From assembly GCA_963971285.1 (NCBI GenBank), contig OZ020248.1, positions 19,551,873 through 19,615,872 on the forward strand: a stretch of DNA of 64,000 bases, in the 5' to 3' direction. This document shows, piece after piece, positions 1-64,000 of the stretch. The number at the start of each line of letters is the position of its first letter. The stretch's first letter is position 1. The translations under genes and the position numbers were made by a program. Under the pieces are notes generated by a model. That model saw only the letters and a program-made list of their open reading frames with translations. It made no database searches and was not told the DNA's origin. Origin of the DNA: Astropecten irregularis. Lineage: Eukaryota > Echinodermata > Asteroidea > Paxillosida > Astropectinidae.

Positions 1-1040
1 TTGATTAAAAGTAATTTACATGCCCCTGTTGTTTACTGCAAAGAAGAGAGGAAAACCTGAAGAATCGCAAATTCAGACAGCATAAAGTAATTTATTATTT
101 CACATGAACAGATTTACACACAATATGGAAATAACAGTCAAATTTGTTTAAGCCACTGTAATAAATATACATGTAACTGCAGAGATATACATTTCACACA
201 GGCAATTTAATACTGAAAATGTACAAAGATCTCAAACATTGAAATATAAGTCTTTCAAAAACTCAGCAGTTAAACTCTTAATCTCAAACACACTATAACA
301 ATTTATCATGTTTTAAGCACATGAATATTTTAGAGATCACCTGATACAATCCACTACCCTGTACTTGTCAATTAAATGAACAAATTTAGAAATATCAGGA
401 ATGTTGCTTATCTAAACTTTATTTACAGTTTAAAACAATGGGAGACTTTGGAGAACCGGCCTGAAAGCGCAAAACAACGCACGCATGCTCACAATTGCAC
501 TAGCAATTGGTTTGCGCGTGCGCTGTTGACTCCAGACTAGTTCTCAAAGGTCTCCCATTAGGGAAATGTCGGCCTGCCTTCAGAGGTAATTAAGCACCAG
601 TTTAAACAAAATTATAATTTATGTGTAAACTTACATTTCATGCGACTGTTTCAACTACTTGCACTCATGCAAGATTTCACAAAGGTATTTGAAAACAAAA
701 TTTGTTCAATTGTTATTTCATTAGTTATTTAAGCATGTTGGTTTTGAATTTAAATAATACTCTTCAAATTCTATTTTTTTTACTGTCGGCATTTTACAAA
801 CAAACATTTTAAAATACAATTCATTCAATTGTTTTGTACATACATGTACATTGTCATCATTTTTTACATCAACAGCTCACACAAAAATTGTATGTGGTTT
901 AAAATTGCATCAGAAAAATCGAATGTGGTTCATAATTGCGTCATAAAATCTTGTGGTTTAAAATTCCAGGTACATGTACATGTAGCAAAAGGAAATGTTT
1001 TTCTACACAAATTTGTCAACAAGTGCTATTGTCTCAGGTT
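1..1040. other. Non-coding flank
   Basis: AT-rich sequence with no coding region I can support. It holds one short palindromic element (described separately) and scattered ACATGTACATGT words. It lies downstream of the minus-strand transposase gene and may include its 3' untranslated region. No clear poly(A) signal was picked out. Confidence 0.6.
438..558. mobile_element. MITE, GGGAGAC family, copy 1
   Basis: A 121-bp foldback element. The left end reads ATGGGAGACTTTGGAGAACC and the right end is its imperfect reverse complement. The inner part is CpG-rich (cgcacgcatgctcacaattg). The same family recurs at 44751-44884 and, truncated, near 42211. The right flank is TA and the left flank is CA, so a TA target duplication is only partly preserved here. 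It is non-autonomous with no coding capacity. Confidence 0.75.
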
Positions 1041-4000
1041 TCACTTAAAGACTGCATGCCCATGTAGATTGGGACTCCTTACAACATAAGCAGAGTTGAA
1101 GACTCCAGGAGAGCTGGGTTTTATTAGAAATAATTTCTCTTGTATATCTTGGACATGAATCACTTGGAAGTCTTCAGTTTCACGGACATACTGTAGATGT
1201 TTTCCACCTTCCATTTCAGGTGTTGGTGGGTCACATTTATTGAGAATATTCACAAAAGCATACACGTTGTTAGTATCAAGGTCCAATACAAAATACACTA
1301 TACTGGCAACCCCACCGTTTCTTGTCAGGACAACATAACATATTTTCTTCTTCATTCTTAAATACATTTGTGAGTACAACTGCATTCTGCCTACTTGTAC
1401 CCTCAATACCTTCTGTAACCGATTAACATCTCGCACAAACCAAAGCTTTTGCAATATTAGCTGAGTGTCATTGACAGGCAAACTCTGAATGGAACCTGCA
1501 ATCATGCAACCATCCGCCTTTTTCATTTTGGTCCATTGCCTACCATGTGTAGTGGTCATTGATGCTCGTAATACACTTAAAGCATTTCGGTACCGAAGAA
1601 CCTGTTTAGCGACATTGCCAGTGCCATGGACAGCATGTAGGATGAAGCTATTTGAGTCTTCAAAAGGAAAACAACTCCACGCCCAAAGTGGTCCAAAACG
1701 CTGCACACACTGACACAGATGGGCACCAATGTTGTGAACATTCAAACCACATGATCCTTCCCCATACAGAGAAGCGAACTGACAATAAAATGTATCAAGA
1801 AGAACATTTGCTCTTTCCAAATCAGTAACAGAGATTGCATCCCCTAGCAAAATATGAATGCCCTCAGCAAGTAATGCCACATGTTGAAGATACCTTTCAG
1901 GCAGAATGTCACTCATGCATGCTATGCAATAGTATAGAAGCCATGCTTGATATTCAGTTGCTTTTAAGCCCTGGAAGTGTTTTTCCAAGTCTCTTGGAAG
2001 TCGTTCCAAGAGGTCTGATGGCTTAATAGACATCAAACGCTTAGAGATAGTCTGAAGTTTGTTCCCAACAAAGTACGCTTTACCACTCTGTGTGGAGGAA
2101 AACCATTTATGCATCAATACTTTGGTTACACCAAGCAAGACACCGTGCATGTAATCTGGTAATATTCCCTGGGACAAGTCAAGTGGTGTGAGCTCAACCA
2201 AACCTGATTTTCCACGAAACCCTTTCCTCCTATTCTGCATGGTTGAATTATCCATGTTTGCTTTGATATTTTCTGGATCTCTAACTGGGTAAGCACATCT
2301 CAAAGACCGATATGGATAACAACGAGAATGGCCTCTCCCTTGCTGTACTGTCTTGCCTGGCTCCTCACAGAGAATACATGCCTCAGCACCATTATACTGT
2401 GTCATATTGAGCACTGCTGCTTTTGCTGGAAGATCAAGGGTACCACATATGACAGCAAGCTTTACAATTCCTGGATCTGGGTAATCTACTTGTACACCCT
2501 CATGGTAAAGGCGGTTCATCTCATCACTGAACGCCTTCATGTACTGATAAAAGGGTGGCTTGCCTTTTCCTTGCCACATTCCTACTAACAAAATGTTTTC
2601 TCTGGCAAATCTCCTTGCTGGTGGCAATTCATTTATAGCTAGAAATATGGGCCACAATTCAATCTTTGATGATGAATACAAGCAAAGTCCATCTGTATTA
2701 AATATTGCAGATATGTTGTTCTCCCCTGCAAGAAATGAATCTTCTGCACATAGACTTTGATAGAAGCTTGCACTTGTTATATCTGAAATTGGGCCATCTG
2801 GTGAAGATGAGGCTCGGCGCTTGGTGTTGCAAATTTGCTCCCAGTTATCTGAAATCAAAATAAAATTTCTTATTAAAATTTGCATTACAATTGAAATCGA
2901 CACTCTCTTCTCTTCATGGAAAAAAATACAAGTAATAAACTGCTGCAAACTGCTCATCAACCAAAATATTGACCTTTAATTTATAAAATCCTTGGAGTTA
3001 GGAGAGCCCGACACTTTTTAAGTGTCGATAAAAACCCTGCTAAGATCGAAACATGTCACGCCCTCCTGACTCCAATCATCTTCATGAAAACAGTAAAACA
3101 GGTTTTGCCAACAGGTTTAATGCAAGTACATTTACATGAAGGCATTAAAAGCTTGATCAATTTTGAAAAAAAAAGAAGAAAAAAAAAGAAAGAAATCTGA
3201 ATAAACCATAGGTTTTGGACACTTAAGTCTCTTTGTGAAAATGGTGATATACATGTACATGTATACATGTAATTGGTCAAATAATACAAAGCTTGAGGTG
3301 ACTGCTGTGAATTTTTTTTTACAAAAATTAGATTAACAATTTTTTTTTACTTAAACACCAAACGTCTTGATGTTTTGGACTGAAAAAAAAAATTCCAAAA
3401 TCCAAACTCCAAACAGTGTTTAAAACCATCAAACATATACGTATCCCTTCATAAATGCTGACAGCATTTAAGAAAAGACAAATCTGATACTTTATGGCCA
3501 TAAACCTGAATACAAACATGACAAATGTTCAGTGGCCATAACGATTGTTTCTGTTACCTGATGTTTTGATGAGTTGCTGAAGTTGTCTGTCAATATCAGC
3601 CAAAACAAAAGAGTGTCTTGGAATCTTGGATGATGTCTGGCTTGATTCTGGTCCCATAAATCTTAACCCATCACAGCCAGAGGTTGCACATCTAAACACA
3701 TTGTCGTCTTCAGGGAATAAGGCATTACAATGGTGACAGTAATGGTACTCTTTGAATGAGGTATCCCCACAAACTTTCCACAGAGATTCATAAGACATAT
3801 TTGACAGTGTGTCAGAGTCAGGAAACAACTTTTTCATCATAACAAGAATGTCTTTTGATGCTGCTGCAGAAAGATTATGTCTCATGAACACTGAGAGTAT
3901 TGCAAGCGCATTTTGTTCTTGATGGGAAAGTTGAGCAGTAAACAACTGTTCGTCATCAGAATCATTTACAGTAGATGACTCATAAGATTCAACACTAGAT

Positions 4001-6284
4001 GTACTACAACTGTCTGTGGAATCAGAACTGCAGCTGTCCAGTGAAAAAGCGTCATCATCACTCAGTTCTTCAGTATTGCTGACACGCTTTGAAGCAAAAT
4101 TTGAAGACCCATCACTGCTCATGTCTTCACTTGGGAAGAGGTCATTCTCTGTTGCTAATTCATTCTCTTCAAACAAGCCATCAGGAGTGGGATGAGGAAC
4201 TGGAGAATCCCAACTTTCGATTTCTGCAAGCATTTGGAAAGAAATGCAAAAACATTTTCAAGTTACAAAAAAATGTCTACCGGTACTTTTCTCAATTAAA
4301 ACCAGTCCTACTGTTGAAGCAAATAAAGGGAGCAGGGCAAAACTCTTCAAGCCACTTTTCTGTAAAAATCAGGGGCTAGGCCACAAGTTGCAAGTCCTGG
4401 AGAGTGCTATTGTTCAGCCTATTTCCCTAATAATTGCGGCCAAGATAATCTAAAAGAGGGGCCTTTTTTACATTTGTTTTTTTTGCGTCCCATTTTTTTT
4501 TGCCGACGAGCAGTTTCCAGCAGTTTATTACTTGTATCAATTTCTATTGTATTACATGTATAAATGCGACGCCAACCCCCCCCCCNNNNNNNNNNNNNNN
4601 NNNNNNNNNNNNNNNNNNNNNNNNNNNNNNNNNNNNNNNNNNNNNNNNNNNNNNNNNNNNNNNNNNNNNNNNNNNNNNNNNNNNNNNNNNNNNNNNNNNN
4701 NNNNNNNNNNNNNNNNNNNNNNNNNNNNNNNNNNNNNNNNNNNNNNNNNNNNNNNNNNNNNNNNNNNNNNNNNNNNNNNNNNNNNAAAGAGTGTATCCAG
4801 TGGAATACTTGTCAAAAATGAACTTCAATGTATTTTGAGTCCATATCCTACCAGAAATACAAAACTCAAATACCATTCCGACCTTTCGAGTTGGGCTTTA
4901 AGTGAAGATTTGAGGTTACTGACATAAACTTCCAACTTTAGTTGTGTGATGCAGTACAGCAATCCACATGGCATCGACAGACATAATGTACAGACTTCAA
5001 GTTCCCTTAAAACATGTAAAACTACAATATGCATAGTATGATTTAGCCTATTGTGTTGGACATGAAAATTGCCAGGGAAGCTAGATAAATTCTCTGATAA
5101 AATTCAAATATAAAAAAATTCCAAATGCTTCAGTCTCACAATCATCATGAATAAATTAACAATCATTCAGAAAACTAGCCACAGCAGAAATAAATAAGTG
5201 GGCTTCCAGAACAATTACCCACAAATAATTTCACCATTCCTCAAAAGAAAAAAAAAATTGTTGCCAAAAATGTCACAATTGCCATAATTATCGGAAAACA
5301 AATACCCAATAACTTCCAGAATCTGTAGTGATATTATATGTACATGTACTTCCTGTCAGTTAAAATTACCTCCTTTAAATTCTGATAATTCAATTTCGAC
5401 AGCGACAGAGTTTCTTGAGGTGGTTGATAAGGGTGACAGCTGAAGAGGTGCAGGTGAGTCGCCTTCTGTCTGCATCTCTGTAAACTCTGAAGATGTTGAC
5501 TCTTCACATGGACTGGCGATTGAGTATTTCTTCCATCTGTGCAAAGTTGATCTTGGGACATGTACATTTTGGTCGTCGGTTTGCAAATACCTTTTTGTTA
5601 CACGTTTCACTGGACCTGAAAAAGGAGGAATTTATTTCAGATATTGACACTATAATTTTTTTCTAGAAACAGACGTCAATAATTTGGCTGGAAAGTCACA
5701 ATTGTTCTTTCTGTATTTTAATTACAGTCATGACGTCAGTGGGGATAGTTTGACCATAGCCCTACATCCCAAATTCAAGACAAGAGACGGAGTACTAAGT
5801 ACTAGCCTAATTACCCCAGTACCATACATGTAGGTTTAGACTCGAGCCACACTCGGGGCAGTTCAATCGAATTACATGTAGGCCCTTAATTAAATAATAG
5901 TAATACAGAGTTGCCAGTGGCTTCGAAGTTCAAGTTAAATTTAGCATGTTATTGTAATGTGCGGGGTGAAAGTTACCACAAATACCAGAACCAGTTTTGA
6001 TAAAAATGATAGATTAATATTTTTATATTAATCTAAATTGCGTAAATACGAAGGGGTCCTGAAATACACAATCCCAAGCGGGCATACTTACTCATGTGAT
6101 GAGCCGAATGAAGGTGAACCATGACATTTCTTTTTGATGACAGCAACCGGTTACAGCGAAGGCATTTATATTTTTTACGACTGACATCGCCAACAGAAAT
6201 GGCAACAAAGCAGCTTTCTTTACTAGGCCTAACATGACTAACGTTAGGCCTACAGAAAGGACTAGAACTCTGACTTTTGACCAT
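1041..6284 (-). CDS. tnp2-like transposase gene, four exons, intact frame
   Basis: Probable transposase of the tnp2/DUF4218 type, the family found in CACTA/EnSpm elements, which cuts and rejoins element ends. My splice model is 6284-6092, 5615-5370, 4223-3558 and 2848-1041. Every junction has GT-AG and phases agree, giving 970 codons without a stop. Residues 41-62 form a C2H2 finger (C-X2-C-X12-H-X4-H). About 160-240 is acidic and Ser-rich. Cysteines at 309, 312, 325 and 330 look like a zinc ribbon. The transposase core has NTDG near 419, a CILCEEPG segment near 526-533 and LPDYMHGVLLGV at 598-609. The start at 6284 is chosen because the finger follows it; the frame is open further upstream to 6494. 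A 200-N gap sits in intron 2. It faces a BEN-domain gene across 887 bp. Two decayed relatives lie at 37.8-40.7 and 44.2 kb. Active or domesticated status is unknown. Confidence 0.8.
4586..4785. other. Assembly gap (200 N)
   Basis: A run of exactly 200 N directly after a C-homopolymer. It falls in intron 2 of the transposase gene (between 5370 and 4223), so it does not interrupt the coding model. The round length suggests a placeholder rather than a measured size. Confidence 0.99.
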
Positions 6285-7171
6285 TGTGTCCCGTCCTTTT
6301 CTCAAACCAGTACTACTAGTATAGTAGTAGGGCCTACCGGTACTTGTTAGTCTGATTAAGCTTGGAGGTAGAAAACATAGGCCTACACCGAAAGATTGAT
6401 TTTCCCCGCCGCGGGCTGCGGTCACTACGCGTAAACCATACACGTACCACAACTTGCCATCGCTAGTGCATTGAAAGCATTGAATGCAGTGCACGACAGA
6501 CGTGTCTTGTACCTAAACTAATACACAGAAAAAACACGCGTTGCCGTATGTCAATAAATGGTGCCAGACTTTACTTGGCTTTCACATGCAAACTAAATTG
6601 CGATTGGTTAAAAGCGATAAAATATCCAAGTAGCAGCCAATGAGCGACGCTCTCTTTTATCCGGCGCTTCGCTTAATTTCGTTTTAAGTACGTGACATTT
6701 TACGTTGTTGTTGTTGTTTTTTTTATTTATAGGGATTGTAAATTTTAGTGTCGTTACCTGATATTTTTAAAATCAAGGTTTTTTTATCACAACGTCAGTA
6801 TGTACAAGACTACAAGTATCACCGCAAGGAGTACGTGTTTCTACCGTGATCACGTGATCAACGAAATGCCGCCTCCGAATCACATGGCTGCGGCTTTGAA
6901 TGACAGCTTTCTGTGGTGTACTGCTGCGCGCTTAATATTATTTTAGGTCGATCCATAGCCATAAGCCAAGTGATTTTGAATCGGCTTTACACGTAATGTC
7001 GTACGATTAAATACGCTGTCCTGATTGGTTTAAAGTCTGGCCTAAATGTTCCGCCGCCAACTTAACGATCTTTCCGCGGTTTTATTTTTTGTCGAGTCGC
7101 GCTGCATAAGCTGAAGTGACACTGACAGTTTTTACTCTTACAATCACTAATTAATAACAGCAAGAATAAGG
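6285..7171. promoter_or_regulatory. Shared divergent promoter region
   Basis: This 887-bp space separates the start codons of the minus-strand transposase and the plus-strand BEN gene, so both promoters must lie in or near it. I see CCAAT boxes in both orientations (ATTGG at 6603 and 7024, CCAAT at 6637). A perfect 14-bp palindrome, TGATCACGTGATCA at 6847-6860, contains a CACGTG E-box. The part near 6400-6490 is CpG-rich. No convincing TATA box was chosen. Regulatory function is inferred from position only. Confidence 0.5.
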
Positions 7172-10100
7172 ATGTACGTCCTTATTGAATGGGAAGGCGA
7201 AGGCCTTGTTAACGTGTATCACATGTCGAAAATTCTGAAGCCCCGTAAAGAGTACAAAGCGTACCATGTCGGGGAGAAGATTTCTGCTAAATTTGCCGGA
7301 AAGATGTATGATGCGTCAATCCTTCAAATCTCTGGTAAGTCACTAAGTGGACCGATAACGTTAACATGGATTTAGCCTAACGTAAGGCCTATGAATATCA
7401 TAATCAGGCATGCAACCTTTCCTCGGATCAGCTGATTTACTCACTTTTTTCGCTTCACTCATTCTTATGCCATTGAAAAGTGAAAAACACTGTAACTTAG
7501 GCCTACAAATGCGTGGTAAAGATTGGAATTTCCTCTTATTTAAAAGTCCAAGTTTCATGCCTGGAATATGAATGATCCCAGCCACAATCATGACATTAAT
7601 TTATTTTAACTAGCCTAGGCCCCTAACTTAACGTTAGTAACTTTCCTACAAAAGGCCAAGGTTGCTTCAAAATAATATTAACAGTGACCATGGTGACAGT
7701 GCAATGTAATATTAATAAATGACATGTAGCCTAGGCCCTACGTAGTACGTAGGCCTATCCTAGTTCCTACTAGGTTACTAGGCCTATTTACTAACGTTTG
7801 GCCTAGCATGGTTGAGGCCTAACGTTAGGCCTAAGTCTAAGTAGGCCTTAGCCTAGGCCCTAAGAGGCCTAACGTTTAACTTTAAGACTAACGTAACAGT
7901 TAGGTCTAAGCAAGAAAAAAAATAGATGTTTGAGGTCCTGTCTTGTTATCATGGCTGAGCTGACTGTGATTCTTGAATATTTAAATTTTCAGAAAACCGC
8001 AAAGAACTGGAAGAATGCGCAAAGGGTCGAAAATCCTCTGGACATGCCGGAAAGACAGCAGTGCCAAAAGCTGCAGCTGACTGTAGGCCTAGGCCTACAC
8101 AAGGTAACGTTAGGCCTAGCCTAAAAATGTTCACCTTAAAGCTAAAAAAATATTATTTCTTTCCCTGTCGTTTGTTAATGCTAGGGCCTATTTTATTTGG
8201 TAGGAATTGTTGCTGACACATTTCACTTGTGACATTGAGGGTGGGTTTCATTTTAAAACAACATAGGTCGGCCCTAAGGCCTAGCCTAGGCCCTAATAAT
8301 AGAAGCATTTCACATAAGTTAGGCTAGGTAAAATTCAGTAAAATTAATTATTATTAGAGTAAACAATTCAGCATGTTTCTTTTGGATCCTTTGGGATGCA
8401 TTTGATTTTTGTTAATCTCCATTTAAGTAGGCCTAACGTTACTGCCTAAAGTGCAACTGTCATTACAGTAAATATCAAGTTCAAGCAAGGTAGGTGTTGT
8501 TTTTCAAATTGCCAAAAACACAGGTTTAGTGAGTGAGAAATGTACTCACTTGGGTACAGGAGTCGATCATCTCAAAGGCAAAAAAAGCTATCGTTATCCT
8601 CAAGTCAGGCAATACCGCAAGGTGTTATTGTTAATTTTGTTTCAGAAAATTTGTAAGGTTTTAAAAAACTTTAAAATGAATAGTCTGTATGATCATTTTT
8701 GTTATTTATTTTTGAAGCTGACAAAGCAATGGAGCAACAAACTGACACAGACGAAATAGCAGAGCTTCAGAGACAGCGTCTAGACAAATTCCATCGGAAT
8801 ATAACCTCATCACCAATCGGAAATGAGAGTAAGTATAAAATAAAAAATACATGGCAAGGTGTTAATTTTGTTTCTGAAAATGTATAAGTAAGGATTTAGA
8901 AAACATCAAAATTAATATTCTATGTGATTTTTTGTTATTAATTTTTGAAGCTGACAAAGCAAAGGAGCAACAAAGTGACGCAGACGAAATAGTAGAGCTT
9001 CAGAGACAGCGTCTAGACCAATTCCATCGGAAAATATCACCACCAATCAGATCACCACCAATCAGATCACCACCAATCAGATCACCACCAATCAGAAATC
9101 ATAGTAGGTAGAAACTAGAAAATACTTCATCATCTTTGTAGAATCTCATAGTGCCTTTTTAAAAAATTAAAGTAGTATTTTCATAGTGACTTTTTTTAAA
9201 GCAGTATTTTCATAGTGGCTTTTTTAAAGCAGTATGGCATTGCCATTGTTTTCGACACTTGAATCTCATTTCACAAAAACATGTAATTCAAGCATAACAT
9301 GTTGCATATTTCAGTGAAAAAAACCAAGGTAAATAAGCAAGGTAGGTGTTGTTTGTCAAGTTGCCAAAACACAGGTTTAGTGAGTTTAGAAATGTACTCA
9401 ACTTGGGTTTGGAGTCGAAATCTCAAGGGCAAAAAAGTTATTGTTATCCTGAAGTCAGGCAATACCCCAAGGTATGTTAATTTTGTTTCGGAAAATTTGT
9501 AAGGTTTTAGAAAACATAAAAATTAATATTCTATATGATTTTTTGTTATTTATTTTTGAAGCTGACAAAGCAATGGAGCAACAAACTGACACAGACGAAA
9601 TAGTAGAGCTTCAGAGACAGCGTCTAGACAAATTCAATCGGAATATAACCTCATCACCAATTGGAAATCAGAGTAAGTAGAAAATAAAAATACATGGCAA
9701 GGTGTTAATTTTGTTTCTGAAAATTTATAAGTAAGGATGTAGAAAACATCGAAATTAATATTCTATATGATTTTGTGTTGTTCATTTTTGAAGCTGACAA
9801 AGCAATGGAGCAACAAACTGACGCAGATGAAATAGTAGAGCTTCAGAGACAGCGTCTAGACCAATTCCATCGGAAAATATCACCACCAATCAGAAATCAT
9901 AGTAGGTAGAAACTAAAAAATACTTCATCATCTTTGTAGAATTTCATAGTGCCTTTTTTAAAAATTAAAGCAGTGTTTTCATAGTGACTTTTTTTAAAGC
10001 AGTATTTTCATAGTGGCTTTTTTAAAGCAGCTGTATGGCATTGCCATTGTTTTTGACACTAATGAATCTCATTTCACAAAAACATGTAATCGAAGTATTA

Positions 10101-12453
10101 CATGTTGCCTATTTCAGAGAAAAAAAAATAAAATAAGGCAATTTTAAAAAGAGTTCATAATTCAAATTGAGAACATGGTATATTAGTGCACAGACATATG
10201 GGTGTTTATTGTTTAACTTGCTTTGGATCCCTGGACAGTATATTAACATTTTGTTAAAATGATGTCGAGTGCTTTGCTGTTTTTTGTCCTACATGTAGTA
10301 AAATCAATTTCCTTTGCACCGGCTCTGTCGTCCCCATTTCTTAAAATAAAAAATTGATTGCAGTAGTTTGTTTTCACCTTTAATACATACATCATTGTAA
10401 ACGTCTGTGTTTTTGTTTGTTTCTCAGGCACCTTTGAATCATTGCTTCCCCCAAAAAAGAGGACAATCGATCGAGTTTATGAAGGTAAGATTGTTCATAA
10501 ATTGTGTAATACATCTTTGGTGTATTTGCAACCAATAAGGGAAAATGAATGTTGCAGTTTGATTTACAATTTCATATCTATAATTTTGTTACCACTTTTT
10601 CATGTTGTTTCACTAACCCCAAACTCCCTTTACCTGTACATGGTAAGTAGCTGCATCTTCTTCAATTTCATTCAACACCAATTTCCTTTAGATAAAATTT
10701 GAATTCATTACCATGGCAAGCTATTATTTGGGCTCTGAACTCTGAAAGCCTCCTAGCCGACTCACCCCCGGCTGACTCACCCCCTGACCGACTCGTCCCT
10801 GGCCAACTCGCCCCCTAATTTATTCAGAGAACTGATGGGATGCAAAATGTAAAGAAAATTACACAAATGCATCATACTTAAATACCTAAATGCTTCTGAC
10901 CTTTTTGTAGGGCCTACTTATGTGTTAATGTCAAAAATTGTATAGTTAAGTAAAAAAAAAAAATGCACAAAGTCCACACACAAACTCCTGGCTCGATTGC
11001 AGTTCAAGCAAATTAATATGTCCTTCGCAGAAGCAAAAAATATAAAAACTAAAAAAACGCAACTTAAAAACAAGAAAAAAGAGTCAGCAACAACACTTAA
11101 AATAAACCATAGAACAAAACATACTGTCATTATGAAAAAAAAAGTCTACCAAAGATGTCAACAATAAGTCAATAATACTTAAAGTAAAAGCAAGATATTT
11201 TCAAACGAAACGATTACAAAATGAGTAAAGAAAAAACATCATGCAATAAAAAAAAATAGTTAAAATTATTTCAAAAAGTCACAAAAACTAAAAAAACATC
11301 GTCATAATGACAAAAACACAAAAGTCGGTCAGGGGGCGAGTTGGGGAGGAGGCGAGTTGGGGAGGAGGCGAGTTGGGGAGGGGGCGAGTCGGTAAGAGGC
11401 GAGTCGGCTAGGGGGTGAGTTGACCTATTACCCCATGTCAGCTTTAATAACCAATCATTGCATTTTAATAAGTTCTGTTTGCATGTATTTTTCAACAGAC
11501 ACTGAGATCACAAGAACATATCAAATGGACAAAGAAGAAAGGTAGGACCTTATAATTTGAGTCATTCTAGTAAGTGTGACTTTGTGTTATGCGTGTAGAT
11601 GCAGGTTTTTTTTTTAACTTTTGCAGTTTAAAGTGATGAGATAAAATGTACATGTAAGTAATGTGAATCTTACACTTCACAACATTGTTTTTCTTTCTGC
11701 ACGTTAAAAACTAGCAATGCCCTATAATTTGAAACAGTTCTGGCAGTTTCTTTGTACTGAGAAAATATTTGCCATATTTAGTAAATCAAAATGCACCTAA
11801 CTCCTCAAATTAAAGACTGAAGCCTTCTGAATGTAGTATTAGGATTTTATTTTAGGAATTAATTTTTGATGTCGAGCAATTTTAGCAATGTGTAAAATTT
11901 GTCAATAGGGCCTCATTAGGAATATCATATTCATTAGGAATATCTGTGTGACACAGTTTTGAGTTTTTATATTATTGATTCCTTGTGTACTAGTTTTGCC
12001 ACCAAAGAGGAGCTTAAAGAGTGCAGGGAAGAAATCAAGCGACTTAAGAAGAAACTTCTGACTCTAACGAAAAGAGTTGATGACATCGAATACAAGAAAG
12101 TGGAATCTCCAATAGATGAAGAGGACAGTCCTGAAGAAGTGGTACCGGGCAAAACCATGGCATTTCTGAAAAAAAAGGTTTCACACCTAGGAGCGAACAG
12201 CTTGTATGAATGTGTAAAAGTACTCGCTAAAGAGATCTTTACTCCCCAGGAGCTAATGCAAAGCTCCATATCTGGTAAACGGAGTGTCAAGTCAGACAAC
12301 AACAACATAAGACCTCCATTAGACCCGACAGCATTTGCAGCATTTGAAACAATAATGAGGGAGAAAGATCCCAACATATCTCACCGATGGGTTGTGGAGA
12401 AGTTACAGTCAGTTCAGAAGGTTTTGCGAAGAAAGAATCTGTGTAACTATTAA
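7172..12453 (+). CDS. BEN-domain protein gene, nine exons, intact frame
   Basis: Encodes a likely nuclear DNA- or chromatin-binding protein. Exons by splice model: 7172-7334, 7993-8103, 8718-8828, 8951-9103, 9562-9672, 9794-9901, 10428-10484, 11499-11541 and 11994-12453. All phases agree, giving 438 residues and a stop. Residues 1-54 resemble a small beta-rich module (VLIEWEGEG, then VGEKISAKFAGKMYDASIL). Exons 3-6 are two copies of a pair of phase 1-1 exons encoding ADKAMEQQTDTDEI-type helical segments. About 291-320 is a charged coiled coil. About 340-430 is the BEN domain, including LAKEIFTPQELMQSS and RPPLDPTAFAAF. BEN domains are known in chromatin factors and some DNA-virus proteins. 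It is head to head with the tnp2-like transposase, suggesting co-regulation or one mobile unit. Exon 1 start is the first ATG after the promoter region. Confidence 0.8.
7600..8320. repeat. AGGCCTA / AACGTTAGGCCTA-rich repeat
   Basis: Irregular clusters of short self-complementary words (TAGGCCTA, CCTAGGCC, AACGTTAGGCC) fill introns 1-2 of the BEN gene, sparing exon 2 except its end, which itself reads through AGGCCTAGGCCTAC. Similar words recur near 6230-6390 and 46700. This is low-complexity interspersed sequence, not a clean tandem array. Confidence 0.7.
8488..10125 (+). repeat. 0.85-kb tandem duplication carrying two exons
   Basis: The segment beginning at 8488 (ggtaggtgttgtttttcaaa) repeats from 9339, including flanking intron and both exons (8718-8828/8951-9103 versus 9562-9672/9794-9901). 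Each exon is a multiple of three (111, 153, 111, 108) and starts and ends in phase 1, so copies can be included or skipped without a frameshift. The first B exon contains four copies of a 15-bp unit (atcaccaccaatcag); the second has one, which accounts exactly for the 45-bp difference. Confidence 0.85.
10745..11432. mobile_element. Inverted-repeat element with CTCGCCCCC ends
   Basis: Lies in the intron between BEN exons 7 and 8. The left end has several units like CCGACTCACCCCC and CCAACTCGCCCCC (10755-10815). The right end has the reverse complement, GGGGGCGAGTTGGGG, repeated (11325-11425). The interior is AT-rich with no coding sequence. This looks like a foldback element with iterated subterminal motifs. 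I could not define a target-site duplication, so exact ends are approximate. Confidence 0.55.
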
Positions 12454-13094
12454 GGTGGGAAAAAAACTTCATCTGCTTGGTTGAACCGTTGTCTCACCTT
12501 TTAAACTTTTTGACTCAAAATTATGTAATCCTTTATAAAAAAGTTTTTCAGCAAACTGCATCTACATGCATAGCTGCCCCTATTTACAGAATTTACTAAA
12601 GAAATTATCTGCCATAAGAGACAGAAAGTCTCCCCATAATATCAGAAATACATGTATTTTGATTGTTTAAAACCCAGTACTTAAAGGGTGAGAACTTTCG
12701 GAAAATACTGGGGGCCTGCACTTTATGTGCATTTAGGTACATGCATGATCAAAAATATTGACAAGAAGAACTAATTAGAACATTAGGCTTGTGTGGAAGG
12801 TCACTGGCAGCATTTGATACTCACTTATGCAAATTCACCAAGCGCGATGTACATGTAAATATGATGAATAGCAAGTATTAAAATCAAAAAGATTAAGGGC
12901 ATTTTTACAGTTACAGTTAAGTTTTATAGAGTTAAAAAGCAAGTGCGCGTAAAGATTTCATAGATGAAAATCCTTGTGTGCGAGTATGTGTTGTGTTGGA
13001 GTATGGGAATAAAAGTTAGTTACAGAATTCCTCATGTGAATGTATTCCATTTCCTTCATTAAAAATTGAATAATGGTGATTTATTTTCTCAAGA

Positions 13095-13640
13095 TGAGCG
13101 AGGTTGTTTATGAACAGTTACAGGTCACTAATGGAACAATTGTTCAAGAATATTCAGGATCTTTCAGGAATTGAGATTCATGAATTTGGTAAATTTCATG
13201 AACAAAATATCCTGAATTTTCATGATCTTTCAGGAATTGAGATTCATGAATTAAGTTCGTAAATTTCATGAATAAAATGTTCAAGAATATTCATGAACTG
13301 TTTATGAACAGTATAACTCAGACATTGCAAGTAATGTTCATGATATTTTCATGAACTTTTAGAAATGTTCACAGACAGATCAAGAACAATCAGTTCATGA
13401 AGTATTCATCAAATGTTGTTCATGAATACTGGATTGCCATTCATGAACATTCATGAAGAGTTCTTCACATGATTAATTCGTGAAAATTCATCAAGCATAA
13501 TTGTCTCATTTGTTGTTCAAGGATTTTCAAGAACTATTCATGAACAATATTATGAATATTCATGTCCAGTTCATGAACTGTAGTCAGTGAACAATCTTGA
13601 ACCATTCATGGATATTCATGAATAATCCATGATCATCTCG
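13095..13640. repeat. TTCATGAA/ATTCATGAAC palindrome-rich block
   Basis: Over about 550 bp the words TTCATGAA, ATTCATGAAC, GTTCATGAAT and their mutated forms recur in both orientations at irregular spacing. The pattern resembles subterminal repeats of DNA transposons or a decayed palindromic satellite. No terminal motif or target duplication was found, so its nature is open. Confidence 0.6.
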
Positions 13641-13647
13641 CCTGGGT

Positions 13648-14300
13648 ATGAACGCCGGTATAAAAATGAGAAATTGCACATGTTTACAACTCCTTTACAT
13701 GTGAACATACATGTTCTTTTCTCCGTAAAGCCTTAAAGATTTCTAAAGGCAGGTTGTCATCATTTTATCAAATACCGGTACAAAATATAAAAGATATGTA
13801 CACATTATAATACATGTGGATGGCAAGAGCTTAAACTGTTAACCGATAGAGTAAAATGAACATGTACCCTGAACAATTCCATTTTTCTGACTCCATGTCC
13901 TGATCATATGAACGCCGGTATAAAAATGAGAAATTACACATGTTTACAACTCCTTTACATGTGAACATACATGTACATGTTCTTTTCTCTGCTTGCCATC
14001 CACAGAGCCTTAAAGATTTCTAGAGGCAGGTTGTCATCTTTTTTTCAAATACCACTACAAAATCAAAGATAGCCAATAAAGTAAAATGAACCCTGAACAA
14101 TTTCATATGACCATATATGAACAATTAAATATAAAAACTGAGGAATTAAACATGTTTAGAACTCCTTCAAATGTTAACATGTTCATTTCTCTGCTTGCCA
14201 TCCATAGAGCCTTAAAGCTTGGTACAAAATATTACATGATAGTTGTACAGATTATACTACATGTGGTTGTTTAAATAACAGTACAAAATGCAAGTGTACA
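13648..14300. repeat. Degenerate direct repeats, about 260 bp
   Basis: The sequence atgaacgccggtataaaaat starting at 13648 recurs at 13908, followed in both by the same order of words (cacatgtttacaactccttt, ccttaaagatttct, ggttgtcatc). A third, more diverged and shortened unit follows from about 14088. It is non-coding. Confidence 0.75.
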
Positions 14301-14450
14301 AATCATGATACTGTACATGTATGGCAAGAGCATGTACCGTAAACTATTGTATACCAATAATTTGTATGCACATGTACCATTAAAAATTTCATTGCACATC
14401 GACAGTAATGCATACATTTACTGGTTGTCCTGAAAAGCAAGGTTGTATCA

Positions 14451-14643
14451 CAGAGATGCAATTTTTTTAGATTTTCTATTTTTCACCCAAAGTATTTCAC
14501 CCGTTATTTTTTCTAAACATTGCTAAGCTGCCTTGAATCATGACCACTGTGTGTCACATGCAGCACACAAACGAGTACCGGTATACATCAATAACAAACA
14601 GTAATTTTCAATTTTTGGGGGGAACAATTAAGTTGCATCTCTG
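14451..14643. mobile_element. Short foldback element, CAGAGATGCAA ends
   Basis: A 193-bp segment begins CAGAGATGCAATTTTTT and ends AAGTTGCATCTCTG, giving inverted repeats of about 13 bp. The CAG terminus would fit a hAT-type MITE, but the 8-bp flanks (ttgtatca and attgttac) do not match, so no target duplication is shown. Confidence 0.4.
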
Positions 14644-15100
14644 ATTGTTACCTGTGCCTGTTTCTCAGTCCATACTCATTCCTCAGAGACTGCTTTAGTC
14701 CTACCCTGAGCAATGTTCAAAGTTTCTATAAAATTAGACAATAAATAAAACTGGATCTCTCTTCCAAGGTTTCAAACTTTTTGGTAGGTCTGAACAAATG
14801 GTTGTTTTTCCTTCACAGACAGCATAACTTAGATGAAGCACACAGATTTGTTTTTATGTGAAACAATAATGCCTCGCTTCAAACATTCTCCAAAACATGT
14901 TACAAGTTACATAGGATTTGCGGCAGTTAACACCATGTGACACATCTTTTATGAGTATACATGTATGGTGGCTTCACCTCGCAGCTGCAGCATTCTCCTG
15001 AGAACAAACAGAGTATACTGTGGAAAGATGTATGTCACATAGTGTTACCGCAAATCCTGTTATTTTATGACAATCAACAACACCTAAAGAGCCAAGTTGT

Positions 15101-17690
15101 TTATTTTGGAAGACTTTCCTTCCACTCATTGAGGGAGAGGCCAGAACCTGGACAGTACCATTTGCCCTTATATTGGCTGTGGCCTGTAACCTTTGACTTG
15201 GGTTGATGGCACTGTCTACAGGTGTATGGTTTCTCCCTCTTTCTGTACCTTTTTTTTTGGAGGCTCTCCCCTCTCCTCCCGCTTTTTATCCTCGGCAACA
15301 TGCTGCCTCCAAACGTTCTGTCTTGATGGTGGAGCAGCAGGAGCCAGCTGTGGTGCTTCATCTTCAGGTTGGGGAGGAGGGGGAGGGGGAGGAGGAGCCT
15401 GATATTGTGGAAGCCATCCAGGGTGTCCAGCTGGCCAGCCATACCAAGGAGGCATGGGAGGGGGATTATAGATGGCATACTGTGGTGGGTAAGGTCCTGG
15501 CCATCCCTGCTCTGCTGTTGCCATCACCGGAGGGCCAGCTGCTGTAGTTGCCGTGGCTGCTGCTGCTGCTGTAGTTGCCGTGGCTGCTGCCGGCACTCGC
15601 GGCATCGTTATCCACCTGCGAGTAGCCTGGCCCTCCATGTTCTCAGGTTCGGTGAATATAAGTGGGGTGTGGCTGTGTGGAATGGGGGCTGATGGGAGTG
15701 TTGTTGCTGCAGGTAGAGGTTGCCTCGACACCTGAATGGTTTCTGGCAGCCTCACACCTTGCAGCAACGCATCCCGTTCAGCCCGCCTCTGTCTTGCGTT
15801 GAGCCTGTGAAAGAAAAGCATTGGAACCTGTCTTACCAAGTTCTGACGGTGGTGGTGTTAATGGTGACAAGCACCAAGTCCGTCTCCCGCTGGAGAAGGT
15901 CGCAGTCCTGTACCACCTGGTGGATGTGCGAGTTCGTCTGTACAATGGACTGCGGGATGGGGAGTACCTTTCCAGCGACGTCTCTGGGGCGATTCCTCTT
16001 CTGTCTGTACTCTTTCTCGAGGTGAATGCAAATGCATTCTGAGACTCTGGTCGAGTCTGGCCGGTGCGCCACCACCCCACCAGACAAGAATAGTCTGTAA
16101 TGTAAGACAAAATCACTTTCTTTTAATTTTTTAAAGAAATGAATGCAGTGCATGTAGAATTGCATTCAACATATTTTCTGTTTTCTGCATCAAGTGTACG
16201 ATATGTACATTGCTTGATAAAAGTTGCTTTCCATTGTATAAGTTTTCATTTACAGTCTTACTTTATGCAGAGTTCATTTTCTTCTTAAAGTAATATCATA
16301 CTTTGGTTTTTGTCAAATAAATACAGATCCATTGTAAAATTTCCATTTGCATTTCCATTTCTGCTCAGAAAACATTGAAAAACAGGCACAGTATTTCTTA
16401 AGTCTTTTCTCTTTTGTTTTTGCTCTTTAAAAGATCAAAAATAATTTTGGTCACTGGTTTTATTCTTTTCTGGAGAAATACAGCATTTTAGGGAGAAATA
16501 TTTGAATGGTATATTACCATCACAATCTTTATACCATGTGAGTTATAGGTAAATCTGTGAAGATTTCTGTTCCGGTATGCTACCAAAGTATCATATTACC
16601 TCTCAGCTATTATTTTCCTGAAATTCTTCATTGATTAAATGGCAGACTCGTGGCAGCTTGGTTTTGACTATTATTTCCTTATACTTATCGGTAATATTCT
16701 ATATTCTCCTTTGAATAAAAGTATGTACTTAAAGTAAGTGCATAATCTCCCAATATTTTGAAGTATAAAACTTTGTTTTTGTCAATGTTTCAAAAAAGGA
16801 ATTGAATATTCGATTTACCGGAATACTAGTATCTGAACTTGCGCTGAAATCTTATCTTCCTAGTAAAAAAGAAGATTGACAACCTATTCAACAAATCAAG
16901 TAATTTTTCGGAAAGGTACCTCTCTGCAACCTGTTGACCACTCCGCTTACGTGTAGCCCTCCACGGTCCGTGCAGATGACTCTTCCTGGCTTTCAAGGCA
17001 TACTTAGGGGGGGACTTGTCCGCTCCATGCAACTTTGAATACAGCTCCACCACTCGCTCAGCTTCAGCCAGAGACAGTGCAGTGATGGTCCGATTCAGGC
17101 CAACGAGGAAGGTAGCAAGGGCGTCAACTGCTCCCCAGCCAGGCAGACCTCTGGCATCGACTCGCTCGTCCTGAATGAAATGGGAATTTATTGTTCCATC
17201 AATACAACAATACAATTTTCCAGTTGAATGTAGACCACTAATTTCAGGCATGAGTCACCAATATGCTGAGATGCAGCACCAGTAGCACCAACGTAACTGA
17301 CAGCACTTGGCTGAGCTCGAGTTGAGTCACCAATATGCTGAGATGCGGCACCAGTAGCACCAACATAACTGACAGCACTTGGCTGAGCGCGAGTTGAGTC
17401 ACCAATATGCTGAGATGCGGCACCAGTAGCACCAACATAACTGACAGCACTTGGCTGAGCGCGAGTTGAGTCACCAATATGCTGAGATGCGGCACCAGTA
17501 GCACCGACGTCACTGACAGCACTTGGCTGAGCGGGTGTTGAGTCACCACTATGCTGAGATGCAGCACCATTAGCACCAACGAAACTGACAGCACTTGGCG
17601 GAGCACGAGTTGAGTCACCACTATGCTGAGATGTGGCACCAGTAGCACCGGCATAACTGACAGTACTTGGCGGAGCAAGAGTTGATTGGG
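15101..17690 (-). CDS. Uncharacterised gene with C-terminal Cys/His motif, frameshifted
   Basis: Not a protein I can name functionally. Supported exons are 17170-16921, 16094-15837 and 15804-15101, with GT-AG junctions and matching phases, preceded by an open region of 24-residue repeats (17250-17690). The 17170 exon encodes a helical segment (PGWGAVDALATFLVGLNRTI). The middle exon has HRPDSTRVSECICIH and a charged region. The last exon is Pro/Ala/Gln-rich and ends in CRQC...H...C followed by LNEWKESL, which looks like a small zinc-binding tail. The frame to this tail is broken in a run of nine adenines (minus strand) near 15250-15260: one base fewer would join the frames. This could be a sequencing or polymorphic homopolymer error, or real decay. 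I have seen the same layout in repeated, transposon-associated protein families, but that is memory, not proof. Confidence 0.55.
17250..17690 (-). repeat. 72-bp tandem repeat coding for 24-residue units
   Basis: About six copies with a 72-bp period, exactly 24 codons, open on the minus strand. The unit reads like GDSTRAQPSAVSYVGATGAA followed by SQHI. Because the period is a multiple of three the frame survives expansion, unlike the neighbouring 157-bp array. Distal copies (17540-17690) are more diverged than the central, nearly identical ones. Confidence 0.85.
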
Positions 17691-17794
17691 GTATCAGGAT
17701 TTTTGTATGTCTGTTTAATTTGTACACACTAGTAAAAAAACTATACGTTTTTACAGACACAAGAAATTTATTGCACATAAATAGTAATATTTAC

Positions 17795-20055
17795 ATATTC
17801 TGTGACACACTGAAGCGCCCCGTATGTGAGATACAGTCGGTCCTCAATTTGAGGTGTCTTTGTTGTCACCTCCTGGATACGCTGTCGGTATGAGGTCATG
17901 ATGACTTCCTTCTCGTTCTGTATGTGCTGACCCACAGATATTAACAGCGGCATATTCTGTGACACACAGAAGCGCCCCGTAGGTGAGATACAGTCGGTCC
18001 TCAATTTGAGGTGTCTTTGTTGTCGCCTCCTGGATACGCTGTCGGTATGAGGTCATGATGACTTCCTTCTTGTTCCGTATGAGCTGACCCACAGATATCA
18101 ACAGCGGCATATTCTGTGACACACAGAAGCGCCCTGTATGTGAGATACAGTCGGTCCTCAACTTGAGGTGTCTTTGTTGTCGCCTCCTGGATACGCTGTT
18201 GGTATGAGGTCATGATGACTTCCTTCTCGTTCTGTATGTGCTGACCCACAGATATCAACAGCGGCATATTCTGTGACACACAGAAGCACCCCATAGGTGA
18301 GATACAGTCGGTCCTCAATTTGAGGTGTCTTTGTTGTCTCCTCCTGGATACGCTGTCAGTATGAGGTCCAGGGATCTAGCCACGGTGGGCGGCGCTGGGC
18401 GGGCCAGCCCGGCACTGGAAATTTGCGCCCGGAACTAAGGTCTAAAATAAACTCTGCCGTCCAGCACGAATTTCCGCAGAGTGAATAAAAGTATTGCCAA
18501 TATCGTGAATTTTGATCACATTCCTGTATAAAAGTTAATTCTTTTCTGTTATACACCTGTATTTCTTTGAATATCAGTCCTTAAAATGTAGCTTTATACC
18601 ATTAGATGGTGCTGCCGTCGGAACGGTGAAAATGTTGGCCCTGGACCTTGATCATGTTGCACTGCATTTTTGTCACCGCGGCTCAACTTCATTTCTAGAG
18701 CCCACCACTAAAATTGGTCTGGCTAGAACCCTGATGAGGTCATGATGACTTCCTTCTCGTTCTGTATGTGCTGATCCACAGATATTAACAGCGGCATATT
18801 CTGTGACACACAGAAGCGCCCTGTATGTGAGATACAGTCGGTCCTCAATTTGAGGTGTCTTTGTTATCGCCTCCTTGATACGCTGTCGGTATGAGGTCAT
18901 GATGACTTCCTTCTTGTTCCGTATGAGCTGACCCACAGATATCAACAGCGGCATATTCTGTGACACACAGAAGCGCCCTGTATGTGAGATACAGTCGGTC
19001 CTCAACTTGAGGTGTCTTTGTTGTCGCCTCCTGGATACGCTGTTGGTATGAGGTCATGATGACTTCCTTCTCGTTCTGTATGTGCTGACCCACAGATATC
19101 AACAGCGGCATATTCTGTGACACACAGAAGCACCCCGTAGGTGAGATACAGTCGGTCCTCAATTTGAGGTGTCTTTGTTGTCGCCTCCTGGATACGCTGT
19201 CGGTATGAGGTCATGATGACTTCCTTCTTGTTCCGTATGAGCTGACCCACAGATATCAACAGCGGCATATTCTGTGACACACAGAAGCGCCCTGTATGTG
19301 AGATACAGTCGGTCCTCAATTTGAGGTGTCTTTGTTGTCGCCTCCTGGATACGCTGTCGGTATGAGGTCATGATGACTTCCTTCTTGTTCCGTATGAGCT
19401 GACCCACAGATATTAACAGCGGCATATTCTGTGACACACAGAAGCGCCCTGTATGTGAGATACAGTCGGTCCTCAATTTGAGGTGTCTTCGTTGTCGCCT
19501 CCTGGATACGCTGTCGGTATGAGGTCATGATGACTTCCTCCTCGTTCTGTATGTGCTGACCCACAGATATTAACAGCGGCATATTCTGTGACACAAAGAA
19601 GCGCCCCGTATGTGAGATACAGTCGGTCCTCAATTTGAGGTGTCTTCGTTGTCACCTCCTGGATACGCTGTCGGTATGAGGTCATGATGACTTCCTTTTC
19701 GTTCTGTATGTGCTGACCCACAGATATTAACAGCGGCATATTCTGTGACACACAGAAGCGCCCCTAGGTGAGATACAGTCGGTCCTCAATTTGAGGTGTC
19801 TTCGTTGTCTCCTCCTGGATACGCTGTCGGTATGAGGTCATGATGACTTCCTCCTCGTTCTGTATGTGCTGACCCACAGATATTAACAGCGGCATATTCA
19901 GTGACACACAGAAGCGCCCCGTAGGTGAGATACAGTCGGTCCTCAACTTGAGGTGTCTTTGTTGTCTCCTCCTGGATACGCTGTCGGTATGAGGTCATGA
20001 TGACTTCCTTCTCGTTCTGTATGTGCTGACCCTCAGATATCAACAGCAGCAGTGC
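17795..20055 (-). repeat. 157-bp satellite derived from an exon
   Basis: About 12 copies at a 157-bp period. On the minus strand each unit carries QHIQNEKEVIMTSYRQRIQE followed by KTPQIEDRLYLTYGALLCVT. Since 157 is not a multiple of three, each copy shifts frame and reading runs exactly two units before a stop, so the array is not one protein. At its high-coordinate edge the unit joins a longer open segment (20040-20163), probably the parent exon. One unit is split by a 365-bp element at 18369-18733. Confidence 0.85.
18369..18733. mobile_element. hAT-type MITE, 365 bp, 8-bp target duplication
   Basis: Begins CAGGGATCTAGCCA and ends with the reverse complement TGGCTAGAACCCTG (one mismatch in 14). 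It is flanked by perfect 8-bp direct repeats ATGAGGTC (18361-18368 and 18734-18741). CAGGG ends and 8-bp duplications are diagnostic of hAT elements. It splits one unit of the 157-bp satellite, which continues in register on the far side. No coding capacity. Confidence 0.92.
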
Positions 20056-20163
20056 GTGAATAGCTTCCCCCTCCACTTCCATACGCCTTAGTTCGTTTCG
20101 TGATTGCTGTACAGTATTCCTCCGTTCATGTCTAATAAAAGGGACCATCACTACCCTTGACAT
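20040..20163 (-). pseudogene. Probable parent exon of the 157-bp satellite
   Basis: An open minus-strand segment starting MSRVVMVPFIRHERRNTVQQ, rich in Arg/Glu and helical, that runs directly into the first satellite unit (ISEGQHIQNEKEVIMTSYRQ). It is likely an upstream exon of the gene at 15.1-17.7 kb, but I could not find a splice donor that joins them, so membership is inferred from order and strand. Confidence 0.4.
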
Positions 20164-20519
20164 GGCCCTGATGGGTGGAAAAAGCGTGATGATTTATGCT
20201 TGGAGTGTGAAAGATCATGCATTGGGAGAGTATGCGACTATACAAACAATGACAAATATTATCTTTTGTTCATTGACATTTAACAGAACACACATTTTCT
20301 CATCATTAATTCAATCCTACACAGTGTAACCATAATGAGCACAGTTTGAAAAGTTGTGGCCTTTCCTACTCAACAATTCCCCTTGGAGTAGTTGGATTAG
20401 AGTCGCATGGTATTGTTGCAGTGAAAACTAAACTTTTATTGTAAACTAAAAATCGACTGATCTGTGGCACATTAATGTCGCTTGAAACTTTGATTTTCAC
20501 TTTGTATGAACAACACTTT

Positions 20520-20873
20520 TGTATTGGTTGCAAAGATTACAATTTAATCCCATAAGTGGGTAGGCTGGGGCACCTAACAGTATGATTGGTACATCCACCC
20601 CTTCAATCTACCTTGTTGTTGGTGGGAAGAGTGTCCCATTTGTCATTTTCGTATACAAGGACGAGTTTATCAGAACATGAGCACCATGCACACTCCCTGC
20701 CCAGCCTGCGCATACGTCAATAAGTCGACGACGGCTTGTAAAATAATCGAGTGATATCCTTTCATGTTGTAATAGTCTTTCCCGTTGACTTTAGGTGCTT
20801 TTACAGGAATGTGAGACCCATCAACTGCACCTGCCACTTGGGGAAATCCATAGCAATGTTCAAACTGCTGCAC
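20520..20873 (-). pseudogene. Harbinger/PIF (HARBI1-like) transposase fragment
   Basis: The minus strand encodes GFPQVAGAVDGSHIPVKAPK and KDYYNMKGYHSIILQAVVD, the DDE nuclease signature of Harbinger transposases (the Asp of AVDGSHI is a catalytic position). A frameshift follows directly after AVVD. The next frame continues with CAGWAGSVHGAHVLINSSLY, contains a stop, and later reads VPIILLGAPAYPL, where the second catalytic Asp expected in LLGDPAYPL is Ala. This is an inactive relic with no full element visible around it. Confidence 0.85.
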
Positions 20874-21515
20874 AATATCCTGTAGGTGATAGAGAGGAAT
20901 GTTTTATCTCAGTGTCTTGCAGGGTCTAATGGCTGAACACCAACATTATGTAGATACCATGACACCACTTCACTGCCATGATATCATTCTCTACATCCAT
21001 CTTGAAGTCAAGAGACCCTCATCCTTTGGTTTTCAGCTCTTAGTCAGTTTTCACAGTGAGTGACTCTACCTGATATCTCTGTCAAATATATCACCAAAGA
21101 GGAACAAATCCTGAACAGTCTTGATGGGGAACACATCAAGTGGCAGCTCTGTTGTTTTTTCACTCCCGGTTCCCGGTTTGTTGATTTCTTGGTGCAGTCC
21201 CCTTTTGATGCTGCACACATCAGCTTTGATCTCCTCCAATGCCTCTAGAACCTGGTGTAAAACACTGCTGCGATGGGTAGGTGTTTGTGAAGTGGAGATT
21301 GTTTCATCTTGATACAGACATTCTGTCTAGACTTGTTTTAAAAGTAATCCACCCTGAGATACAACTATCACCAGGCTTTTTTAGACAGACTTGGAGTAGT
21401 TGAGTATATATGGAATAATTAGCCACAAAAAAGGTACCATGGATAAACTGTGCAAGGTTTATCAGATCATTCTGATCTGGCTCTCTCTTGTCTTATCTTT
21501 CTTCCTCCATCCCTG

Positions 21516-21734
21516 TCACCTGCAACCACCCAGGAAATCACTAATCTTATCCCGGAAATCCTGTTCCACAGCGACTTCTGTATAAGCCTGATATAAAGGA
21601 GGCTTTGCCCCAAACATCCCTTGAGGTTTTTGGGACAGTATGCTCCCTTTACTGGAACCAGATCTTTGTTGCTTGATGTTGTTAACAGCTCGAATCCTCC
21701 ATCTTCTTGCAGGCTCGTGAATTTCACATTTCAC
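21516..21734 (-). other. Unrecognised open segment
   Basis: A 72-codon minus-strand stretch with biased, protein-like composition (EPARRWRIRAVNNIKQQRSG, PPLYQAYTEVAVEQDFRDKI). I do not recognise the family. No splice partners were established. It sits among broken transposon pieces and is probably another remnant. The interval 20880-21500 shows nothing I can support. Confidence 0.3.
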
Positions 21735-21992
21735 ACTTCTTCAAATTGCTCTGTTGAGCCGTTAAGGTCGAAGGTGATTTTCTGCTCACCATAGCCATCA
21801 TCTTTAATAAGGATTGTCTCTCCCTTAAGTTAGTGTAGGTGCCTTAAATGTATCCACATCAGTCATTTTTGTTCTGTTCATGTGTACATATTATGGGGAA
21901 TTGATAGAGTCAATCAAGCATCATGTGTTTTGTACATGGCCATATTTTCACGTAATCTGTGTACAAAGTTAACGGGCTAGTGTGAGAAATAT

Positions 21993-22754
21993 TTAAAAAT
22001 TCATATAAAATCGAGTGATGTGCCATCTGATTATGATGTTCTGCTTATACTCAGCCGATGCATTTGATGAGATGAAAGTACAATGAAAAAGCATCCTGGT
22101 ATCCACCTCTTCGTGGTGACATTCTAAATCAGGCACAATTTCACTTCTGACAACGCCACCGACATTTTGCAAGACATGACATTTTTGCCCATGAGTTAAG
22201 TAGACCTTGACATCTTTAAAGATAACTGGCAATACCTTCTCCCACCTTTGGAACATAAACTCCACCAAATTGTCCTTATTTTGTCCAACTGCAAGGAATT
22301 TCTTCTATTGGACGGGCACCGGTTGTCCACCACTTGATATCTTTATCACCTGCATCTTGCCCTCAGCTCTTCTGTCTCTCTCTGTATTCTTAAAGTGAAT
22401 TTCCTTTGACACAATTTGTGATGCCAATCTCACCAACTTCAATAAAATGCTTTCTGCAAGCAAACCCCATGTTTTTGGATGATCGCAAGGTCTAAGTGTT
22501 TGAAGCATGGCTATACCATCTACCACCCAAATAGACCTTGCAGGAATCTGAGCTAGTGGAACAACCCCAGCTAATTCTTCAACAAAGTGCATCAGGTCAC
22601 TTTTGGTATGTTTGTAGAGATGACCACTTCCTTTGGCTATCGGAAAAGGTACAGGACCAAGACTGTAGGACAACATGTCTTTCTTATCAGCATGCCTTAC
22701 TTGACCAATTATGAGCAGACGTGCGAAGAGATCACGGCTCGCCTTCAAAGCCAC
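21993..22754 (-). pseudogene. Uncharacterised transposon-associated protein, one nonsense codon
   Basis: A continuous minus-strand frame interrupted by a single TAG at 22305-22307. The upstream part has DMLSYSLGPVPFPIAKGSG and SIWVVDGIAMLQTLRP. The downstream part has YLTHGQKCHVL and ECHHEEVDTRMLFHC. The spaced acidic motifs (VVDG, HEEVDTR) suggest a nuclease-like fold, and similar proteins occur repeatedly in invertebrate and fish genomes, but I cannot assign a function. The context is a cluster of mobile-element relics. The stop falls where Trp would fit (QxKKFL). Upstream, 22755-23530 holds weak open stretches that I could not assemble. Confidence 0.5.
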
Positions 22755-23534
22755 CTGCTTGTCTTTGACTTTACAATAAACTTCTTACCCTGATTTGAGA
22801 ATGTTAGCAAGTTCCCAGACCATCTAACTTGAAAGAAAATCTTGGTCCTCCGTTTGAATTTCCGGATGGAAAAAGGGCATCCAATCCATACCCTTCTTGC
22901 ACAGCTGGGCAAAGGTACAGTCGGTAGACACATTAATGTATCTTGTTCCATACCAGCATGAGATTCAGTCGCCCTGGTGCGATGCATCCAACCAAATTGA
23001 ATACGGATCATTGTGCTTTTCCCACTTACTTTTTTCCCACACAGAAAGTGTTTTCATGCAATTGTTGCTACAACAATTTTCCTGCAGGACATGTATGGGA
23101 TCTCTTTGAACCTTTTGACGCCTCTCATGCAAGTGACAGCCGATTGGCGAGTCGTCAAGCAGTGGTACAGTTCTGAGCTTCAGTGTCCTTGACACTTCCC
23201 ACTGAGAAGTGTCCACCGTGCCCTTGTACTGCTGCATGGAGCTGCACAGGATCCAACCATGCAGTACACCATGCTCTGTTCTATAAAAACAAGCAAACAT
23301 AGACACTTTTGCAAAATTGTCAGTAACAGTTCATTGGGCGATGGGTCAGGTACCATATATATACAGGGCTGTAGATGATTGAACAAAACAAATCCAGAAT
23401 TGATATTGTTTTGATAAAGCAATTTATGTTTATCTGTTTCAGCTTCAGTAACTGTGCTTTTAGGATTCTGCTACAATTGACTAAAATGAAAACTGGAGAC
23501 AATAACCAAAGGGTTTTGACAACAAATATTACAG

Positions 23535-24123
23535 GTAGTTTACATACCCAACTTTGTATCGTGGCTGCACAGACCCCCGTACATCCAGTACATGTCCAAC
23601 CAACCTCTTTTGGCCAGTGACATGTCTGTCTTTAGGGGGAACTGTCACCAATCTTGAAAATTACTGTTGTTTTTTTATTCCCCTGCCTTTTCATTCTTGC
23701 CCTCTGATTGGTCAATGCTTTAGCAGCAATGGAACGGGCTCTTTTGATGGCTGCCCTTCTTGTTTGTGATGAACTCCCCACAGCCTTTAAAAAGAGGAGA
23801 TAACAATTACACAAGCAATGGAATTTACAGTAAAGACTTCAAACAAATTTATTTTCAGAATAATCATTTCAATGCATCTTCTGGGCAGTCAGCTTCCACA
23901 GCAATTGAATTTCAGGCACAATTATGGCATTATTTAATATGTAAATCCAACAATATGTAAATTTGTAAAAGTTTCACGACAGTTATCATGCAGAAGAATG
24001 AAGACCTGTATGGACATCAAAATGCAGAGCATATTTGTGTAATACTCACAGCGTGATCCTCATCAATTGGGCCTTGTGCTCCACTTGTATTGTTATCATC
24101 TGCATTATCACCTAGAGAAGCCT
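23535..24123 (-). pseudogene. Possible integrase C-terminal-like exons
   Basis: Two minus-strand pieces. One, about 23785-23535, encodes a basic segment (AAIKRARSIAAKALTNQRAR) then IFKIGD and, after a frame change, KDRHVTGQKRLVGHVLDVRG. It ends at a GT-containing donor-like site. The other, about 24123-24050, lies between a CAG acceptor and a GTGAGT donor and encodes ASLGDNADDNNTSGAQGPID. The basic-then-IGD layout recalls the C-terminal part of KRBA2/GIN-like integrases, but similarity is weak and the two exons may belong to different genes. Confidence 0.3.
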
Positions 24124-24170
24124 GCAATGAAAAATGTTAATATTAAGCACTAACATGACAGTATTGGAAA

Positions 24171-25745
24171 TCAAAAGAATACACCACAAGATGAAAAAAA
24201 GACTAGTACCTCCACAGCATCCAAGTCAATGTCGGCCCAACCATTTCCATCAAAGTCTGGAGAGATGAGCTCTTGTGGTAGATCTTCTTCCTCATAAACC
24301 CCATGCTGGCATCCAGGCATAAGTCTAGACTGGTCAGCCTGTGTCCCAAATACTACCTGCATAGGCGTCTGATCAGTAGATGACCGCTTGAGGTGATCCC
24401 TGTTCTTGATATCCTGCTGATTGTCAGCTTCTACGTGGTTCAAACTATAGCGGGGATCCAGTAGAGCTGAGATGCCGAGCAAAGCTTTCTCACCTGACAT
24501 AATGTCAATGAATTTTGACAGTGGACAAAGAGCTTTATCTATTGTGCCCAGCACACCCAAATCCTGCTAGCTAGGGACCAAATGCGAGTGTGCCCTGTCT
24601 TCTGACAAAACTCTCCGTAAGGCGATCTGCTCTAGGACTCTCTGGATCATTTGCTGTTTCGATCTCCATCGCGTAGGACAGTCCTAAAAGAAATGAAACA
24701 ATAAAAACCTGAATGGAACTATTTTAATATTTCAGGAAAAATATGTCTTACTGATGACCGTATGAAGTTGATTGAGTTTTTTGTGCGAGTTTCACTTTTT
24801 ACGACTAGATTTCCCGTGTTTTTCCTCAACATATCGTTTTTTTATTATCAAAAGGCAGGAGCTATTATGTTAATTATGTTCTATACTGAATTAATCTCAA
24901 TTTTTTTAACTGGGAAGGTCGTAACAAAATGCAGTGCGAGAAAAGTATCAATTCAAATTGGGACAAAAAAACTATTTTCTATATCTAAAACGTTTCTTAA
25001 CTATAAAACTTTAACGATCACAAAGAACACGAATCCTTGTTAATGAAAAAACAAGTAAACTATGTCTAATTGTCTATATGTACCCTGATGAGTGAGTGTG
25101 TCGGCAAGTTCAAGTCGGCCTGCGCTTTGGCGAGATCCCGTCGTTTTTGCCAGCTGTAAAAAAAGCATCCGACGATTGAACGACACAGACCAAGGGCTCG
25201 ACCCGTTCGTTGAGCCTCGTTACTCATCCCCTTCGTGACTGCCAGATTAAGGTTGTGACCGAAACAGTTCAACCAGGGCCAATCAAGTTGCCTGGCTGCT
25301 GCAACAATGTTCGCCCCATTGTCTGTTGTCAAACACGCCAGCTTTGCTGTCGACAGTTCCCACTCTTCCAGCGCTGACTGAAGACCCACATTACCCCCAA
25401 CTTGTAGTATTTCTTTATCATTCCTCACTATCAGGGACAATTTTTTCATTTTGATCAGCAACACATCTTTGACATGCAGCCATGTCGGTCACTGAAAAGT
25501 CGTATTTTGAAAAGAGTAACATTGTATCAACATTTTTCATAGGGATGTATAGTACATTCTGCTCATTGCTGTCTCACTTGATGGTTGATAACGAGGATCC
25601 AAGTCATGAAGTAATTATTGAAGACCCTTTGTCTCCACAATCCTCATGGGAAGATATTCTTTGGCAATGAGATATGTCACAGACTTGGTCTCCATCTGCC
25701 ACTTCTTGTCCGAATGTTTGTAAAGTGTCTTCCTCGCAAAAATTC
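24171..25745 (-). pseudogene. hAT transposase (ZBED-like) pseudogene
   Basis: Pieces in correct order on the minus strand. A segment near 25745-25560 (YLIAKEYLPMRIVETKGLQ) is followed by a TAA and DLDPRYQPSS. The 25464-25085 exon contains the hAT core ACLTTDNGANIVAAARQLDW and PWLNCFGHNLNLAVTKGMSN. An exon from 24683 has DCPTRWRSKQQMIQRVLEQI, then a TAG where Trp is usual (SxQDL), then PLSKFIDIMSGEKALLGISA and LLDPRYSL. hAT transposases move elements with 8-bp target duplications. At least two nonsense codons make this copy dead. The interval 24690-25060 is an apparent intron. Confidence 0.8.
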
Positions 25746-26110
25746 TGGGTGTACATGTACGTCGCTCTGTCAAACAGGGTGGAAAAACGCTTACTGTAGC
25801 ACCAGTGTCCACCAAAAATTGGACATTGGAGCGTTAATTTGTCCCATATGTAGAAAAGGCGGCTGCCAACTCACCCAGGGGGACATGCTGCCTCTATCTG
25901 CGGGGGTGGGAGTTTCCCTGGTGGTCATCTGCATAGCTGAAAAGAGGTACACATTTACGCTTCTTGTCACTGAAGTTGGCGTGATACCAGCAGTAGTTAC
26001 CGGAGGAGTCCTGTTGTGCTTGAGCGGAAGACTGGGAGACTTGACATTTTACAACCAAACTAGATGTGATAAGATTTTCCCGCACCTGCTTTGTCTTCCA
26101 ACATTGCAGC
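25746..26110 (-). pseudogene. LTR-retroelement fragment: gag tail and retropepsin
   Basis: Minus strand reads CWYHANFSDKKRKC, a gag-like Cys/His motif, and further on VQFLVDTGATVSVFPPCL, the active-site loop (DTGA) of a retropepsin. The two are separated by stops. No reverse transcriptase, integrase or LTR was found next to it. The retropepsin open frame runs straight into the hAT relic, so the retroelement was broken and joined to hAT sequence. Ty3/Gypsy-like by motif; class assignment is tentative. Confidence 0.6.
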
Positions 26111-26563
26111 TAATATAAGCAATTTCTTTCTCATTGTTTTCTGGGATTGGTGATTAAGCCCACCCTAAATGACATTCCAGTAGCTTCTGTTGTGCTGTGA
26201 CTGCCAGACTATGCTAACAGGTAACTTTGGACCTGTACCCTTTACAGTCACAAGAAACATTATTGGTATTTAATTTGCATGTATTCATCCCATGTTTACT
26301 TTTTGAGTAAACAAGATACTCTGGGATTTTACCCTTTCTTGATTTTGTGGTGATGAGACCAGGGATGTTCAGTAATTCCTCTGCTCCATTCAATATGAGA
26401 CTAACAGTTGTGGCCTATAAATACTTGTCCGCATGCTCCTCTTCTAAAGGAGGAGCTGTCTGAAGTATGGACTTAGGGTTCAATCCCAGTGGTTATTGTT
26501 GGTTTGCTCTCTGACGAAGTGAGAAACACTTGCAGTATTCTGTTTATCGATAATTAAAAGATG

Positions 26564-27149
26564 TTAAATGAATATTAGTCTAATTGGATGATTTGTGAAA
26601 TGTTTTTTGAGAGATCGAAAATTGAGATCATAAAGGTAAATCTGCAAAGTGTGTGTAGATGTCTGATGATGGCAAGATGCTAGTGTATTTGTTTTCCACA
26701 CATGATAGACTTCTTCTGCTAATTCCGCATGAGCTATGAGCTTAACAGCTGAATCATCTTTCAAGACAACTTTCATGGCCTCTTCACAACTATGGAATGA
26801 TGCCGCCATACCCACATCCTCTTGCAGAGACAGACACAAACTCTCTTGGGCCATCACGGTGTCCACTCTTGCCTCCAACGCAGTATTCTTCCTCAACAAG
26901 CTCCTCCTCTCTGCCTGCAGGTTAACCACCTTCTTGTAGTTGTTGCCTCGATAAGGATGAATTTGAGGCATTTGATGAAGCTGATCCTATCTTGATTTGC
27001 TTGATCTTTAGCCTATTGTGTTCACACGCCAAATCTCCTCTGTGCACTTTGCACACATCACATCTTCCTTCAGCTGGCTCATCCACCAAATCATGCACCG
27101 ACCTTTTCTTTACAGCCAATGTTTTTTCTGGAAAATGAGGTTTTTCCAT
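26564..27149 (-). other. Unrecognised coiled-coil and Cys segments
   Basis: Two adjoining minus-strand stretches in different frames. The first (27149-26922) contains CDVCKVHRGDLACEH, a possible small zinc motif. The second (26971-26564) is helical (NLQAERRSLLRKNTALEARV, HAELAEEVYHVWK). They may be one broken protein. I do not recognise it. The surrounding 26120-26560 and 27150-27600 show nothing I can support. Confidence 0.3.
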
Positions 27150-27605
27150 ATGGGAAGCAGCAGGCGGGTTGAAAATGCACTGGATGTGACTCAGTCCTTT
27201 GGTAAGTCTGGCATCCTCTATGCTTCTAGTGGTGCCTTTCTCTTCTTGCCTACCATGCAGCTACAGAGTACCCATTTAACTGTGACGCTTCCCTTCACTA
27301 TCCAGAACTCCAGAAAGTCTTAATATCTTTAGCACAATTGTTAATGAAAAGAAAACCTGCAGAGAATGAATAATATCAACCTGAGAATATATGACTAAAG
27401 GGTCATTTCATGTCAGATCACTCCTAAAAGGATATTTAAACCTTGCCCCCTTTGGCTGACCTGAATTTGAGTCCAGTGAATTTTGTCCTCATTGCCTGTT
27501 TGATTTGTACTGCAGTGGCTGTTGAGTCTCTTGTGTTTTTCAAGGTGAAATCTGTCAAAGATCATAATTAATATTTTCTAATGTTGAAGGTGTGTTATCA
27601 AGGCC

Positions 27606-28016
27606 TTATATCCCCGTAGCATTTGTTGAAGTGCCCTCTGTAGATGTGGCAGCCATCTGGTGCCACCAACTCTTGTAGGAATTGCAACTTCTTACCAAGT
27701 TCTTACACGTTTCACTGTGTTCCCTCAATTCCCAGGTAATGAATAGGATTCCACACAGGTTACATGGCAGGAGATCCTCATCAGCTGGAGGAGTGTTTTC
27801 CTCCAGCACAATACTCTTCTGAATAGGTCTAATGAAAATCTTCTGTATGCTCAGCAGTTGCAGGTCTGAAGCACAGGAGGGGCCTGTGTGCACCACCTCT
27901 AAGATAGTCCTTGACTGCGTTCTTAGTGTCATCAGTTCAAACCCCAAATACAGCTCCTCCTTCTGAAAAGCACTGTTATCAAGAAGACAAAATGTAGACA
28001 GGTAACATAAATTCAA
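27606..28016 (-). other. Unrecognised ORF with C-X2-C-X12-H-X4-C motif
   Basis: A minus-strand open segment containing CNLCGILFITWELREHSETC, a finger-like spacing. The N-terminal part (ELYLGFELMTLRTQSRTILE) is hydrophobic and helical. No family assigned. It may belong with the OB-fold-like segment just upstream, but no splice connection was established. Confidence 0.3.
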
Positions 28017-28289
28017 ATGTCTGCAATATTAGAATTTTCCTATTGCTGGGTTTTAAATGAAATTGATTAGAATAGACTACCCCAACGGTAAAAAAAACCT
28101 GGATATGCAAATTCTATGTAATAAGTTTTGTAGTGATCTTAAAATGTCAACATTCAAATTCAAATTGTTTTCACCTCAGTATCATTCCCTGTAATATACT
28201 AATTAAATATAATCCCAATTTTGTCTCAATACTGAAATAACCCAGCTTACACATGCATTTTACTCAAATTATGCTTCCTTTAACTTACC

Positions 28290-28677
28290 TCAATTTTGGT
28301 GTACTGGGTGCTGTGCAACTGTTTCATGTCCCTGAACAGTTTGGCGTAGACATTTAATGGTCACTTGGCTTCTCAGTTCTGGTATATTTTCGTCTGCTGC
28401 GGTTTGCCACAAGTTGATTTTGATGATTTTTGTCCTGTCCTTGTGGTCTGTCAGTTCCATTTCCTCTCGTTTGGAATTTGCGGTCTCCTTGACTTGAGAT
28501 AAGGTTGCACTTGAATGACACCTGTTTGTCAATGGTCTCCATGAAGCCATTATCATCAGTCTTGAGAATTTCATGCATGATACTAGTATGTAAAATGAAA
28601 GAAGAGAAAAGAACTGTTACTGCTTCAAGATGTACAGCCTCAAGATTCTGATTGCAGACTAAATCATACTTGGGCAA
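28290..28677 (-). pseudogene. OB-fold-like protein fragment, frameshifted
   Basis: Minus strand encodes DKQVSFKCNLISSQ, then in a frame shifted by one base NSKREEMELTDHKDRTKIIK, IPELRSQVTIKCLR and so on. The order (VSFKC ... EMELTDH ... INLW ... SQVTIKCLR) matches the strand pattern of nucleic-acid-binding OB folds seen in replication proteins and in several transposon-linked proteins. The frame change lies near 28490. It is a weak family call, made from pattern only. Confidence 0.35.
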
Positions 28678-28867
28678 TTCAGAGAAAAGTCTTTGTGTAT
28701 TTTATTTATTTTCTTTGAACCAACTTGAACCAATGTCATTTTAACCCATATTATCTATTATACTCGGTCACATAAAGAACTTTGCTCTTTGTTGGCATGG
28801 TTCAGGTTCCACAAAGCAAGAAAAATCCATTGGTAAAATCCATTGAAACAGAAAGGCACATTTTTGG

Positions 28868-29155
28868 TTAGGGTGAATTTCGATCCACTAGAATATTTTG
28901 GGTCATTTCCTCAGCTATGTACACAATGTCGTCTACTTGAACACTGTTGCCCATCATGTCATGGATGCAAATACTGAAGGGCAGAATGCCTTCAGGCAAG
29001 GTCCACCATTGACCAAACTCCACAATACATAACTGGTCAGCTAGCTTGTAGTATGTGTTGGTATGGAGTAATTCCAGATTGCAGGTGAAATTGAGCATTC
29101 CAGCTTTAGTAGTGCTTGAAAACACACCCATGCCACATGTCATCTCACGCATCAA
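28868..29155 (-). other. Unrecognised open segment
   Basis: A 95-codon minus-strand stretch (GMGVFSSTTKAGMLNFTCNL, LADQLCIVEFGQWWTLPEG) with protein-like composition but no motif I can name. It is possibly part of the same decayed gene as the OB-fold-like piece. Confidence 0.25.
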
Positions 29156-29214
29156 AAGCCTACAAAGATTTAAGAAAAATCCTTGTACAATTAAATGTCT
29201 GTGGGTTAACGCAA

Positions 29215-29460
29215 CTTCTTAAAATTGGCATTGTAGTTAATGTAGTACTTTTTCAGCGATTTCTGGTTTTCGCAGTACTGACTCACATTCCGGTCATAAC
29301 CTGATTTCTTGGCTAGAATGCTTGAGATGTCAGCAAATGTTTTGTTGTAACAAGTCGTACCATCAAACTAGGCCTGAATATTTGCCTTGTACCATATCTG
29401 CAGAAGAAGCTTGATCTCATCATCTCTCCATACATTTGCTCTCTTTTCCTTTTTTTTTGT
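29215..29460 (-). pseudogene. Myb/SANT-like DNA-binding domain remnant
   Basis: Minus strand reads WRDDEIKLLLQIWYKANIQA, a TAG, then YNKTFADISSILAKKSGYDR and QYCENQKSLKKYYINYN. This is the three-helix layout (W...LL..W, then A..GY.R....C..K.K.LKK.Y) of the Myb/SANT-like domain common in transposon-associated and host regulatory proteins. The TAG sits where Gln or similar would be expected. Only the domain itself was found. Confidence 0.6.
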
Positions 29461-29654
29461 ATGGTTTGAGTCAGATGTCTTTTATTCAGTCGTACTGTTG
29501 AAAAGAACGTAGCACTTGAAATTAGCATGAATGTGACCAAGAAAAGGGACGTGGTGCTAGTGCACACATTGTTCCGCACATTTGCGTACATGTACATGTA
29601 TGTGCGTGTAGGTCAGTGCGGATAATCAGTTCATACCTTCAAGTAATAACAACG

Positions 29655-30063
29655 TCATAAACCAAGTGACTTCCCTGCTGAGGGCTTCATTAGGAGTTTC
29701 TCCAACCATCCTTTTGTTTCATCAGCATTGCAAGTGCTAGCACCACATTCACATTTCACACAGCAATTATCACAACAGAGATGTTTTACACCTTGAGATT
29801 GCACTGAAACCTCATAATAGTTCAGGAGAAGTTGCCTGTGACATTGTAGGGTATTCTTATAGTCTTTCATTTATTAATGTACTTTGCAAATGGCAAATCA
29901 TCCTGGGTTTCTCAGAAGGATTGCAATACTTTGCCTGCCATCTCTTCCAATCCATCCAGTCTCTTGGAAGTAGTCGTCTATGTCGCATGCTGGGCCATAA
30001 TGCAGCACATGATAGAGCTTCTCCACATGCACACCCATTCCGAATACAGCAGTTGATATTCAA
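29655..30063 (-). pseudogene. RecQ-like DNA helicase C-terminal fragment
   Basis: Minus strand encodes VFGMGVHVEKLYHVLHYGPA and DIDDYFQETGWIGRDGRQSI, matching motifs V-VI of RecQ-family helicases. A TGA follows the NPG segment. A second segment, YKNTLQCHRQLLLNYYEVSV and CDNCCVKCECG, resembles the Cys-containing zinc region that follows the helicase core. In motif VI the usual Gly-Arg is Gly-Trp, so the arginine that contacts ATP may be lost. The upstream helicase domain is not in the window. RecQ-like genes of this kind are often repeated in invertebrate genomes. Confidence 0.7.
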
Positions 30064-30211
30064 TTCAAGTCACATTTATTTCCATACTTGTTGAAGCTAC
30101 AAGGCAAAATAAGGATGAGAAAGTAATAAATTCCAAGAAGTTAATTTTAAAAGAATATATTTTCATAGATTAAAAATAATGAAATGAAACTATCAGCCTT
30201 TGTGAAATCTT

Positions 30212-30935
30212 TCATACTCTTATTCTCATAATCTTTTCTTTTTCCTTCAGTGCAACTATGGATAATTGCAACATGATTGATTCAAACTTTTCTAAGGGCA
30301 TCATTAAATGCAGCATGCAACTCTCTGCTCTGTCTGTGGGGATAACTCCTGAAAATTGAAAGGTGAAGGACGATAACCAACTAATTTTGTTTTGTTTTCT
30401 AGGGTCGATTTCACCATACTCATCGTAACTTACTATCAATCGTTGCAAACAGTGCAGCAAATCTGGGAGAGATGCACTTTTTCTCTTCAGATTCTGTCTT
30501 TCAGCTTCAGGATTCTCTGCCTTCAGTTGGAGTTGTTGCATTGTCATGCTGAAGTGGGGTATCTTGGATGTTGCTGTCACAAATGCTGCTCTCCTTGCTC
30601 TTTGATCTTGAGAGCATCGCAGCCAAATAACTCCTGTGGATGCGGCAAAGTTCACATCGGCTCAACTTTTCATCAACAAGCAACAAACAACTCTTGTGTC
30701 TGATGATTCCATCTTTCACAGTATCACGGGGTGTGATATAGGTCAGAATCTGACCAGCAGGACCCTTCCTCATCTCTATCAACTCCTCAAAGTCATCATT
30801 CCCTGTGCATACAAAGCTGCTGGCAATAAACTGGCACGACCACCTACAATCTCCAATTCCCAACTCCAAAGGAATTCCCAAATTAAATGGATTTACGGAA
30901 ACAACAACACCTGCTACTGTAAGCTGCCATGTCAA
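30212..30935 (-). other. Cys-containing plus coiled-coil protein fragment
   Basis: Two overlapping minus-strand frames. The upstream one has HKSCLLLVDEKLSRCELCRI followed by HRSYLAAMLSRSKSK. The downstream one has a helical, basic segment (MTMQQLQLKAENPEAERQNL) and ends PLEKFESIMLQLSIVALKEK. The order Cys motif, HRxxL.AM.SR, Ser/Thr-rich linker, coiled coil resembles uncharacterised transposon-linked proteins. Function unknown; a frame change separates the halves. Confidence 0.35.
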
Positions 30936-30959
30936 ATTTCTAGGTCCTTATCATAGCAC

Positions 30960-31746
30960 ACACCCGACTCAGCTTCTTAGCAGGCAAGAACACTTTTTGC
31001 CGTAAGTCAAGCGCCTTCAGTAAGAACGCCTGTGACGACTCCTTCGGGTCTTGGGCCAGTTGCATTAGCTGCTTATATAGATCAGTGGCGTCTCTGATAA
31101 TGGCACCTCAGGTTACGACCATCCCTTCAGGTAACTTCTCAAAGTAGATCCGGGGACAATGACCTGGATGATTCCCTGGAGGATGTTATTGTCCCGTTGG
31201 CCCTTTTCTTCATGCTGCTTCAATCTGGTGGGCCAAACTCGTGAAGGTAAGCCTGTCACGCTGACCTGGCTCACCAATCTGGCCGGAGACCTTGAACTCC
31301 CGGCGAATCATGCCGAGTACCTCCGGTGGTAGGGTGGCTTTCTGGGATTCTGTAGATGAGGTCATCACTGGAGCTGGTTCAGCCTCTGGGGGTTTCTCCG
31401 AGGAGTCAGGGTTTGCGGGCGGGGCTGAGATAACTGCTTCGTCCAGGGCGAGCTGTGGACCAGTCAATCCATCAATGATGCCATTCAATTGCAAAAGTAA
31501 CTCCATACCTCCGTCTTCACTGTCCTGGACGTCATCACTGTTCAGGTGATTCAGTACTTTGCGGACCAGTCTCTGATGGCCATTTGCTTTCTCAGCTGCA
31601 TCTCCTGGCTCCACCCCCAATTGGTCGCAAACTTGGAAGAGCTGTGGGATGGAGAGGCCACGTAATCTGGCACTCACCTTCTCGATGCCTTCGACTACAT
31701 CCATGCTTTCTGCCAATAGACAAGACGATGATCTTGGTGACGTCAC
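30960..31746 (-). pseudogene. Retroelement gag-like fragment
   Basis: The open part (31746-31210) starts MTSPRSSSCLLAESMDVVEG and ends FKVSGQIGEPGQRDRLTFTS followed by LAHQIEAA. After a frame change, the minus strand continues near 31100-30960 with YKQLMQLAQDPKESSQAFLL and KALDLRQKVFL. These are gag-capsid-like patterns of retrotransposons. No protease or polymerase follows in the proper place, so this is an isolated, broken gag. Confidence 0.55.
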
Positions 31747-32026
31747 TAAATAAACTAAAAATCAGAGCTGCTGAGAGGCACAACCTATCAATAGCGCCCT
31801 CTTGTGTCTATGACACGGGTGTAACACATTTACCTTGATATCAATTTGAGCAAGTAAGAACTAGTCCATCTTTTCTTACAAAAACTGCATATATATGCAC
31901 AAGTAAATGGGGTAGGCATGGGCTACCATAACACTGTGCGTAAGTAATATCAATACTAGCATTGTCTGAGTTGGAATTGTTAATGGAGTTAGTAACCTCT
32001 CAATATAATAACATCTTTAATTACCT

Positions 32027-32498
32027 TCTTGGTAGAATCCAACTTCAGAATTCTTCCATATGTTGAAGTGATGACCCCCTGCATTTGTCGAACATGTGCT
32101 GCAGCATTAAAAATGTATGCAGTCTCAAACCATGCTGCCAGTGGTGGTGGTTGGTACACAGATGAGGGCTGATATTCCGCATCAACACCTGTCAGGATCC
32201 TGCCACGTTTGTGCTACTCGCAATCCTTTAAGTACTCTAGTGCCTTATTGCCCGACTCCTCCTCACTATGCTGATGGGCTATTGCCTGCCTCATGAAGTT
32301 GAACGAATTGCCCACTGAACATCGCTTCATAAGTGAAACAAGGCTCTTGTCAAGTGCAAAGCATTGTGTCAAAACAGCTGGGAATTTCACACAGTGTTTT
32401 GGATCAAGCTGATCAAGCATATCCGCATTCCAAGGGCACTGTGGCTGCTTGCACCTGCTGCAACGTAGGTACTCACCCATTGACCTGCTTGTCATCAT
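32027..32498 (-). pseudogene. DUF6729-like transposon protein, one nonsense codon
   Basis: A continuous minus-strand frame with one TAG at 32214. The upstream part reads LDPKHCVKFPAVLTQCFALD and LMKRCSVGNSFNFMRQAIAH. The downstream part reads AAHVRQMQGVITSTYGRILK then LDSTK and runs into a GTAATT donor. The Cys-pair segment (CSRCKQPQCPW) precedes it. I recognise the layout as a DUF6729-type protein found in multicopy, transposon-like genes; the label is from memory and needs a profile search. Confidence 0.5.
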
Positions 32499-32789
32499 TG
32501 AGATCTTCCCATTATGGTGTCATCCTCCAAATGATCACTTTGAGAAGCCTTGTCTTTCTCTTGAGGAAAGCAAACTTGTGAATGCCTTTTTCATATTGAC
32601 AACATTATCACAGATGATGTAATCCAATTTGTTCTTGATGATGTAGTCATCATAGCTTTGAAAGCATCACTGATCTGTTCTCCTGTATGAGAGTCTGCAA
32701 ATTTCTGGCGACACAGAAGATAAGATTTAAGAAAAAATTCAGCTTGTCAAATATCTTAATCTAAGACATGAGCTGTCACTCCCATAAAA

Positions 32790-33105
32790 CCTCTCATTTG
32801 TTTGCCGACCAAATGTCTACTGTTGCAGACACACTTGTTGTTCCTTGAAGTTTTTCCTGAATCTTCTCTTGTTTATCATGGACCATGTTGGTTAGAGGAG
32901 ACCCCAGGAGATGAGGGAACAGTGGACGTGGGTCTAGCAAATGAAGCACTAGATAGATGCTCAGTATGTCTACTGTTGCAGGCACACTTGTTGCTCCTTG
33001 TTTTTCCTTAATCTTCTCTTGTTTATCGTGAACCATGTTGGTTAGAGGAGACCCCAGGATATGAGGGAGCAGTGGACGTGGGTCTAGCAAACAAACCACT
33101 AGATA
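32790..33105 (-). pseudogene. hAT-like fragment with a 146-bp tandem duplication
   Basis: A segment encoding LLDPRPLFPHLLGSPLTNMV followed by HDKQEKIQEKLQGTTSVSAT occurs twice in tandem (about 32820-32965 and 32966-33110). After the low-coordinate copy the minus strand reads VDIWSANK, frameshifts, then MRGFMGVTAHVLD, a hAT-like pattern (TVDIWS...RGFMGVTAH). Long poly-pyrimidine or splice signals were not resolved. It is dead by frameshift. The gap 33160-33690 shows nothing I can support. Confidence 0.45.
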
Positions 33106-33699
33106 GATGCTCAGTATCATACCTGGTCTTGACAGCTTTTGTCCCAGCCAGACAAACAATTTCTGGATAATTTACCTTATGCCATGTTGCAGTTTGTTGT
33201 TTCTGAGGCAGATGTGGTGCATCATGGAGTGGTGTGAGGGACGTGGGTGTACACACACTGTTTATAGAATATTTACAGCTTTCAATATAGAAGGCTGAGG
33301 AATGGCTTGCTTCTCAATTATTATAAAGGCATTTCTTGATTCGGTATGGCTTGCACTGCTCAGTGAGAGCACGAAGCCACGAACGGCTGAGGATGAGTTT
33401 TAGGATCCACCTCCTTCAGGTACTGGGACATGTTGATGATATCCTGCAGAATTTCATCATTTTAATTTAATCATTTTCTTGTGTCCCCTAAGACGTTCAT
33501 GTAGTGATTCTCGTGCAAGTGGGTGAAATTTAAATGCCATAGGATTGACTCACTTTCAGAATATGCCATTTGTTTGGCCTTTATGTTACCAATCCTGTAC
33601 TGTACCTTTAATAACAATACATGTAGATGGTTTTTATTTTTTTTATATATACACAATTGGCAACAAAATTTTAACAAAAAGAAATTGACAGTATTGAGG

Positions 33700-33727
33700 A
33701 GGACGTTGGTTTGAATCCCGCTCTAGT
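33700..33727 (+). repeat. tRNA-like 3' tail next to a poly-T run
   Basis: The sequence tttgaatcccgctctagtca matches the T-arm/acceptor end of the tRNA-like sequence at 41607-41671 (ttcgaatcccgctctagtca). Only this short end is present. It abuts the poly-T that is the poly(A) tail of the minus-strand retrotransposon, so it marks either that element's target or a truncated SINE. Confidence 0.55.
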
Positions 33728-36345
33728 CAATTTTTTTTTTTTTTTTTTTTTTTTGGTATTGGTTTAATTCACACTTAGTGTGGCCCTCAGGCCAAATTGC
33801 AAGAGTGTTACATTATTAAAAAAAAAAAAACATTTACCATACACAAGCAACAAACAACAATAATTTAAAGTAGAAAGATAAGCTAGAAGGTCCAGATTGC
33901 ACTGATGTTTAAAATATAAAAAAAAACACAAACAAATATGATAAAGCAATATTGCACATACATCAATAACTTGGAAAAATGGAAGGAGCGGGAACTGCAA
34001 GGGAGGAGGGGTAGGGTAGGGGGAGGCGGATACATGGGGAAGGGAAAGTAGGGTGTGGCGGGAAAAGGGGACAAGATCCAAGTTTCATAAGGTAACAATA
34101 AAAATTAAAATATGGACATCAAAGGGATAAAAGGTAAAAAGGTTAATTATTCAATAAGTCAATGTAAATCGGGCTCTTTCTAAATCGAGTGGTCATACAA
34201 GGTAATAATGAGATGGAGTTAGTGTTACGTAAATTCCTACCATGAATATTTTTCCTTAGAGGGGGGATAAGGTCTTTTGTCTACAAGTAGACAACTTCTG
34301 TGCAAATTTACTACAGTGAATATGCCTACGATTGGAGAGGGTATTAACTCCACACTCATTAATTGCATCTTTATACGAGTTGTAATTCTTACCCAACATT
34401 ATCTTACAGGCTCTCTTTTGCACCTTCTCTAAAGTGTGAATCTGAGCACTAGTAATCGTGGAATTCCACACAACATCCCTGTACTCTAACAAAGGTCTAA
34501 CATATCCTTTATAAACAACTGCCAATTCATCAGTGTTGAAATCAAATTTCTTCAAAGTACGCAGCATGTATAAGCAAAAATTTTTTTTTACCATTTCGCT
34601 TATCTGCTCATCCCATTTTAAATCATTTTGAATTTTGATGCCTAAAATTTTACCAGAGGGCACAAATGTGAGAGGTTTATTGTCAGTGGTTAAAGTCGGT
34701 TGCGGAGGGTTTATCTTAAAGCAGATTTGAAGTGCCTTCCATTTAGATGGATTTAAAACCAACTTATTTTCCTTGGTCCAACCAACAAAACTATCCAATT
34801 CTGTCTGAAGGTTGCCCGTTGCAGAACTTGGACAATTTTCAGCCAGTGTTAAATCATCTACATACTGTACTTCCAAACATTAACATTGGTGTCTGATGCC
34901 GCATCATTAATAAAGCATTGAAAACCCAGAGGACCCATTTTGGTTCCTTGTGGTAGGCCGCCATTCGCTGTTTTGAAGTCAGATAAACTCTGATTGTATC
35001 TGACACATTGCTGTCTGTTGGAGACAAAATTACAAATCCAAGGGACAATTGATTCCCGGACACCGGATTGCAAAAATTTGCTAATAAGGAGAGTATGATC
35101 AATTACACATGTAGATCAAAGGCCTTTGAAAAGTCTGTCAGGACAACAGTACCCCTATTGTTAGGTACATCGACCCCATTGTGCAAGAAGTGCATCAGAC
35201 TAATCAAATAGTGTGAAGTACTGACTCCTTTCACATTACCATACTGGTTGTTATCAATTGTATGGGAGATATCCTTAAGAATCCAGTTAACAACAAAGTC
35301 TTCACTGATTTTAGCAAAACCATCCGTCAAGGACACCGGTCTCAACTTCTCAATATTTGCCGGATATTGCTTAGGAATCGGAATAACAATTGCTTTTTTC
35401 CACTGAACCGGGACGATTCCCTCTTTATATGAGCTATTTAAGATATCAGTGAATGGAATACTAAGCTCATAGGCAAATTCTTTGAGAAGTCTAGGCAATA
35501 TCCCATCAGGACCAGTAGCTTTGGATGCATTCACCTTTTTCAACACATTGTATACATCCCATGGGAACAAATATGGGAGAGGTTTAGGTGCCGGCAAAAA
35601 GGCCGGTAACATTGATATATCCAACGGTTCAAGACCTGATGCAACATTGACAAATTTGTCATTAATAGTATTAGCAATAACATGATGATTATTTGCACAT
35701 CTGGAACATGTATACTGAGTTCCTCATGACTATTTCTCGTCATACTCCTAATCTGTAAATGCCATTTCCTAGGATCTTGTTTCTGAAGATTTCTAACTCA
35801 TTCAGTACACATGATAATTGGTTTTTGCAGTCCTAATTTCTCGTTTAATTTTATAAGGTAATGCCCTCCATCTATTAGAACACCTGCAGCAAATGCACCC
35901 TGACGGGTAGAAATGAGTTTCTTAATCTTAGGCGTTAAACATGGTTTGTCAGAATAACATATTTTCTTGGTTGTTGTCGGAAAATGAGAATCAACTGCTT
36001 CATTCAGTAAACGGTAAAAGGCATCAGTCTTGTCTTGTACACCTGTGGAGTTGTGCACTTCAGCCCATTCCTGTTTTTGGATCCAGGTGCCAAAACTATT
36101 GATGCCAGAATCTTTTAACGGCCTAACAGTGCGCACCCGGATTTTATTTGGCTCAGGTTTATTCTTGGGTTTCAGAATAATGCAGTTGTGGTCACTTTTC
36201 CCGATAAGAGATACACATATAGGATCATTATAAAGCTTATCAATATTAGTAATTATCAAATCCAATGTAGTTTGGGCTCTAGTTGGACATTTGACAACCT
36301 GTTTAAAGCTGTTACCCTTCACAAGTATGTCTATTTTTACTCTCA
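33728..36345 (-). mobile_element. Non-LTR retrotransposon (LINE), 5'-truncated, frameshifted
   Basis: Minus strand, ending at a poly(A) tail (T-run 33730-33754). From 5' to 3': the end of an endonuclease-like region (36345-35798; TLDLIITNIDKLYNDPICVS and SDHNCIIL), then reverse transcriptase with KATGPDGILPRLLKEFAYEL, FSKAFDLH, GGLPQGTKMGPLGFQCFIND and the catalytic QYVDDLTLAEN near 34870, then the thumb/C-terminal part to 34256. Two frame changes (near 35105 and 34870) inactivate it. The polymerase motifs resemble CR1/jockey-type elements of marine invertebrates. The 3' untranslated region is about 0.5 kb. It is 5'-truncated within an unrelated coding segment. Confidence 0.85.
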
Positions 36346-36349
36346 AATA

Positions 36350-36800
36350 TGGTTTCTTGGAATGCATTAGATAACCCATTCTCATCCAACTCATAATCTA
36401 TATTTGCACCTGATCTTTGCAAGACATTGTAAACTTCTCCTGCAATACCTTCTCCACACTTCTGCATTACATCAGCAAATTCATTGGCAACAAAGGAGCA
36501 TGATGCTTGTGGTGTTTTGTGATTTGCTCTTAAGTTTAACAAGAAAGATGCTACCTCGATATTCGTCAAGTTGTATTTGTTCATATTGAACAAGGTCTTC
36601 TTCATTAACATCTAGATATCAATGTCTACCATCCTATTTCTTCAACAGCATTTGCAACTTGGGGTGCATTTTGCAGATGCTGATTATAAAATTCCTCATG
36701 CTTTGATTTGATTTGACGTTGAAATGTGCGCACATTGCAATATATTTTGGCACAGCCATTCATGCAACATGTAATCCTAAATTGAGGATCAGTACCATGT
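36350..36800 (-). pseudogene. C2H2-finger transposon-like protein, N-terminal part
   Basis: Minus strand near 36800-36640 encodes FRITCCMNGCAKIYCNVRTF and IKSKHEEFYNQH, a C2H2-like finger. After a stop or splice site it continues (36611-36350) with ASFLLNLRANHKTPQASCSF and NEFADVMQKCGEGIAGEVYN. The order finger then FLLNLR.NHK.P is typical of repeated transposon-linked genes in invertebrates. The retrotransposon truncation point lies at its low-coordinate end, so the rest of the protein is missing. An exon-like stretch at 37040-36893 (SPLLSPQTTPSVRPRSRQTQ), between AG and GTAAGT, may be its neighbour. Confidence 0.45.
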
Positions 36801-37119
36801 CCAAATCTGTAAGTAAATTACTTTGACAGTTTCATCAACTTGAAAGCTAAATTGCATAGTGTTTAGCAAAACACATGCTCCTTTACTTACTAACTGTTAC
36901 ATTGTGTGCAACATGTCGGTTATCGCCACTGGTGGTGGGGTTGGATTGGGTTTGTCTTGATCTTGGCCGAACCGAAGGTGTTGTCTGTGGTGATAACAGT
37001 GGTGATACCGGCCTTTGCTGAAACAATGTGTTTCCTGAAGATGCATAAATTATGCTGAATGACATCACAAAATAATAAAGAAAGCAATTAGCTGTAATAA
37101 GTCAATAGGTGGACAGCAT

Positions 37120-37670
37120 AATGGCTTTATGTAATATGACAACTGGCTTACTGGAATAGACAGTTGCTATCCACACTTTAAAGGGAATGGGAGGATATGG
37201 CTTTATGTAATATGGCTTTATGTAATATGACAACTGGTTTACTGGAATAGACAGTTGCTATCCACACTTTGAGGGGAATGGGAGGATATGGCTTTATGTA
37301 ATATGACAACTGGCTTACTGGAATAGACAGTTGCTATCCACACTTTGAGGGGAATGGGAGGATATGGCTTTATGTAATATGACAACTGGCTTACTGGAAT
37401 AGACAGTTGCTATCCACACTTTGAGGGGAATGGGAGGATATGGCTTTATGTAATATGACAACTGGCTTACTGGAATAGACAGTTGCTATCCACACTTTGA
37501 GGGGAATGGGAGGATATGGCTTTATGTAATATGACAACTGGCTCACTGGAATAGACAGTTGCTATCCAAACTTTGAGGGGAATGAGAGGATATGGCTTTA
37601 TGTTATATGACAACTGGCCTACTGGAATAGACAGTTGCTATCCACACTTTGAGGGGAATGGGAGGATGCA
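37120..37670 (+). repeat. 76-bp tandem repeat, about seven copies
   Basis: The unit gctttatgtaatatgacaac continues tggcttactggaatagacag and ends gaggggaatgggaggatatg. Copies from the second on are nearly identical. The first is preceded by a partial doubling of tggctttatgtaatat. No coding role is evident on either strand. Confidence 0.9.
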
Positions 37671-37812
37671 TTGTCATTTTCTAAGAGGGAAAATGCACAT
37701 ATTATCCCAGAATTTTAGGACCTACTGTAGGGAGGGGTGGGGGAGGAGTAGACTCCAGTTTGTAGTAGGCGGTACTTGAACATGTACTTAGATGAAGCCC
37801 ATCTTTATTTTG

Positions 37813-40660
37813 TCAACATCCAGCAAAGACTGGAAAAAGGTTGTCTCTTACTTTGTAAGGAGTTGGCAGCTGGTGGGGTGGTGCTGGCAGTACAGTTATT
37901 CTTTCTGAATCATCGTCCATAGAAGCGTTTGATTTTAAAATCTGTGTCGTTACTTTTGTACCTAGGCAGCATTTGAGAGACCCTTTCAACCACAACTTAA
38001 GAAGGCGTCTCATGACTCCAAGGCACACCAAATGCATGTAGTCCAATGGAAATTGAGAGACCATAGGGTCATTCCGTGTCAATTCAACGCACTTTGGAAC
38101 CTGACCGACTCGGATTTCGATGAAATTTGGTATGCTTATTCGCCTCCATGAGAAACCCCCAAAACCGAAATTTTATGTAATTTGGTCCATTACTTTTTGA
38201 GATACGGGTCAACAAACTTTTGACTAATTAGCACAATCTGTCACATTCAAACAGCCATATCTCCAGAAGTAAAGAACCTACGGAAATAAATTTTACATCA
38301 TTCTAAAGCTCTTATAATGGCCTTCATTTTGTAAAATAAAACCAAAATTTTTTAATGTACAACAAAAAATTACGCTAAAATTTGACCTTTGACCTCTGAC
38401 CTCGATTAAAAAAAATGCGTATTTTTCAAAATGCGTAATTTTTTTATTAATTTAAGCTTGACATGTAAGTAACATCTCCAGAAAAATTTGGAGTGGGCGC
38501 TCATATACTTTTGGAGTTATGATAATTTAAACATCGGATTTCGTGGATAAAAGCTGTGAATATGCATTAACATGTGCACTGTACATTTAGTTATGTGCAT
38601 GTAATCCATGTATAGTAATGCATGTGCAAAAATATGAAGTATTTTGGCCTTTCTAGCCATTTTCAAGTAAGCATAACTACAAAACTGTACAAAAGCCCAT
38701 CCTTAATCTTTTACATGTTGCAGCATTTTAAACACTAGGCCCTATATCTTCCGGGAAGGGGGAGGGGTTTAATGCACAGGATCCCAGATTTGGGGATCAA
38801 GGTCCTATGCAGGGTACGCTAAAATGGGATCTGGATCCGCTGGATTCGTGATCTTGTGCATTAAACAAACAGGGCCTAACCTTGTCATCTCCATTCCATC
38901 AGAGTTTTTGTTGCAAATTCATTTCCTTTGCAGGCATATTCTATGTGTTTAGTCTCTGTAATACTAAAGTTTCCACAATTGTTACTATTCTGAGAGTGCA
39001 TCACGTAATGTGTAATCGTGTATTTAAGCAAACTAGCGATTGTTCCTTCAAGCTACATATGTGTAACAATGGTAAAAACTGTAAGCTATGAATTCCTTCA
39101 GGTTACACAGATACTCTCAGGAATAGTAATAATTGTGGAAACTGTTACAGAGACCAGATATGTTTACTTGATGTCTGCAAAAGAAATAAAATTTGCGACA
39201 ACAAAAATTCTGATGGAATGGATTTGACTAGGTTAGTTAACATGCCTGGCTGACAGTTCCAGTACCCCCCCCCCCCCCCCGAAGATATAGGGCCCAGAGC
39301 AACATGTAAAAGATTAAGGATGGGCCTTTGTACAGTTTTGTAGTTATCCATAAGGGCTAGAAAGGCCAAAATACCTCATATTTGTGCACATGCATTACTA
39401 TACATGGATTACATGCACATAAGTGTATGTACAGTGCACATGTTAATGCATGTTTACAGGTTTTATCCTTGAAATCCGATGTTTAAATTATCATAACTCC
39501 AAAAGTATATGAGCGCCCACTCCAAATTTTTTTGGAGATGTTACTTACATGTCAAGCTAAAATAAAAAAAAAAAATTACGCATTTTGGAAAATAAACTCA
39601 TTTTTTTTAATCGAGGTCAAAGGTCAAATTTTAACGTAACGTTTTTGTCGTACATGAACAAAATTTTGGTTTTATTTAACAAAATGAAGGCCATTATAAG
39701 AGCTTTAGAATGATGTAAAATTTATTTCTGTAGGTTCTTTACTTCTGGAGATATGGCTGTTTGAATGTGACAGATTGTGCTAATTAGTCAAAAGTTCGTT
39801 GACCCGTATCTCAAAAATTAATGGACCAAATTACATAAAATTTCGGTTCTGGGGGTTTCTCATGGAGGCCAATAATCATACCAAATTTCATTGAAATCTG
39901 AGTCGGTCAGGTTCCAAAGCGCGTTGAATTGACATGGAATGACCCCATACCGACTTCCATCTTTCTTAATGGTTTTGGTCCTATATGGTGATCCTCATCT
40001 ATCCTGCCATGGAATGACTCATCTGTGAGACGGGGAGCATCAGTTTCAGGAAATAGCATTTTCTTTTCATATTTTCCTGTTTGGATGCATTTCTCACAGC
40101 CTGAATAACCCGAGTGTCCTAAATAAAAACATTATTCACTTATGTGGAAGAATGTTTTTCAACTGTTCCTCCAATGGCACTGTAATAAAGTGGTCATCAT
40201 GACTAATTTGTATACCACAGTTGCTACAAATGGTGGCATGGCCGCCTATGCCATTGTAGTGAAAACAATATTCACAAAAGAAATGCTCAAGTTGGATGTT
40301 TGTTTTTAGTCCAATGAAGAATTTGTCAAAGTTATGTGAAGTGAACACTTGAGATACAGATGCTGGTAGCAACAAGCTTATTTTAGTGTTAAAAGTTCAC
40401 CAATTGCTTTCTTTGTCAAATTATGTCAAAGAGCAAATGTCATTATCAGCAACATGGCACTTGCCAGTGTCAGCAATGAACCTGTATACAGAGTCTGATC
40501 CTCGTCCCTCTCAAGCTCTTCTAGATTTTCAGTGATGAGTCTGTCTCAGACTCAGAGACACTGACTGCAGCTGTGTCATCAGAATTAGAGGCAACTTCAT
40601 CATCTGTCAGTGTCATATCATTTGAATCACTATCATCAACCAAATTGCCATGACAAATTA
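37813..40660 (-). pseudogene. Second tnp2-like transposase, split by a foldback element
   Basis: Same gene layout as the intact copy. About 40660-40500 is an acidic segment (TDDEVASNSDDTAAVSVSES) with a stop. 40375-40136 encodes the zinc ribbon (FFCEYCFHYNGIGGHATICS then NCGIQI) and FITVPLEEQLKNIL. 40118-39946 encodes GYSGCEKCIQTGKYEKKMLF and PETDAPRLTDESF. The core resumes at 38061 with VSQFPLDYMHLVCLGVMRRL. Between them sits a 1,880-bp element at 39945-38066; without it and one copy of its TATG duplication the frame is continuous (VGM then VSQF). The zinc-exon donor could not be joined in phase to the next exon, so the copy was probably decaying before the insertion. Confidence 0.8.
38066..39945. 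mobile_element. 1.88-kb foldback element, 4-bp target duplication
   Basis: Arms of about 660-690 bp (38066-38757 and 39284-39945) are near-perfect inverted repeats starting GGGTCATTCCRTGTCAATTC. It is flanked by CATA on both sides (38062-38065 and 39946-39949). The centre holds a poly-C run and a nested inverted repeat (about 38952-39000 and 39103-39155; gtttccacaattgttactat and its complement). There is no coding capacity. It inserted at a codon boundary in the second tnp2 copy. Confidence 0.9.
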
Positions 40661-40908
40661 CAGTTAACAACTTTCTGTGTACATGTATGCACATGATTCA
40701 TGCAATTGGCCCTGAATTAGCTCAGAAAAGGCGAGCAGGGTTACACTGGCAGGAGTAATGGTGGATAGTATGTCATGCTGTCCGATCGGTGTATGGGTTT
40801 CTTCTTAAATTAACAACAAACAATTTACATATTTTTCTTGTGGAATTATTTTCAAATAAAAGGTGATGACAAATTCAACGAGATATAAAATACAGTATTA
40901 ACACTTAC

Positions 40909-41499
40909 ATGCAAGTTCCTGGTTTTGTTGTGCCAGCCAGAATTCTCCCAGTTGTTTCGAGTGGTTTTCATCAGATGAGGAGCATCACACAAGAAGAAGA
41001 TATCCCTCTCTGCTGCTGGATGGCTCACGGAATGCACCAAGTGGTCTGAGGGCCCATGAATCTTGTAGAACTTCCTGTTTGCCGATGCCCTGTCAGACAC
41101 CAATGACCTAACAACAAAACCTACTGCTTCTAAAAGGACAATTGCCTCCCAAATGCAAGGATACAGTAGTTGGCTTGAAACACCAAGGCTAGGGTAGTAC
41201 CCAATTGGTGACCTTAGCGATGTAAAATTCCCTCGAACCATCAACACAAGCACATGACTTGCAACAGGAACTTCTCCTCCTTCGCAGTTCACCACAAACT
41301 GCAGAATCTCATTCGCAATGGACCCAACATCCACAAAACCCACAATAGCTCCAGAACGAACTGAATATGCTAATCCTGCTTTGATCTTCATTTCACCGAA
41401 CATGATTGAAACATTGTGTTCGTGTTCAAGTAGGTCATGAAGTTTGACATCTTCAGCCACCTTCAAAACCAAATCAGAGTTGAAACCTGATGACAGCAT
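40909..41499 (-). pseudogene. P-element-type (THAP9-like) transposase fragment
   Basis: Minus-strand exon ending at a GTAAGT donor (40908). It encodes MKIKAGLAYSVRSGAIVGFV, then VASHVLVLMVRGNFTSLRSP, SDRASANRKFYKIHG and FFLCDAPHLMKTTRNNWENS. These are successive motifs of the RNase-H-like domain of P-element transposases. In the first motif the usual catalytic Asp before EMK is Gly (FGEMK), which would abolish catalysis; in the second, SDGAS is SDRAS. The frame itself is open for about 197 codons. Upstream exons (THAP finger) were not found; a tRNA-like foldback lies just upstream. Confidence 0.85.
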
Positions 41500-41566
41500 G
41501 TTTGGAGGTGGCAGCTTCAGACCAAGGGAAAGTGACTGAATTTAAAGTCCTGAAAAGTGAAAAAGT

Positions 41567-41671
41567 GACTGGATCGGGATTCGAACCAGCGACCTCAGTC
41601 AGGGCTGAATAGTTCAGTTGGTAGAGCGCCTGTTCGGTATAGGTCGCCAGTTCGAATCCCGCTCTAGTCAA
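41567..41671 (+). repeat. tRNA-like sequence in a foldback
   Basis: 41607-41671 has an A-box-like TAGTTCAGTTGGTAGAGCGC and a B-box-like AGTTCGAATCCCG, as in tRNA-derived SINEs. The acceptor stem pairs poorly and the anticodon stem is short, so a working tRNA is unlikely. 41567-41597 (gactggatcgggattcgaac then cagcgacct) is an inverted copy of the 3' half, so the locus folds back. A shared tail occurs at 33700-33727. Confidence 0.6.
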
Positions 41672-41859
41672 TTTGTCTTTGTTCACTTTTCAAATATCCA
41701 TAAACTTAATTAAATCAAACAAATATGCGATAAAGATGTGTACAAATATGAAAAATATAAATTAACACTTGATTAATACTGGATGGTTTACAGGTATGTC
41801 ACTATTATGTAAATGTTTACTCTGCTTTGGCTTCCAGTGCCGGTATTTGCCATCTCCGC

Positions 41860-42572
41860 CTCAAATAGAATCTTATGTATTTGAAATTTCACCCTTGATT
41901 GCACACTGGAAGGTAGCTTGCGACATATGTCTGCCATGGACCGAAAAAAGGCATCATATTCATCTTCTTCATTCTTGGTGTGGGCCTCCCTCCCATCTTT
42001 GAGATAATTTAGGATCTCTTCCTCGAGTTGTGAGGACTCTTCCCGCCTTCGCTTTCTGGGATTCTTTCATGTGGTTGGGATTGGACTGGGAGTAGGACGT
42101 GATGTGCTACTAGTGCTTGCTGTAGTGTCACCTTCACTGACATTGCCATCACTGTCATCCAAGTCTGAATCCACACTGACTGTGATGTTGCTACTGTATG
42201 TGTGCTGTCAATGGGAGACTTTTGGAGAGTCGGTCTTGAGTCAACAGCGCACGCACGCGCAATACAACACGCACATGCTCAAAATTGCGCAAGCATGGTT
42301 TCAAAATAAGAATAATTAAGTACATGTAGTATGTACTGTAACGTCTCTCTTTTGAGTTACAACTTATGGTTCATATGACCAAACAGATGTGTATTGAATC
42401 AAATACTGTACATACACTCTGGGCTTAATGTAGGGCAGTAGAAATTCCAGGATGCTTTCATATCTGTATGGCTTCACTGTTTTCGCTGCTTGGCTGCTCT
42501 TTGTCTTTTGCTTGTTTTGTGATTTGATAAATGCATCACGGACATCTTTCCATTTCCTGGCAGCTTGTGCCC
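41860..42572 (-). pseudogene. MADF-BESS type DNA-binding protein remnant
   Basis: Exon 42572-42418 (AG acceptor, GTGTAT donor) encodes AARKWKDVRDAFIKSQNKQK and KPYRYESILEFLLPYIKPR, the C-terminal half of a MADF domain. Downstream, 42200-41860 encodes DGNVSEGDTTASTSSTSRPT, a TGA, then RKRRREESSQLEEEILNYLK and DEYDAFFRSMADICRKLPSS, a BESS motif. MADF plus BESS in this order is a known regulator architecture. A TGA and a truncated GGGAGAC-family MITE (from 42211) lie in the linker. The MADF N-terminal half was not found intact. The host gene or transposon origin is unclear. Confidence 0.65.
42211..42300. mobile_element. MITE, GGGAGAC family, truncated copy
   Basis: Starts atgggagacttttggagagt and continues with agtcaacagcgcacgcacgc, matching the left half of the elements at 438 and 44751. 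The matching right terminus is absent. It sits inside the MADF-BESS remnant. Confidence 0.65.
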
Positions 42573-42844
42573 CTAACGAATACAAAGATAAAAAAGTGAA
42601 AGAAGCTCCTTGTTGTCGTCGGCAAGCTTCTTGAAGAGGCCAGCTGGAGTTGCACATTTAACAAAAAAAGGCAATCAGTTCCTTATCCTCGATCAGTTAT
42701 TGCAAGCTGGAGGTGGTGCCAATCTTTTTGGCTTGTGATTTTTCAGTTGGTGGAGGGCCAACGAAGACTGTGTAGAGGTTTGGCACGACTTTGATGGTGT
42801 TGAAAGTACTCAACTTGGCCGTCAAGCTGCTCACAAATTAAGTG

Positions 42845-43091
42845 CAGGGGCCAATTTCATAGAGCTGCTTAAGCACCAAAATTTGCTTAAGCACCAAAAA
42901 CCTTAGTTAATAAAATCAGTATGCCAGCCAAAACTCCTTGTGAATGTTATGCTCAGCAAAGAATGGCCGAATACAAGTCAAAAGTAGTAAACATCACATG
43001 ACAATTTGGTTGGCTATCCTGTTTGATCAAGGAAGACTTTTCATGCATAAGCAAATTTTGTGCTTAAGCAGCTCTATGAAATTGGCCCCTG
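42845..43091. mobile_element. Palindromic MITE, CAGGGGCCAATTTC ends
   Basis: A 247-bp segment begins CAGGGGCCAATTTCATAGAG and ends with its near-exact reverse complement; inverted repeats extend about 40 bp through GCTGCTTAAGCAC. The CAGGGG terminus suggests hAT affinity, but an 8-bp target duplication is not evident (attaagtg versus gggtaatg). Confidence 0.75.
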
Positions 43092-43399
43092 GGGTAATGA
43101 AGTGCTTATCATTGATGTACTTACTGTACATGTAGCTTGGATCTGTGGTATCGTTTGCTACCTATGTCCATGTGTCTTTGTTGGTATTTACTCTTACATG
43201 TATACAGTGGGTTCCAATGTTTTTACAGAGAGGTTTGGCTTGTGATGCACACCTTATTTGCATATCAACAATTTTGGAATGTCTTTCAGGGAGTTTGAGT
43301 TTAACATAATGGAAAACTCAAAATTACAATTTGTTTTGTCAAATACCTTGGACGTGTTTCCCCATACGTTTTACATGCAAGTTTTCTCATCTCCACCCC

Positions 43400-43760
43400 T
43401 TCTGCCCTTTTCCTCTCCTCATCCCCTTTCTGCCTGGACAGCTCAATGTCCTCCTCATCTTGCATCAAGTCTTCTACTCCTTGTCGGATGGCTTTTTTTC
43501 CTCAGTCTCTTCCACGGCAATACCGCAGGCTGCCTTTTCCCTTCGGTTGTCATCCTTCACTCTGTCTTTCAGATGTGTGATTCGATCACGCACTGCTCTT
43601 GAATCTACATCCAGATTCCGATTCTGCATTGCAGCAGCCACAGCCTTCCATGCATTGCCATCTAGCGGCTGTTCCCTTTCTTGTTTGGAACATGCTGGCA
43701 ATGGTTACTTCCCCAATCAGGATAGAGTCAGTTACATTGTCCCACTGCATGCTGAATGAT
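43400..43760 (-). pseudogene. Myb/SANT-like protein, frameshifted
   Basis: Minus strand starts QWDNVTDSILIGEVTIASMF in one frame. After a one-base frame change near 43690-43715 it continues KQEREQPLDGNAWKAVAAAM then LDVDSRAVRDRITHLKDRVK and a Lys/Glu-rich tail. This W-D-x-x-x-D ... AW..VA..M ... RAVR.R...L pattern is the Myb/SANT-like DNA-binding domain often found in transposon-derived proteins. The frameshift indicates decay unless a short intron is present. Confidence 0.6.
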
Positions 43761-43964
43761 AAGAAACAAAATGATTCAAGTTGAGCAGTACATACCAAAA
43801 GGAATTTCTATTTGAAGTACATGATATATAATAAAACAACAACAACTTTTCCTTTAATTTATTTTTTCTTCTTAAAAGTAACCTTGTCATGGAAACATTC
43901 ATAAAAGACTACCATATGCGCCCTCGAACATGATGCAAATAGTTGCAAGCTTACTTGGATGCAT

Positions 43965-44182
43965 CACCCGCTGCTTTCCGCCTCGGATGAGCTGGCTGGA
44001 GATGTCAGGAGAAGTCTTAGTAGTGCTTCAACTTGTGGAAACATCCCACAAACTTGTGGAAGCATATCTTTGAAGACCTGTCTGTACGATAGGTTGAATC
44101 GTAGGATTGGGTTTGAAGCACACGTCTGAAGATAAGTCCTCAGCCTCAGCATACGTTTTGGCCGAAGCATTGGCTCTGGCAC
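43965..44182 (-). pseudogene. hAT transposase C-terminal dimerisation fragment
   Basis: Minus strand encodes LSYRQVFKDMLPQVCGMFPQ then VEALLRLLLTSPASSSEAE, the start of the hAT C-terminal dimerisation region (LLLT.PASSA.AERSFS). The sequence diverges right after SEAE, so the rest is lost. It belongs to a different hAT lineage from the ZBED-like pieces nearby (ZMYM/hAT-C type). Confidence 0.6.
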
Positions 44183-44207
44183 ACTTGACTCTCAGCTCAA
44201 GTTCCCG

Positions 44208-44429
44208 CTATCTCTGTTGTAATTTGAGCTGACGCTGCTGTATCTCCATTTGAACTGGAAGACTTAACCTTGTCCTAAAAGGACCTTTCAACCTAAAGCT
44301 GACAAGTCGTTGCATTACCCCCAGACAAACAAGGTGCATATAGTCAAGTGGAAAGGTTGAAATCATGTCTATCCCAAGTCTAACTAGTGGTGTGGTACCT
44401 TGCAGGTGGTGTTCTTTGTTGTTACACAC
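44208..44429 (-). pseudogene. Third tnp2-like transposase fragment
   Basis: Minus strand encodes GTTPLVRLGIDMISTFPLDY then MHLVCLGVMQRLVSFRLKGP, the same core motif as the copies at 38 kb (QFPLDYMHLVCLGVM) and, more distantly, at 2.2 kb (LPDYMHGVLLGV). It is cut off on both sides by unrelated hAT pieces. Confidence 0.75.
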
Positions 44430-44459
44430 AAAGACACACTAAAAACTCTACAATTGTTG

Positions 44460-44690
44460 TTTACAAAATACCTTTAATACAGATTGCATGAAATCACAGA
44501 TGGAACGTAAACCTGCCCTGACATCTCGTAGATATTAGTCTGCCAATCAGAAAAATTGAGCTTCCAGTGGTCATTCTTGAGCTCCAGGGTATGAGCATCA
44601 GCTTTTTTGGTGATGCTTGGATCGCTGAGTACAGCATATATGGCCCAGCATTGTTCTTTTACCCTGGCAAGGTTCTCATGAGTCAAATTC
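44460..44690 (-). pseudogene. hAT transposase central fragment
   Basis: Minus strand encodes NLARVKEQCWAIYAVLSDPS then ITKKADAHTLELKNDHWKL, matching the region of ZBED-type hAT transposases that precedes the long insertion domain. In transcription order it lies downstream of the DPRF fragment at 44885-45240, the reverse of a normal gene, so the two come from different copies or a rearrangement. Confidence 0.6.
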
Positions 44691-44750
44691 CACTGAGTAG
44701 GGCAGCTTCACCGGCTTTGATGCAAAATCTGAAACTAAATACCACATTTA

Positions 44751-44884
44751 ATGGGAGACTTTGGAGAACCAGTCTTCAAGTCAACAGCACACACGGGTAC
44801 GCATGCGCAAAACAAAGCACGCATGCTCACAATTGTGTGCGTGTGCACTGTTGACTTGAAGACCGGTTCTCCAAAGTCTCCCAT
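44751..44884. mobile_element. MITE, GGGAGAC family, complete copy with TA duplication
   Basis: A 134-bp foldback: ATGGGAGACTTTGGAGAACC at the left and GGTTCTCCAAAGTCTCCCAT at the right, perfectly complementary over 20 bp. TA flanks both sides (44749-44750 and 44885-44886), fitting a TA-target (Tc1/mariner-like) or similar transposase source. It lies at the edge of a hAT coding remnant. Confidence 0.9.
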
Positions 44885-45240
44885 TACCCTGTAGCATTTC
44901 CCTCAACTCATCTCTGGTGTGCTTCACAGAATCTGGACTGGAGTCTGCGTTGACACCGATGTCCACCCACGCCAATCCAAACCTTGGGTCAAGAACAGCA
45001 GCCATCATATACACCTTATCGATGAATGGCTCATTGTGGCTGCCAGCTGAGGGTTCTGTCATCAAACAGTTCTGGAAAATGCCCCTGAACTGTGGGTGAA
45101 GGGATGTCGTGAGGGCATTAATGATGGGCCTGCAGTGTCTGTCACTATCTCTCTTCTTCTTCAGGTGTGAGTTAAGATCCAGCACAGTGGGAAGAACAAA
45201 ACTAATCGTAACCACCTGGTCACCTGCAATTGAAATCACT
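44885..45240 (-). pseudogene. hAT transposase fragment (DPRF motif)
   Basis: Minus strand encodes VTISFVLPTVLDLNSHLKKK and FIDKVYMMAAVLDPRFGLAW then HTRDELREMLQ. The A-LDPRF motif is typical of hAT transposases, with ZBED1/4-like spacing. The reading frame stops being hAT-like exactly at the MITE (44884). A 22-bp direct duplication (tgatttcaattgcaggtgac) near 45227-45262 precedes it. Confidence 0.7.
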
Positions 45241-45495
45241 GGTCACCTGCAATTGAAATCATCCTCCTTCTCTTCCATCATATGCTGGAGAGCATAACCC
45301 TGACTGACTGACACGCTTTCCTCATCCACCATTGCAGCTATCTTGGTGCAAAGAGAAATACACTCTTAATAAAATCCACTACGAAGTTTCCATGAACCCA
45401 CTTACTTGAAATATTCTCGCCTTGGGCCTCCACCATCCTGTCCCTCCTCCCCTGCAAATATGATGACTGGTGTGTCAAGGTAGTTGAAGGTATTA

Positions 45496-47513
45496 CACTT
45501 CAAATCTTATTGGTCAAAGTTTATACAACTTTCTTAACCAACGTTGGGTCAAATATCAACTGTTCCGAAAATTGGTCAAACCTTTCACCAACAGGTGTTG
45601 GTCAAAATGACTGCCCAATTATTGGGCAAATATTTTACCAAATTTATTGGTAAAAACTTTGCCCAATAAATGGGTAATAACATTGACCAATTGTTGGGCG
45701 AGTTTTTCAGCACAACGTTGGTTAAACATTGACCAAGACCTAGCCAGCTGTTGGGTAATAGTTGGTTAAAGGCTCTTTCTTTAACATGCAGCAAAATCTG
45801 TCACAAGTAAACACTTTTACACATGTTTTCGTCAATGTTAACATCTATTTTATTCAGGAATTCAACAACTTTTCTGTCATTTTAACATACAATGTAACTT
45901 TTCCATGCAAAACTATCCTGGATAACTTGGCCATCCAAATTCTGCTGCTTCAAATATACAATCAAATTGAAAAACAGGTTTTTTTTTCAACATAAAACTT
46001 ACGTTTTTGTGAAAAAAATGTCAGAAAAGCAGAAATCTGAAAAAAGTAGATAGTGACACATTGAATGAATGGAAATCGTCAATGGGTCTAGGAAACATGA
46101 CTATAAATTTAAACATCATGGTCTCGAATTGCAATAATTAAAAAAAAATGTTTGTTGCACTGTTTCAGTACCATAGGCCAGGTCTACCACATTTTCCACG
46201 TTTTGACAGGCACTGTTTATATGTACAATGTACAATGCGGCAATCACAGTGATTTAAGGTCATGGGCGAAAATCCAGTGGGTCATCCCGTCAAAATAAAT
46301 CCTAACGCCTTGAAGGATGGAACATGTTGCAAATGTCTTAAATGGTAGTTCATGTCAAGAACATACTAGTTTGTAGCATACACAATACAGCTTGTAGCAT
46401 GTCCAGCACTGGAATGACTTGCTTCTCCACTATGATGAAAGACTGTGCATGAGAGACGGAGCTTGGATTCCCGGCTGCAGACGTTTGCCCTGGCTTTATG
46501 TCAGCTAGAAAGGCTGGCATGTGTCTATCCTGAAATTGAAAAACCAAAAATTGATCAATAAGTTGATGTGACCATTAGAATAATGCTGAAAGTGCAAATA
46601 ATATGTTTAAAATGTTATTTTCAGCAATAATGTAATTGAGTCAGGAAAAATGTAGACCTCAGTCAGTTTCCTTGTGATTGTAATGATTTGAAACAAAACG
46701 TACTGTAGTAGTAGGCCTAGTACGTAACATACATTGCATGCCCATGGAGGTAGAACCCATGGTATGCCTAATTGTGGGTGGCCTGTAATAATAGGGCCTA
46801 ATTACTGCATACATTATGTACGCATAACGCTTGCATGATCCTGACAAAATTACCAAATGACTGATGTCAGCTACTGTTTTGATATTAGACTGGTGATAGT
46901 TCTACAGTATGCTAAACCAAACTTCATTACCTGAGAACGTTTGAGCGAGGCTTTCAAGGCCCCATTCCCACAGAAGATCTTCAATTTTAACGTCGACGTC
47001 TCCCATGATGTTTCACGTTGGGTCAGATCCACATACAGTGTACACTGCATCCATACGTACATTACATGTAGTGTATTATGTATTAATTGCGCGCGGCCGG
47101 CCCGGCAACTTTGCCCATGGCGTTGGTTAAAAAGTTATGGTGTAATAAACTTGATCCAAGTCCGCCACATAAGATTTTAAGTGATTAACAATAATTAATT
47201 AAATATTACCTAGATCCTTAAAAGCAAGGCAAACTATGGTGATTTATAAAAACAAAGATTGAAATGCACTTTATAAAAGATTGTGCACACGTTACATGCC
47301 AAATTACATGCAATAACGATACAAATGATACATTCGAGCATGGGCAAGTTTATTCTCACGCCGCGAGTTCCGCTTTTACCGTGATAAACAGTAACCAATA
47401 GTTGGTAAACGACGCAAAAATGTATTGGGCAAACAAACGATTTAACCAACATACATCAAGTTTAACCAACAGATGTTTGCCCAACATTTAAATTGACCAA
47501 TAATTTTGCAGTG
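45496..47513. mobile_element. CACTA/EnSpm-type element, 2.0 kb
   Basis: Starts CACTTCAAATCTTATTGGTC and ends with the complement of CACTGCAAAATTATTGGTCA, so both ends carry CACTK and a matching inverted repeat of about 21 bp with one gap. TA flanks both sides (45494-45495 and 47514-47515). Inside each end the words TTGGTCAA, TTGGGCAAA and ACCAACATTT recur many times (45500-45770 and 47385-47500), as in subterminal repeats of CACTA elements. No transposase is present, so it would depend on one supplied in trans; tnp2-type genes in the window are of the right class. It encloses two SAM-related exons. Confidence 0.8.
46350..47006 (-). CDS. Short gene within the CACTA-type element (SAM-like start)
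   Basis: Exon 47006-46931 starts MGDVDVKIEDLLWEWGLESL and ends AQTFS at a CAG|GTAATG donor. It resembles the first helices of a SAM domain. A second exon, 46529-46350 (TTTCAG acceptor), encodes DRHMPAFLADIKPGQTSAAG, SSVSHAQSFIIVEKQVIPVL and stops after MLQTSMFLT. The two exons do not join in phase, so an exon between them is missing or I misplaced a junction. The second exon's segment recurs, in my memory, at the C-terminus of multicopy SAM proteins. Its location inside CACTG ends suggests a captured or passenger gene. Confidence 0.4.
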
Positions 47514-47772
47514 TACTAGCTGTTGCAAGGAGTGTCGAATGCAGTACACGCTTTCTGTTGATAATCATTGTTGTTGTGCCTCCGGTTTTGTTATCCATGT
47601 GTTTATGCAGTATTGCCTTCACTGTTTCATGGGGACTAACACAAAAGGAGAAAGACATGTTTTGCTTCAACATATTACTTGAACAATTGTACATACTAAT
47701 TCACACAGAGTTAACTACAGGGACAAAACACAAATCAAAAAGAATGAATATACTCAAGCATTTTTAAATTAC

Positions 47773-49583
47773 CTCATGCTTGTAACAAGTCTGAAGGTAA
47801 ATTCGAACAGGATGGGTCTTGATAAGTGTCACAAACTCTGAGAAACAAAATGGCATGTTGCCGATAGTCTGTGGCAACTCGTCCCCGCTGAAAGTGGTGA
47901 GTTTTACATCCAGGGAAGTTATCTGCATCTCAGTTGCTTTGCTGATTCCATTAGGGAAGTAGAGATTCAGAAATCGATCCTTAATGTCACTCAGGGAGGC
48001 ATCTCTTGATACGTCTAGTGTCATAGATCCATCTCCACTTCCAGCTGTAACCAACTTTGGTTTCTTTGAGCACGATTGTTGATGCTTCCATCCTGTGTAG
48101 ATTTTCAGAGATTTTGCTTGTGACTTTCCTGTCAATTTCTCTTGCCGTTTGCTTTTCACCATGTTTCTTAGCCTCTGCAAGACTGGCACAGAGCTTGCTT
48201 GCTCTGGAAAAGAACAAATAAAAAAATATAAAATTACAACAGAATCACATGCACACTTATCCTACAAAGACAAGAAAAAGCAATTTCAGTGTCAATTAAA
48301 AACACATTACTGATTTGTAAGTGGATTATTATTTGTAGAGAACAATTAGACTGCATCAGTACGAGGGTAAGCGTTTTTTATAGCTCATCGAAACAAATCA
48401 CAAATGCACACTGTATTTATTTAAGTGATTTACTTTCTCCCTTACTGTCAATGAACTGTTGACTTTTCTGTTTTATCCTGACTCTGTCACCGACCCTGGT
48501 CACTCCAAGCAGTTCAAATTGTGCTTCTGTTAAAGAGGTAGCTTCTCTTGGGGTCACCTAAGGAAGAAGGCAGACACTTAGTAAAAAAATTATACCATAT
48601 TAATGATGCCTAAAATAAATGGCTGTTTGTTGAAACGACTTTGCAACTGTGTTTTTAAATATATTTTATTGTAACTTGTGATTTGTAATCAGCATTTCAT
48701 TAATTTGTTAATATATGATATATTTTTTAGATTCGTTTCTTATTGTAAACCAAATATTGTTTGAGTCTACAACTTTTTATTTGTTGTGGTGTTTAAATAA
48801 ACTATACAGGCCTCAATTAATGAAATAATTAACAAGATACTTTAATTTTCCTCATGACTACATAATGGATGCTGAATTTCTTGGGAACTCTGTTCACGTA
48901 ACGTAAGTAAACTCATTACAGGTATTCTGTTAATCACTCCCGCCTGGTAAGTTTGGACCTGCTTCAGTATGAACACAAAGCTTCCATACGATTCTGGTGT
49001 ATAATCTGAGTCAGGCAGGCATTTATGCATCCTTTTTATTATATCGGATCTAAGAATTGTCTAGAGCTAGGCACTATATTTACAATTCATACTTGTATTA
49101 CGTACATGTACAGTATTTTAAGTTTAGTGTTGGGTAGGCCCATAATGTCTGGCCTGGCAATCATGCATGTGTACGCATTGCATGTTTAATGATGCCTAGA
49201 TTGAAAGCTGAAAAACTTTATTAAATTCTAATAAACTATTCTATATGTGACACTAAATGCCGAGGTCAAAACCTAGGTTTACTGTGGCGATTGTGTAGTT
49301 AAGAACACCCATATTTTTAACGACTTTGACACAAATTGCTCGGCCTGGAAAAAGAATACCAATATAAGAACAGTGTCTCTTATTAATTGTGTTGACATAC
49401 TTACTGTGACATCGTAAAAAACTTATGTGAGCCTTGGAGCTGAAATCTAATGTTCTTTGATAAAAAGGGGATGGGTGTCCTAAACTACACAATCACCTTT
49501 ATTGTAATACTGTGACTTACATGATTTGCAACAAATGTGTCCAACAAATGTTCCAAATCGAGCGCAGTCAAAATGTCGTCCAT
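47773..49583 (-). CDS. SAM-domain protein gene, 5' three exons
   Basis: Exons 49583-49521, 48557-48446 and 48203-47773 have GT-AG junctions (GTAAGT, GTAAGG, GTAATT) and agreeing phases, giving 202 codons without a stop. Exon 1 starts MDDILTALDLEHLLDTFVAN, exon 2 has LTEAQFELLGVTRVGDRVRI; together they make a SAM domain, a protein- or RNA-interaction module. Exon 3 has a basic segment (LRNMVKSKRQEKLTGKSQAK), then IYTGWKH and FLNLYFPNGISKATEMQ, a layout I associate with multicopy invertebrate and fish proteins, some with HECT-like ends. The 3' part is not identified; the CACTA-type element lies 260 bp downstream. Start chosen as the ATG opening the SAM domain. Confidence 0.65.
49284..49500. repeat. 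Small foldback in intron 1 of the SAM gene
   Basis: cgattgtgtagttaagaaca (from about 49288) is complementary to the sequence ending near 49496 (tgtcctaaactacacaatca). The arms are about 26 bp with a few mismatches around a 150-bp middle. It may be a MITE; no target duplication was determined. Confidence 0.5.
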
Positions 49584-49874
49584 TCCGAATTGTATATCAA
49601 GCCTAGCCACGGACGTGCAACAAGCGCGGAAAGCAGACTTGTTTTGGTGGAGAGCGCCACCAAGAGACGGCTTCTTAGAGGTTTGCAGTGGTAAATAATT
49701 ATTTTAAAAAAGTACTCTCCAAAAGGTTTCTAAGTAACGTGAGGCCCATTCAAATAAACATTGAAATATTATGTGAGCTATAAAATATATTTTTTCATTT
49801 AAAATCTAAGCAGGTTAGCCAATATTTTTAAAGCTAGACTAGGCTTTGGGCGAAAACACCTGGACGAGTAAAAT

Positions 49875-50545
49875 AATTTACTCACAGGCACGACAGTTTT
49901 ACTCACAGGCACGACGGTTTTACTCACAGGCACGATAGTTTTACTCACAGGCACGACGGTTTTACTCACAGGCACGACGGTTTTACTCACAGGCACGACG
50001 GTTTTACTCACAGGCACGACGGACCTCCCCACACGCACGACGGACCTGCTTACAGGCACGACGGACCTGCTCACAGGCACGACGGTTTTACTCACAGGCA
50101 CGACGGACTTCCCCACACGCACGACGGAGCTGCTCACAGGCACGACGGTTTTACTCACAGGCACGACGGACCTCCCCACACGCACGACGGAGCTGCTCAC
50201 AGGCACGACGGTTTTACTCACAGGCACGACGGACCTCCCCACACGCACGACGGAGCTGCTCACAGGCACGACGGTTTTACTCACACGCACTACGCTCTGC
50301 TCACAAACACGACGGAGCTGCTCACACGCACAACGGTTTTACTCACAGGCACGACGCTCTGCTCACAAACACGACGGAGCTGCTCACAGGCACGACGGTT
50401 TTACTCACACGCACGACGCTCTGCTCACAAACACGACGGAGCTGCTCACAGGCACAACGGTTTTACTCACACGCACGACGCTCTGCTCACAAACACAACG
50501 CTCTGCTCACACGCACGACGGAGCTCCCCACACGCACGACGATAA
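49875..50545 (-). repeat. 21-bp minisatellite (7-residue periodicity)
   Basis: About 30 copies of ctcacaggcacgacggtttt plus one base, with variants (cctccccacacgcacgacgg, gctgctcacaaacacgacgg). The period is a multiple of three, so the minus strand stays open as VPVSKTV / VRVGRSV / VPVSSSV heptads for 160 residues. Variants cluster in blocks (TTT type at low coordinates, GCTCTGCTC type at high), showing stepwise expansion. Coding status is doubtful: there is no recognised start or partner exon. Confidence 0.85.
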
Positions 50546-50840
50546 CAGATAGGTGTCCTTTATAGTACACCATACCCGCGTGTCTCCGAAATTGTCTTTG
50601 TGCAAAACTTGCATTGTGTACAGTGTTTCCTAGTCCCTTTCCACTACCTGCCATTTCCCTATGGTTCTTAAAACCAAACAGCACCACTGCTGATTTAAAG
50701 GCTTAAATTTTGCAGCTATGATTGTAAGCAAAGTGTCTGTCACTGTTTCTTTGCATGAAATGAGGACTCCGTTGCCGATCACACAGACCCCCTTCAAGTT
50801 ACCATCACTCCACAAAGCTAGCAGGTGTGAGGGCTCCATT
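50487..50840 (-). other. Unrecognised open segments flanking the minisatellite
   Basis: Minus strand 50840-50630 (LALWSDGNLKGVCVIGNGVL) and 50687-50487 (FKNHREMAGSGKGLGNTVHN) are open with protein-like composition and run into the 21-bp array. A short helical, acidic stretch lies at 51118-50924 (AEYERELEEAVKEQKFEEGF). I do not recognise any of them. Confidence 0.25.
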
Positions 50841-51156
50841 TCACTGGTCCTCAGTGAATCTCCTCATCTGGTACATCCTAATATAACAAATAAAATACAC
50901 TACACTTGTCAGGCGAGAAATATTCATGACAGAGGATGGTGACAAGCTGGTAAAGCACAGGGGTGACTAGCACCTTTCCCTCTTCTACCCTCCTGCACCT
51001 TCTTAAATCCCTCTTCAAACTTCTGCTCCTTTACAGCTTCTTCCAACTCTCTCTCGTACTCTGCCACCGTAACCGACATCTCTTCCCATATATCATTCAG
51101 ACCTTCATCCCTTTCCACAAGTGTCCCTCTATCCTTTTTTCTACATATGTCCTCTA

Positions 51157-51400
51157 GGCTGCTTCTGAAGTATAAAGAAGGGTGTGTGCATTTTTTCCAC
51201 GGAAGATGAAAGCGGTTCCATTCCGAAGCTCTAAAAACCGAAACCTAACACTTGCACAGCGAGTATGCATGTACAGCCGAGCGGGGCACACAACGCGTAC
51301 GGCCGGGCGACACAGCTTACAGAACGGCCAACATTATCTCCACCGCATGGTGCACAGGCTGCTTCTGAAGTAAAAAGAAGGGTGTGTGCATTTTTTCCAC
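51157..51400 (+). repeat. 44-bp direct repeat around a 156-bp insert
   Basis: ggctgcttctgaagtataaa plus the following 24 bases (51157-51200) recur with one change at 51357-51400. The 156 bp between them is GC-richer (gagcggggcacacaacgcgt). The repeat is too long to be an ordinary target duplication; recombination or a tandem duplication with loss is more likely. It sits at the end of the protein remnant at 51.4-52.0 kb. Confidence 0.8.
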
Positions 51401-52039
51401 TGGTAGAAATGTCCTTGAGTGATTTCAGGACCCGGTTTGCTTCCTCGGCTAAGTTGATCAAGGTATGTTTTTTGCAATAAAACTGCCCGAATTGACCCAT
51501 ACTTGCCTTCACGTCATCTGGCAATTGTTCCCAGTTTGGTGTGACCTTTGGGAGCAACTCTTCCCTGATAATTTGCAGGCGATCACCAAACTGGGGCATG
51601 GTGGGTCCCTGGTCAGTCATGGCACTTTTGACAGTGCAGAGCATTTCCTCATATAAAGTTTCTGTATTAGTACCTTCAACACATGAGACAGCAACTGCAA
51701 GCTCACAGATTCGATCCTGGTAAGCTTGAACTACTGCCTCTGTGTCTCCTGCTGCCATTTGGGTGAGCCCCATTGACCGCAACGATCCATCAGGGAGGGA
51801 CACTTGCCAGTTTTCTTGTGGTACTTCGTAGTTCTGTCCCCATGTATACAGTTGCTGAGGGTATCTTCGGGACGATTCTCACTCATTGCCAATGCCACCT
51901 CCATATCTGCCAAATGGCTTGCTTCCAGCCGAATTTCTGAAATTGTGCCGATGCTTGGTAATCTGCTTACAGTCTTTTTTGCAAGGGTTTTCAGTACAAT
52001 GCGTATGATTTCGTTTAGTTTACCTGTTGCCACATTCAT
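51401..52039 (-). pseudogene. Uncharacterised transposon-like protein, one frameshift
   Basis: The minus strand from 52039 encodes EIIRIVLKTLAKKTVSRLPS and SHLADMEVALAMSENRPEDT then HGDRTTKYH. After a one-base frame change near 51826 it goes on NWQVSLPDGSLRSMGLTQMA, GTNTETLYEEMLCTVKSAMT and FYCKKHTLINLAEEANRVLK. The GDRTTKYH...DGS.R.MGL core recurs in multicopy proteins (GDGTTK...), possibly a divergent nuclease. Function unknown. Confidence 0.5.
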
Positions 52040-52099
52040 TCAGGTTATTATCATTATAGGACTAGATTGAACATCATGGCTAAAATAATTGTTTGGTTG

Positions 52100-52869
52100 A
52101 ATAAAGTATGATTGTGGAAGGCGTACCTTTGGGTCATTGTCTTTCATGAACCGGTGTCCGTCTGGATAATGCCTGTTCACAAATGGTTTCAACCCCTCCT
52201 CGAGTATTCAGTCGGTATAAAAAGTTCTCTCCATAATCCAGTGGAAAGCGAGGAGCTTTGGCACGCCATGAGATGCCTTCCCAAACATGAACTTTGGTTG
52301 GATGTTTTGCCCGCGGCTTTAGTTTTCTCCGGCCTTTATCGGTAATCTTACGAAATGTTATCCTCGTGGCGTGGCGGTCCATCTGTACAGAGGATTCATC
52401 GCTTAACACAATATCTTTAAAATGTTTTTTGTATCTAAGCATCTTTTTGCATACTCAATGCAGGCAAGGTTATTTTCCAGGCGAATCGGTTGGCAGTATT
52501 TTGCCCCAGTCTTTACCCATCTAAGGCACCTTCTCCACCTCTTAATTATTCTTTAAGGAAAACACTTTCCTTGTGTACACCACGGACTGGCACGGAGATC
52601 AGTTGCCGTTGATTCATCATCATCATCATGTGTTTTCTCGATGATCCGTACATGACAGCGATTCATACGTGGCCTGATTGCCATCTGTCCGCAAGAATAC
52701 CTATTTCCTCAAAACGCTGAATCACTCGAAGGGAATGTAGCCTGTAATGTGCATGTTGTTGTAACGTCTCTTCCTGTGGTAAATCTTTCTCATTTCTAGC
52801 TTTAATAACTCTGTTGACAACAGACTGAAGTAAGTAATTAAATGTGAGATTGGACTGGGTATTTGACAT
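52100..52869 (-). pseudogene. Tc1-like transposase pseudogene
   Basis: Minus strand order: LLQSVVNRVIKARNEKDLPQ (helix-turn-helix region, 52869-52663), then RWVKTGAKYCQPIRLENNLA, then KKHFKDIVLSDESSVQMDRH with KHPTKVHVWEGISWRAKAP (52442-52200), a stop in the next segment, and RHYPDGHRFMKDNDPK. SDES and DND are the first two catalytic acids of Tc1/mariner DDE transposases and are kept; frame changes and stops make it inactive. It ends at a GTACGC, donor-like, site. Terminal repeats were not found. Confidence 0.8.
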
Positions 52870-53031
52870 GTGAGGCCTCCTCCTCCAATTCTACTCTACT
52901 TATAAAGGGATTCCCAAATCTCATCCTTACGCAATGTAACTGGTGGACAATCTTCAAAGAGTACAGCTGTACCATATACTATTGATGAGGGATGGATCCC
53001 TGATGATCTCTTGGGTGAATATCTTAGTCCC

Positions 53032-53322
53032 CTAACAACTGATAATTAATAACTTTACTCTCTGAGATAGCTCCTCTTTTGCCTCTTGATGCGGAAGCGG
53101 GTGATTGGCGTTCGGAGGAAGGGATGATTGGTGTTTGGAAGCTTGGATAGAGACCGGAGATTGGGCATAGCTTGTTGATGCCTGTTGACTCCGGCTTGGT
53201 GATGGATTGGACCCATACATTGTTGTTTGGAACTCTAGGAGGCCGTGGCAGCGGCACACACTTTCCAAAGTCATTTCTCTTCTGTAGTGCTTGTTTCCGA
53301 ACGCTTTTAGACTGTACATCAA
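53032..53322 (-). other. Unrecognised open segment
   Basis: A 96-codon minus-strand stretch (ALKAFGNKHYRREMTLESVC, Ser/Gln/Pro-rich tail). No family recognised. It lies between the Tc1 relic and the DNA polymerase fragment. Confidence 0.2.
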
Positions 53323-53464
53323 TATCTGGGGAAAATGTTAAAAGTTAAAGTTAAAATGAAACTGAAAAAAGGAAAAAAAAAAAGAAAAAAAAAAGAGGTC
53401 AAATGGTCAAACCTAATCATGATCAATCACTTTACTTGTCAGAGTACCAAATTAGCATGTTTTA

Positions 53465-54655
53465 TCACAAGTCCAGATAAGTTGTAGAGACACCATCTTG
53501 ACCAACTCGTCTTTTGGGATACATAAAGGTAAATGCAGCTTTTACCTGTTGATAGGTATACATCCCATCCGGACGCATACAAAAGCCTCTATTCACCCCT
53601 GTGCCGGCCCGTTGGGTTTCAAGTGTCTCTAAGTAGTTCATTTTTGTGATGTCGCTTGTTATTTTGTTGAGTGTTTTTTTGTTGAGTCCCTTACAACTAC
53701 ACTTATCTGACGCACCGAAGCAGTAATACGTCTTGCTACAAAGGGCAACAATCCCATCCCCCTCCCACTGTACCTTGAACAGTCCCGGTGTTCTTTTATC
53801 ATAGGCTCGGTGTGCAGGTGTATCATCCCGTGGAAACCAGTCCCACTTTTCTCGCTGATAGATGTCCCTGAGATGAGGTTTCACGAGGTTGTCCAAATTC
53901 ACAAGGTTGTCAGTATCCATCTCACAGAGCTGGAAGTCCGAAGAGTCTATAAATTTCGTGGGAAAATCATAATAAAATTGTAGCATTTTGAGCTTTGCGT
54001 ATTGATACACCCAATGTGGAGGGGAAGGTTGAGGTGCACAGATTTTTTGTTCAGTTCAACTTCGTAGAGGTGACCCTCCTCTAATGTGTGAAGGGTGCTG
54101 AAATGGGGGTTGTTGATCATTCTGGCTGCTTCCTCGGGGCTTGTGCAAATTTTTACGTTCAAGTGTTTCTCTTGGTTTGTGACAGTTTTTCCATAAGCGG
54201 AATTACCGAGAAGCTTCATGGTATCGGCGATGATGGCTTCAGTCGGATTGACATCCCCTCTCTTCTTGCGTTGCTCACGGCGTCACCGAGACACAAGGAG
54301 ACTCGGCAAACTGCACCACCTGGTAGATGCGAGTTACCTCGAGTCCATGGCTCAGGTACTATCTGAGAAGTGGCGTTGCGAAGAAGAGACGAGATGCATG
54401 CATGCTCCCAATTAAACTGAGGCGTGGGGTTTTCATTATTCCTTCTCGCTCAGCATAGCTTTTCATGTGCTCACCGATGTCTTCCCTGCTAATGACTACA
54501 TTTTTTAAGATTGGCGGCATCTCGGCGAAAAAATCCCTCAGTCGTTCTGGCACCTCCGAATCACACTCCACCAGTCCAAAGATCGAACCATCAATCACGG
54601 TGCTCAATAGTTCTTGCTGAGTCATCCTTCTGCGGTGTTCGTGGGGCATTTTCAA
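53465..54655 (-). pseudogene. Family-B DNA polymerase fragment (Polinton/Maverick-like), inactivated
   Basis: Three minus-strand frames cover the palm and thumb of a protein-primed type family-B DNA polymerase, as carried by Polinton/Maverick elements. The first (54655-54359) ends in a TAG. The second (54219-53947) contains the KLLGNSAYGKT motif (Kx3NSxYG). The third (54010-53465) includes TPGLFKVQWEGDGIVALCSK and the C-terminal part. Breaks are one nonsense codon and two frame changes. In the third frame the metal-binding DTD segment is followed by unrelated residues and is shorter than usual, so a catalytic motif is damaged. No integrase, capsid or terminal repeat was found around it. Confidence 0.75.
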
Positions 54656-54900
54656 CGATTTTCAGCGTTTCGGACGCGGCCTAAGTTAATCGCATTAATC
54701 ATAAATCATAATAGTCATGATAGTACATAAAAGGTTGTTAAAACAATTACAATGGATCAGAAACAATGATAACAAATAATACATATTAGGGTAAGACTCA
54801 TTAGAAATACATTTAAACTGCTGAGGGTCTCCGTCTTCACATTTGCTTGAAATTCAGTCTTATTTTTTGCGACAAGGCTGAATAACCTCTTACAGTCAGC

Positions 54901-55675
54901 ATTGGAGTGAAATATACAGAGAATGACCAGCATCTACTTGGACAAGAGGCTGTATTTGAGCTGCTTATTGCCATATTTTTATTGGCTCATCATGTGTTTC
55001 TGCTCTATCATAGGACAAGAGGCTGTATTTGAGCTGCTTATTGCCATCTTTGTATTGGCTCATCATGTGTTTCTGCTCTATCAGAGGACAAGAGGCTGTA
55101 TTTGAGCTGCTTATTGCCATCTTTTTATTGGCTCATCATGTGTTTCTGCTCTATCAGAGGACAAGAGGCTGTATTTGAGCTGCCTATTGCCATCTTTTCA
55201 TTGGCTCATCATGTGTTTCTGCTCTATCAGAGGACAAGAGGCTGTATTTGAGCTGCCTATTGCCATCTTTTTATTGGCTCATCGTGTGTTTCTGCTCTAT
55301 CAGAGGACAAGAGGCTGTATTTCAGCTGCTTATTGCCATCTTTTTATTGGCTCATCGTGTGTTTCTGCTCTATCAGAGGACAAGAGGCTGTATTTGAGCT
55401 GCTTATTGCCATCTTTGTATTGGCTCATCATGTGTTTCTGCTCTATCAGAGGACAAGAGGCTGTATTTGAGCTGCCTATTGCCATCTTTTTATTGGCTCA
55501 TCATGTGTTTCTGCTCTATCAGAGGACAAGAGGCTGTATTTGAGCTGCCTGTTGACATCTTTTTATTGGCTCATCATGTGTTTCTGCTCTATCAGAGGAC
55601 AAGAGGCTGTATTTCATCTGCTTATTGCCATCTTTTTATTGGCTCATCATGTGTTTCTGCTCTATCACAGCTTGT
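54901..55675 (+). repeat. 73-bp satellite, array 1 (about 10 copies)
   Basis: Unit: aggacaagaggctgtatttg, agctgcttattgccatcttt, ttattggctcatcatgtgtt, tctgctctatcag. It begins after cagagaatgaccagcatcta and ends where the segmental-duplication unique region starts. The same unit forms the larger array at 58533-62110. The plus-strand open frames in it are an effect of repeat composition. Confidence 0.95.
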
Positions 55676-55682
55676 TATGCTT

Positions 55683-56345
55683 TGTGGCTCATCATCTGTT
55701 TGGAACTAATAGAAGGCCATAAACTGTCTCCCCACCTTGTCTGTGTCCTGAGAACTTAGGTGTAAACAGGGAAACCTCTTGATGAAGAATTGGACAGAGT
55801 CAAATTCTGTCTCCTGCCATTTTGCCATGTCAGCAACTGCAGCATGAAATAATACAGGGTCCTTGTATGGGAACTTCTTATCATTATTCCACCTATATGA
55901 GTAAAACTCACATGGCGATTAAGAATAAAATGATGATTTCATTCCATTTGCAAGGTTGGCAGATTATTTGTTTTGACTCTGCTATATACATTTTGTCATA
56001 TTTGTTGGGAAAACATCTATAATTTATCTCAAGCGTAAACATGTAAAATTGAAAACTAATGAACATGTTCCCCGTAACAAATTGACGGGATTGCTCGTGA
56101 AAATTTTCTCAAGAAAATTTGCTTGAACTTTGAAGAACCCTAATATTGCAAATGGAAATTCAGAGACCATAGTTGTACACATGAAATGAACATTACTTAC
56201 TTGCACAGCATTTACGATGCTGCCATCTGCCACAGACATCACAATCAATGGCATGGTGTCTTCCAGTCACTTCCTGCTGACAACTTATACAGGGATGCTC
56301 TACAGCGGAAGGCTTTTGACTTTCTTGGTTTCTGGTAATCGGCAT
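55683..56345 (-). pseudogene. PHD-like finger gene remnant, copy 1
   Basis: Exon 56345-56201 starts MPITRNQESQKPSAVEHPCI and continues CQQEVTGRHHAIDCDVCGRW then QHRKCCA, ending at a GTAAGT donor. The C-X2-C ... C-X2-C-x-x-WQH-x-x-C pattern is PHD-like. A second coding stretch (about 55880-55683) reads KDPVLFHAAVADMAKWQETE and FFIKRFPCLHLSSQDTDKVG, with a TAG at FYxFQ. PHD-like fingers of this form occur in transposon-associated proteins. The 34-bp array lies immediately upstream of the start codon. The link between the two exons is inferred. Confidence 0.45.
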
Positions 56346-56349
56346 CTTT

Positions 56350-57160
56350 CACGATAAGCAAGATGAGCGACTTTTAAATCAGTTGGGATAAACAAGATGA
56401 GCGACTTGCGAATTGGTTGGGATAAGCAAGATGAGTGACTTAGGAATCGGTTGGGATAAGCAAGATGAGCGACTTTTGAATCAGTTGGGATAAGCAAGAA
56501 GAGCGACTTTTGAATCAGTTGGGATAAGCAAGATGAGCGACTTAGGAATCGGTTGGGATAAGCAAGATGAGCGACTTTTGAATCAGTTGGGATAAGCAAG
56601 AAGAGCGACTTTTGAATCAGTTGGGATAAGCAAGATGAGCGACTTAGGAATCGGTTGGGATAAGCAAGATGACCGACTTTTGAATCAGTTGGGATAAGCA
56701 AGAAGAGCGACTTTTGAATCAGTTGGGATAAGCAAGATGAGCGACTTTTGAATCAGTTGGGATAAGCAAGATGAGCGACTTAGGAATCGGTTGGGATAGG
56801 CAAGATGAGCGACTTTTGAATCAGTTGGGATAAGCAAGATGAGCGACTTAGGAATCGGTTGGGATAAGCAAGAAGAGCGACTTAGGAATCGGTTGGGATA
56901 AGCAAGATGAGCGACTTTTGAATCAGTTGGGATAAGCAAGAAGAGCGACTTTTGAATCAGTTGGGATAAGCAAGATGAGCGACTTAGGAATCGGTTGGGA
57001 TAAGCAAGATGAGCGACTTAGGAATCGGTTGGGATAAGCAAGAAGAGCGACTTTTGAATCAGTTGGGATAAGCAAGAAGAGCGACTTAGGAATCGGTTGG
57101 GATAAGCAAGAAGAGCGACTTAGGAATCGGTTGGGATAAGCAAGATGAGCGACTTTTATT
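56350..57160. repeat. 34-bp minisatellite, copy 1 (about 24 units)
   Basis: Two unit types alternate: gataagcaagatgagcgact followed by tttgaatcagttgg (A) or taggaatcggttgg (B), each with an aagatgagc/aagaagagc variant. The order A-A-B-A-A-B at 56460-56700 hints at a higher-order period of three units (102 bp), which is also why the minus strand remains open. Not evidently coding. Confidence 0.9.
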
Positions 57161-57497
57161 TCCGATTGCTTCAGGTGGAGGAAGTCAGCTTGGTCCTCCT
57201 CCAGCTGAAGAAACTTAAAGAAGCGTTTCAGGCTTAGGAAATATTTGTATACCGGTAGTTTGTTGCTGTTTGTTTGTATTCCGTAGACATAGCACCAGTC
57301 TGTTACCGTAAAAGTAACAAAACAGGAGAAAATACACAATTTTGAGTCAGAGTGAAGGTGTCTTAAACCTTAAAGTTACAATGGCCTTGTCAAGTACAAA
57401 ATATGAAAAAGTGTAATGAAAGCAAAGGAGAAATTCAGTCTTTTTTTGTGACAAGGCTGAGTATTACCTCTTACAGTCGGCATTGGAGTGAAATATA

Positions 57498-58509
57498 CAG
57501 GGTGTCCCAGAAAAAACGAAACCGAGATTCGTCTGTGTTTAATCCTATTTTAATTTCATTTTTGATTGAAAAATGATACATATCTGGAAAGCTTATTTCG
57601 TCAGCTTTCATTTGGTACCATTCATATGATCCTTACTTCACGCATGAGTGAGCAAAGACAATATGAAGCAAGGCTATCAAAAAGTGATTTGCACAACGAT
57701 ATTTTTATTTTAAAGAATCAATCACATTTCTAGAAACTACATCTCCTGGCCTTTCAAATGATACCTCAGTCAAGGAAAATGAGCAAGGGATGACAGAGAT
57801 ATCTGCCTTTAAAATGGATTGAAAATTCATGTTTTTCAAATCCTTCGTTTATACCTGACCGATTTGTTTGCATGAATGGATGCGGATCCATTATGTCCAT
57901 TAGGAACGTAAGTGTTAAAACCCCTGCCATCCTCCCATTCCTTCTTTCTAGCCCGGATTTATTCACTAAGTCTTTCTTTTCTATTCTTTTTATTCACACA
58001 TGCGTGAAGTATGAATCTCATGAGGGGTATGTAATTGAAGAGGGGGAACTAAAAAGCTTTCTAGATGTATCAATAATTAATCAAGATTGTGTGATTAATC
58101 ATAACAAGTTTATTTAATCTCCGCATCCTTTCATGTGAAAAAGGTGTGAAAAAGGATTTGAAAAAAAAAAAAACAATGAAAATTCAATCCATATTTATAG
58201 GCAGATATCTCTGTCATCCCTTGCTCATTTTTCTTGACTGAGGCATCATTTGAAAGGCCAGGAAATGTAGTTTTTAGAAATGTGATTGATTCTTTAAAAT
58301 CAAAATATCGTTGTGCAAATTACTTTTTGATAACCTTGCTTCATATTGTCTTTACTCACTCATGCGTGAAGTATGTATCATATGAATGGTATCAAATGAA
58401 AGCTGAGGAAATAAGCTTTCCAGATATGTGTCATTTTTTATTCAAAAGTGAAATTAAAATAGGATTAAACACTGACGAATCTCGGTTTCGTTTTTTCTGG
58501 GACACCCTG
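57498..58509. mobile_element. 1,012-bp foldback element with TA target duplication
   Basis: Ends CAGGGTGTCCCAGAAAAAAC and its complement; inverted arms run for about 310 bp at high identity. TA flanks both ends (57496-57497 and 58510-58511). The related site at 54901-54925 reads gaaatatacagagaatg with no insert, a true empty site. TA targeting and CAGGGTGTCCC ends fit a Tc1/mariner-superfamily non-autonomous element. No transposase is encoded. Confidence 0.92.
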
Positions 58510-58532
58510 TACAGAGAATGTCCAGCATCTAC

Positions 58533-61500
58533 TTGGACAAGAGGCTGTATTTGAGCTGCCTATTGCCATCTTTGTATTGGCTCATCATGTGTTTCTTCTC
58601 TATCAGAGGACAAGAGGCTGTATTTGAGCTGCTTATTGCCATCTTTGTATTGGCTCATCATGTGTTTCTGCTCTATCAGAGGACAAGAGGCTGTATTTGA
58701 GCTGCTTATTGCCATCTTTTTATTGGCTCATCGTGTGTTTCTGCTCTATCAGAGGACAAGAGGCTGTATTTGAGCTGCTTATTGCCATCTTTTCATTGGC
58801 TCATCATGTGTTTCTGCTCTATCAGAGGACAAGAGGCTGTATTTAAGCTGCCTATTGCCATCTTTTTATTGGCTCATCGTGTGTTTCTTCTCTATCAGAG
58901 GACAAGAGGCTGTATTTGAGCTGCTTATTGCCATCTTTGTATTGGCTCATCGTGTGTTTCTGCTCTATCAGAGGACAAGAGGCTGTATTTGAGCTGCTTA
59001 TTGCCATCTTTGTATTGGCTCATCGTGTGTTTCTGCTCTATCAGATGACAAGAGCCTGTATTTGAGCTGCTTATTGCCATCTTTGTATTGGCTCATCATG
59101 TGTTTCTTCTCTATCAGAGGACAAGAGCCTGTATTTGAGCTGCTTATTGCCATCTTTGTATTGGCTCATCATGTGTTTCTGCTCTATCAGAGGACAAGAG
59201 GCTGTATTTGAGCTGCTTATTGCCATCTTTGTATTGGCTCATCGTGTGTTTCTGCTCTATCAGATGACAAGAGCCTGTATTTGAGCTGCTTATTGCCATC
59301 TTTTTATTGGCTCATCATGTGTTTCTGCTCTATCAGAGGACAAGAGCCTGTATTTGAGCTGCCTATTGCCATCTTTGTATTGGCTCATCGTGTGTTTCTG
59401 CTCTATCAGAGGACAAGAGGCTGTATTTGAGCTGCCTATTGCCATCTTTGTATTGGCTCATCGTGTGTTTCTGCTCTATCAGAGGACAAGAGGCTGTATT
59501 TAAGCTGCCTATTGCCATCTTTTTATTGGCTCATCGTGTGTTTCTGCTCTATCAGAGGACAAGAGGCTGTATTTGAGCTGCTTATTGCCATCTTTGTATT
59601 GGCTCATCATGTGTTTCTTCTCTATCAGAGGACAAGAGGCTGTATTTGAGCTGCTTATTGCCATCTTTGTATTGGCTCATCGTGTGTTTCTGCTCTATCA
59701 GAGGACAAGAGGCTGTATTTGAGCTGCCTATTGCCATCTTTGTATTGGCTCATCGTGTGTTTTTGCTCTATCAGATGACAAGAGCCTGTATTTGAGCTGC
59801 TTATTGCCATCTTTTTATTGGCTCATCATGTGTTTCTGCTCTATCAGAGGACAAGAGGCTGTATTTGAGCTGCTTATTGCCATCTTTGTATTGGCTCATC
59901 GTGTGTTTCTGCTCTATCAGAGGACAAGAGGCTGTATTTGAGCTGCCTATTGCCATCTTTTTATTGGCTCATCGTGTGTTTCTGCTCTATCAGAGGACAA
60001 GAGGCTGTATTTGAGCTGCCTATTGCCATCTTTTTATTGGCTCATCGTGTGTTTCTGCTCTATCAGAGGACAAGAGGCTGTATTTGAGCTGCTTATTGCC
60101 ATCTTTGTATTGGCTCATCGTGTGTTTCTGCTCTATCAGAGGACAAGAGGCTGTATTTGAGCTGCTTATTGCCATCTTTTTATTGGCTCATCGTGTGTTT
60201 CTGCTCTATCAGAGGACAAGAGCCTGTATTTGAGCTGCCTATTGCCATCTTTTTATTGGCTCATCGTGTGTTTCTGCTCTATCAGAGGACAAGAGGCTGT
60301 ATTTGAGCTGCCTATTGCCATCTTTGTATTGGCTCATCGTGTGTTTCTGCTCTATCAGAGGACAAGAGGCTGTATTTGAGCTGCTTATTGCCATCTTTTT
60401 ATTGGCTCATCGTGTGTTTCTGCTCTATCAGAGGACAAGAGGCTGTATTTGAGCTGCTTATTGCCATCTTTTTATTGGCTCATCGTGTGTTTCTGCTCTA
60501 TCAGAGGACAAGAGGCTGTATTTGAGCTGCTTATTGCCATCTTTGTATTGGCTCATCATGTGTTTCTGCTCTATCAGAGGACAAGAGGCTGTATTTGAGC
60601 TGCTTATTGCCATCTTTTTATTGGCTCATCGTGTGTTTCTGCTCTATCAGAGGACAAGAGGCTGTATTTGAGCTGCTTATTGCCATCTTTGTATTGGCTC
60701 ATCATGTGTTTCTGCTCTATCAGAGGACAAGAGGCTGTATTTAAGCTGCCTATTGCCATCTTTGTATTGGCTCATCGTGTGTTTCTGCTCTATCAGAGGA
60801 CAAGAGGCTGTATTTAAGCTGCCTATTGCCATCTTTTTATTGGCTCATCATGTGTTTCTGCTCTATCAGAGGACAAGAGCCTGTATTTGAGCTGCTTATT
60901 GCCATCTTTGTATTGGCTCATCGTGTGTTTCTGCTCTATCAGAGGACAAGAGGCTGTATTTGAGCTGCCTATTGCCATCTTTGTATTGGCTCATCATGTG
61001 ATTCTGCTCTATCAGAGGACAAGAGGCTGTATTTGAGCTGCTTATTGCCATCTTTTTATTGGCTCATCGTGTGTTTCTGCTCTATCAGAGGACAAGAGGC
61101 TGTATTTGAGCTGCTTATTGCCATCTTTGTATTGGTTCATCATGTGTTTCTGCTCTATCAGAGGACAAGAGGCTGTATTTGAGCTGCTTATTGCCATCTT
61201 TGTATTGGCTCATCATGTGTTTCTGCTCTATCAGAGGACAAGAGCCTGTATTTGAGCTGCCTATTGCCATCTTTTTATTGGCTCATCGTGTGTTTCTGCT
61301 CTATCAGAGGACAAGAGGCTGTATTTGAGCTGCCTATTGCCATCTTTGTATTGGCTCATCGTGTGTTTCTGCTCTATCAGAGGACAAGAGGCTGTATTTG
61401 AGCTGCTTATTGCCATCTTTTTATTGGCTCATCGTGTGTTTCTGCTCTATCAGAGGACAAGAGGCTGTATTTGAGCTGCTTATTGCCATCTTTTTATTGG

Positions 61501-62110
61501 CTCATCGTGTGTTTCTGCTCTATCAGAGGACAAGAGGCTGTATTTGAGCTGCTTATTGCCATCTTTGTATTGGCTCATCATGTGTTTCTGCTCTATCAGA
61601 GGACAAGAGGCTGTATTTGAGCTGCTTATTGCCATCTTTTTATTGGCTCATCGTGTGTTTCTGCTCTATCAGAGGACAAGAGGCTGTATTTGAGCTGCTT
61701 ATTGCCATCTTTGTATTGGCTCATCATGTGTTTCTGCTCTATCAGAGGACAAGAGGCTGTATTTGAGCTGCTTATTGCCATCTTTTTATTGGCTCATCAT
61801 GTGTTTCTGCTCTATCAGAGGACAAGAGCCTGTATTTGAGCTGCTTATTGCCATCTTTGTATTGGCTCATCGTGTGTTTCTGCTCTATCAGAGGACAAGA
61901 GGCTGTATTTGAGCTGCCTATTGCCATCTTTGTATTGGCTCATCATGTGATTCTGCTCTATCAGAGGACAAGAGGCTGTATTTGAGCTGCTTATTGCCAT
62001 CTTTGTATTGGCTCATCGTGTGTTTCTGCTCTATCAGATGACAAGAGCCTGTATTTGAGCTGCTTATTGCCATCTTTTTATTGGCTCATCATGTGTTTCT
62101 GCTCTATCAC
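58533..62110 (+). repeat. 73-bp satellite, array 2 (about 49 copies)
   Basis: Same 73-bp unit as array 1. Variants include aagaggctg/aagagcctg, tttgagctg/tttaagctg, ctttttatt/ctttgtatt and catcatgtg/catcgtgtg. The pattern of variants from about 60220 repeats from about 61243 (1,022 bp, 14 units), and the private variant gtgattctg occurs at 60998 and 61947, 949 bp or 13 units apart, so a block was duplicated and one unit later lost or gained. Confidence 0.95.
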
Positions 62111-62129
62111 AACTTGTTATGCTTTGTGG

Positions 62130-62787
62130 CTCATCATCTGTTTGGAACTAATAGAAGGCCATAAACTGTCTCCCCACCTTGTCTGTGTCCTGAGAATTTA
62201 GGTGTAAACAGGGAAACCTCTTGATGAAGAATTGAACAGAGGCAAATTCTGTCTCCTCCCCTTTTGCCATGTCAGCAACTGCAGCATGAAATAATACAGG
62301 GTCCTTGTATGGGAACTTCTTATCATTATTCCACCTATATGAGTAAAACTCACATGGCGATTAAGAATAAAATGATGATTTCATTCCATTTGCAAGGTTG
62401 GCAGATTATTTGTTTTGACTCTGCTATATACATTTTGTCATATTTGTTGGGAAAACATCTATAATTTATCTCAAGCGTAAACATGTAAAATTGAAAACTA
62501 ATGAACATGTTCCCCGTAACAAATTGACGGGATTGCTCGTGAAAATTTTCTCAAGAAAATTTGCTTGAACTTTGAAGAACCCTAATATTGCAAATGGAAA
62601 TTCAGAGACCATAGTTGTACACATGAAATGAACATTACTTACTTGCACAGCATTTACGATGCTGCCATCTGCCACAGACATCACAATCAATGGCATGGTG
62701 TCTTCCAGTCACTTCCTGCTGACAACTTATACAGGGATGCTCTACAGCGGAAGGCTTTTGACTTTCTTGGTTTCTGGTAATCGGCAT
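62130..62787 (-). pseudogene. PHD-like finger gene remnant, copy 2
   Basis: Duplicate of the remnant at 55683-56345. The PHD-like exon (62787-62643) is unchanged. The second stretch shares the in-frame TAG at FYxFQ but differs at MAKGEETEFASVQ (copy 1: MAKWQETEFDSVQ). A shared stop means the gene was already dead before duplication. Confidence 0.45.
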
Positions 62788-62791
62788 CTTT

Positions 62792-63602
62792 CACGATAAG
62801 CAAGATGAGCGACTTTTAAATCAGTTGGGATAAACAAGATGAGCGACTTGCGAATTGGTTGGGATAAGCAAGATGAGTGACTTAGGAATCGGTTGGGATA
62901 AGCAAGATGAGCGACTTTTGAATCAGTTGGGATAAGCAAGAAGAGCGACTTTTGAATCAGTTGGGATAAGCAAGATGAGCGACTTAGGAATCGGTTGGGA
63001 TAAGCAAGATGAGCGACTTTTGAATCAGTTGGGATAAGCAAGAAGAGCGACTTTTGAATCAGTTGGGATAAGCAAGATGAGCGACTTAGGAATCGGTTGG
63101 GATAAGCAAGATGACCGACTTTTGAATCAGTTGGGATAAGCAAGAAGAGCGACTTTTGAATCAGTTGGGATAAGCAAGATGAGCGACTTTTGAATCAGTT
63201 GGGATAAGCAAGATGAGCGACTTAGGAATCGGTTGGGATAGGCAAGATGAGCGACTTTTGAATCAGTTGGGATAAGCAAGATGAGCGACTTAGGAATCGG
63301 TTGGGATAAGCAAGAAGAGCGACTTAGGAATCGGTTGGGATAAGCAAGATGAGCGACTTTTGAATCAGTTGGGATAAGCAAGAAGAGCGACTTTTGAATC
63401 AGTTGGGATAAGCAAGATGAGCGACTTAGGAATCGGTTGGGATAAGCAAGATGAGCGACTTAGGAATCGGTTGGGATAAGCAAGAAGAGCGACTTTTGAA
63501 TCAGTTGGGATAAGCAAGAAGAGCGACTTAGGAATCGGTTGGGATAAGCAAGAAGAGCGACTTAGGAATCGGTTGGGATAAGCAAGATGAGCGACTTTTA
63601 TT
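62792..63602. repeat. 34-bp minisatellite, copy 2
   Basis: Same order of unit variants as at 56350-57160, with no copy-number change that I could see. This is unusual for a minisatellite and points to a very recent duplication. Confidence 0.9.
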
Positions 63603-63939
63603 TCCGATTGCTTCAGGTGGAGGAAGTCAGCTTGGTCCTCCTCCAGCTGAAGAAACTTAAAGAAGCGTTTCAGGCTTAGGAAATATTTGTATACCGGTAG
63701 TTTGTTGCTGTTTGTTTGTATTCCGTAGACATAGCACCAGTCTGTTACCGTAAAAGTAACAAAACAGGAGAAAATACACAATTTTGAGTCAGAGTGAAGG
63801 TGTCTTAAACCTTAAAGTTACAATGGCCTTGTCAAGTACAAAATATGAAAAAGTGTAATGAAAGCAAAGGAGAAATTCAGTCTTTTTTTGTGACAAGGCT
63901 GAGTATTACCTCTTACAGTCGGCATTGGAGTGAAATATA

Positions 63940-64000
63940 CAGGGTGTCCCAGAAAAAACGAAACCGAGATTCGTCTGTGTTTAATCCTATTTTAATTTCA
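63940..64000. mobile_element. Left end of a second CAGGGTGTCCC element
   Basis: Begins CAGGGTGTCCCAGAAAAAAC after gaaatata and is cut by the window end. It is at the same position as the element at 57498, so it was duplicated with its flank rather than inserted independently. Confidence 0.9.

Follow-up and report, generated by a model that had tools for sequence, protein, structure and literature searches.

Within the CACTA superfamily, the TRC elements of animals (SmTRC1 from Schistosoma mansoni, with others in Aedes and Tribolium) have in common with the elements described here a Transposase_21 domain, terminal inverted repeats (TIRs) starting with CCC and a 2-bp target duplication (PMC1636069), the last of these reported for 7 of 14 copies in the source paper. 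In the available text of that paper TRC elements have one transposase ORF, no BEN gene is described and palindromic subterminal arrays go unmentioned (the word "subterminal" occurs 0 times), whereas the present elements carry two genes and such arrays. Plant CACTA elements (maize Spm/En with TnpA and TnpD, Tam1 with Tnp1 and Tnp2, soybean Tgmt) likewise combine a tnp2-type transposase with family-specific subterminal repeats, and they need a second DNA-binding protein, non-homologous between families, for which the candidate here is a BEN protein; TNPA binds the subterminal repeats and is needed together with TNPD (PMC2613891). Plant elements have termini that begin with CACTA, and in soybean the duplication is 3 bp long (PMC2613891), in contrast to the CCC ends and 2-bp duplications found here, and both Spm/En products are spliced from one transcription unit (PMC1636069), as opposed to two divergent genes.

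Known BEN domains often bind palindromes: NACC1 selects ACATGT, and Insv and Elba1 bind CCAATTGG, while the target of NACC2 is non-palindromic, so that BEN sites are not always palindromes (PMC7764960). In bacterial Tn3-family elements, TnpA contains a domain of BEN-like fold that binds the inverted repeat of the transposon sequence-specifically (PMC9579193). This resembles the role proposed below for BEN, although the Tn3 domain lies within the transposase of an unrelated system and the present one is a separate protein.

Results

The window, a 64,000-nucleotide stretch of the Astropecten irregularis genome, contains most of a DNA transposon of 14,182 bp (C11:19551337-19565518, window -535 to 13646), which is filled by a tnp2 gene and a BEN gene lying as a unit within one TIR pair (Table 1). 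Its left 535-536 bp, comprising the left TIR and the left palindrome array, fall beyond the window's edge, and their sequence was taken from locus L035. The TIR is 14 bp long (CCCAGGCGAGATGA) and occurs genome-wide only at the element's own two ends; as the left end is equally unique, the element is single-copy in this genome. It is flanked by TA on both sides. The sequence-only reading had placed the unit at 1041-12453, limits that hold for the gene spans, but the real unit is larger.

Table 1. Features of the element and its right flank, in window coordinates
Feature	Position	Strand	Basis or detail
Window-internal part of the 14,182-bp element	1..13646		TIR and TA flanks; terminal 14-mer
tnp2 (Transposase_21) gene	1041..6284	-	exons 6284-6092, 5615-5370, 4223-3558, 2848-1041
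Intergenic stretch separating the divergent start codons	6285..7171		887 bp
BEN gene	7172..12453	+	exons 7172-7334, 7993-8103, 8718-8828, 8951-9103, 9562-9672, 9794-9901, 10428-10484, 11499-11541, 11994-12453
Last BEN exon, long helix then BEN domain	11994..12453	+	Pfam, AF2, Foldseek
Right subterminal array, 13 copies of palindrome TTCATGAA	13177..13622		palindrome count
Right TIR, reverse complement of CCCAGGCGAGATGA	13633..13646		terminal match and genome-wide 14-mer count
Right-hand TA of the 2-bp target duplication	13647..13648		flank reading
Paralogous empty site adjoining the element	13832..13989	+	91% identity to the two flanks joined with a single TA

As modelled from the sequence, the tnp2 gene comprises 4 exons and 2913 nt (970 aa plus stop), and the BEN gene 9 exons and 1317 nt (438 aa plus stop). 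All introns in both genes are GT..AG and neither contains an internal stop, which bears out the earlier description of two in-phase, multi-exon genes placed head to head; the two identities then proposed agree with Pfam and, for BEN, also with the fold. An assembly gap of 200 N lies at 4586-4785, inside intron 2 of tnp2. Pfam finds Transposase_21 at E 1.6e-9 (37.7 bits against a cut-off of 28.6), and in an alignment of just 3 transposase sequences D421-G422, D600 with M602-H603, E765 and C526/C529 are invariant, with candidates for the DDE catalytic triad among them. The AF2 model of the transposase had a pLDDT of 31.

The BEN domain occupies residues 363-433 of its protein (Pfam, E 8.4e-6, 26.3 bits against a cut-off of 23.2). 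The AF2 model of the last exon had a mean pLDDT of 84.8, and the first 13 Foldseek matches to it were all BEN-domain structures, the best being NACC1-DNA (8yzs, probability 1.00, E 0.011); no match of any kind went down to E 0.001. By sequence, the exon gave no match in the PDB up to E 1. The layout seen here, a C-terminal BEN domain after a long helix, is also that of coiled-coil BEN proteins of the host (Insv, BEND5, BEND6); unlike the BEN of this element, those are chromatin factors and have no TIRs around them. A UBA_HOIP line reported by Pfam for the BEN protein was set aside as spurious, no single stretch being above the cut-off. Exons 3-6 of the gene form a duplicated block, 87% alike. 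Over the 51 codons comparable with the nearest relative, dN/dS was 0.19 (Fisher p 4e-5), that is, purifying selection beyond chance; this relative is a member of a repeated family, two copies of which are 99.2% alike. The window BEN protein gave no tblastn match (E up to 0.01) to the other loci then compared, and no relatives were confirmed in viral and prokaryote collections.

The divergent tnp2/BEN pair recurs in two further TIR-bounded families. The check proposed with the sequence-only reading, which looks for the pair elsewhere and for common ends around it, thus succeeds within this genome. One family, of 14.7 kb, has three copies on three contigs that are 99.4-99.8% identical over 14.7 kb between unrelated flanks, with a transposase ORF that does not differ among the copies (0 of 2289); the family has multiplied very recently. 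The other is represented by a 12.4-kb element. Transposase_21 scores 32.4 bits in the 14.7-kb family and 44.5 bits in the third (cut-off 28.6). In both, BEN was recognised through its BEN-domain exon, the complete splice model being that of the window copy alone: Pfam finds the first half of the domain in the 14.7-kb family (29.9 bits), and the third-family exon, for which Pfam itself reported nothing, is identified by our own profile (E 7e-10) and by its likeness to a locus that Pfam accepts. At the DNA level the window element and the 14.7-kb family match only in short stretches, taken for shared interspersed repeats.

Of 32 BEN loci, 5 form divergent pairs with tnp2 within 15 kb (3 of the 5 being copies of one family), against a mean of 0.17 after shifting; none of 5000 shifts reached 5. 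Regardless of orientation, 6 pairs were found within 15 kb (shifted mean 1.8, maximum 7), a modest excess that we give no weight. BEN was undetected at 4 other tnp2 loci (10-20 kb examined at each), where the best match to the BEN profile was weak (E 0.03, in a 23-residue frame); a universal BEN/tnp2 link was therefore rejected.

The TIRs begin with CCC in all three families, CCCAGGCGAGATGA in the window element and CCCTTACAAAAAAG... and CCCTCACAAAAA in the other two, although in the third family CCC was demanded by the TIR scan itself and so gives no independent test. A 2-bp target duplication is present at 5 of the 6 insertions for which both ends were seen (TA, TA, GG, TT and TT); the sixth reads TG/TT, and the edge of a high-copy repeat forms its flank on the right.

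Each BEN family also has its own distinct palindrome, which is dense at the ends but nearly missing from the interior, the neighbourhood of the promoter included. In the window element TTCATGAA occurs 19 times in the ends, 6 of these in the left array (about -491 to -280), versus once in the 12.9-kb interior, and in the other two families TCCTATAGGA occurs 15 times and CAAGCTTG 45 times in the ends and neither occurs inside, all of these palindromes having been picked out after the ends had been inspected. A count of all palindromic 8-mers in the window interior (305 with the N gap, which inflates it, and 112 without) was not used. The tnp2 locus C9, one of the 4 at which BEN was undetected, also has a palindrome cluster.

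Discussion

These observations are best explained if the element in the window is a complete representative of a set of CACTA-type (TRC) DNA transposons of animals with two divergent genes. The two-gene mobile unit suggested earlier thus gains support from the single TIR pair, the target duplication, the empty-site paralogue and the same pair in two more families. PIF/Harbinger elements follow a similar two-gene logic, pairing a transposase with a DNA-binding accessory protein, but their transposase belongs to another family, their target duplication is 3 bp and their accessory protein is Myb-like instead of BEN. The second DNA-binding protein of plant CACTA elements is fast-evolving. In the literature searched (Repbase lay outside the search) we found no description of a tnp2 + BEN transposon unit, nor of an animal-CACTA counterpart of that plant protein.

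The arrangement suggests a functional partnership of the two proteins, and we consider it probable that the whole constitutes a two-gene TRC-type unit in which tnp2 does the cutting and BEN binds both palindrome arrays. The tnp2 transposase would cut and join at the CCC... termini, and BEN, on our best reading, would be its TnpA-like end-binding partner, with the palindromes as its sites: it would dimerise, probably via the long helix beside the BEN domain, and the dimer would bind the palindromes of both subterminal arrays. Once bound, it may help to bring the ends together and/or control the element's own divergent promoter, presumably the intergenic stretch that the two genes share. Its role would then be comparable to that of TnpA beside TnpD in maize Spm/En, and BEN and palindrome would co-diverge family by family; the predicted target sites, one per family, are TTCATGAA, TCCTATAGGA and GCAAGCTTGC.

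It is possible, if rather unlikely, that BEN in a real two-gene transposon acts on host chromatin instead (escape from silencing, insulation or promoter control) and has no part in assembling a transposition complex on the end repeats. Several BEN proteins of the host, among them Insv, Elba1/2 and BEND3, work as repressors, insulators or chromatin factors (PMC7764960), and one divergent intergenic region is common to both genes; yet the family-specific palindromes sit at the ends and are nearly absent near the promoter. The two readings are not exclusive, since in Spm/En the single protein TNPA does both jobs (PMC2613891, PMC1636069).

We think it very improbable that the window copy is a domesticated pair, co-opted and kept under selection for a host function, as the sequence-only reading had offered as its other option. 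The element is single-copy, both its genes are open and part of BEN is under purifying selection, all of which would fit; however, the TIRs, target duplication and subterminal arrays, superfluous for a domesticated pair, are intact, and selection on BEN may date from the mobile phase, the relative used for dN/dS being of a repeated family. That a transposase gene and a BEN gene unrelated to it became chance neighbours in a repeat-rich region is hardly credible, because both genes lie divergently between one pair of TIRs in three families and three mobilised copies carry both, with divergent pairs far above expectation, even though such fragments abound in the region (C11:19-21.7 Mb holds 11 of the 32 BEN loci) and co-location in any orientation is only modestly enriched.

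Under the end-binding reading, the candidate second protein comes from a family of DNA-binding proteins for which structures have been solved, and every element family displays its presumed BEN binding site many times over, so that binding of each BEN to its own palindrome is a directly testable prediction. The finding bears on the origin and spread of BEN domains, which act as insulators and repressors in animals. We raise, as a doubtful extension, that an animal CACTA lineage took up BEN as an end-binding factor, that the BENs have co-evolved with their private palindromes as a series of locks and keys, and that there has been traffic between host BEN genes and elements; if this were true, transposons would be a source, besides being users, of BEN insulator and repressor proteins.

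A two-gene transposon encloses the divergent tnp2/BEN pair

The divergent tnp2 and BEN genes form, with very little doubt, a two-gene mobile unit. This had been one of two possibilities raised in the sequence-only reading, and is borne out by the finding that the pair lies between matching terminal inverted repeats (TIRs) with a TA duplication, and that such a pair occurs again in two further BEN-bearing families, one of 14.7 kb and a third one. The window element carries the same 14-base sequence, CCCAGGCGAGATGA, at both extremities, with TA flanking each side. In the 475.7-Mb genome this word occurs exactly twice, at these two ends, and its reversed control 0 times. When the left 536 bp were used in a genome search skipping very common words, the sole match was the element itself.

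Location of the elements and associated features (window positions; negative values lie to the left of the window; C1 and C11 are contigs of the same genome, C11 carrying the window)
Feature	Position	Remarks
Whole window element	C11:19551337-19565518	14,182 bp; gene pair wholly within
Subterminal arrays rich in TTCATGAA	window -491 to -280 and 13177 to 13622	beyond the interval of the sequence-only reading
Tandem paralogue of insertion site	window 13832-13989	91% identical to both flanks joined with one TA
Third family	C1:35871069-35883486	12,418 bp; tnp2 frame of 864 codons and divergent BEN-like exon

Rebuilding the genes from splice sites gave 4 exons and 970 codons for tnp2 (minus strand) and 9 exons and 438 codons for BEN (plus strand), the same lengths as read from the sequence alone, with GT..AG at every intron and 887 bp between the two start codons. 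An assembly gap of 200 N lies in tnp2 intron 2 (window 4586-4785), and a duplicated block (87% alike) contains BEN exons 3-6. Pfam assigned the tnp2 protein to Transposase_21 (37.7 bits; cut-off 28.6) and the BEN protein to BEN (26.3 bits; cut-off 23.2). AF2 modelling of the final exon of BEN (152 residues) gave a structure with pLDDT 84.8 in which a long helix precedes the BEN domain, and for which Foldseek rows 1-13 were all BEN-domain structures, headed by DNA-bound NACC1 (8yzs; prob 1.00, E 0.011); since no row reached E 0.001 or better, the fold backs the Pfam match and is not stand-alone evidence. Over the part of BEN that could be compared with its nearest relative (51 codons), dN was 0.14 and dS 0.75 (ratio 0.19; Fisher p 4e-5). 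The transposases, at 28-29% identity to one another, are too divergent for such a comparison.

Two smaller features lie inside the element: a MITE-like inverted repeat 3' of tnp2 (window 437-559; 27-nt arms, 81% complementary, starting AATGGGAGAC), and, within the intron that precedes BEN exon 8, a foldback-like insertion whose GC-rich inverted arms measure 42-47 nt (window 10749-11420).

Related BEN-bearing families

Genome-wide searches yielded at least 15 Transposase_21 and at least 17 BEN matches. Divergent Transposase_21 and BEN, about 7.5-7.8 kb apart, were present at C11:2.02, C1:11.97 and C20:10.91 Mb. These loci have in common a single block of about 14.7 kb (99.4-99.8% identity), outside which the listed common stretches are short diverged repeats. 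The same divergent pair with shared termini, which the earlier reading had suggested seeking at different loci of related genomes, is thus found within this genome as three TIR-bounded copies. Their TIRs begin CCCTTACAAAAAAGTCCTATAGG; between the copies on C11 and C20 there are 6 substitutions and a single 23-bp gap, and the transposase ORF shows 0/2289 differences across all three. Two of the copies have target duplications, GG/GG and TT/TT. The third reads TG/TT, but its right flank, formed by the edge of a high-copy repeat, is found in identical form at contig C28 along with the final 100 bp of the element. On C15, a derivative of 5,247 bp with a TT/TT duplication retains 939 bp from one end and 4,310 bp from the other, and lacks the BEN-holding stretch.

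The third family was delimited by an end scan that demanded CCC and left the target duplication free; its TIRs, CCCTCACAAAAA, are alike at 12/14 places, with TA/TA flanks. Its BEN exon, not reported by Pfam, matched a BEN profile built in this analysis (E 7e-10) and shares 55% identity with a locus accepted by Pfam BEN, two results that are not independent because that locus seeds the profile. In the 14.7-kb and third families, inspection by eye alone showed exons of helix-like character and an N-terminal module whose end falls at a similar splice point.

Pairing of tnp2 and BEN exceeds chance and is not universal

Using hand-merged places (32 BEN and 52 tnp2 loci), a divergent tnp2 was found within 15 kb of 5/32 BEN loci, as against a mean of 0.17 when the BEN places were shifted by 30 kb to 1 Mb (0/5000 trials reached 5). 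Leaving out the repeat-rich C11:19-21.7 Mb, 4/21 BEN loci were paired vs 0.11 after shifting. Three of the five divergent pairs belong to a single family, which leaves three families as independent cases. Pairs in any orientation were in modest excess (6 vs 1.8 shifted, maximum 7).

The genome search gave 48 tnp2 matches, and BEN presence was judged at 9 tnp2 loci with flanks examined. It was present at 5/9 and not seen at the other four, C1:10.65 and C9:23.39 (20 kb each), C1:14.51 (10 kb) and C1:11.52 (10 kb upstream), which rules out universal pairing.

Within C11:19.0-21.7 Mb, which includes the window, tnp2 and BEN matches are densely clustered and many are fragmentary. Frames resembling decayed tnp2 fragments of other families lie at window 37813-38172 (by eye) and 40330-40512 (genome search).

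Palindromes crowd the element ends

The terminal 620 bp of each BEN-bearing family are crowded with its own, different perfect palindrome. TTCATGAA, that of the window element, occurs 19 times in the ends and once in the 12.9-kb interior; in the other two families, TCCTATAGGA occurs 15 times and CAAGCTTG 45 times in the ends, and neither inside. Dinucleotide shuffles of the ends (300 each) gave means of 0.26, 0.003 and 0.63, respectively (maxima 3, 1 and 3), a comparison that is descriptive because the words were picked after viewing the ends. Ranking of all 8-mers and 10-mers placed the palindrome or an overlapping word near the top in each family. TTCATGAA contains CATG; this, together with the BEN model being nearest NACC1, is given no weight as evidence of specificity.

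Palindromes were also seen elsewhere. At a C9 tnp2 locus (L041+L040, C9:23.385-23.395 Mb), where BEN was not found, a reverse-transcriptase-like frame (named by eye) lies between a GCAATTGC cluster and the transposase. Locus L025 (C23:7.995 Mb; reverse complement 2467-3005) shows a BEN exon followed by five TGACGTCA palindromes in 540 bp, and tnp2 is absent among the matches listed for its contig; it is perhaps another BEN-bearing element. Tandem minisatellites of about 33 bp adjoin the BEN exon in two sets of repeated BEN-bearing loci (L017, L018, L019 and L024, 93-99% alike; L051 and L052, 99.2% alike).

Affiliation and proposed role of BEN

As described in PMC1636069, the animal TRC branch of CACTA shares with these elements CCC termini, a 2-bp duplication and Transposase_21; these elements differ from it by their BEN gene and palindrome arrays. 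A literature search (subscription papers and Repbase outside its scope) found no paper joining 'BEN domain' with EnSpm; 'BEN domain' and CACTA co-occurred in one paper, the former only in its reference list. An earlier description of a BEN-bearing CACTA element may exist. Within the same scope, no nearer precedent was found than a Tn3 TnpA domain with a BEN-like fold, which, according to PMC9579193, reads the transposon's inverted repeat sequence-specifically; a BEN-like fold at transposon ends is thus already known.

Among host BEN proteins, PMC7764960 reports that NACC1 selects ACATGT (core CATG), that Insv and Elba1 bind CCAATTGG, and that the NACC2 site is non-palindromic; complexes with palindromic DNA are described for NACC1 and BANP in PMC11472053. 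In plants, according to PMC2613891, TNPA binds subterminal repeats, TNPA and TNPD are both needed, and different elements are served by non-homologous binding proteins. Given the host-BEN, Tn3 TnpA and plant TNPA precedents, we propose that BEN would act as the end-binding partner of the tnp2 transposase, a role which, by analogy, it probably serves.
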